DNA of 36,742 bases, from the NCBI RefSeq assembly GCF_002287235.1, contig NZ_LMVP01000246.1, forward strand, positions 1 to 36,742. The letters are read 5' to 3'. Origin of the DNA: Methanosarcina spelaei. Lineage in GTDB: Archaea; Halobacteriota; Methanosarcinia; Methanosarcinales; Methanosarcinaceae. Below, in pieces: positions 1 through 36,742 of the stretch (the first letter of the stretch is position 1; the number at the start of each line of letters is the position of its first letter). The notes beneath the pieces were generated by a model that searched no databases, was not told the origin of the DNA, and was given only the letters and a program-made list of their open reading frames with translations. The translations under genes and the position numbers were made by a program.

Positions 1-116
1 GCATATTTAAATAATCCCATATACACATTAAATTAATTCATATATTTGTGGAGTTGCTAAAAACAATGTGGTAAAAGCCAACTGCGTAACTCCTAAACAA
101 CTAAAGTAAGAAGAAT

Positions 117-250
117 ATGAAAAATAAGAAGAAAAATAAGAAGAAAAATAAGACGAAAAATAAGAAGAACAAGAAAAATAAGACGAAAAATAAGACGAAA
201 AATAAGAAGAACAAGAAAAATAAGAAGAACAAGAAAAATAAGAAAAATAA
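117..250. repeat. 12-bp purine-rich tandem repeat
   Basis: The stretch is built from copies of an AAAAATAAGAAG-like 12-mer with AAGACG and AACAAG variants. It reads as Lys/Asn-only on one strand and Phe/Leu-only on the other, which is what a simple repeat gives in any frame. It sits immediately before the gene at 298 and occupies the place where its promoter would be expected. Confidence 0.85.
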
Positions 251-297
251 ACTCAGAATCGATATTTCAAAAAAATCATCCAAAACAATCGATAACT

Positions 298-1155
298 ATG
301 ATTTTTCCTGATGAATATAAGCATGTGGGTGTAACAAAATCCGTCTGCTCGGACACTGAGGAACCTATCTATTTCCTGACTGACTACCTGATTACAGAAA
401 AGGAAAGTCCTCAGACAGGCGGCTGCGAATACGCAGTCTATTACGTGAGAAAAAACGGAGAAGGATTGCTCAGAAAAGTTGAATCTCTCGAAACAATAGC
501 CTCAGGAGAAGAGGTGGTAAAATATGACAGAGAGTTGAATATAAAAGATCGTACACTTCTGATCGAGACTGCAGAAAAACTCTGTACCGGCAAAGTGAAC
601 ACGGTAATTTTTACAGGTATGGATAAACACGTCACATTTGTTCACGTTCCCGATCTTGCAAACATTCTTGAGTTAGAAATCCTTGACGTTGCTCCCCCTT
701 ATCCCTCCTGGCTTTCCCTTGTTGTAAGAAGGCTCGAAGCCAGTGGAATTTTCGGGGATCTCCAGGTCAGGTTTACTGAAAAAGTAATCGATTTAAGACG
801 TTTTGAAGGAAAAAACACCGTTTTTCCATGCAGCGCGTCTGGACTGAAAGGCAAATGCCTGGACTCGGATGTGCTCACGGAAAACGGACATTTACTTGTA
901 GGATGTGAAATTTCAAAGACACTTTTTGAGATGCGTTTTCCTGAACTTGAGTATTCCTTTATAAACATCTGTCCTTTCAAGTCCGAAATAGTTGTACCCT
1001 CAAAATCCTTTATTACTCGCTGCTGCAGGTCTGAGAATTCAGGGCTTGTAAATATTTCGGGTTTTGATGGGGCTGTAGTCCACTGGGGAGCATCGGAGTA
1101 CCAGGTTGCTGAAGCTATCCGAAAACTTGTAAACAGATTGAGAAAGAATGAGTAA
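298..1155 (+). CDS. Conserved methanogen-type protein of unknown function (285 aa)
   Basis: The open frame of 285 codons has ordinary Methanosarcina-like codon use and a balanced, soluble amino acid composition with no signal peptide or membrane segment. I do not recognise a catalytic motif. The C-terminal half has a scattered set of cysteines (about residues 178, 187, 203, 224, 242 and 243), including a CC pair near residue 242, which could bind metal or form disulfides. The start is uncertain: no Shine-Dalgarno sequence precedes the ATG, and the upstream DNA is a purine-rich minisatellite. The gene stands alone, followed by T-rich runs from about 1162 that resemble an archaeal terminator. 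It is real by length and composition; its function is unknown. Confidence 0.75.
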   Translation: MIFPDEYKHVGVTKSVCSDTEEPIYFLTDYLITEKESPQTGGCEYAVYYVRKNGEGLLRKVESLETIASGEEVVKYDRELNIKDRTLLIETAEKLCTGKVNTVIFTGMDKHVTFVHVPDLANILELEILDVAPPYPSWLSLVVRRLEASGIFGDLQVRFTEKVIDLRRFEGKNTVFPCSASGLKGKCLDSDVLTENGHLLVGCEISKTLFEMRFPELEYSFINICPFKSEIVVPSKSFITRCCRSENSGLVNISGFDGAVVHWGASEYQVAEAIRKLVNRLRKNE

Positions 1156-1569
1156 TCTTACATTTTTTCTTCAAAAGTCTGTTTTTCTGGTATTTTCTAC
1201 AATCACTGTTTTTTATATTAAATCAAAACTTTCCCTAAATTCAAACTCCCCAGCTAATGCTTTTTTCTGATTATCGGCTTCAATTTCAAGTTTCTCTCAG
1301 CTTTTGCTTTTCTCTCTGTAATGAGCTAAAATACGTTAAACTTGAGTGAATCTCTTCCCAGGTTTAGTAAACTTGATTATATAATATATGACTTTTCTAT
1401 TTATTAGAAAACTCTATTATCTATAAGAGACATAGTTTTAAAGGATCGACCTGCCAGCGACACTCACAAATTAAGGGGATTTGGGGAGAGATACCGAAAT
1501 AAAGTTACTTTAGATAATCGGAGACGGGCAGCAGATTATAAAGCAGTATTAAATCTGGGGGGTAATAAT
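1156..1569. other. Intergenic: T-run terminator and promoter of the next gene
   Basis: T-runs at about 1162-1213 could terminate the upstream gene. An AT-rich TATA-like stretch at about 1377-1390 (TTATATAATATATG) would give the gene at 1570 a leader of roughly 150 nt. I see no gene here. Confidence 0.4.
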
Positions 1570-1971
1570 ATGATTTTACTCATAACTGCATGGATTGTTG
1601 GATTTGTTGCTGGGGTTTTCTTGATGAAGTTCTTGTTTGTAACGATTGCGATAAAGGCTTCACTCGCCTATAACACAATCATCGGGCATAATATTCATGA
1701 GAAGTATCAACAGGTGAACATGATACCTGATTGGGTTAAAACTCTCGCAGACAACAATATATACCAGCGTTACTCGCTTGAACCGCTGCGTATTGTAAAA
1801 TATCCGGCGTTTTACAGAAAAGGATTTAAATTTTTTGAAGAAAGTCAGTATAAATATGCAATTTTCTATGAAGGCAACGGTAAGTATACCGCATATAGAA
1901 AAGTGAGGGCAGGAATATCGGGAAATAAAACAAAGACAGTGACTGAGGAAAAGTCTGAAATTAAAGTATGA
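1570..1971 (+). CDS. Small membrane-anchored protein of unknown function (133 aa)
   Basis: The ATG follows a strong ribosome site (GGGGGG, 7 nt spacing), so this start is well supported. Residues 4-26 form one hydrophobic helix with Gly and Phe residues; the rest is soluble and rich in Tyr and Lys (about residues 40-110), ending in a charged Thr/Lys/Glu tail. The topology is therefore a single N-terminal membrane anchor with a soluble domain. I recognise no family motif. A degenerate copy of the last coding bases (ACAAAGACAG...GAGGAAAAG) recurs about 158 bp downstream near 2088-2120, which suggests a local duplication of the gene's 3' end. Confidence 0.7.
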   Translation: MILLITAWIVGFVAGVFLMKFLFVTIAIKASLAYNTIIGHNIHEKYQQVNMIPDWVKTLADNNIYQRYSLEPLRIVKYPAFYRKGFKFFEESQYKYAIFYEGNGKYTAYRKVRAGISGNKTKTVTEEKSEIKV

Positions 1972-2596
1972 GCAAAATAAGATGTGGGCAGTTATTTAAT
2001 TGAAACGTGGTTAGAACCATGCTAATTATGTATGAGCAAAACTGAAGTATGTACAAAGTGAAAGTATCCAACAAAGTGAAAGCATCACAACAAAGACAGT
2101 TTTTGAGGAAAAGGATAAAATTAAACACCGTAATTTTATTTAAACATTGTCCGTTTTAACTGTATTATACAGACCTTTTGAGTTTATTCTGCCTGGAGTT
2201 TGAAGAGATCTTATTATCCCTTTCCTTTCAAAAAAGCATTTTCCATCGGTGACCTTTATAGAAGACATAGTTTTAAATCTGATTGTAGATTATTGGGTCA
2301 ACAAATAATAACCATATACAGTCAACAAATAATAACCATATACATAGACATTTTGAGGACCTCAAGTCTTAAATGTTGGCATGTATAAAAGCTCTAATGA
2401 TTCCTAAACCGTATGTTAAAATTCTAATTATTCCTAAATCATATACAAAAGACTTTAGAGAATTTCGAGAAACATCAAATTTTGGCGAGTCCTTTACATT
2501 TAGTATACAAACAATTTACTAAGAAATTGAGTTTATCGAAATACTCTTAATTATCTCGACAAAACCTGTTTATAAAACGGAACTGGAGTTCACCTA
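1972..2596. other. Intergenic with local duplications
   Basis: The region holds a decayed copy of the 3' end of the preceding gene (about 2088-2128), an exact 24-bp tandem duplication at 2297-2344, and a diverged pair of about 26 bp around 2391 and 2430 (CTAATGATTCCTAAACC and CTAATTATTCCTAAATC). A TTTATAAAA element at about 2569 lies close to the mntP start. The open frame at 2200-2388 runs through the duplication and looks non-coding. Confidence 0.5.
2297..2344. repeat. Exact 24-bp tandem duplication
   Basis: GTCAACAAATAATAACCATA plus TACA occurs twice back to back (2297-2320 and 2321-2344) with no mismatch, so the duplication is recent. Confidence 0.9.
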
Positions 2597-3157
2597 ATGT
2601 CTTTCCTGACTAACTTCCTTTTAGGGCTCGGGCTTTCAATGGATGCATTTGCAGTTTCCATGTCCAGCAGTACTACGATACGGCCTTTTCATTTAAAGGA
2701 TGCACTTAAACTTGCTTTCTTTTTTGGAGGATTTCAGGCTTTCATGCCCGTACTTGGCTGGCTTGGAGGAAGTGCAGTGAGCGGCTTTGTATCAAAATAT
2801 GCTCCCTGGATTGCTTTTGGGCTTCTGGCCTTTATCGGAGGCAAAATGATTTATGAGGCTCTTTACGAAGATCCGGATGAGAAAGTAAATTCCCTCAATT
2901 ATTCTACGCTTCTGGTGCTCGCAGTTGCTACAAGTATAGATGCCCTTGCTGTGGGAATTAGCTTTGCTTTTCTCAATACTCCTATTCTTGAACCTGTGAT
3001 TATAATAGGCTGTGTAACCTTTTCCATGTCCTTCTGCGGAGCAGTCCTGGGATACAGAATAGGTCATTTTTTTGAGCACGAAATCGAGATTATCGGAGGG
3101 ATTATCCTCATAGGCATTGGTGGAAAAATCCTTGCCGAGCATCTGTTATGGATCTGA
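2597..3157 (+). CDS. mntP: Manganese efflux pump MntP
   Basis: MntP exports Mn(II) from the cytoplasm. The 186-residue protein has the usual length of the family and six hydrophobic segments arranged as two similar halves. The hallmark Asp residues lie in TM1 (GLSMDAFAVS, Asp at about 17) and in the matching helix of the second half (ATSIDALAVG, about 113-122). The ATG is preceded by GGAG with 8 nt spacing. In bacteria this gene is often under a Mn riboswitch; I could not make a yybP-ykoY fold in the leader here. The LeuB/AksF-type gene begins 64 bp downstream on the same strand and may be co-transcribed, although no functional link is evident. Confidence 0.93.
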   Translation: MSFLTNFLLGLGLSMDAFAVSMSSSTTIRPFHLKDALKLAFFFGGFQAFMPVLGWLGGSAVSGFVSKYAPWIAFGLLAFIGGKMIYEALYEDPDEKVNSLNYSTLLVLAVATSIDALAVGISFAFLNTPILEPVIIIGCVTFSMSFCGAVLGYRIGHFFEHEIEIIGGIILIGIGGKILAEHLLWI

Positions 3158-3221
3158 CAGGTCCTTAAGATCTCAAAAAGTTACGCCAGATTCATATACA
3201 CAAACTATAGATGCAGTTAAT

Positions 3222-4214
3222 ATGAAATTAGCTGTAATCGAAGGTGATGGGATAGGCAGGGAGGTAATCCCTGTAGCTGTCAAAGTCCTTGACGCTTTCG
3301 GGCTTGAGTTTGAAAAAGTGCCCCTGGAGCTTGGCTATACTCAATGGGAAAGAACAGGGACTGCAATATCAAGTGATGATCTGGAAATCATAAAAGGATG
3401 TGATGCTGTCCTTTTTGGGGCAGTTACCACTGTGCCTGACCCAAACTGCAAAAGTGTGCTCTTAACCATCCGAAAGGAACTGGATCTGTATGCTAATGTC
3501 AGGCCTGTAAAACCTCTACCCTGCATAATAGGAGTCACCGGGAGAAATGATTTCGATTTTATTATTGTCAGGGAAAACACCGAAGGACTATATTCGGGAA
3601 TTGAGGAAATTGGGTCAGATATTTCATGGACGAAAAGAGTCGTCACTCGGAGAAGTTCCGAGCGGATTGCAGAATATGCTTGTAAGCTTGCAAAGAAAAG
3701 AAAGAACAAGCTGACCATCGTCCATAAATCCAATGTCCTGAAATCCGATAAGCTTTTTCTCGATGTCTGCAGGCAAACTGCCAGTGCTAACAGCGTGGAA
3801 TATGAAGATATGCTGGTTGACTCAATGGCTTACAACCTTATGATGCACCCTGAAAGGTATGACATTGTAGTTACAACAAACCTCTTCGGAGACATTTTGA
3901 GCGATATGTGTGCAGCCCTTGTAGGAAGTCTCGGTCTTGTCCCAAGTGCCAATATCGGGGATAAATATGCCTTCTTCGAACCTGTGCACGGAAGTGCACC
4001 CGATATCGCCGGAAAGGGCATTGCAAACCCGCTTGCCGCAATCCTCAGTGTAAAGATGCTCCTGGAATGGATGGGAGAGCCTCGATCTCAAGTTATCGAT
4101 GAAGCAATAACCCATGTGCTTCAAAAGAAAATTATCACTCCTGACCTGGGAGGAACTGCCAGCACAATAGAAGTTGGAAATGCGGTTGCGGAATATGTGA
4201 GGAAAAATATCTGA
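3222..4214 (+). CDS. 3-isopropylmalate / isohomocitrate dehydrogenase (LeuB/AksF family)
   Basis: A beta-decarboxylating NAD(P)-dependent dehydrogenase of the isocitrate/isopropylmalate family. It shows the N-terminal EGDGIGREV loop, the substrate-binding [15 protein letters not shown] segment, [11 protein letters not shown], the Asp-rich metal site in [12 protein letters not shown] and the cofactor loop [18 protein letters not shown]. The ATG at 3222 gives 330 residues, the normal family length; the frame stays open back to 3117, but that would overlap mntP and adds non-conserved sequence. Methanogens have two such paralogues, one for leucine (LeuB) and one for the 2-oxosuberate chain of coenzyme B (AksF). 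The residues I can see do not decide between them, so I leave the symbol open. Confidence 0.9.
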
Positions 4215-4377
4215 AAACATAGTATAGTTCAACCTGGTAACGCAGCTCAATCGGGCAGGATGGATCAGTTTCCTGCCAGAGGAGAGTTTTTAATGTTTTA
4301 AACCCTTTTCTATAATAAGGCGCAGTTATATTTTTATCAAAAATGACTGCACTTAAATTCAGATATATCGCTAACGG

Positions 4378-5013
4378 ATGAATGGGGGGTTCATTCTGCG
4401 TCAATTTTTCGATGTTTCATTGCCTATTACGGAAGAGATGGTTATACATCCTGGAAAGCCTGGACCTTCTATTAAGAGGTATTCCTCTGTCTCCAGGGAT
4501 AAGGTAAACGAGTCTATTCTGACTATGGGGAGCCATACAGGTACTCACGTAGAGTCCAGGCTGCATCTTCGGAATGGTAGAGAAAGTGCTGCTGACCTGC
4601 CTCTTGATCATTTTTATGGAAAGTGCAGGGTTTTTGATCTCACACTTGTAGAAAGTGAAATTCACAGGCAGGACCTTGAAGAGTTTGAAATCGGGCCTGA
4701 AGAGATAGTGCTTCTCAAGACAAGAAACTCAGCCCTTGGGTACGTAAAATTTCTTGAGAATTATATATACCTTAGAATAGACGCAGCTGAATACCTCGTT
4801 AATGCCGGAGTTAAAACCCTGGGATTTGATTACCTAAGTATTAAAAAACCTGAAGGGGACGATGAGGTCCGTGAACTGCTTATAAATAACACAACTTTAT
4901 TCTTAGGGCTCAACCTCGCCGGCATTCCTGAAGGGGAATATACATTCATAGGTCTGCCTCTTCGTATAGACACGGATGGAGCTCCGGCTAGAGTAATACT
5001 TGTTAAAGAATAA
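4378..5013 (+). CDS. Divergent cyclase / kynurenine formamidase-family protein
   Basis: The protein has the fold signatures of the metal-dependent cyclase (KynB-like) family: FFDVSLPIT at the start, SHTGTHVE near residues 52-59 and the C-terminal LPLRID.DGAPAR. Several positions expected to bind metal or act in catalysis are changed. The usual HxGTHxD reads HTGTHVE (Asp to Glu); PGDP reads PGKP (about 25-28); and the His-His and Glu found near the C-terminus of the paralogue at 34809 are replaced by Val-Arg and Leu. It may bind a different metal or be non-catalytic. The start is uncertain: an ATG at 4378 precedes a GGGGGGT that is ideally placed for a CTG at 4396, whose product would begin RQFFDVSLPI. 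Confidence 0.85.
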   Translation: MNGGFILRQFFDVSLPITEEMVIHPGKPGPSIKRYSSVSRDKVNESILTMGSHTGTHVESRLHLRNGRESAADLPLDHFYGKCRVFDLTLVESEIHRQDLEEFEIGPEEIVLLKTRNSALGYVKFLENYIYLRIDAAEYLVNAGVKTLGFDYLSIKKPEGDDEVRELLINNTTLFLGLNLAGIPEGEYTFIGLPLRIDTDGAPARVILVKE

Positions 5014-5034
5014 TACATCAAACAAAAGTAATGT

Positions 5035-5107
5035 CGAGTCAACTGTCAAGGATTCAACATTCCGAATGATTACAATTGATTTTATATGATATTTTGTGGT
5101 TGACTCG
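5035..5107. repeat. 9-bp inverted repeat downstream of the cyclase gene
   Basis: CGAGTCAAC at 5035-5043 and GTTGACTCG at 5099-5107 are perfect inverted arms around a 55-nt loop, starting 21 bp after the stop codon. It could be a transcript-end hairpin or the ends of a very small mobile remnant. Confidence 0.4.
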
Positions 5108-5224
5108 TACTAAGAAAGACAGAAAAATATAGTAGCTACAGCAAATTTTAAAAGATTTAAAAAGGTAACATTCAGTTTCAAGAAGCCTTTTCTGTTTAAA
5201 TTTTCGTTAGTTCCTGCTTTATAT

Positions 5225-5345
5225 TTTGACTACTTTGTACTTTGACTACTTTGTACTTTGACTACTTTGTACTTTGACTACTTTGTACTTTGTACTTTGA
5301 CTACTTTGTAGACTACTTCGTATTTTGACTACTTCGTATTTTGTG
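5225..5345. repeat. 16-bp minisatellite
   Basis: Tandem TTTGACTACTTTGTAC units, about seven copies, the later ones partly deleted or changed to TTCGTATT. Confidence 0.9.
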
Positions 5346-5863
5346 CTTGATTCTTAGTTATTTTGTTGGATTTCCCCATAAACTATTTTTCCTTCCAAAC
5401 TTTTTATTCGTCACCTGGTTTTTCTGAAAAGTTTGTTTATATTCTTTAAAAAATTCGAGCTGATCATAGCATTAGGCTCTTTAGATCATTTCTTCAAAAA
5501 ACTCGTTCATATGGATTTTCTTTAATACATAATATTTATCACTCACATTTATAGATATTTGCCATTTGAGCGGCAGGTGGTTTCAAAAACAGTTGTATAT
5601 TGACTTCAAAATTTGCTATATGGAATTGGAACAGAACTTACAGGTTTAAATGGAACCGGTTGAAAAGTAAGTTTCTTTCCGCCTTTAATTTTCGTTAGAG
5701 TTTATTCTGATTTATGATTTTTTCTGAAGTTTGCATCTCAGTTGGTCTGTTCTTGAGATTTACTTATTCAATCTGTTTTTGAGATTTACTCCAATGACTT
5801 ATTTTGAAACTTACTTTTCAACGTTCCAGTTCTTTAGAGGTTTTACATCATTTTGATTCGCAG

Positions 5864-5954
5864 TTTTTAATTTGCAGCTCTTTAATTTGCAGCTCTTTAA
5901 TTTGCAGCTCTTTAATTTGCAGCTTTTTAATTTGCAGCTTTTTAATTTACAGCT
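5864..5954. repeat. 15-bp minisatellite
   Basis: About six tandem TTTAATTTGCAGCTC units, with a C-to-T change in the later copies. Confidence 0.9.
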
Positions 5955-6003
5955 CATTATGTGAATTGAGTTGCTTTCAGGCTGACAATCAATAAATCCT
6001 ATC

Positions 6004-6141
6004 TTATATGCCTGTTACTGAAGCCTTTAGTTTAAGTACAGGCGTTTCCCCAAAGTGTACTGAAAAATTTATGTTCCTGTAACTTTCAAACTGCTCATAA
6101 TACTGAGCACGCTCAATCAATCCTTTGAATATTTCCTCCAT
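6004..6141 (-). CDS. Small 45-aa protein (unrecognised short gene)
   Basis: A 45-codon frame starts with ATG at 6141 and ends with TAA at 6004. It is preceded by GAGGTG with 6 nt spacing, which matches the 16S anti-SD well and is unusual in such AT-rich intergenic DNA. The product begins MEEIFKGLIERAQYYEQFES and ends in a beta-like stretch (NFSVHFGETPVLKLKASVTGI). It has a normal amino acid mix, no signal and no cysteine. I know no family for it. It could be a genuine small protein or the surviving start of a decayed longer gene. Confidence 0.5.
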   Translation of the reverse strand: MEEIFKGLIERAQYYEQFESYRNINFSVHFGETPVLKLKASVTGI

Positions 6142-6731
6142 TTTATTCACCTCTATTCCTAAAAACTACATCAGTACTTATTAATCTCAGCCTAGCAGAG
6201 TGAAAGTATTTCTTGCAGAACGTCAGGCAAAAAATATCAGGCTCTAAGGCCAATGAGGCTGAAAACCTTTCATGATGGCTTTCAAAAAATGAAGAATGCT
6301 AATAGGAAAAATGCCAAATAGGAGGTTGGAACAAAATAAATATTCATTTGTATTCGGTTAAGAAATCTGTTAACCATAATATGACTACTTCAATTATCTG
6401 TTCATCACGATTTACTTTATAGGTTTACAGAAAAACACATCAAAAGTAATACATTTCTTACAGATCGTATCTTAACCGAATACAAATGAATAAATATTAA
6501 ACGGAAAGCCGGGAATGGAATAAAAGAATCATTAATACTTTTTTGCAGCAGCTGCAAGATGCTCTCCAGGTTTTTTATTTCAGTTGTAATTTTTCATATA
6601 ACCTTTCAGGGAGTAGTAAACCCACGAAAGCTCTCGACGTTCCAGTCGATTGCCCTTATCTGGCAGATCTACTGGAGAGTTCGAGAACTCCATATTTGTT
6701 TCAACCCATATACTAAAGCTTGTCCATGTTC
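6142..6731. other. Intergenic with a MITE
   Basis: Upstream of the small gene at 6141 and beyond the 3' end of the ferritin-like gene. The only clear structure is the 148-bp palindromic-end element at 6343-6490. The open frame at 6559-6789 overlaps the ferritin-like gene antisense and looks spurious. Confidence 0.5.
6343..6490. mobile_element. MITE-like element, 148 bp, 21-bp perfect TIRs, 6-bp TSD
   Basis: The left end (6343-6363) begins TTCATTTGTATTCGGTTAAG and the right end (6470-6490) is its exact reverse complement over 21 bp. The element is flanked directly by TAAATA on both sides (6337-6342 and 6491-6496), a convincing target-site duplication. It has no coding capacity, so it must be mobilised in trans. 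Confidence 0.85.
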
Positions 6732-7238
6732 TCAGGTCTGCATCCGGAATCTGGTAATGTCTTCCAGCAACTGGTCAATTAACTCGTAATGGCCTCTTTC
6801 AAAGCTTGCAAGCATCTCGAAGAAATTTTTCAAATTCTCGTCATCAACTCTTTTTGCGACTTCCGAATAGAAGTCCTCACTTTTTCTCTCGTGCCTCAGA
6901 GCTGCAACAAGGATGCCCGCGTCTCCAAGTGTAATTTCTCCACCTTTTGTGCGACCTATATCAAACTCAGGAGTGAAAGACTGACCACTAGGGATTTCCG
7001 TACTGGTTACAGGTAGCTCATTTTTATCTCGATATCTTTCAAGGTAGCCAAGATGTTTTACCTCTTCGTTTGCCAGATACTCATAGAGCTCCTTAAACTT
7101 CGGCCTGTCCATTACAGCGGCTTTACTCAGGTAGAAGTCTCTTGCCTCTTTTTCCCTCTCGATTGCCAGAGCAATGGCTTCTTCAATTCCGTTAAGATTT
7201 TTTACTTCATCTACTACACTTTGATATGTACTTCTCAA
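6732..7238 (-). CDS. Ferritin-like / rubrerythrin-type diiron protein without rubredoxin domain
   Basis: A 168-residue four-helix protein with the rubrerythrin pattern of carboxylate and ExxH motifs: EREKEARDFY near residue 28, NEEVKHLGYL near 57, RHERKSEDFY near 115 and FERGHYELI near 148. The C-terminal rubredoxin-like CxxC pairs of classical rubrerythrins are absent, so it is an erythrin-only form. The expected role is peroxide reduction or iron handling in the cytoplasm. It starts at a TTG preceded by GAGGGGG. It is the last gene of a probable three-gene operon with AfpA and Isf (46 bp after AfpA), and that redox context fits a defence role against oxygen. Confidence 0.85.
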   Translation of the reverse strand: MRSTYQSVVDEVKNLNGIEEAIALAIEREKEARDFYLSKAAVMDRPKFKELYEYLANEEVKHLGYLERYRDKNELPVTSTEIPSGQSFTPEFDIGRTKGGEITLGDAGILVAALRHERKSEDFYSEVAKRVDDENLKNFFEMLASFERGHYELIDQLLEDITRFRMQT

Positions 7239-7283
7239 ACTTTTTACCCCCTCTTATCTCTTCTCTTTTCAGATATCTCCACC

Positions 7284-7922
7284 TTAGAGCTTCCCGATTT
7301 CCTCTTTAGTTTTCTTCTTTTTTCGTTCTTTCACTTTCAGGATTATATCTTCAGTAGGTCGCTCAAGCCCGAATATGTCATAAATCTCGTAGGGACTTTT
7401 AAGCACCGTGATATTTTCCATCTGTGCAAGTTTTTCCGAGTTTTGAACATCTACTTCACGCATATTAAGTTCAAAGGCTCTGCCACTAGGTGCAGAGGTT
7501 TTTACACTTCCTCTTTTCTGGTCTACTGGCAGGATGAAAATAGGTGTTTGTCCTTTTCCAGTCTGAGAAACTGCGTTTGTAACAAGAGTATCTGCAATCC
7601 CATACACAATTTTTGCCACGGTATTGGCAGTCGCCGGGGCTATCAATAAAAAGTCATAGTATCCCATCTGCAACGGACCTGCAATGAAAGGAGAGTTAGG
7701 GCCTGCATCGACTTTGAAATTAGGGAAATCATTCTGGATTTTGTCCCATAGATGATACCATTTCATAACGGTCTCACCCTCTTTAGAGAGAAAAACCATT
7801 GTCTCAACATTTGTTCGGCTCTTAATGTCCACCAGAATGCTGTAGGTTTCAATCATCTGGTCTCCCGAACCTGTTATTCCCCATGCTATTCGCTTAATAT
7901 TCTTATTTAATGGTTCTACCAA
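7284..7922 (-). CDS. afpA: Archaeoflavoprotein AfpA
   Basis: An FMN-binding flavoprotein of the dihydromethanopterin reductase/AfpA group. In Archaeoglobus the homologue takes electrons from ferredoxin and passes them to Isf (established knowledge). The N-terminal IAWGITGSGDQM and the LLIAPATANTVAKIVYGIADTL segment (about residues 92-113) are the usual flavin-binding parts of this family. The Lys-rich C-terminus is typical of its methanogen members. Translation starts at a TTG with a strong GGAGGAG upstream. It follows isf by about 95 bp on the same strand, the arrangement also known from Archaeoglobus, which supports an electron pair AfpA-Isf. Confidence 0.88.
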   Translation of the reverse strand: MVEPLNKNIKRIAWGITGSGDQMIETYSILVDIKSRTNVETMVFLSKEGETVMKWYHLWDKIQNDFPNFKVDAGPNSPFIAGPLQMGYYDFLLIAPATANTVAKIVYGIADTLVTNAVSQTGKGQTPIFILPVDQKRGSVKTSAPSGRAFELNMREVDVQNSEKLAQMENITVLKSPYEIYDIFGLERPTEDIILKVKERKKKKTKEEIGKL

Positions 7923-8017
7923 AATAACTCCTCCTTAAATGTTCTGACAAATCATGAAATTATTTCTCTTCCCGATTAACCTGAATCCTGAAAATCCAAT
8001 TTTCCATATTTTTTACA

Positions 8018-8701
8018 TTATTTGCCTTCTTCTTTTTGCATTTCAGACGGCTGGGATTTGTATTCCGTTCCTGAAGAAGCATTTTTTACAAGTCGGGTTG
8101 TCTGGACAAGTTTTTTTAAAGTTCTTCTAAGGCTCCTCATGCCTTCGGAATCTTCAGAGACTCCTTCTGCCCCTTTATCCTTTGACCAGAATGTCCCACC
8201 CAGGTTAGCTCCAAAAGAGCCTCCCCCCACAGGTATCATTTCGTTGATCACATAAAAGTTCAGGATTGTCTGGATTGCGGGTTCCTGTCCACCTACCCTG
8301 TCTCCTCCGTCTGCAATACCCATTCCGACTTTGTTCAAAAAAACCTTTGGGTTTTTGGCAACTATAGCCCTGCATCTATCCATTATTGTTTTGGTCTGAG
8401 CGCTCAATGTTCCCTGATAAACCGGAGTTCCAATAATCCAGGCATCTGCCCAGATCATTTTGTCGTAAAGTTCAGCCGAAATATCATCCTTATGAATGCA
8501 GCCTTCCTTTGTTCGTATACAGAAGTCGCAATGAATGCAAAAGTTCAGCTTTTTCCCTTTTGCGGAAAAGTAATCGGTTTCTGCGCCATATTTTTCCTCT
8601 GCAATCTTTAGCGCTTCCCGGACCAGAAAATCAGTTGCCATATTTCTGGGACTTCCAGATATTCCTAGTATCCGTATCGTTTTGGCTTCGGTTTCTTGCA
8701 T
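8018..8701 (-). CDS. isf: Iron-sulfur flavoprotein Isf
   Basis: A flavodoxin-like FMN protein with a compact cysteine motif: Cys55, Cys58, Cys61 and Cys68 (CxxCxxCx6C), which in Isf from Methanosarcina thermophila ligates a [4Fe-4S] cluster. The N-terminal ISGSPR (about 14-19) is the FMN phosphate loop. At 227 residues it is slightly longer than the typical Isf because of a polar C-terminal tail. Homologues reduce O2 and H2O2 with electrons from ferredoxin. It is the first gene of the run Isf-AfpA-ferritin-like protein. The ATG has GGAGGGG just 2 nt before it; a TATA-like stretch lies at about 8730-8735. Confidence 0.9.
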   Translation of the reverse strand: MQETEAKTIRILGISGSPRNMATDFLVREALKIAEEKYGAETDYFSAKGKKLNFCIHCDFCIRTKEGCIHKDDISAELYDKMIWADAWIIGTPVYQGTLSAQTKTIMDRCRAIVAKNPKVFLNKVGMGIADGGDRVGGQEPAIQTILNFYVINEMIPVGGGSFGANLGGTFWSKDKGAEGVSEDSEGMRSLRRTLKKLVQTTRLVKNASSGTEYKSQPSEMQKEEGK

Positions 8702-9279
8702 GTCCCCTCCGAATTACAAGTAAAATTATGTATATAAGCAAATATATCTATATGTTTGTATGCCGTTCGGGCAAATAATTTTATGCCTGAATAGTTTTAT
8801 GCCTCAATTCTCTAACTTTTCCTTTATAGATTAGATCTTCTGTAAACGCTATCAGATAATGGAATAAGCAAATTGTTACGGCTCCGAGGATTGTATTTTT
8901 CCTTTTTCAAGAAAAATTACCATACCAAATAAGTATAAGCGAAATTATTTCAGAATAAAACAGAAAGTATTTTCACCGAAAAGTTTATCTAAATGTTATT
9001 GAGAAGCCGGCCTATATAACTCAGAAAACAGATAATAAGATACCTTGAAGTACTCATTCGGAGACACCGGCACTCAAGAAAATAAAAATAGATGTTATGC
9101 TGTTTGAAACAAAAACAGATGACTCCAAACAAGACAGTCAGTTCAAACAAAATAAATGATTTCAAACAAAGAAAAGCATTAAAAGAAGTTACTGTTAATC
9201 CAGATGTAAAAAAGCCAGATATCTTTGTACAAGGCTATAGAAGTCCAGAAGTTCACAGGAAACAGCCAATGTTTAACCT

Positions 9280-9337
9280 GATTTTACATTAATTCTGATT
9301 TTACATTAATTCTGATTTTACATTAATTCTGATTTTA
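9280..9337. repeat. 17-bp tandem repeat
   Basis: ATTCTGATTTTACATTA repeats three to four times with no interruption. Confidence 0.85.
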
Positions 9338-9362
9338 TTGTAAGAAAATAAATTGGATTGAA

Positions 9363-9382
9363 TCTCAGTTGATGAACTGAGA
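9363..9382 (-). terminator. Hairpin terminator of the beta-helix gene
   Basis: TCTCAGTT-GATG-AACTGAGA is a perfect 8-bp stem with a 4-nt loop, 22 nt after the stop codon of the minus-strand gene and followed on that strand by T-rich sequence. Confidence 0.55.
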
Positions 9383-9404
9383 ATTTTCCAATTAAGAAGA
9401 TATC

Positions 9405-10301
9405 TTATCCACAGTTTTCAATTCTGTTATCGTGGATATTTACACCGGTTTCGTTTGTATTTAAGTGCACTACTGCAGGAGCAGATAAGTCATGGAAATA
9501 GTTACCGGAAGCTTCTATGTTTTTAAGAGTTCCCTGTAATTCCAGGCCTGCGTATCCACCGCCGGATGTAGTACATTCATTGTCTTTCATGACCCCGTCG
9601 GTAACGGAATCGAAACGAACGGATGAGTTAGTCCTGTTAATAAAGTTACAATTCTTAACTGTAATGCCGTTTACGTGATATGCGTATATACCATCGTGTC
9701 CGCATTTGTTTACAGTTACGGAGTCTATCATTACATTGCTTGACTTTGAGATAAGCATGGCGTCATTACATCCGTTCTGGAACGTAACATCTTGAATTGT
9801 TAATCCGTTGCAGTTTACTATAGTTGCCATGTTATAACAGGAGGTTCCGAGCCTGACACCGGAATAATAGTCGGACTGGCTACCATCAACAACTATGTTT
9901 TTTATTGTAACACTGCTTGCAGAACTGCCTCTAACCATAAGCATGGCTTTCTTTTCTGAAATACTGCTTTCACGCCCACCCCAGACTGGTAGTCCTTTGG
10001 CAAGCTTAATCTTTGTACCGGAATCTCCTTCAAGAACGGTATTGCTGCCTATCCGAAGAGAATCGCTTATATCATATGTGAACGGGCCTTTAAGGTGGAC
10101 AGTTGTGCCCGGATTCTGTGCAGCAAATTCAAGAGCCTGGTTGATCTGGACATCATCGGCTTTTCCATCACAATTGTAGTCTCCACTTCCGTCTCCTGCA
10201 ACAGTTACTACCTTTGTACTCTGAGCGCCTAACGCAGCCGGAATAGCTGTTAAAATAAGGCATGCTACCAGGAGTAGGGTTCCTAGTCGTCTTTTTTGCA
10301 T
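9405..10301 (-). CDS. Secreted right-handed beta-helix (pectate-lyase-like) surface protein
   Basis: The protein starts with a clear Sec signal (Lys-Arg-Arg, then a hydrophobic core to about residue 25, cleavage near AALGA). Next is an Asp-rich segment DGSGDYNCDGKADDVQ (about 36-51), which looks like a calcium-binding start of the pectate_lyase_3 type. Repeated Asn/Val/Ile turns follow (NIVVDGS, GLTIQDV, NVMIDSV, GITVKNC, NIEASGN, GVNIHDN), the pattern of parallel beta-helix coils. This architecture is common in Methanosarcina surface proteins, including disaggregatase relatives, which usually carry a further C-terminal domain. Here the frame ends within a coil (DNRIENCG) and nothing continues downstream, so it is a short version or lost its tail. 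No enzyme activity can be assigned. Confidence 0.8.
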   Translation of the reverse strand: MQKRRLGTLLLVACLILTAIPAALGAQSTKVVTVAGDGSGDYNCDGKADDVQINQALEFAAQNPGTTVHLKGPFTYDISDSLRIGSNTVLEGDSGTKIKLAKGLPVWGGRESSISEKKAMLMVRGSSASSVTIKNIVVDGSQSDYYSGVRLGTSCYNMATIVNCNGLTIQDVTFQNGCNDAMLISKSSNVMIDSVTVNKCGHDGIYAYHVNGITVKNCNFINRTNSSVRFDSVTDGVMKDNECTTSGGGYAGLELQGTLKNIEASGNYFHDLSAPAVVHLNTNETGVNIHDNRIENCG

Positions 10302-10396
10302 CGTATCACCTTTGGGTTGGATCTTTTATAGGGATTTAAGTAGAATCAAAAAACATACGGTAAAGTACTTCTTTCCCAAATATTCTCAAAATTCCA

Positions 10397-10414
10397 TATT
10401 ACGTACTCGTAATA
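10397..10414. promoter_or_regulatory. Operator-like dyad, copy 1
   Basis: TATTACGTACTCGTAATA is a perfect 7-bp-arm dyad with a 4-nt centre, 96 bp upstream of the beta-helix start. A second dyad with identical arms lies 112 bp further away. Confidence 0.5.
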
Positions 10415-10452
10415 CTTACTTTTCCGAACTAATCTAATCAGGTAGGGATTTT

Positions 10453-10471
10453 AAATTCCAGAATGGAATTT
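10453..10471. promoter_or_regulatory. Dyad between the two operator-like sites
   Basis: AAATTCCA-GAA-TGGAATTT is a perfect 8-bp-arm inverted repeat between the two TATTACG sites; it may be a binding site or part of a transcript hairpin. Confidence 0.35.
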
Positions 10472-10508
10472 CCTGATCAGGTCGGCTCTATACGGGTATT
10501 CAGATTCT

Positions 10509-10526
10509 TATTACGTCTGCGTAATA
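10509..10526. promoter_or_regulatory. Operator-like dyad, copy 2
   Basis: TATTACGTCTGCGTAATA repeats the arms of the site at 10397 exactly while the centre differs, which points to selection on the arms. The DNA after each site is also similar (TTTTCCGAACTAATC and TTTTTCGAACCTATC), suggesting a duplicated control region. Confidence 0.5.
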
Positions 10527-11097
10527 TTTTTCGAACCTATCCAATTCGGTTCTCTGCGATTTAGTGGGGCGGACACGTTGCACACAGAGTATCCACTCTC
10601 CAATAACGTATAGGGATTAGTCATTGGAAGTGGCCGGAAACTAGAAGTTTCAGCTTCTACAAATTAAAACTGCTACTGACCACAGGATAATAGCTCCGGT
10701 CAATATCATCTATTTATCTAGTACGGCCTTTAGTCAGATCAACTCTCCTTATTAAAAAGGTTTGATTCATCATTATTGAATTTCTGAGTTGACATCCCTG
10801 GTTATGTGATCCTATTATAAAATATTTTTGGTATTATATTAAAGAAATCGATACAGTGTATAATTATATCAGAATATTTCAGGTTTTTAAGGAACAGAGA
10901 AGTAAAATGTTATAAAAGGAACTTAACTAATTGTCAAATTAAATAATAAAATGACCTTTGTCTAATTTAAAAAAGAAGATTCGGAATAGAGGCCAAAATA
11001 TTAAATCGATTTCGATGTTGACTTATTGATTAACTTAGTTGATATTGACTTAGAGCCTATCAGAGTATCGACTTAGTCCGTATTGGTTTAGTTGATG

Positions 11098-11237
11098 CTG
11101 TTATTATAAACAAATTGCTGTTATTATAAACAAATTGCTGTTATTATAAACAAATTACTGTTGTTATAAACAAATTGCTGTTATTATAAACAAATTACTG
11201 TTGTTATAAACAAATTATTGTTATTATAAACAAATTC
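11098..11237. repeat. 20-bp minisatellite, seven units
   Basis: CTGTTATTATAAACAAATTG repeats exactly seven times (140 bp) with A/G changes at two positions. Confidence 0.92.
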
Positions 11238-11280
11238 ATGACCTCATATAGCAGTTTATTGCTTTGTTATTATACCATAT

Positions 11281-11410
11281 GAGCTGATCCCAAAACTAAA
11301 AATTGCTTCTCTGAATCCTGTATTTTGAATGATCACTCAAGTTTCTGATCATGACAACAATCCTGAAAATTCTTGATGATTAAGAACTAAATGGCTTTTG
11401 GGATAGGCTC
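11281..11410. mobile_element. 130-bp MITE-like element, copy A
   Basis: It begins GAGCTGATCCCAAAAC and ends TTTTGGGATAGGCTC, the imperfect inverted form. It is flanked by TAT on both sides (a possible 3-bp target duplication). The interior aligns with the reverse complement of the neighbouring copy at 11424-11553, and both are exactly 130 bp long. Confidence 0.75.
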
Positions 11411-11423
11411 TATAATAAATAAT

Positions 11424-11553
11424 GAGCCCATCCCAAAACTTATTTTTGTTCTCAAATCTCAGAAATATTAAGGATTGGTCGTAGTCATAAACTCAATTAG
11501 CCGCTTAAAATACGAGATACAGAAAAGTAAATTTTGAGTTTTGGGATAGGCTC
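11424..11553. mobile_element. 130-bp MITE-like element, copy B (inverted relative to copy A)
   Basis: The ends are GAGCCCATCCCAAAAC and GTTTTGGGATAGGCTC, with AAT on both flanks. It lies 13 bp from copy A. The interior is diverged but alignable with copy A only when reversed, so this is the same family inserted in the opposite sense. Confidence 0.75.
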
Positions 11554-11885
11554 AATATATAACAAGTTCAACTTCTTCTCATTTAGCACTATATCGAAGG
11601 GTACAGTTTGTAAAAACACAAGCTTCTAGCCCTCCGTTACTAAAACAAAAAGTAGTAAAACCTAATGAGTACTTATATGCAGGTAAAATTAGAGTTCATT
11701 CTACTTTTTTAGTTATGTTATATAGTCCTTTTATTTATATAATAACTAATATTATAAGTTAATAAGTAATTATAAGTTAATAGGTAGATCAAACTACTAA
11801 ATATAAATTAAAATTGTATGAATTGTGCTGTTATAATAAACTCAGAAGAGTTTAGGACTTTGCTAACGGATACGGTGGGGTAAAA

Positions 11886-12791
11886 ATGAAAAGGAAATTA
11901 TTTTCGATAACGTTAGTCCTTATATTTTTGATTCTGATATCAACAGTGGCTTCAGCTGAACAATTTACAAAAATAGGTAGTGGATCTGAGCCTGCTATTG
12001 ATGATGGTAAAGTAACCTGGACAAATAATGGTGTTATTCATGTTTATGACCTGACGACCAAAAAAGAAACTGCAGTTAACTCTTCCGCAGCATCTCATCC
12101 AGCGATTTCAGGAGACAAGTTAGTTTGGCATGATGAGAGCAGTGAAATCCCCAGGCTTACGGTATATGATATTTCAACAGCCTCAAAAACTTACATCACA
12201 CAGAATGTAGACAAAAGTAGCATTCCTGCTATTTACGGCAGCAGGATAGTATGGAGTGCAAATTCCTATGTTTACATGCATGACATATCTACATCCACGC
12301 AGACTAAAATAGCAGATGGAGACAATCCTGACATTTATGCTAATATGATCTCATATGACTCTTATTCTACCGAGGACACTCCACAAATTTACGTATATAA
12401 CATTACTACTAAAAAAGCAATAGATGTCAGCCAGTATGGTGATAATATGTTTTCACATGCTTACGGCGACAAAGTGATATGGTCGGATTTTTACAACCGA
12501 CTTGGCAATATCCGCATGTATGATATTACTACCGGACAACAAACAGAAGTTACAACAGGTAATGACAAAACTGGATATGATACTGGTGGTTCAACTGATA
12601 CGGACGGCAACAAGATTGTGTACTTGAAGCACAACAACCTTGCAAATATAGACTCAGGTGATTTATATATATACGAGATAGATACCGGAAAGAGTAAACA
12701 GTTAACATCTGGCAACACCTCACAAACCCCAGCTATATCCGGCAACGTTATGGTGTGGTCTGATTCTGGCAATATCTACATGTTAAAATAA
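11886..12791 (+). CDS. Secreted TolB/YncE-like beta-propeller surface protein
   Basis: A Sec signal peptide (MKRK plus a hydrophobic core, cleavage near SAEQ at about 24-25) is followed by about six repeats of 40-45 residues. Each repeat has a pattern like PAISGDKLVWHD...LTVYDISTASKT, that is, 'inspect, convert, name the variable' blades as in TolB-like propellers. Blades start near residues 35, 75, 120, 160, 205 and 260. Methanosarcina genomes encode many such surface propellers, often linked to PKD or S-layer domains; this one is a bare propeller with no anchor. The GGTGGGG before the ATG supports the start. It probably binds protein or glycan partners outside the cell. Confidence 0.82.
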   Translation: MKRKLFSITLVLIFLILISTVASAEQFTKIGSGSEPAIDDGKVTWTNNGVIHVYDLTTKKETAVNSSAASHPAISGDKLVWHDESSEIPRLTVYDISTASKTYITQNVDKSSIPAIYGSRIVWSANSYVYMHDISTSTQTKIADGDNPDIYANMISYDSYSTEDTPQIYVYNITTKKAIDVSQYGDNMFSHAYGDKVIWSDFYNRLGNIRMYDITTGQQTEVTTGNDKTGYDTGGSTDTDGNKIVYLKHNNLANIDSGDLYIYEIDTGKSKQLTSGNTSQTPAISGNVMVWSDSGNIYMLK

Positions 12792-14693
<1,902 letters not shown>

Positions 14694-14710
14694 TTTTATT
14701 ACATCTAGTA

Positions 14711-14738
14711 ATTTTTTGTTTTTCTTCTGTATTTTTTA
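14711..14738 (+). terminator. Poly-T terminator after mer
   Basis: ATTTTTTGTTTTTCTTCTGT followed by ATTTTTT is a typical archaeal T-tract terminator 18 nt after the mer stop; it may be leaky and set the mer to fpoF ratio. Confidence 0.55.
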
Positions 14739-14744
14739 AAATGT

Positions 14745-14761
14745 CTTGCCGGTAAGGCAAG
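14745..14761. promoter_or_regulatory. Short dyad before fpoF
   Basis: CTTGCC-GGTAA-GGCAAG is a perfect 6-bp stem with a 5-nt loop, 27 nt before the fpoF start and directly after the T-tract. Confidence 0.4.
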
Positions 14762-14787
14762 CATATCAAGGTGTTGGAGGTAATGAA

Positions 14788-15828
14788 TTGCCACCAAAGA
14801 TTGCAGAAGTCATTGAACACGACATATGCGCAGCCTGTGGAGCATGCGAAGCCGTATGTCCTATCGGAGCTGTAACTGTAAAGAAGGCGGCAGAAATCCG
14901 TGATCCGAATGATCTGAGCCTGTATGAAAAAGGAGCTGGGTATCTGGTCTGTGAAGGTTGTTTAACCTGCAGTAGAGTCTGTCCATTAGTAGACGGTTTC
15001 GTCGAGAATGAGCTTGCAAATGTGCGCAAGTTTTTTGCCGCAAGATCAAAGGAAAATGCCGGAAGCCAGGACGGAGGAGTTACCAGTGGTATCCTTAAAT
15101 CTCTTTTCAAGCAGGGCAAAATCGACTGCGCAATCGGAATCACTCGAAACGAAAAATGGGAACCCAAAGTAGTTTTATTAACTAATGCTGAAGATGTTGA
15201 GAGGACAAGAGGAACCAAATACACTTCTGACCCGGTTGTTGCAGCCCTCAGGGAAGCCTTTGAAAAATATGATAGAATTGCAGTGGTTGGTGTACCCTGC
15301 CAGGCTCATTCTGCAAGACTGATCCGGGAAAATATAAATGAAAAAATCGTGCTTATCATCGGATTACTATGTATGGAAAGTTTCCATCGCGACGTGATGC
15401 TTGAGAAAATAATCCCTGAGATTATGAAAGTCAAGATTGAAGATGTCAGGAAGATGGAGTTCACTAAAGGTAAATTCTGGGTCTATACCAGTGACGGTGA
15501 GGTTCACTCCGTGCCTATCAAAGACGTAGCTAAATATGCCCGAAACCCCTGCCATCACTGCTGTGACTACACTTCAGTCTTTGCCGATATTTCCGTAGGC
15601 TCGGTCGGTGCTCCGGACGGATGGAACTCAGTCTTTATAAGGACAGAGATCGGAGAGGAGTACTTCGATAAGGTCCGCGAAGAAATGGAGATCATGGAAG
15701 ATCCCAAGCCTGGCCTTGAGCTTGTAAGAAAGCTTATTGATACGAAGCGCAAAAATAACGCTGAACATTTCAAAGAAGTGTGCAAAGAGTTCAGCTTTGA
15801 GACAGGAATCCGTAGTGAAACTGTCTGA
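14788..15828 (+). CDS. fpoF: F420H2 dehydrogenase subunit FpoF
   Basis: FpoF oxidises F420H2 and feeds electrons through FAD and iron-sulfur clusters to the Fpo membrane complex or to soluble ferredoxin (established). It belongs to the FrhB family with an N-terminal two-cluster ferredoxin part: Cys14, 17, 20, 24 and Cys55, 58, 61, 65. The start is the TTG at 14788 because GGAGGT lies 6 nt before it and the product begins PPKIAEVIEHDIC; the longer in-frame TTG at 14746 lies in the dyad and has no ribosome site. It follows mer, which makes its substrate F420H2 in the oxidative direction, the order known for Methanosarcina. Confidence 0.95.
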   Translation: MPPKIAEVIEHDICAACGACEAVCPIGAVTVKKAAEIRDPNDLSLYEKGAGYLVCEGCLTCSRVCPLVDGFVENELANVRKFFAARSKENAGSQDGGVTSGILKSLFKQGKIDCAIGITRNEKWEPKVVLLTNAEDVERTRGTKYTSDPVVAALREAFEKYDRIAVVGVPCQAHSARLIRENINEKIVLIIGLLCMESFHRDVMLEKIIPEIMKVKIEDVRKMEFTKGKFWVYTSDGEVHSVPIKDVAKYARNPCHHCCDYTSVFADISVGSVGAPDGWNSVFIRTEIGEEYFDKVREEMEIMEDPKPGLELVRKLIDTKRKNNAEHFKEVCKEFSFETGIRSETV

Positions 15829-15878
15829 AACCAGAATATATTGAGAAAAATAACCAAGTGCGATTGGAGGTATTCGGA

Positions 15879-16400
15879 ATGGTGCGAGCTTTTTATATTG
15901 GACGTTTTCAACCGTATCACTTCGGACACCATGCTATAATTAAGCAGATTGCGGAAGAAGTTGATGAACTGGTTGTAGGCATAGGAAGTGCCCAGAAAAG
16001 TCACGAACCAACTGACCCATTTACGGCAGGGGAAAGAGTACTAATGGTGTATAATGCACTTGAAAATCTTCCTATCCGACACTATGTTCTCCCTATTGAA
16101 GACGTCAGGTACAACTCCATCTGGGTCCATCACGTCGCATCCCGGACACCGAATTTTGAAGTTGTGTACTCAAATAATCCGCTGGTAATTCAGCTCTTTC
16201 GGGAAGCCGGTTTTTGTGTAAAAGAGTCTCCTCTTTATATTCGGGAAAGATATTCAGGAACGGAGATTCGGAGACGAATGATCGCAGGGGAAAAATGGGA
16301 ACATCTTGTTCCGAAGTCAGTCGTTGAAGTGATCAAGGAAATAGATGGAGTAAATCGCCTGAAAAATGTTTCTGCCAGCGATAACAATTCTTCGCTATAA
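15879..16400 (+). CDS. nadM: Nicotinamide-nucleotide adenylyltransferase (archaeal NadM)
   Basis: It makes NAD from NMN and ATP. The 173-residue protein shows the nucleotidyltransferase core: YIGRFQPYHFGHH with HxGH at residues 14-17, and SGTEIRRRM near 128-136 as the counterpart of the ISSTEIR motif. The start is the ATG at 15879, preceded by GGAGGT with 7 nt spacing; an upstream GTG at 15858 lies before this ribosome site and is unlikely. It begins 50 bp after fpoF on the same strand, so read-through from fpoF is likely. Confidence 0.93.
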   Translation: MVRAFYIGRFQPYHFGHHAIIKQIAEEVDELVVGIGSAQKSHEPTDPFTAGERVLMVYNALENLPIRHYVLPIEDVRYNSIWVHHVASRTPNFEVVYSNNPLVIQLFREAGFCVKESPLYIRERYSGTEIRRRMIAGEKWEHLVPKSVVEVIKEIDGVNRLKNVSASDNNSSL

Positions 16401-16511
16401 GAATGATTACTTTTATGCTAGTTGTATAACCATTTTAAAAATATTTTTCACTCAACATAGCTTTTCTTTAGTTATTGTTTTTTTACATATAGTGCTTCTT
16501 GCTTTTATTTT

Positions 16512-16680
16512 TCTTTACGTTTTATATCTCATTGTTCTCATTTATCTTTACGTTTTATTTTTCATTATTCTTATTTTTTTTACGTTTTATTTTTCATTAT
16601 TCTTATTTTTCTTTTCTCTTGTTCCAGCCTTCATTATATTTTCCTCTGTTTTTGTTCCAGCCTTCATTATATTTTCCGAC
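16512..16680. repeat. Two adjacent ~33-bp tandem repeats
   Basis: Three units starting ACGTTTTAT (about 32-33 bp each) are followed by two units starting GTTCCAGCCTTCATTATA. Confidence 0.75.
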
Positions 16681-16821
16681 TCTGTTCCAAAATCCAGTGA
16701 TTTTCGTATTTTTTAATTGAAGACCTGAGTTAGCAAGAAGAGTCCAGTTATCATCAAAATCAATATTCGACATCTAAAGACTTCAATTTTTAAGTTATGT
16801 CACAAGGATTATGACTAATTA

Positions 16822-16865
16822 CAAAACCTAGTGATTTTGAACTTTAAATTCATCACTAGGTTTTG
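16822..16865. repeat. 14-bp perfect stem hairpin
   Basis: CAAAACCTAGTGAT and ATCACTAGGTTTTG face each other across 16 nt. It lies about 420 bp after nadM. It could be a bidirectional terminator, a structured RNA or a MITE remnant. Confidence 0.6.
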
Positions 16866-17389
16866 GTACTGATTCTATTTTCCTCTGTTTTTATAATTTT
16901 CTTTACCATTAGTTTGTTTTTAATTTTCTAAAAATGTGACCTGGGTCTAAGTACAAGATATTCCGAAATTTTTAGATATGTCTGTGAGTGAGACTAGTTC
17001 TGAGTTTTCTAATTAATCTACAAATAAGTGTTTTATTCTGTTATGTATAGGGTATAACAGTTGAATATTTTTTAAAGAAGTGGACGCGACTAACAATAAT
17101 AGTTATCTCTAAGAGAAAATTTCTTATAAAAGAAAGTACTATTTTCACATGTGAACTCTTGAAACTTTTTGATACACTGGGGAGACATTTTCTATGTGTT
17201 TTTGTTATACTGTGTTTCAACTTTTAACCTTCAAATGACGTCTCAGGTTAATTGCTGTAATCGATATAATTAATGAACACATTGAAATAAACCTGTGTTT
17301 TCGAAGAAGTTAGAGTACATAAAAACACAAACATGTGTTTAAATTTACACTGTTTGGTGAGAAATAACGTAGAAAATTCACTCAATCAT

Positions 17390-17446
17390 ATGAAAATATA
17401 TCTCCTGATAAATCGGGGGGTTTAATCCGGAAGAGTATATTTTCAT
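17390..17446. promoter_or_regulatory. 11-bp stem-loop upstream of the Cys-rich protein
   Basis: ATGAAAATATA (17390-17400) and TATATTTTCAT (17436-17446) are perfect inverted arms around a loop holding a six-G run. A TATA-like CTTTTAAAA at about 17479 lies between it and the gene, so it is probably upstream of the transcript start. Confidence 0.45.
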
Positions 17447-17523
17447 TGCCAGTGAAAATCGGATTTAAAAACCAATAGCTTTTAAAATTTTTGTGGTTGA
17501 GTGTACACTATGGAGGATATAAA

Positions 17524-17931
17524 ATGAGAAAGACTATGTTTAAGACAGTATGTATTTTCACGTTAGTTTTCTTTGTCCTGTCAATGACAGGAGCAGCGTG
17601 CAGTAAAAGTTGTAAAACAAAAACAGATGCAATAAATGATTCTTATAGTATCAACCTCAAAAAATGTCCAAAAGTTACTTATTGCTTAAACACTGTACTG
17701 AAAAACGATAAAGGATGTAACCTTAAAGTTATAACTACAAAGACTATTACTACCAAACTGGGTGGTAAAGTAACAATGTATAGTAACGGTAAATTCTGCT
17801 ACAAAGCACCATCAACGTGTTGTTATAAAAAATGTTCTTGCACGGACACTTTCAACTACTGTGTAAAAGGTACGGATGGAAGAACCGATTGTGCAACCGT
17901 TAAACTGAAACTCAAATGTGCTACCTGCTAA
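17524..17931 (+). CDS. Secreted cysteine-rich single-domain protein (cadherin/Big-like)
   Basis: The ATG at 17524 has GGAGG with 7 nt spacing; the frame extends upstream but without a ribosome site. A signal peptide covers residues 1-25 (cleavage near TGAAC). The mature part of about 110 residues holds 14 cysteines and one repeat-type domain: DAINDSYSIN...LKNDKGCNLKV...KLGGKVTMYSNGKFCY.AP...DTFNYCVKGTDGRTDCATVKL. That order is the consensus of tandem VCBS/Big_9 cadherin-like surface domains, normally cysteine-free, here present once and probably stitched by up to seven disulfides. The function is unknown; an exported adhesin or a stable extracellular protein is plausible. It is followed by about 130 bp without genes. 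Confidence 0.75.
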   Translation: MRKTMFKTVCIFTLVFFVLSMTGAACSKSCKTKTDAINDSYSINLKKCPKVTYCLNTVLKNDKGCNLKVITTKTITTKLGGKVTMYSNGKFCYKAPSTCCYKKCSCTDTFNYCVKGTDGRTDCATVKLKLKCATC

Positions 17932-18058
17932 AAATGCCATCAGGTAGTTATCCTGATTGGTGTAACGCAGTAATTTAAGGGAAAAGGAAGTTTTAATCTT
18001 CCGGGGATCCAATCCCCATATCCCTTACCAATTTCATTACCTTTTTAATTCACAATAG

Positions 18059-18607
18059 TTAAGGAACAAGATCAATCCAATCAATTGATCCGGGTTTATA
18101 CTCCGACAACTCTTCTTCGCTGCCGCTTAAAATATGATCTATTATTTTTTCTATGTGCTGTTCTGTCTCTTCAATGCTCTTTCCTGTCGTGTTTATCTCA
18201 AAAACTTTCTTACACCATTCAAAGGCTTCAACCAGGATCACATCGAGAGCTTCGGCCTCAATATTTTCTCTTATTTTCTCTTCCGAATAGCCGCGTGCTT
18301 TCAGCCTCATTTTCAATTCAGGAGGGTATGCCCTGAGTATAATCACGATATCTGCGATGTAATGGGCAAGATGACTCTCAAGAATTATTACCTCATTTTC
18401 CTTTCCACCAATAATCTCCTCAAGACGCTGCCTGACAAGTTCCATATCCGCAATAACCGCATCCCTTTCCTCATCGATCTCGGTGTAGAGATGCTCTTCT
18501 TTGATCACTTCATTAAGGTGGATTACTTTCCAGTGCCTTTTACTCTCAAGAAACTTACTTACTGAGGTTTTTCCAGTTCCCGGTGTACCTGTGAGTCCTA
18601 TTAACAT
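18059..18607 (-). CDS. AK6/Fap7-type adenylate kinase (ribosome maturation)
   Basis: A 182-residue P-loop kinase with GLTGTPGTGKTS at 4-15, the LNEVIKEE region replacing the AMP lid pattern, the ESHLAHYI motif near 78-85 and LRAYPPELKMRLKARGYSEEKIRENIEAE near 92-120. This is the signature of the eukaryote/archaea AK6-Fap7 family, which has adenylate kinase and ATPase activity and helps mature the small ribosomal subunit. A TATA-like TTTATATC (minus strand, about 18623-18630) lies only some 20 bp from the ATG and there is no ribosome site, so the mRNA may be leaderless. Confidence 0.9.
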   Translation of the reverse strand: MLIGLTGTPGTGKTSVSKFLESKRHWKVIHLNEVIKEEHLYTEIDEERDAVIADMELVRQRLEEIIGGKENEVIILESHLAHYIADIVIILRAYPPELKMRLKARGYSEEKIRENIEAEALDVILVEAFEWCKKVFEINTTGKSIEETEQHIEKIIDHILSGSEEELSEYKPGSIDWIDLVP

Positions 18608-18655
18608 GGAAAAAAGAATGGATTTATATCAATTATACTTAATGCAGCCCTGAAA

Positions 18656-18685
18656 GTTATGTGTAAAAATATTTTTACACATAAC
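18656..18685. promoter_or_regulatory. 30-bp perfect palindrome
   Basis: GTTATGTGTAAAAAT is followed directly by its reverse complement. It is 49 bp upstream of the AK6 start and downstream of the b5-like gene, both on the minus strand. It may be the terminator of the latter (A/T core) or an operator for the former. Confidence 0.6.
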
Positions 18686-18707
18686 ACATCAGTCTAAGTT
18701 TTCATAA

Positions 18708-18766
18708 TGTGACAATTTTTGATGTGACAGTTTTGATGTGACACCTTTTGATGTGATAGTTTTATA
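18708..18766. repeat. Short GATGTGACA repeats
   Basis: TTTTGATGTGACA-like units of about 13-16 bp occur four times next to the palindrome. Confidence 0.65.
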
Positions 18767-18831
18767 CATTTGAGACAAACAACTCAATGACATATTTCCA
18801 ATCCAGATATGTTTATCCAGTCCAAACCACT

Positions 18832-19062
18832 TTACTCTTTCAAAGTCCCAATAACAGGAAAATCCTTAAATATTTCAGGCCCATGAGGTGCTTCGTCCAT
18901 TTCTTCGGTAAGGTCTTTTCCTGCATCATGTAGTCCCTGGTGGATACCACCTTCCCATAAGTAACTGTCTGATACATCATAGACCTGGCCCTGATAGGCA
19001 ACATAAAGCTTGCCATTTTTACCGTTATACTCTGCGAGTTCTTCAAGTGTGTATTCTTTCAT
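18832..19062 (-). CDS. Cytochrome b5-like heme/steroid-binding domain protein (76 aa)
   Basis: A soluble single-domain protein with the b5-like pattern YTLEELAEYNGKNGKLYVAY (residues 3-22), VYDVSDSYLWEGGIHQGLH and a C-terminal DFPVIGTL. The classical heme-binding HPGG is absent; His residues sit at the IHQGLH and APHGPE segments. It therefore belongs to the small anaerobe group of b5-like domains whose heme binding is uncertain. The frame opens five codons earlier at 19077, but the ATG at 19062 has a better-spaced GGAG and yields the family's usual N-terminus. It is followed by the palindrome at 18656. Confidence 0.82.
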   Translation of the reverse strand: MKEYTLEELAEYNGKNGKLYVAYQGQVYDVSDSYLWEGGIHQGLHDAGKDLTEEMDEAPHGPEIFKDFPVIGTLKE

Positions 19063-19125
19063 TTTCCATTTCTCCACTTTAAATTTAATAGCTCATTTGA
19101 CTAAAATCTTCAGTTTTAATTATAA

Positions 19126-21219
19126 TCATATGTTCAACAATCTTAACATCTCATTGACCTCAGTAGTAGGAAGCTGACATTGATAGTTCTGGCAAACGTA
19201 CGCAGTAGCTTTTCCCTCGATAGGAACCTGTTCTTTCGTATATTTTGCCAGCTTTGTAATTTCAGGATCCTTTCCTTCAGGTCTGAAAATCAGCACTTTA
19301 TTAGGAACGAAGTAAGTCCAGAGTTCATCAAGCATGTGTCCAGTGTCCGGAGACTCGTGCTTTCCGGAAATTACCACTTGATAAGCCGGACCCAGGCCAA
19401 AGTCAAGCGCTGACAAAAACTGCGTATACCCCGAGGGCATTTTTCTGACGAGTTTTGAAAAAGCGCGTTCCAACCCTTGAGCTCTGTCTTCCAGCTCCGA
19501 ATCTGCAGTAATTCTGGAAAGTCTAAGAAGATTCAGCATCTCAATAGAATTTCCTGAGGGTATGGCTGCGTCCGTAAACTCTTTTTTTCTGAAAATAAGT
19601 GATTCACTGTCATCAGCAGTAAAGAAGAAACCCCCCTGAACGGGGTCCCAGAAGTGCTCGAGAAATTCTCTATTAAGACAAAGGGCTGCTTTAAGATATT
19701 TCAGTTTAAATCCAGCCTCGTAAAGCTCGATAAGTCCATGGATCAGGAATGCATAGTCGTCGGCATTTCCGGAGATGCCGGATTTCCCGTCTCGATATCG
19801 GTGAAGCAGTCGTCTATTGGGACTGTAGAGTCTCCGGAGGATTAAGTCGGCGGCTTTTTCGGCGGCTTTCAGGTACTTCTCCTCACCAAAGGTCTGGAAA
19901 CCTTTTGCAAAAGCCGCAATCATGAGTCCGTTCCAATCAGTTAGAATCTTGTCGTCCTTTGCAGGTCTTTCACGTTTGTTTCGAGCTGATAGGAGTTTTT
20001 CTTTAGCTATTTTTATCCGACTCTCAACTTCGTCAACAGGAATATTCAGTTCGGCAGCTAAGGCTTCGAGAGAACGAGACATATAAAAAATGTTAGTACA
20101 TATTTTTTTACCTCTTATTTCTTCTTCAAAGTTACCTCCTTCACTGAAATTAAATACTTTTGTTATCAGTTCGGACTCCTCAGGACTAAGAATCCTTTGG
20201 ACTTCTTCTAAAGTCCATAGATAGTACTTTCCTTCCTCTCCTTCAACATCAGCATCTTCCCCACAATAAAATCCACCTTCTTGAGATGTCAGGTCTCTTA
20301 ACACATAGTCAAGAATTCCCTCTGCTGCTTCTTTATACAGTTTCTTGCCGGTAACTTGGTAAATTTCTGTGTATGCAGTTGCAGTAAGAGCCTGATCATA
20401 TAACATCTTTTCAAAATGGGGAACAATCCACATATTATCTGTTGAGTAACGGTGAAAACCCGAACCGAGGTGGTCGTAAATTCCACCCCTGTACATATTT
20501 TCCAGAGAATACTCGACCATATGAAGAGCTTCAGGGTTTCCACTGCGCCTCCAATAGCGAAGTAAAAATAAAATTTTATGTGGAGTTGGAAATTTGGGAG
20601 CTCTTTCAAAACCTCCGTATTCATTATCAAAAGACATCAGTAGTTCTTCATAAGCCTCCTGCAATATTGATTCCCCTATACTCTCTCCTGCTGACTCTGA
20701 GATCATATTCTGTATAGTAGACGTGATTTTTTCAGCTGACTCAAGGACTTCTTCATGCTGCCTGTCCCAAATTTCCTCTATTCTGGGTACGAGTTCGAGC
20801 ATCCCTGTCTGGCTAAAACGGGAATTTTTGGGGATATAGGTTCCTGCAAAAAAAGGCTTCATATTTGGGGTCATAATAATATTAAGAGGCCAGCCGCCTC
20901 TTCCAAGAATAACCTGGCAGACCGTCATGTAAACATTGTCAATATCAGGTCTTTCTTCCCGGTCTACTTTTATGCAAACAAAAGCCCTGTTCATGAGTCT
21001 TGCTACCTCTTCATCCTCAAAAGACTCATGTGCCATTACGTGACACCAGTGGCAGGTGGAATATCCAATTGACAGAAAAATAGGTTTGTTTTCTTTTTTG
21101 GCTTTCTCAAAAGCTTCTTCTCCCCATGGGTACCAGTCCACAGGATTATACGCATGCTGGAGGAGATACGGACTCTTTTCATTTATCAGGCGGTTAGGTT
21201 TTTTATAATTTTCTCCCAG
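19126..21219 (-). CDS. YyaL/DUF255 thioredoxin-fold plus alpha/alpha-barrel protein
   Basis: A member of the highly conserved YyaL (human SPATA20) family. An N-terminal thioredoxin-like domain ([20 protein letters not shown], with CHWC in place of CxxC) is followed by a long (alpha/alpha)6 barrel resembling N-acylglucosamine epimerases ([29 protein letters not shown]). Its function is unknown; a redox or sugar-modifying role is proposed for the family. The first ATG/GTG/TTG in frame is GTG at 21141, but the conserved N-terminal [19 protein letters not shown] is encoded in frame upstream. The best start there is CTG at 21219, preceded by GGAGGG with 7 nt spacing; an in-frame TAA ends the frame further up. 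With it the protein has 697 residues. It lies 19 bp after a small gene, probably as an operon. Confidence 0.85.
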
Positions 21220-21238
21220 TAAAATCCCTCCAGCCTCT

Positions 21239-21514
21239 TCAGATATTTATTTCTTGCCAGGCAAACATTCTGCCTTTAAGGACTTTGGTTATTCCTATTT
21301 CTTTCCTTAGGGTCCTGATAGCTATTTCTGCCTGCACACCCGAAAGAGATGAAATCGCAGTTTCCATGTCTCTGATGATCTTAGTTTCCGGTAATTTTAA
21401 CAAGTACAAAGGATGGCCTTGCCCCAAATTTACATATCTGGTATGTCCCGATTTCCAGGCTCTCTGAAAATAAGTCTTATAGGATTGCAGATTTAACTCG
21501 CTAATAATATCCAT
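21239..21514 (-). CDS. Small protein of unknown function (91 aa), first gene before YyaL
   Basis: A 91-residue, charged, mostly helical protein with no cysteine and no membrane segment. The ATG has GGGGAG with 5 nt spacing. The middle ([28 protein letters not shown]) looks like a compact domain, but I recognise no family. Its stop lies 19 bp before the probable CTG start of the YyaL gene, with the ribosome site in between, so the two are probably co-transcribed. Confidence 0.7.
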
Positions 21515-21894
21515 TCTAACTCCCCTGATCTAAACACCGATCTCCATAGATTTCATTCTAAATGAATGACCAACTCTGGAGTGGATTTAATTTATCCCCA
21601 ATACAATGATATCTTTTAAGCTCTCGCTAAGCTTTTAAATGAAAAATTAAGTACAGCAAATTTCCCCACTTTAGATATTCGTCTCCTGAATATCAATATA
21701 TCGGTATTCTGAGAGATTATTTTTATATATAAACAGGTAAGAAAGGCTGTTTTAGAAGCAATATTGGCGGGAAAATTGTGAAACGTGGATATTCGTTTCA
21801 TTTTAGGTTCCCGCATTTTAGTTTAGAAAAAGTTATTTAAACGACGAAGCACTGTTTCGGGCATTTTCCATAAATCTACAATTTGCTAAGTATT
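21515..21894. other. Intergenic, nothing clear
   Basis: AT-rich, with a TATA-like TTTTATATATAAA at about 21720-21732. The open frame at 21616-21816 lacks a ribosome site and is not supported. Confidence 0.4.
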
Positions 21895-22821
21895 TCAGGA
21901 GATTCCTTGCTTTTTAATTGACTGAAGTTGTCCAATCTCTTCACCTTTTTCCTCACACGCTCCTACTTCCAGGAAATTTACAACTTTTAAGACTCTATAT
22001 GATTGCTCCTGCTTTTTTTCGGCTTTTCTGGCTTGATATACCCTGATTGAGCGGAGAAGATCGATTTTTCGGAATTCTGGCCAGAAGGGAGCACAGAAGT
22101 AAGCTGCACATTCACTTCCGTTAGCCTGCCAGGAAAGGAAATTTGAAATCCTTTCATCTCCACCGGTGCGTATGACAAGATCCACATTTGGAACAGAGAC
22201 CCCTGGGGCAGGATAAAGATGTTTTGAAATGAGACTCTCGTTCACTTCCCCAAGAGAGAGTTTCCCGCTGGAAATACAGCCTGCAATGTCGCGGACGGCC
22301 TGAATAATATCCTGCCTGCCTCCATAGGCAATGGCAACATTCAGATAAAACTTCCCATAATTTTCCGTAGCTTTCTCTATTTTTTCAATTGACTCATTAA
22401 GAAAAGAAGGTAATTTTGACCTATCTCCTATGACACGAACCTGTGTCTCTTTTTCATATGTCCTTGAATCAGAGTAAAGTTTCAGGAATTTGTCGTTAAT
22501 GAGGTTGAAGAGACCGTCGACTTCCTCTTCAGAGCGCCGAAAATTTTCCGTAGAAAAAGCATAGAGAGTAAGCTGCTTTACCCCGATCTCATAACACCAC
22601 TCAATTACCTTTTCTATAACTTCTCCCCCCATTGCATGCCCGAAACTTCGATCCTTTCCCAGCTGCCCCGCATACCTGCGGTTCCCATCCATAATCACAG
22701 CTATGTGATGCGGAATTTCTGAATTTAAAATCTTTATCTGGAGTCTTCGCTCATACTCGTGATAAAATATACTAAAGATACGGTTTTTCAAAAAACGGAG
22801 TCCCGCCCGAAAGATTCCCAT
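21895..22821 (-). CDS. uppS: Archaeal cis-prenyltransferase (undecaprenyl diphosphate synthase-type)
   Basis: The enzyme adds isoprene units in cis to an allylic diphosphate, in archaea usually geranylgeranyl diphosphate, to make the polyprenyl lipid carrier for glycosylation. Conserved parts are [17 protein letters not shown] with the catalytic Asp, [44 protein letters not shown] and the C-terminal [12 protein letters not shown] chose ATG 22821 (309 residues) because homologues begin shortly before the DGN motif; the frame stays open to a TTG at 22905 that would add 28 hydrophobic/basic residues with no ribosome site. It is flanked by intergenic DNA on both sides. Confidence 0.9.
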
Positions 22822-22905
22822 GCTCTTAGGCAAAATATTTAATTTTTTAATGAATTTTCCTCCTGAAAATATCCAGATGTAAGAAATATCCGCGTAAATT
22901 CTCAA

Positions 22906-23772
22906 TAGAGCTTAATATCTCTGTTGTCCAGGATGTTAATATCTCTTCTGCTTAAAAATCCTATCTGTTGAGTCCATCTAGAAAACATTTTACCCTCAAA
23001 GTAATAAAAACCTCAAAACTATTTTCGGGATCAGAAAATCGAGATCTGACGTTCAGAGAAGTAATTTTGAATTTTGGAATTAGTTCAATGATTAATTCTG
23101 AAAAAACAATTATATCCATCTTATTTAAGGAAAATGTAGAGAAAGTCTTATGCATATGTTTTTAACTATTAAGAACACTCCGAATACAACAATTAACATA
23201 ATAAACAACAAAATATATTCAAAATTCATATATAAAAAATATATGAACAAAGAACGGGTAAAAAAATTCGAATGAAAAATACCACGATATCAATAACATA
23301 TACAAGAATTATTAAAAAACTGAAAACTTGCGTCTTAAAACTGAAAACTTGCGTCTTTATACTTCATTTAAAGCGTCTCTATATTTCATATTTTAAAGCG
23401 TCTCTATATTTCACATTTTAAAGCGTCTTTATATCTCATATCTTAAATGGCCAATCTAACTTGCGATCATAAAAATACTCCTGATGATTCTTATATGATG
23501 ATTTTTATATTAAGAATAAAACTGAGTTCTGGTAGTAGTTATTAGACTGAGATTCTATTAGAAATAAAAACTGTATGCGCTATATCTCGCTTATCGAGCT
23601 AAATTTTGGAAGTATTTAGCTCTCCAATGTTCCCAGTTTTTACTTGAAGTAAATCAGAGTACCTCGAAGCAAGATTCAAAGTCTTTAATCACTCCGTTTT
23701 TTTCGCTGCTTTAGCAGAATCAATAAGCAACTTCAAAATTTTTACCCAAAAACAGATAGCAAGAAGAGTGGC
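22906..23772. other. Intergenic with a 25-bp repeat and a small palindrome
   Basis: It contains TTCATATAT-AAAAA-ATATATGAA (23225-23247) and tandem repeats at 23328-23450. The two antisense open frames at about 22961-23165 have no ribosome site and are not supported as genes. Confidence 0.5.
23328..23450. repeat. Tandem repeats, 19- and 25-bp units
   Basis: Two CTGAAAACTTGCGTCTT units lead into three to four units of about 25 bp with the core TTTTAAAGCGTCTCTATATT. Confidence 0.8.
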
Positions 23773-24042
23773 TCAGTAGTTTTCAAGCACAGAGCCAACA
23801 ATGTTTTTATAACTTTCTTTCAGGGAATAGACGTTGTGATCTCCAGTAACATTTATGCTCAGAATTCCAAGCCTTGTGTTCATAAGCCCGACCATAGCCG
23901 ACACTCCCCGGTAGCTTACCTCAAAATTTCCTTTATCCAGGTAATCGTAAACTTCACCGGTGGTGAACTTGTCTCCGGTCAGGAAGAGATTGAGCACAAC
24001 CTTGCGTATCCCGTTTTCATCCCTGCCGAGATACTTAATCAA
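23773..24042 (-). CDS. DUF2551-type small archaeal protein, probably winged-helix
   Basis: The protein resembles the archaeal DUF2551 family: IRKVVLNLFLTGDKFTTGEVYDYL, a sequence that reads as a helix-turn-helix, then a GNFEVSYRGVSAMVGLMNTRLGILSI beta-wing-like part. A small transcription regulator is plausible but not proven. The first ATG/GTG/TTG is TTG at 24042, which cuts off LQTAEERVRAR, a sequence that looks coding. A CTG at 24075 has GAGGTG with exactly 7 nt spacing, and the frame closes at a TAA at 24091-24093, so the natural start may be CTG. The upstream promoter has a TATA at about 24142-24150 and an adjacent dyad. Confidence 0.78.
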   Translation of the reverse strand: MIKYLGRDENGIRKVVLNLFLTGDKFTTGEVYDYLDKGNFEVSYRGVSAMVGLMNTRLGILSINVTGDHNVYSLKESYKNIVGSVLENY

Positions 24043-24092
24043 TCTCGCTCTTACCCTTTCTTCCGCAGTTTGCAGTTTCGGACACCTCAGTT

Positions 24093-24609
24093 AATGATTG
24101 AATTATGTTGCTTTAGCATTATATTGCTCACTATTCTTTTAGTTATAAAAAGTATGCGACCTCTAAGTAGAGGCGCTAAGAAACGAATACCCTATATCCT
24201 TATCGTTTATATATTTTAGGATTGCTTTTTTTAATTATTAATATAAATTATAATTTAATACCAACACATAAGTTTCAGCATACTGTCAATGACGATAAAC
24301 AATCCACGTTATTCATAAGTTAAAATTCTCCGATCTCAATGTTTAAGAAAGTTTGAGAATTATAAAGTATGTTAAAGAAGTAGGAGTAGTATATACGAAA
24401 CTTAGCTATAAATCTGAGCTAAACGACAAAGATACATCACATCGAAAGTGGAAACACTACAACTGAGCCTGATATCTGCAACTTTTGAGATTATTCCCAT
24501 AAAAGGTTAGGTAAGGCAGGAATTTTTCTTGATCCGGCTTTCATACCCTTGCTCAGCAAGTTTCCAATAATAAAAAGCATGGAATATATACTAGACATAA
24601 AATATGTAA
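24093..24609. other. Intergenic between divergent DUF2551 and PPTase genes
   Basis: The left 120 bp hold the DUF2551 promoter and dyad. The rest is AT-rich with no recognisable gene; the antisense open frame at 24491-24733 overlaps the PPTase gene and is not supported. Confidence 0.45.
24160..24173 (-). promoter_or_regulatory. Dyad next to the DUF2551 TATA box
   Basis: CCTCTA-AG-TAGAGG sits directly upstream (on the minus strand) of TTTTTATAA at about 24142-24150, where it could contact the basal factors. It suggests regulation, possibly by the gene's own product. Confidence 0.4.
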
Positions 24610-25305
24610 GTGGACTGCATGTGCAAAGAGTACTTAAAATTGCCTTTTCCCGTTTCTCTTGAATATGTACCTTACCTGTGGCAACAGAGTGATATTCTTG
24701 TTTTTCTTGTTGACCTGGATAACTATGACACATTCAGTACAAGTTACCTCAGCAAGATAGAATTGAAATATCTCGAGAGGTTGCAGACAAGTTACTTTAA
24801 GAAAAGATATATTGTCTCCAGAACGGTTTTAAAACACATAATATGCAAGATTGCTAATGAGCAATCAGCCTCTGAAATATCCACATACAAAAACGAATGT
24901 GGGAAGGTCTGCGTCCTTAATCACAATGAACTACGCATTTGTATATCGTATACCGAAAGCCTTGCAGTCCTTGCAATCTCAAAGGTTGATGTTGGTATTG
25001 ATATTGAACTTGCTAGAAAACTAGCTCTTAAAAGTACTTTTAAAAACTTCCATAAGAAAATTTCACTTGTGGACAAAATTACAGGCGAAACCGATCTTTT
25101 AAAAATATGGACTTTAAAAGAAGCTTATTCCAAGTTTTCAAATAAAAAGATGCATCTTGTTTTTAATAAGGAACTGGATCTCAATAGTGTTAACTATTCA
25201 ACTTACGTTTTGGACAACAAATACTTAATCTCTATCGTTACTTCTCAGGGATCGTACGTCACCATTATAAATCGTCTTCAAAAAATCGAATGTGATTGGG
25301 ACTGA
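24610..25305 (+). CDS. Sfp-type 4'-phosphopantetheinyl transferase
   Basis: It would transfer the phosphopantetheine arm of CoA to a serine of a carrier protein. The family motifs are VGIDIE at residues 128-133 and WTLKEAYSK at 167-175, giving Asp131, Glu133 and Glu171 as magnesium ligands. A His-Ser pair common before the first motif is replaced (ISYTES at 112-117). At 231 residues it fits the Sfp length. The start may be GTG 24610 or ATG 24619; neither has a good ribosome site. The natural partner is the carrier protein that begins 334 bp downstream on the same strand. Sfp-type enzymes are rare in archaea, so horizontal acquisition of the cluster is plausible. Confidence 0.86.
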   Translation: MDCMCKEYLKLPFPVSLEYVPYLWQQSDILVFLVDLDNYDTFSTSYLSKIELKYLERLQTSYFKKRYIVSRTVLKHIICKIANEQSASEISTYKNECGKVCVLNHNELRICISYTESLAVLAISKVDVGIDIELARKLALKSTFKNFHKKISLVDKITGETDLLKIWTLKEAYSKFSNKKMHLVFNKELDLNSVNYSTYVLDNKYLISIVTSQGSYVTIINRLQKIECDWD

Positions 25306-25639
25306 AGATTTTCGATGAAATCTGAAGTTTAAAGCTATGCATCTATTTCTGTTTTATTCAGGCTGATTCGTACACGTATGAATCCCCGATTGTCGGATAA
25401 TATACTGAATATATATTTTTTCATGGAAAAGAAATTAAATCATATAATACATCAGAATGCATGCAATCGATTTTCACTCATATTTCGTCTTAAATAGGGC
25501 TTTTGTCAGCCAATAAGTGGCTCAAATTATTTATATAGTTGGATTACGTAATTATCACTGAGGACTCACGTCATTATGAGCAGAAATGCATTATTTATGA
25601 TTATTGGTCCACTGAACGAAAACTTTGGGGGAAATATAG
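25306..25639. other. Intergenic: promoter of the carrier-protein operon
   Basis: It holds a TATA box at about 25530-25537 and a palindrome at 25543-25552, an imperfect dyad (ATTCGTACACGTATGAAT) at 25367-25384 and AGCCA-ATAAG-TGGCT at about 25508-25522. No gene is visible. Confidence 0.5.
25530..25552 (+). promoter_or_regulatory. Promoter with overlapping palindrome before the carrier-protein gene
   Basis: TTTATATAG (TATA box) is followed by ATTACGTAAT, a 10-bp perfect palindrome close to the expected start of transcription, so a bound protein would block initiation. Its half-site ATTACG equals the arms of the dyads at 10397 and 10509. Confidence 0.4.
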
Positions 25640-25885
25640 ATGGAACAAATAAAGAATGACATTGTAGATTATTTAAAAGCTAATTCTTTCATGGACAATG
25701 GCAGTAGTTTGAAGGACAATGATTCTCTCACTCAAAATGGCATTATAGATTCCATTGGATTACTTGAACTTATGGACTATATCTGTGAGAAATATTCTAT
25801 AGAGATTCCTGAAGATATGCTGACACCGGAAAATTTTGATTCGTTACAGGGAATTACTAATATGATAACAAAACTGGCGAAGTGA
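25640..25885 (+). CDS. Acyl/aminoacyl carrier protein
   Basis: An acidic 81-residue helical protein with the phosphopantetheine site DSIGLLEL (Ser38) instead of the common DSL. The pattern of hydrophobic helices and the ENFDSLQGI segment are typical of discrete carrier proteins such as DltC and polyketide/NRPS carriers. It is the partner of the ligase directly downstream (6 bp gap) and of the PPTase upstream. The ATG has a strong GGGGG with 8 nt spacing. Methanogens have no classical fatty acid synthase, so it most likely serves a specialised pathway; the cargo is unknown. Confidence 0.88.
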   Translation: MEQIKNDIVDYLKANSFMDNGSSLKDNDSLTQNGIIDSIGLLELMDYICEKYSIEIPEDMLTPENFDSLQGITNMITKLAK

Positions 25886-25891
25886 AAAGAT

Positions 25892-27370
25892 ATGCGAATT
25901 GATGCGTATATCGCTGAGTACGCCAGAAAAATTCCTCAAAACATTGCCCTGGAAGAGGGTAAAAACTCAGTTTCCTATAGCTGCCTTGACAATGATATAA
26001 ATACTATTGTTTTAACATTAGATGATTTTAAACACTGCAGGTTTGCAATACTGGCAGAATCAGGCATGCTATATGTGAAAGTTCTCATGGCAGTATATCG
26101 ATCTACCAATATTGCAGTCCCTCTGCCAATAGAATTTCCTAAATTCAGTCTTGAAAAAATCCTTTATACTGCTCATATCAACAATATCATCACAACCGAT
26201 ACACAGTACTCAAGATTTGGAGAGGACTTTTTTGAGCGTTTTGGAACTGTGATAATTATTTCCGGCAGTACATCTGGAGAATTTTTGCGCAAGAAGATTG
26301 AAACAGAAGCGAATAATCCGGAATTACGGCTAGTTCTTTACACTTCAGGTACGACAGGCACCCCAAAAGGAGTTATGTTAAGTGACAGAAACCTGATAGC
26401 AAACGCAGAGTCAATAATAAAGATCCTTCGTATAAATTCCAGAGACAAAGGGGCACTGGTAATATCCCCGCATCATGCTTTTGGGAACTCCATAATTAAC
26501 TCCCATCTAATGGCTGGTAGCTCGGTCAGAATTGGAAATATGAATTTTATAGACTCGGTTTTCAGCCTTATAGGGTCAGATGTGTCCATATTCTATGGGG
26601 TGCCCAGCACCTACCGTATACTCCTTCGGTATCTGGAGAGGTTTAGAAAGGACTTTTCAAACGTTAGAACGGCTGCATCGGCAGGAGGGGGAATGGACCG
26701 GTCTATTGTAAAAGAGATAAGGGAGTTAGCTCCCGATATTGAGATTCTCCCTATGTACGGGCAAACTGAAGCTACCGCAAGGCTTGCCTACTTGCCAGCA
26801 GAAGATGTGGACGAGTTTATTGACACTATAGGAAAAGCAATTCCTGGGGTTATACTGGATGTCTTTGATTCTGAGTACAGGCCAGTAAAGCCTGGCATCA
26901 CGGGCGAACTGGTTGCTACAGGAGACAATATTATGCTGGGATATCTGGATGATGAAATCGCCACGGAAAAGAGAATTATAAATGGGTGGTTGCATACCGG
27001 CGATCTCGCACAGAAATTGCCCAATGGATATATCAGACTGCTAGGACGCAAGGATGATCTTCTAAAAATCGGTGATCATCGCGTTAACCCAAGAGAAATT
27101 GAGAGAAACATAGAAGAAAACAATGAAGTATCAAGGGTTTTTGTCGTACCTGTGCACCATGAACTTATGGGAACTGCAATTAGCCTCATGGTCATACCTG
27201 CGGAAGGGACAGAAATTGAAAAGCTGTTTGCATTCTGCCGAAAAAGCCTGCCAGGTTACCTGTGTCCAAGAGAAATACTATTCATTGATCACCTTCCCTT
27301 GAGCGAAAACGGGAAAATATCCAATAGATCCATTATAGAGGAATACAAGCATGTCAAAGCTAGTATGTAA
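25892..27370 (+). CDS. AMP-forming acyl/amino acid ligase that loads the carrier protein
   Basis: An ANL-superfamily adenylating enzyme of 492 residues. The P-loop YTSGTTGTPKG is at 150-160, YGQTEA at 289-294, HTGDLA at 368-373, GRKDD near 385-389 and the catalytic lysine in ENGKIS at about 475. It activates a carboxylate with ATP and can then load it onto a thiol. The start is 6 bp after the carrier gene, so the carrier is the natural acceptor, as in DltA/DltC or NRPS loading modules. The substrate pocket cannot be predicted by eye. Its 3' end overlaps the next gene by 20 bp, so translation is probably coupled. Confidence 0.88.
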   Translation: MRIDAYIAEYARKIPQNIALEEGKNSVSYSCLDNDINTIVLTLDDFKHCRFAILAESGMLYVKVLMAVYRSTNIAVPLPIEFPKFSLEKILYTAHINNIITTDTQYSRFGEDFFERFGTVIIISGSTSGEFLRKKIETEANNPELRLVLYTSGTTGTPKGVMLSDRNLIANAESIIKILRINSRDKGALVISPHHAFGNSIINSHLMAGSSVRIGNMNFIDSVFSLIGSDVSIFYGVPSTYRILLRYLERFRKDFSNVRTAASAGGGMDRSIVKEIRELAPDIEILPMYGQTEATARLAYLPAEDVDEFIDTIGKAIPGVILDVFDSEYRPVKPGITGELVATGDNIMLGYLDDEIATEKRIINGWLHTGDLAQKLPNGYIRLLGRKDDLLKIGDHRVNPREIERNIEENNEVSRVFVVPVHHELMGTAISLMVIPAEGTEIEKLFAFCRKSLPGYLCPREILFIDHLPLSENGKISNRSIIEEYKHVKASM

Positions 27371-28388
27371 AAAGTGTGTTCTGGATTCCGAGATTCCAGG
27401 TATACAAATTAATGGGGACACTGGCCTCTGCCACTTCTGTGAGACATATACTCCCCTTAGTTCGCAGGATAAAAAGAAATATCTGTCCAGAATTGAAGAA
27501 CTTTTTGAACAGTACGGTGGAAAAGGTAACTACGATGTAATTTATGCACTTTCCGGTGGCAAAGATTCGTCTTACACACTCTACAAACTCAAAAAAGACT
27601 ATCCTTTCCTTAGGATACTTGCTGTACAGTTCGATAACGGGTTCACTTCCGAAAACGCAATAATGAATGCAAAAAAAATGTGCAAGATCACAGGATGCGA
27701 TTATTTCCAGTTAACAATGGAAAAGGAAATTCTGTATAATACATTTCGAAAAGCTGCAGAGTCATATGACGCATTTCCGAAATTCGCCAAATATCGAGCC
27801 AGTGACATATGCAATGTTTGCATCACCATCATTAAACAAAAGTTAATAGAGCAGGCAATACTTCAAAAAGCGCCTTTCGTAATATTTGCCTTTACAGCTG
27901 GACAGTCTCCTAATCCAATAATCAACCTATCAGTTAATTTTATTCAGTGGTCCAGAGACTTATTTGAAAAACAACTTCGGAAAATAGGCGTAGAGGACAA
28001 GGACGAAATCTTTCTCCTAAAAAAAGAGGTTCTTGAGAACGTAGGTGAAAATGTTCCGAGTATACTGCACCCTCTATGCCTCTGGGATTACAGTGAAGAT
28101 AAAGTACTTGAGACCCTGCTTGAAATCGGGTGGGAACTTCCGGGAATCAATGACAGCAATTCAACTAACTGTACATTGAACTCTTTTGCCTGTTACAACC
28201 ACCTGGAGAAGTACGGGTTTCATCCATATGCCTTTGACATAGCAGGGCTTGTCCGAAGCGGTGAAATGTCAAGAGAAGAGGGACTTGAAAAAATTAATCA
28301 GAAACTGTCACAGCCATTGATAGAAGAGGCTGCAAGAAAGCTTAACTTGAAAGTAAAGAGCTCACAAAAAGTAATCGTTAAAGTTTGA
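27351..28388 (+). CDS. N-acetyl sugar amidotransferase-type PP-loop ATP pyrophosphatase
   Basis: The protein has the adenylating PP-loop SGGKDSS (68-74) and an N-terminal zinc-type Cys pattern (Cys6, 9, 27, 30), with a further CNVC at 154-157. This layout matches the WbpG/PseA-like N-acetyl sugar amidotransferases, which use ammonia from HisH/HisF-like partners to turn an acetamido group into an acetamidino group on surface sugars. No glutaminase partner is present next to it. The ATG overlaps the ligase stop and has GAGG with 9 nt spacing. In this cluster it may amidinate a sugar or a carrier-bound substrate. Confidence 0.82.
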   Translation: MSKLVCKKCVLDSEIPGIQINGDTGLCHFCETYTPLSSQDKKKYLSRIEELFEQYGGKGNYDVIYALSGGKDSSYTLYKLKKDYPFLRILAVQFDNGFTSENAIMNAKKMCKITGCDYFQLTMEKEILYNTFRKAAESYDAFPKFAKYRASDICNVCITIIKQKLIEQAILQKAPFVIFAFTAGQSPNPIINLSVNFIQWSRDLFEKQLRKIGVEDKDEIFLLKKEVLENVGENVPSILHPLCLWDYSEDKVLETLLEIGWELPGINDSNSTNCTLNSFACYNHLEKYGFHPYAFDIAGLVRSGEMSREEGLEKINQKLSQPLIEEAARKLNLKVKSSQKVIVKV

Positions 28389-28604
28389 TTCTGAGATAAA
28401 GAGCTTAACTATATTAGATAACCAAATCAATTAAGTTTAATAGTTTAATTTGAACAGTCTAACTTAAACAGTCTAACTTAAACAGCCTAACTTAAACAGT
28501 CTAACTTGAACAGTCTAACTTGAACAGTCTAACTTAAACAATTTAATTTGAACAGTCTAACTTAAACAGTCTAATTCTAAGATCTAATTATTTGAGGGGT
28601 AATT
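28389..28604. other. Intergenic filled by a minisatellite
   Basis: Nearly the whole gap between the amidotransferase-type gene and the NAD-synthetase-like gene is the 14-bp repeat below. It separates the operon into two parts but may be transcribed through. Confidence 0.6.
28452..28577. repeat. 14-bp minisatellite, nine units
   Basis: GAACAGTCTAACTT/AAACAGTCTAACTT units repeat nine times (126 bp); one unit is diverged (AAACAATTTAATTT). Confidence 0.92.
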
Positions 28605-29597
28605 ATGCAGATCACAGAAGAAATGAGCATGAATATAATAGAAGAACTCAATGGAAACATTGAAAATATAGCTTTAAAACTGAGGGGTTTTATTAGAGAT
28701 CAGGTGACTGGTTTTAAGAAAAAAGGAATAGTTATAGGAGTTTCGGGAGGAATTGACTCAGCTGTAGCACTTACACTATGTGTACAGGAACTGGGAAAAG
28801 AAAACGTGCATGGACTTCTCCTTCCTGAAGAGGAATCCGCTCCTTCCAGCAAGACCCTGGGAGCAGAGATCTGTGAAAGCCTTGGAGTGTCGTATGAAGA
28901 AGTGCCCATATCTCCGATTCTAAGATCGCTTAATATCTATGATAAGAAAGAACAAATTATAAAGAGAGTCTGCCCTGAATATGATATCAGAATACATAAA
29001 ACTTCGTTAGTTCTTCCTGATTTTCTTAACACGGGATCGCTAAACGTCCCCTATATCCGCTTAGTAAAAAATAATGAAACTATTGGAAAGTACAGGCTAA
29101 AAGCTACCGATTATCTTGAATTAATAGGCTTGCAGGGCGTCAAACAGAGATCTAGAATGCTCGTTCAATATATGTATGCTGAAACGTTGAATTATGCAGT
29201 TTGCGGTACGACCAACAAGACCGAAGTAGTTCTTGGTCAGTTTGTGAAATATGGGGATGGGGGTGTAGATCTTGAACCTCTGGCAGACTGTTATAAGACC
29301 CAGGTCTATGCTCTGGGGAGATATCTGGATATCAACAAAGAAATTATGAAACGTCCTCCAAGTGCTGATACCTGGAGCCATTACACAACTGATGAGGAAT
29401 TTTACTGGCGCATGCCGATTCAGATCATGGATCAGATGCTGTATGCCCAGGAACATCAGTTGCCCCTGCAAGTAATTGAAAAGAGCACCGGGCTGTCCAG
29501 AGAGACAATCGAAAAAGCCCAGAAGCATATCCATAGAATAAGAAATAATACAGAATATATACGAGCCGCGCCGCCTGTTTGTTATATCAACAGGTAA
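28605..29597 (+). CDS. NAD-synthetase-like (NadE-family) PP-loop ligase with an insertion
   Basis: NadE-type features are SGGIDSA (47-53), NKTE (204-207), KYGDGGVD (215-222) and PPSADTW (251-257). The protein is 330 residues, about 60 longer than ammonia-dependent archaeal NadE, because of an extra segment between roughly 108 and 178 that reaches into the region that binds the deamido-NAD part. It might be a true NAD synthetase or a relative that amidates another carboxyl or acyl-adenylate. It has no glutaminase domain, so it would use ammonia. The ATG is preceded by GAGGGG with a 5-nt spacer. Its place in the carrier cluster favours a specialised substrate. Confidence 0.78.
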   Translation: MQITEEMSMNIIEELNGNIENIALKLRGFIRDQVTGFKKKGIVIGVSGGIDSAVALTLCVQELGKENVHGLLLPEEESAPSSKTLGAEICESLGVSYEEVPISPILRSLNIYDKKEQIIKRVCPEYDIRIHKTSLVLPDFLNTGSLNVPYIRLVKNNETIGKYRLKATDYLELIGLQGVKQRSRMLVQYMYAETLNYAVCGTTNKTEVVLGQFVKYGDGGVDLEPLADCYKTQVYALGRYLDINKEIMKRPPSADTWSHYTTDEEFYWRMPIQIMDQMLYAQEHQLPLQVIEKSTGLSRETIEKAQKHIHRIRNNTEYIRAAPPVCYINR

Positions 29598-29633
29598 AAA
29601 CTGTGGAAATGCCTGTAAACAAAATTAAAAAGT

Positions 29634-30773
29634 GTGAATATGAATACCAGGGTCTCAGTTGTTGAATGCCAGGACTATTCGAGTGCTAAAGAATCGATAA
29701 ACGAAGCGCTAAACCTGATAGGCGGGCTTGAGAAAATTATAGTTCCTGGCAGCCGCGTGCTTCTCAAACCCAATGTGCTTTCTATTCGACCGCCAGAGGA
29801 TGCCGTTACCACCCATCCGGCGATAGTATCCGCTATGTGCGAACTTGTCTCGGAAGCAGGAGGCATTCCAGTTGTAGGAGACGGGTCCGGTATTGTGAAA
29901 CCCGGATCCACTACGACTTCGCAGGCGCTTAAAGTGTCTGGTATTGAGGATGTTGCTTTCGATCATGGGGTTGAGTTGATCAATTTTGAGACGTCAGGTT
30001 TTATTGAAATTGATGTTCCGAATGCAAGTCAGTTTTCTCATCTGTACATCTCAAAAGCCATACTTGAGGCAGATGTAGTAATCTCTCTTCCAAAGCTCAA
30101 GACCCATGAACTCACACTGTATACAGGGGCAGTTAAAAATTTCTTCGGCGCCGTACCTCAGAAAACTAGAAAACAAGCTCATTTCCTGGAAGACCGCCGC
30201 CGTTTTGGAGAAGCAATTGTTGACATATATTCTGTTGTCAAGCCTCAGCTTGCAGTTATGGATGGAGTGGTTGGAATGGAAGGAAATGGTCCGTCCAATG
30301 GCACACCTATCTTTGCAGGCGTGATTATGGCAAGTTATGACTGTGTATCCCTGGATATAGTAGCCTCTGAGCTTATAGGAGTCGATCCTTTAAAGGTTCC
30401 TACAAATATAGCTGCAATCAAAAGAGGTTTCGGAACCGAGCATCCTGAGATTGTTGGGATACTGCTGGAAAAAGCAAAGGTCAGGTTCAAAAGCCCTGAA
30501 GGCGGAATTACGGCTTATATACCAGCTTTCCTTATGAGAATCCTTAGAAAACAATTAGCTGTAAGGCCTATTATTAACACTTCAAAATGTGAACTTTGTA
30601 GAGCCTGCGTTTCGAACTGTTCAGCGCATGCCATTGAGAAAATAGACAGTGTACTCAAAATTAACGAAGAGAAATGCATTCACTGTTATTGCTGCCGTGA
30701 ACTTTGCCCTAATGATGCGGTAGAAATAAAAAAATCACTGCTTATGAAGCTTGTAACCAGAAGTAAAAGTTAA
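29634..30773 (+). CDS. DUF362 protein with C-terminal two-[4Fe-4S] ferredoxin domain
   Basis: The first 300 residues belong to the DUF362 family (LLKPNVLS, DGSGIVKPG, SLPKLKTHELTLYTGAVKNFFG, MDGVVGMEGNGPSNGTP). The C-terminus has two CxxCxxCxxxC groups: Cys319, 322, 325, 329 and Cys348, 351, 354, 358. The family is widespread in anaerobes and mostly uncharacterised; a redox role is likely. It follows the NAD-synthetase-like gene by 36 bp, so it is probably in the same operon. The start may be GTG 29634 or the ATG two codons later; there is no good ribosome site for either. Confidence 0.87.
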   Translation: MNMNTRVSVVECQDYSSAKESINEALNLIGGLEKIIVPGSRVLLKPNVLSIRPPEDAVTTHPAIVSAMCELVSEAGGIPVVGDGSGIVKPGSTTTSQALKVSGIEDVAFDHGVELINFETSGFIEIDVPNASQFSHLYISKAILEADVVISLPKLKTHELTLYTGAVKNFFGAVPQKTRKQAHFLEDRRRFGEAIVDIYSVVKPQLAVMDGVVGMEGNGPSNGTPIFAGVIMASYDCVSLDIVASELIGVDPLKVPTNIAAIKRGFGTEHPEIVGILLEKAKVRFKSPEGGITAYIPAFLMRILRKQLAVRPIINTSKCELCRACVSNCSAHAIEKIDSVLKINEEKCIHCYCCRELCPNDAVEIKKSLLMKLVTRSKS

Positions 30774-31176
30774 CAGGAGAATTATAGTTAGCATAAGAGT
30801 CGCCTGAGAGTATGTATGATTAAGCATAATGGACAGTGTACTAGGCAGATTATTAATGCCAAAATTAATTAGGCGTAATAAGTAATTTATTTATCTATCG
30901 AAATGCCAATGAAAAAGCGTAAAAAATTTAATAAGGATGTATTATAAAATAATTTGACAGAAAAGTCATGTAAAATAATTTAATCGAGAAAATTGTATCC
31001 CACTTTCCGCAGATGTACACAAAAATGCCACTTATTATCTCAATACGGCAATAAGCTAAAAACTTAAAATCGGATTTGATGAGATAATATGGCAAATCGG
31101 CAAATAAATTCTACATCTGTGTACATCTGCGGAATGTAGGTTGTATAAATAACTAGATAGAAATGGGGGGTATAGC
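30774..31176. other. Intergenic with a MITE inserted before the acyltransferase gene
   Basis: Without the MITE at 30999-31140 and its flanking duplication the gap would be about 255 bp. The rest is AT-rich. Confidence 0.55.
30999..31140. mobile_element. MITE-like element, 142 bp, 23-bp TIRs, 6-bp TSD
   Basis: The outer ends match over 23 bp with two mismatches (core TTCCGCAGATGTACACA on the left, its reverse complement on the right). The inner part is also palindromic (TGCCAC..TATTATCTCA against TGAGATAATATGGCA). TTGTAT flanks both sides (30993-30998 and 31141-31146). The family differs from the other MITEs in the window. Confidence 0.85.
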
Positions 31177-31710
31177 GTGACTACTGTAGTGTCTAATAGA
31201 GATAAAGTAGCTTTTAGCGAAGTTGCGGACCATTACCACAGTAATAAACTTCTGTTTGGCATAAAATATTTTAAAAATTGGATTCTGGAACAGCTTGCCT
31301 CATTCATTCCCGTTCCTTCCTGGAGGGCAAAACTGCACAGGATGAGGGGTGTAAATCTTGGGCATAATGTATATGTCGGCTATAATGTGGTTTTTGATCG
31401 AATCCACCCTGAATTAATTACGGTAGGAGATTACTCTGAAATCGGGGACCGATGCATACTATCTGCTCATACGAGAGGGAGTTTGACTACAAGACAAGCA
31501 TATCCGAGAACTATGGCTCCCATAAAAATCGGACGTGGAGTTTGTGTAAACCCTGGATGTATAATCACTCAGGGTGTAGAAATCGGGGATAACTCAATAA
31601 TAGGTATCGGATCAGTAGTTAACCGCAGCATATCTCCAAATAGTCTTGCTCTGGGCTATCCTGCCAGGGTAATTAAAAAGCTTGAAGGTGTAGGTGAACT
31701 TAAAACCTGA
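31177..31710 (+). CDS. Left-handed beta-helix (hexapeptide) acyltransferase
   Basis: From about residue 57 the protein is built of hexapeptide repeats (MRGVNLGHNVYVGYNVVFD, LITVGDYSEIGDRCIL, IKIGRGVCVNPGCIITQGVEIGDNSIIGIGSVV) and ends YPARVIKKL. This is the LbH fold of sugar O/N-acetyltransferases (WbbJ/NeuD/maltose acetyltransferase group). It would transfer an acyl group from CoA, or here possibly from the carrier protein, to a sugar or amine. The start is GTG with GGGGGGT 5 nt before it. It is on the same strand as the cluster but separated by the MITE, so membership of the operon is likely but not certain. Confidence 0.82.
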   Translation: MTTVVSNRDKVAFSEVADHYHSNKLLFGIKYFKNWILEQLASFIPVPSWRAKLHRMRGVNLGHNVYVGYNVVFDRIHPELITVGDYSEIGDRCILSAHTRGSLTTRQAYPRTMAPIKIGRGVCVNPGCIITQGVEIGDNSIIGIGSVVNRSISPNSLALGYPARVIKKLEGVGELKT

Positions 31711-32612
31711 TTTTAATACTTTGATCGTGCACTATTAGCTAGTTGATGTTATTTCCAAATGTTTTTAGTGGCGTATCATATTTGCAATTTAGTAAGGTTA
31801 ATAGCATGCTTGATGCACGAAGCATAGGGCATTTCTAGCACTGGAAAATTAATCATGAAAAATATCAACCGCATAATGGTGGACGATCAATTATTTACAA
31901 CGGAACTATAATTTTAAATTTAAATAGTATTATGTTTGAAACAACATAACGAGATATTCTATCAATAAAGCATTCCATCTTGTTTTTCTTAATTAAATAA
32001 GATAAAGTTTCTTTCCAGTTGTATCAAAAATTGGAAATGCCTCAGCTGGAGTCATGAAAGAATCTTATCGCAAATTGAACAAAATAAAGACTATAAGACA
32101 CTGTCAAAAAAGGATATTTTGCAGGCTGATATTAAAATATTCAGTAATTTGGTTAACTATAGGATTTTGAGACATAAGCTTTGTATCAGCCTGCAAAACG
32201 AAATTGATTGAAAAGTTAAAAAAGATTTCGATTTTTCACCAAAACTCTATTGAAGCCTGAAGGTTGTGTTGCAAAAAGTTTCTTCTCGCAATTTGAGGTT
32301 AAAACTGGTATTTTTTGTGTTCATAACCGCATCTGCAATCTCTTTTAACAGAATAGTTTATGCTTGTGGATTGAGGTAAAAGAAAAATGGGTGGATTACG
32401 TTGATACAGAATGAAAAGATCTTCCAGTGTTATCTGGTTGATATTACCATGATGAATATTCAGTAGGACAAGTGCTTGCTTTTTTGTGCAAGTAACGCAA
32501 GTCAGCTCAAGTCGCGCTGAAGCTCGGAACAAAAAACATGGAAACTACTTTACGATCATTTGAGAATAATATCAACCAGATAACAGAGGACAACCCAATA
32601 TTTTCAACTATT
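31711..32612. other. Gene-poor region, possibly a decayed gene or mobile remnant
   Basis: A startless frame from 31993 to 32211 (73 codons, plus strand) has a protein-like reading (SHERILSQIEQNKDYKTLSK), and the minus-strand open frame 32299-32532 has a Cys-rich reading; neither has a ribosome site or a recognised family. A 15-bp inverted repeat (32117-32131 and 32184-32198) lies inside the first. The picture fits a degenerate insertion, but I cannot name it. Confidence 0.35.
32117..32198. repeat. 15-bp inverted repeat
   Basis: TTTTGCAGGCTGATA and its exact reverse complement are separated by 52 nt. The flanks show no clear target duplication. Confidence 0.5.
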
Positions 32613-33197
32613 TTATTTTTCGGTTTTGTAGTTTAGCTCAAAACCGTACTTACTCAGGGCAAAGAGTGCTATCATTATTATGGAACAAATGAAAAAGACC
32701 GATACAAAAGATGTCATCAGGTAATTAAAGACTCCGGTTTCCCGAAAACCTGTGTCCATCATTGAAAATAAACTAATCTTCTCCTTGTACAATGGATAAA
32801 GGTACTCACAGCCTCCTTCACTTATGTCATCGAGCAACAGGTGAGAAGCAAACGCAGCCTCTGCAAGAAGTCCGAGATACACTGCCCTGTCAGACTTCCT
32901 GTACTTAATATATCCTGCAACAATCCCGAACAGGACTGCTGAAAGACTGAATAAAAGTGAATGTGTTGGAATCGGGCCGACCCAGCAATGTTCCATAGTA
33001 CCGTTTACTAGCAAGCTGTGAATGACCATAATATCCGGGAATAATGCACAGACACTGCCTACAGACATCAGAAATAGTAAGTTCGTTGAACCCTTAAGAG
33101 AGAGTTCCCCTCGAAAAAACGATCTGATAGCAGCAAAGACTGCCACTGCACTTATACAGAATACAAAGAATAGCACATGTACAATCGGGTAAGGCAT
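32613..33197 (-). CDS. YdjM/DUF457-type membrane metal-dependent hydrolase
   Basis: A 194-residue membrane protein with about five hydrophobic helices. It shows the family's histidine and aspartate pattern: His7 in the first helix, FPD near residue 53-55, THSLLFS near 78 and ASHLLLDD near 117-124. The YdjM/LexA-regulated group is annotated as membrane-bound metal-dependent hydrolases of unknown substrate, possibly lipid. The start is the ATG at 33197. It stands alone on the minus strand. Confidence 0.8.
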   Translation of the reverse strand: MPYPIVHVLFFVFCISAVAVFAAIRSFFRGELSLKGSTNLLFLMSVGSVCALFPDIMVIHSLLVNGTMEHCWVGPIPTHSLLFSLSAVLFGIVAGYIKYRKSDRAVYLGLLAEAAFASHLLLDDISEGGCEYLYPLYKEKISLFSMMDTGFRETGVFNYLMTSFVSVFFICSIIMIALFALSKYGFELNYKTEK

Positions 33198-33400
33198 AAG
33201 AAAACACTTAAGAGTTCTAAATGTAACAGTTTTTAGGTTTAGATAAAGTTGGTCTCCAACATATTTAAAATTTTTTAATGAGTTATGCGGGAAGTATTTC
33301 TCTTTAGAAAAGTTCTTTGCAGGAGTTAGTTAACCTTAAAGACGCTTCATGAATTCAGGAAATAGTTATTCTTTGCCAGCTTACTTGCTCGGAGAGTACC

Positions 33401-34462
33401 TTAAAGAGGAATTAGCTCGACAAGCATTCCGTCTTCGAATGGATATCTTTCAATAATAGTAAGCCTTGATCCTGAGGGTTCCAGTTCTTCTTTAATGCTT
33501 TCTTTTAATTCTTCAAGTACCCACCAGGCGATCTCGATTTTTCTATTTTTTACTTCAAACAGTTCGGATGGGATTTCCAGATTCCGCAAAGTTTTTTCTG
33601 CAAGCTCCTGGTCTCCCCCTTCAATTACCCCATACACCAGAGTGCCGTCGTCGGTGATTTCGTCGAACTCTCTTGCAGTGTTCTTTGCGATCCGCTGAAA
33701 TCTTTTGCGGAGCTGAACTGCATCTTTATAAACTGAAGAACAAAAATGGGCCTTTTTACACTTCGTAAGAGCAGTCCTGGCAAATTTACAGGACCCTGCA
33801 GCCGCACTGGACGTGTCGGATTCGAGACAAAAACCATTCATCAAGAGAGCTTCCGAGTTATTGTCCGAAAATTCGAGTTCATTCAAGTTAAGGAAAACTC
33901 CAGTTTCTTCTGCAAAAGCTGCAACCTTCTCCGCCCCTTCAAGAGCAGGAATCTCGATTCCGGCTTCGATTCCGAGTTCCTTTGCATTTTGCAGAGCATC
34001 TGCGTATTGACTGTTCTTAAGGTCATTCCAGTATTTCTGCGGAGGATGGAAACGGATTTCATCAAGGCCTGCATCTGCAAGCTTTTCAAGGATCTGCCTT
34101 CCAGGAGCCATAGAAGTATAGAGATGGATGTGATGCCCTTTTCCGAAAGAAGTCTTGAGCATTCGGATATAATACAGAACTCTTTCAAGCTTTAGTAAGG
34201 GCTCTCCACCTGTGATTCCTGTCCCAAGAGCATTCATAAGCTCGGCTTCTTTCAGTAAATCCTCATCGCTGTTTACAGGTCTTTCATTCGCAAAAACAAG
34301 GTCTTTTCCTCGTCTTTCATCAGAAAGAGGGCAGTAAAAGCAGTTCCTGGTGCAAAGGCCTGTTACGAAAAGAACCATTTTGGCGCCCTTCTGGCAGAGT
34401 CTACACCCTTCGGAGAGATAACTGTAAAAAGAACCGGTTTCATCTTCAGTGAACTTTTCCAT
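33401..34462 (-). CDS. Radical SAM protein (archaeal, two extra N-terminal cysteines)
   Basis: The CTRNCFYC motif (Cys37, 41, 44) binds the SAM [4Fe-4S] cluster; the GITGGEPLL loop follows at about 83-91. Upstream, GCRLCQKGAK (Cys20, 23) is a feature of an archaeal radical SAM group. A middle cysteine group (FCLESDTSS...SCKFARTALTKCKKAHFC) may bind a second cluster. It makes or modifies an unknown substrate. The frame is 353 residues, starting ATG 34462. The neighbours ferredoxin (34605, divergent) and cyclase-type hydrolase suggest a redox/enzyme context; the ferredoxin could supply electrons. Confidence 0.85.
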   Translation of the reverse strand: MEKFTEDETGSFYSYLSEGCRLCQKGAKMVLFVTGLCTRNCFYCPLSDERRGKDLVFANERPVNSDEDLLKEAELMNALGTGITGGEPLLKLERVLYYIRMLKTSFGKGHHIHLYTSMAPGRQILEKLADAGLDEIRFHPPQKYWNDLKNSQYADALQNAKELGIEAGIEIPALEGAEKVAAFAEETGVFLNLNELEFSDNNSEALLMNGFCLESDTSSAAAGSCKFARTALTKCKKAHFCSSVYKDAVQLRKRFQRIAKNTAREFDEITDDGTLVYGVIEGGDQELAEKTLRNLEIPSELFEVKNRKIEIAWWVLEELKESIKEELEPSGSRLTIIERYPFEDGMLVELIPL

Positions 34463-34604
34463 ACCTGAATCTGCATATTCTTTTTTTTTATATATAAGGC
34501 TTGTTTTTGACTCCAGATTGAAAGTATGGAGACGCCTTTATAAAGAAGGGGTTTTTCTCGGAAACTGATATAACCATGAGGTGCTAAAGGTTCACTGATC
34601 ACTG

Positions 34605-34790
34605 ATGTCAGAACAAAATGGATACGTCGTGGTTTTCGGCTGCAAAAGATGCGGAAAATGCAAAGATGTCTGTCCTGTAGGTGCAATATATGAGGAAAAT
34701 GAGCTTGCGAAAATAGACCCCAAGAAATGCACCCTTTGTATGAAATGCATAGATGAGTGCACGAACAGGTCCATTATCTATATGGAATAA
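34605..34790 (+). CDS. 2[4Fe-4S] ferredoxin
   Basis: A 61-residue protein with two clusters of the clostridial pattern: Cys13, 16, 19, 23 (followed by Pro) and Cys43, 46, 49, 53. It is a small soluble electron carrier of low potential. It starts at the ATG at 34605; a TTTATAAAG TATA-like element at about 34536-34544 gives a leader of about 40 nt. It is 18 bp upstream of the cyclase-family gene, so the two form an operon, and it is divergent from the radical SAM gene, which needs an electron source. Confidence 0.92.
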
Positions 34791-34808
34791 GACGTTAAAG
34801 GTGTTAAC

Positions 34809-35594
34809 ATGGGAAAAACTCCAATTGACGTGAAAGGAATTTTTACTCAAGTGGAAGAATTTCAGGCTGAAATGGGGAAACTCACAGCTCATGGAAAAAT
34901 AATAGATATTACCGTCCCGATTTCCCCTTTTACACGGACTTTTCCCGGAGACCCGATACCTGCAATTGAGAAGGTCTGTACTCTTGAAGAGGAAGGCTAT
35001 GCTGTATCAAAGTTGAGTCTTGGAAGCCATACAGGCACACATGTCGATGCTCCTTCTCATATCCTGAAAAATGGCCTGACTATTGACAAACTGGAACTAA
35101 AAAGCCTCATGGGTCCGGCTCTTATTCTCGACTTTTCATCACTGTCAGGTGAACTGACTGCTCGTATTCTTGAAAAGGCATTTCAGAACATGGGAGCTCC
35201 TGAAAATATCCAGATCCTCCTTCTGAAAACAGAAGCCTTTTCTCGGAAACAAGGAAATGCAGGTAACCTTAGTACACAAAGTACAGAGTCAGATCCACAA
35301 AGTATGGAACTAGGGAAGGAAAAATCTGGCTCTGCATACCTTGACGAAAGCGGAACAGCCTGGATTGTTGAAAAAGGCTTCAAGACGATCGGAATTGACG
35401 ATTTTTCGGTGGACAATTTTTATTCCGAAACTCTACCTGCTCACCACATCCTTCTTTCAGGTAATGTGAACATAATAGAATGTCTTGAACTCAGCTCCAT
35501 ACGAGCAGGAACTTATTTCTTCCTCTGCCTTCCCCTTAAAATTGAAGGTTGTGACGGCGCACCTGCAAGAGCCTTATTGATATCTTATTCTTGA
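34809..35594 (+). CDS. Cyclase-family metal-dependent hydrolase (kynurenine formamidase-like)
   Basis: The family motif is intact: HTGTHVDAPSH at residues 74-84 (His74, His78, Asp80, His84), FPGDP near 45-49, and the C-terminal His-His and Glu (AHHILLSGNVNIIE). The fold is that of the metal-dependent KynB-type cyclases, which hydrolyse amides, esters or lactones. A 25-residue polar insert lies near 155-180. The ATG has AGGTG with 6 nt spacing. It follows a ferredoxin gene and is the catalytically intact paralogue of the divergent copy at 4378. Confidence 0.9.
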   Translation: MGKTPIDVKGIFTQVEEFQAEMGKLTAHGKIIDITVPISPFTRTFPGDPIPAIEKVCTLEEEGYAVSKLSLGSHTGTHVDAPSHILKNGLTIDKLELKSLMGPALILDFSSLSGELTARILEKAFQNMGAPENIQILLLKTEAFSRKQGNAGNLSTQSTESDPQSMELGKEKSGSAYLDESGTAWIVEKGFKTIGIDDFSVDNFYSETLPAHHILLSGNVNIIECLELSSIRAGTYFFLCLPLKIEGCDGAPARALLISYS

Positions 35595-35935
35595 TTATCA
35601 CTTTTGAAATTCCATTTTGAATTTCACTTTTGGGTTTTCATTTTGAATTTTCATTTTGAATTTTCATTTTGAGTTTTCATTTTGAATTTTCATTTTGAGT
35701 TTCCATTTTGAGTTTTCATTTTGAGTTTTCATTTTGAGTTTTCATATTGAGTTTCCATATTGAGTTTCCATTTTGAGCTTCACTTTTGAAATATTAAGTT
35801 TGAATTTCCATTTTAAGTTTCCATTTTAAGTTTCCGTTTTGAATTTTGACATTTAAACTATTACTTTTGGTTCTGATTTTGGACCATCATTTTTGATTTT
35901 TCATTTCTTTTTGTTTTTGAACTACATATCATCCT
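35595..35935. repeat. 13-bp minisatellite in intergenic DNA
   Basis: From about 35604 to 35850, CATTTTGAATTTT/CATTTTGAGTTTC units of 13 bp recur about 18 times with A/G and T/C changes. It fills the gap between the cyclase gene and the convergent pilin-like gene. Confidence 0.85.
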
Positions 35936-36535
35936 TCAAAAGTGAGACATAGTGTACCTTATCCCGTTTTGCATGACCAGCTCGAAGAGGAATTCTCCAG
36001 AAACCGGATACTCAATTACAACTCCTGTCTTTTCAGGAGATAAAGGTGTCAGGATGTTTTCCCGGCTCTCCCAGGGCACCCATGCTCCTTTAGAATTTTG
36101 CTCGCCTTTTATAAAGTGTACCGGCTTTCCTGCAAGAAATAATCTTTTTTTAACTCCGTTTTCATACTGGTAGATAATAGTATTATTTTCAAGAACCCAT
36201 TCCGAATCTTGAAGCTGTCCATTGCATTCGTGATCAGGGTCCACTCCGAAGCTAATATACCTGACTGAAGAAGGAAAGGAGAATTTGAGGGTACACATTG
36301 TCCCTTCAGGACTATGACTCTCAGCAGAATCTCGGGCATACCCTTCCTGAATTGAACGGATCGACAGAGAAGCAGCCTCAACCTGGGACTTAATCTGCGC
36401 CTCTTCCAGGACAGGACTTGCGTTATGCCAGGCCTGAAATGCTATAATTAGCACTGCTGCAAGCAGACTTAAGTACACAACTAATTTTAGAGGGATAGTA
36501 TCTGCAGCAGTAGTATCGGAAGCAAGATTTCTCAT
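35936..36535 (-). CDS. Type IV pilin-like or membrane-anchored archaeal protein
   Basis: A 199-residue protein with an N-terminal hydrophobic helix (about residues 15-35, KLVVYLSLLAAVLIIAF) after a short polar segment, followed by a coil-like EAQIKSQVEAASLSIRSIQEGYARD and a beta-rich C-terminal domain. This layout is common in Methanosarcina pilin or FlaG-like proteins and in single-span extracytoplasmic proteins. I see no classic pilin cleavage motif. Function unknown. Confidence 0.6.
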   Translation of the reverse strand: MRNLASDTTAADTIPLKLVVYLSLLAAVLIIAFQAWHNASPVLEEAQIKSQVEAASLSIRSIQEGYARDSAESHSPEGTMCTLKFSFPSSVRYISFGVDPDHECNGQLQDSEWVLENNTIIYQYENGVKKRLFLAGKPVHFIKGEQNSKGAWVPWESRENILTPLSPEKTGVVIEYPVSGEFLFELVMQNGIRYTMSHF

Positions 36536-36742
36536 ATAAGAACTAACATGCCATACATATTAAAAAATTTTACTCAGCGTTTAATAGATAATCTCTGATT
36601 AATAGATTATGTGTGAGTAACGACAAATTTCATCAACATATAGTCTTTGATTAACAGATAACTTGTATCCTCTTCAAATTCAATGGTTTTTCAACCGCAT
36701 AAAAAATATAATAGTTTTTCCATTTTCCCTTATCATATTTTA
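36536..36742. other. Window end, no gene seen
   Basis: AT-rich sequence upstream of the minus-strand gene with several near-repeats of TCTGATTAATAGAT. No coding frame is supported. Confidence 0.4.

Follow-up and report, generated by a model that had tools for sequence, protein, structure and literature searches.

Several described systems share parts of the gene cluster considered here. Closthioamide, an antibiotic of Ruminiclostridium cellulolyticum, is made with CtaC, a carrier-protein-dependent Fe-S thioamide synthetase that acts on carrier-bound substrates by means of D77/S78 and C154/C157/C284 (PMC6772006). Sugar amidotransferases of the WbuX family (TIGR03573; structure 8wex) share the fold of one enzyme of the cluster. 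In rhizobia, an AsnB-ACP-ligase-NAD(+) synthase-like operon corresponds to the SMb20650/SMb20651 region of Sinorhizobium meliloti, and the carrier protein (ACP) of a homologous rhizobial ligase-ACP pair is reported to be acylated in E. coli (PMC7232532). Apart from scattered transfers, carrier-protein biochemistry is regarded as absent from archaea (PMC3533463).

A cluster of seven genes in Methanosarcina spelaei combines elements of these systems. It is our view, with a probability of about one half, that the cluster encodes a dedicated thiotemplated pathway in which an acyl group modified with nitrogen and probably also sulfur would be delivered to an acceptor, most likely a surface glycan. 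Searches of the open-access literature for an archaeal ACP/PPTase pathway or an archaeal CtaC yielded no account of the cluster. A preliminary description had stated that no archaeal pathway with this combination of genes was known to its author.

Organization of the Locus

The genes lie in the window, the whole 36,742-nucleotide stretch of DNA that was analysed. Pfam and NCBIfam searches, together with motifs, bear out the domain families and positions first proposed for them. All seven are on the + strand; they are real, intact genes under purifying selection, with dN/dS values of 0.02–0.27 against two relatives (0.02 for the ACP).

24610..25305, + strand: phosphopantetheinyl transferase (PPTase, PPT), Sfp-type, 231 aa (PF01648, phmmer match to Sfp, motifs)
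25530..25537, + strand: TTTATATA, possible archaeal TATA box (exact match)
25640..25885, + strand: ACP, discrete acyl/peptidyl carrier protein, 81 aa, with its Ser in DSIGLLEL (PF00550)
25892..27370, + strand: LIG, ANL-superfamily acyl ligase, 492 aa (PF00501 and PF13193, core motifs)
27351..28388, + strand: AANH, PP-loop enzyme, 345 aa, with WbuX-like fold and Cys triad
28442..28574, no strand: 14-bp tandem repeat AGTCTAACTTAAAC, 9.5 copies, in the AANH-NAD gap (Tandem Repeats Finder score 196)
28605..29597, + strand: NAD(+)-synthase-like, NH3-dependent PP-loop enzyme of the NF002048 subfamily, with an insert, 330 aa
29634..30773, + strand: DUF362 protein with C-terminal 2x[4Fe-4S] ferredoxin motifs, 379 aa, accessory (PF04015 and Fer4)
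31177..31710, + strand: HEX, left-handed beta-helix (hexapeptide) acyltransferase, 177 aa, accessory (PF00132)

The ACP and ligase genes are 6 bp apart and the ligase and AANH genes overlap by 20 bp, exactly as had been claimed. That there are several transcription units is suggested by the intergenic gaps: 334 bp between PPTase and ACP, 216 bp between AANH and NAD (occupied by the 14-bp repeat), and 403 bp between DUF362 and HEX. The octamer TTTATATA, inside the first of these gaps and 110 bp upstream of the ACP start, is a weak candidate for a TATA box because it occurs eight times in the window against 4.0 expected. A scan with a bacterial sigma-70 promoter model, which is not meaningful for archaea, gave scores near those of shuffles. 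A PADLOC search for anti-phage defence returned no matches among the seven proteins.

Distribution and Linkage

Of 40 Methanosarcinales loci, 39 have ACP, LIG, and AANH side by side, and the remaining one lies at a contig end; in 38 the NAD gene follows AANH. This core of four genes is syntenic through the Methanosarcinaceae. Conserved synteny of PPTase, ACP, ligase, and amidotransferase-type gene had been proposed as support for a pathway, and exactly that set is syntenic across relatives, with the PPTase unlinked or undetected in a minority of genomes. Of the 186 genomes of the order, 52 carry AANH, and precisely these 52 carry the NAD-like enzyme; among 393 genomes of the phylum the two again coincide exactly, in 33, when full-length AANH is counted. 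Dozens of genomes keep the same gene order, so the arrangement is not due to chance, and since the set recurs with altered order and orientation in Methanoregula/Methanoculleus-type genomes, the linkage is under selection. The PPTase is the sole PPTase match in its own genome, and the ACP the sole carrier protein above cut-off. Synteny, the co-occurrence of AANH and NAD-like genes, and these single copies sustain the earlier proposal of a dedicated carrier-protein pathway; that the cluster encodes a conserved pathway of this kind is almost certain.

Every domain taken singly belongs to a common superfamily, and the genes might be regarded as ordinary housekeeping genes (for NAD synthesis, fatty acid activation, and tRNA thiolation) that happen to be adjacent. 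Such a coincidence is scarcely credible: it is contradicted by a canonical NadE gene elsewhere, by the fact that the genome has no ACP or PPTase outside the cluster, by the identical phylogenetic profile, and by repeated re-linking in new gene orders.

The distribution also bears on a possible role in the synthesis of a methanogen cofactor, for example methanophenazine or another lineage-specific compound. Methanophenazine is typical of the Methanosarcinales, its biosynthesis is to our knowledge unsolved, and a pair of PP-loop enzymes that form amides would be in keeping with an N-heterocycle. One near-complete Methanosarcina genome (G162) and many Methanosarcinaceae lack the module, and it is found in Methanoregula/Methanoculleus-type genomes and, in analogous form, in rhizobia. 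So patchy a distribution disfavours an essential cofactor, and we consider a cofactor pathway very improbable.

The Carrier Protein and Its Partners

The PPTase scores 25.6 bits against the ACPS model PF01648 (cut-off 25) and matches the Sfp structure 1qr0 in a phmmer search (E 3e-4). Its motifs, GIDIE...WTLKEAYSK, supply the GIDIE and W(T)xKEAxxK elements that, with the ACPS domain, mark the Sfp type. The ligase has an AMP-binding domain and the associated C-terminal domain, with the motifs YTSGTTGTPKG...NGK. Because its A4 region, SPHHAFGNS, is without the Asp that anchors an amino acid, an ordinary carboxylic acid would be a more likely substrate than an amino acid. It had been suggested that an acid or amino acid is loaded on the carrier; the former is retained, and the missing Asp speaks against the latter.

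Fatty acid synthesis was considered and rejected. The type II partners (ketosynthase, malonyl transferase, dehydratase, and enoyl reductase) are all absent from the seven genes, and relatives add only a FabG-like reductase.

The AANH Enzyme

The PP-loop of AANH, SGGKDSS at residue 68, contains D72/S73, which are invariant in 19 aligned sequences. Also invariant in the alignment is a Cys triad formed by a CxxC motif (C154, C157) and C274, arranged as in CtaC and TtuA. Among AANH-related open reading frames with more than 45% identity, 122 of 127 combine the PP-loop with CNxC and (S/T)(S/T)NCx(I/L)N; the latter, C-terminal motif occurs in none of the canonical WbuX proteins. In the phylogenetic tree, archaeal AANH, one ACP-linked AANH from Helicobacteraceae, and AANH embedded in NRPS proteins split from WbuX with support of 97/96, and the split is retained (90/91) in a smaller sequence set without the motif columns. 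The score of AANH against TIGR03573, 118.8 bits, lies below the cut-off of 203.2. The first assignment of this gene as an amidotransferase therefore has to be revised: the score is sub-threshold, the Cys triad is foreign to WbuX, and the tree sets the two apart, so that AANH is, as judged from its sequence, not a member of that family. Its CxxC...C triad is that of the Fe-S AANH enzymes that depend on a carrier protein, so sulfur insertion by AANH would be no less likely than the transfer of ammonia.

It is possible, if rather unlikely, that AANH is nonetheless WbuX-like in its chemistry, exchanging oxygen for NH on a carrier-bound group or forming a nitrile by dehydration. Both PP-loop enzymes would then add ammonia and the product would be an amidino-acyl decoration, which is close to the view of the preliminary description. 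The closest full-length fold match of AANH is indeed the N-acetyl sugar amidotransferase 8wex (Z 23.6 over 318 residues), followed by the nitrile synthetase ArtA (Z 12.6) and Fe-S thiolases (Z about 11–12); the WbuX model, although its cut-off is not reached, is still the best NCBIfam match; and the rhizobial ACP-ligase-NadE operon has an AsnB amidotransferase where archaea have AANH. This amidine or amide pathway is opposed by the Cys triad, by the grouping of AANH with NRPS-embedded enzymes, and by the lack of a HisH/HisF-type glutaminase among the seven genes in Pfam searches; HisH/HisF or HisH adjoin canonical WbuX at three loci (L131, L096, and L148).

The NAD-Synthase-Like Enzyme and Accessory Genes

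The NAD-like enzyme passes the NF002048 cut-off of 313 with 479.2 bits, has the PP-loop SGGIDSA, and is similar in fold to 2e18 and 1xng (Z about 26). A separate, canonical NadE is encoded on another contig of the same genome, so that NAD synthesis is not needed from the cluster gene, and ordinary NAD synthesis as its sole role was rejected. The cluster enzyme and NadE have in common their fold, PP-loop, and the GT(T/G)NK(T/S)E and K(Y/F)GDGG motifs, but the cluster enzyme contains an insert that the NadE of its own genome lacks, and in the order and phylum samples it is found only together with AANH. It had been proposed that two PP-loop enzymes add ammonia; this step may be kept for the NAD-like enzyme on the basis of its family, and for AANH sulfur is at least as likely.

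The DUF362 protein contains CxxCxxCxxxC motifs at residues 319 and 348 (two 4Fe-4S motifs) and is conserved only in Methanosarcina/Methanomethylovorans-type loci; hexapeptide or GNAT transferases recur beside the core in relatives. Neither DUF362 nor the hexapeptide transferase belongs to the core; both are additions found in particular lineages. The GNAT of Methanomicrobiales loci, considered as a possible missing partner, has no match in the Methanosarcina spelaei genome at E 0.01, in a search run without a positive control.

The cluster had been called complete, which is doubtful because relatives, including most of those outside Methanosarcina, carry a FabG-like reductase between the NAD and DUF362 genes that is absent from the Methanosarcina spelaei locus. 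The closest candidates in its genome, two SDRs of 42–43% identity on another contig, are uncertain.

Discussion

The pathway that we favour would begin with the Sfp-type PPTase, predicted to arm the ACP, an assignment strongly supported by co-localization. The ANL ligase would adenylate a simple carboxylic acid and load it on the ACP, as its family, the 6-bp spacing, and the missing Asp suggest. From its family, the NAD-like enzyme may adenylate a carboxylate and combine it with free ammonia to give a carboxamide. AANH probably acts on an ACP-bound substrate, and there, with its putative CxxC...C Fe-S site, it could replace an amide or acyl oxygen with sulfur, as CtaC does, to yield a thioamide; formation of an amidine or nitrile is the alternative. 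We lean slightly toward sulfur rather than nitrogen chemistry at this step. No gene for a sulfur donor is present in the cluster. In most relatives outside Methanosarcina the FabG-like reductase may adjust the acyl chain. A hexapeptide or GNAT acyltransferase would move the group to an amine or hydroxyl of a sugar, and DUF362 might conceivably provide electrons or Fe-S support.

A surface-glycan role, proposed earlier, is favoured by gene context in relatives. Glycosyltransferases, a flippase, a DegT aminotransferase, deacetylases, PIG-L, and GNAT lie beside the core in Methanomicrobiales, and glycosyltransferases adjoin the extra Methanosarcina copies and the Azospirillum and Roseateles modules. 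The window offers no such context, and no glycosyltransferase was identified adjoining the Methanosarcina spelaei locus itself. We give a glycan acceptor an even chance. A diffusible thiotemplated product (an antibiotic, signal, or metal chelator), formed when the acyltransferase joins the ACP-bound group to a small amine, would accord with the closthioamide precedent (PMC6772006), the NRPS context of related AANH domains, a patchy distribution, and duplicate copies flanked by transposase-like genes. Near-fixation in Methanosarcina (28 of 30 genomes), the glycan genes adjoining the module in several lineages, and the failure to recognize an exporter or regulator gene in the cluster all argue against such a product, which we regard as unlikely.

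The sole carrier protein and PPTase of this genome serve one dedicated, selected pathway common to many methanogens. A more specific claim is put forward tentatively: an NH3-using NAD-like enzyme and a CtaC-type Fe-S AANH, acting in sequence, would build a thioamide (or amidine) acyl group that is then placed on the cell surface. This would be a novel type of glycan or small-molecule modification and the first thiotemplated pathway to be described from methanogens. Should AANH turn out to make thioamides on a carrier protein, the reach of thiotemplated sulfur chemistry would include tractable archaea such as Methanosarcina, and an undiscovered metabolite or surface modification would be implied.

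Among known systems, the closthioamide pathway shares with the archaeal cluster a thiotemplated, NRPS-independent logic, a stand-alone carrier protein, an AMP-forming ligase, and an AANH enzyme with near-identical CxxC...C positions. AANH has the attributes of the CtaC type, namely the catalytic Asp/Ser PP-loop, the Cys triad, carrier-protein and ligase neighbours, and the tree grouping; the likeness rests on published CtaC residue numbers and on NRPS-linked relatives. Pfam and NCBIfam searches show among the seven genes no counterpart of the ATP-grasp loader, chorismate lyase, peptidyl transferase, and transglutaminase that closthioamide synthesis also uses; the archaeal cluster has instead an NAD-synthase-like enzyme and, in relatives, FabG. 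The NRPS-embedded enzymes of Roseovarius, Pseudohalocynthiibacter, and Streptomyces plasmids conserve the Cys triad and PP-loop and lie in cis with carrier and condensation domains, but are fused into multidomain bacterial proteins. WbuX resembles AANH in overall fold, in an N-terminal Cys4 element, and in the glycan-linked context seen in relatives, but has HisH/HisF as partner, where AANH has a carrier protein as neighbour.

Archaea are not alone in having the ACP-ligase-NadE triple, since it occurs in rhizobia. There too the ACP, ligase, and NF002048-type NAD synthase genes are adjacent, often with a GNAT-like protein, and the NAD-like enzymes are 35% identical to that of the cluster; AsnB takes the place of the Fe-S AANH. 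Work on the archaeal module may help to explain the orphan ACP operon of rhizobia.

The gene cluster and its genomic setting

A carrier-protein-based pathway is real in methanogens and is under selection. The window is an entire contig of a Methanosarcina-type genome (G000:C246), and the seven genes delimited in the preliminary description lie intact on a single strand. Their family assignments are upheld by domain-level searches, and the catalytic motifs are complete.

Genes of the cluster
24610-25305, +, PPTase
25640-25885, +, carrier protein (ACP)
25892-27370, +, ANL ligase (LIG)
27351-28388, +, PP-loop enzyme (AANH)
28605-29597, +, NAD-synthase-like protein
29634-30773, +, DUF362 protein with two [4Fe-4S] motifs
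31177-31710, +, hexapeptide transferase

All seven are under purifying selection, with dN/dS from 0.02 (ACP) to 0.27 (PPTase). Between AANH and the NAD-synthase-like gene, most of the intergenic space consists of a 14-bp tandem repeat, AGTCTAACTTAAAC (28442-28574, about 9.5 copies). Elsewhere in the window are two cyclase/kynurenine-formamidase-like proteins that are alike in sequence (4378-5013 and 34809-35594) and a small cysteine-rich protein whose start resembles a signal peptide (17491-17931).

The genome encodes a single PF00550 protein above cut-off, the ACP of the cluster, and a single PF01648 protein, the cluster PPTase, which thus has one evident client. Canonical NadE is encoded on a separate contig, so the NAD-synthase-like gene is not required for NAD synthesis. 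Its product has the fold (Z about 26) and motifs of NadE, plus an insert, modelled at lower confidence, that the genome's own NadE lacks. The ligase has all ANL motifs. Aligned to LgrA, its A4 region reads SPHHAFGNS and lacks the amino-group-anchoring Asp of amino-acid-activating domains, which makes a plain carboxylic acid the likelier substrate.

Conservation of the core

Among 40 Methanosarcinales loci, each of 20 kb or less, ACP-LIG-AANH is contiguous in 39, the lone exception being a contig end. The NAD-like gene follows AANH in 38, and the PPTase lies adjacent in 27. AANH and the NAD-like gene occur in the identical 52 of 186 genomes of the order and, counting full-length AANH, the identical 33 of 393 of the phylum; both are absent from two Methanosarcina genomes. 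Methanoregula- and Methanoculleus-type genomes have the same genes arranged in different orders and orientations (NAD< ACP> AANH>), and in most of them the PPTase, the ligase and a GNAT protein are encoded close by. That the core genes are rearranged yet still linked argues for a functional unit. The DUF362 and hexapeptide transferase genes are lineage-specific additions. A FabG-like reductase follows the NAD-like gene in 15 of the 40 loci (Methanococcoides, Methanolobus, Methanomethylovorans and some others) and is not present at the window locus.

This synteny, the shared distribution and the single ACP and PPTase bear out the earlier view of a carrier-protein core, and that view was also right about its rarity. 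ACP machinery is generally described as absent from archaea (PMC3533463), and searches of the open-access literature turned up no account of a pathway like this one in that domain.

Extra core copies occur at L045, L046, L050 and L069 (genomes G177, G154 and G149). The three examined come after an indolepyruvate oxidoreductase subunit or a fragment of one, with transposase-like genes or glycosyltransferases in the vicinity, settings that suggest duplication or transfer as a cassette. A second copy at L048 (G155), in which the ligase is truncated and the NAD gene missing, is apparently decaying.

Bacterial counterparts and destination of the product

Bacterial relatives of the NAD-like protein, in rhizobia and Azospirillum, are encoded in AsnB-ACP-ligase-NadE operons, many of which also encode a GNAT-like protein. 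ACP, ligase and NadE-like protein thus make up a module that extends beyond archaea, partnered by AsnB in bacteria and by AANH in the window. The conserved set of AsnB, ACP, adenylating ligase and NAD(+) synthase-like protein, often with the GNAT-like protein, was seen on plasmids of Shinella, Rhizobium, Roseateles, Azospirillum and Mesorhizobium (L149, L150, L152, L154, L155). The Sinorhizobium meliloti pair SMb20651/SMb20650, equated with the pSymB locus by gene order rather than locus tag, is reported to form acyl-ACP in E. coli (PMC7232532). One locus of a Helicobacteraceae MAG (L131) holds ACP-AANH, a GNAT or possible acyltransferase-like protein, asparagine synthase and a carbamoyltransferase, as well as a canonical WbuX-HisH-HisF set.

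Neighbours of the module in Methanomicrobiales include glycosyltransferases, a flippase, a DegT aminotransferase, polysaccharide deacetylases and PIG-L; glycosyltransferases also lie beside extra copies in two Methanosarcina genomes and beside the Azospirillum and Roseateles modules. These neighbours favour transfer of the product to a surface glycan, one of the two outcomes that had been proposed. No glycosyltransferase was seen adjacent to the window locus itself, however, and a small-molecule product is a possible alternative.

Chemistry of the PP-loop enzyme

AANH had been described as an amidotransferase-type protein, and its fold agrees: the best full-length match of the AlphaFold model (pLDDT 91.5) is 8wex, an N-acetyl sugar amidotransferase of Legionella (Z 23.6). 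The next matches (Z 11-13) are the nitrile synthetase ArtA and the [4Fe-4S] thiolases NcsA and TtuA. However, its best NCBIfam match, WbuX, scores 118.8, far below the cut-off of 203.2, and it has a cysteine triad, C154xxC157...C274, that is invariant in 19 aligned proteins. The PP-loop and both cysteine motifs occur in 122 of 127 relatives of more than 45% identity from all loci at hand; the exceptions are mostly truncated, and the count includes some genomes twice. In canonical WbuX the CxxC is confined to an N-terminal element, and the C-terminal motif was found in none of those compared.

The same triad recurs in AANH domains within NRPS proteins of Roseovarius, Pseudohalocynthiibacter and Streptomyces plasmids. 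Such domains, embedded after an A domain or in a condensation-domain fusion (L143:12424-20472, L145, L144:14935-17115), are candidate thioamide-forming NRPS systems. Archaeal and NRPS-linked AANH proteins separate from WbuX in the tree with branch support of 97/96; in a smaller set from which the motif columns had been left out, the support was 90/91.

We infer from these sequence features that the cluster chemistry is better read as resembling that of CtaC, the carrier-protein-dependent Fe-S thioamide synthetase of closthioamide, and that sulfur insertion is somewhat likelier than ammonia transfer at the AANH step. CtaC accepts carrier-bound substrates only, depends on its Fe-S cluster for activity, and requires D77, S78, C154, C157 and C284 (PMC6772006); the window AANH has D72, S73, C154, C157 and C274.
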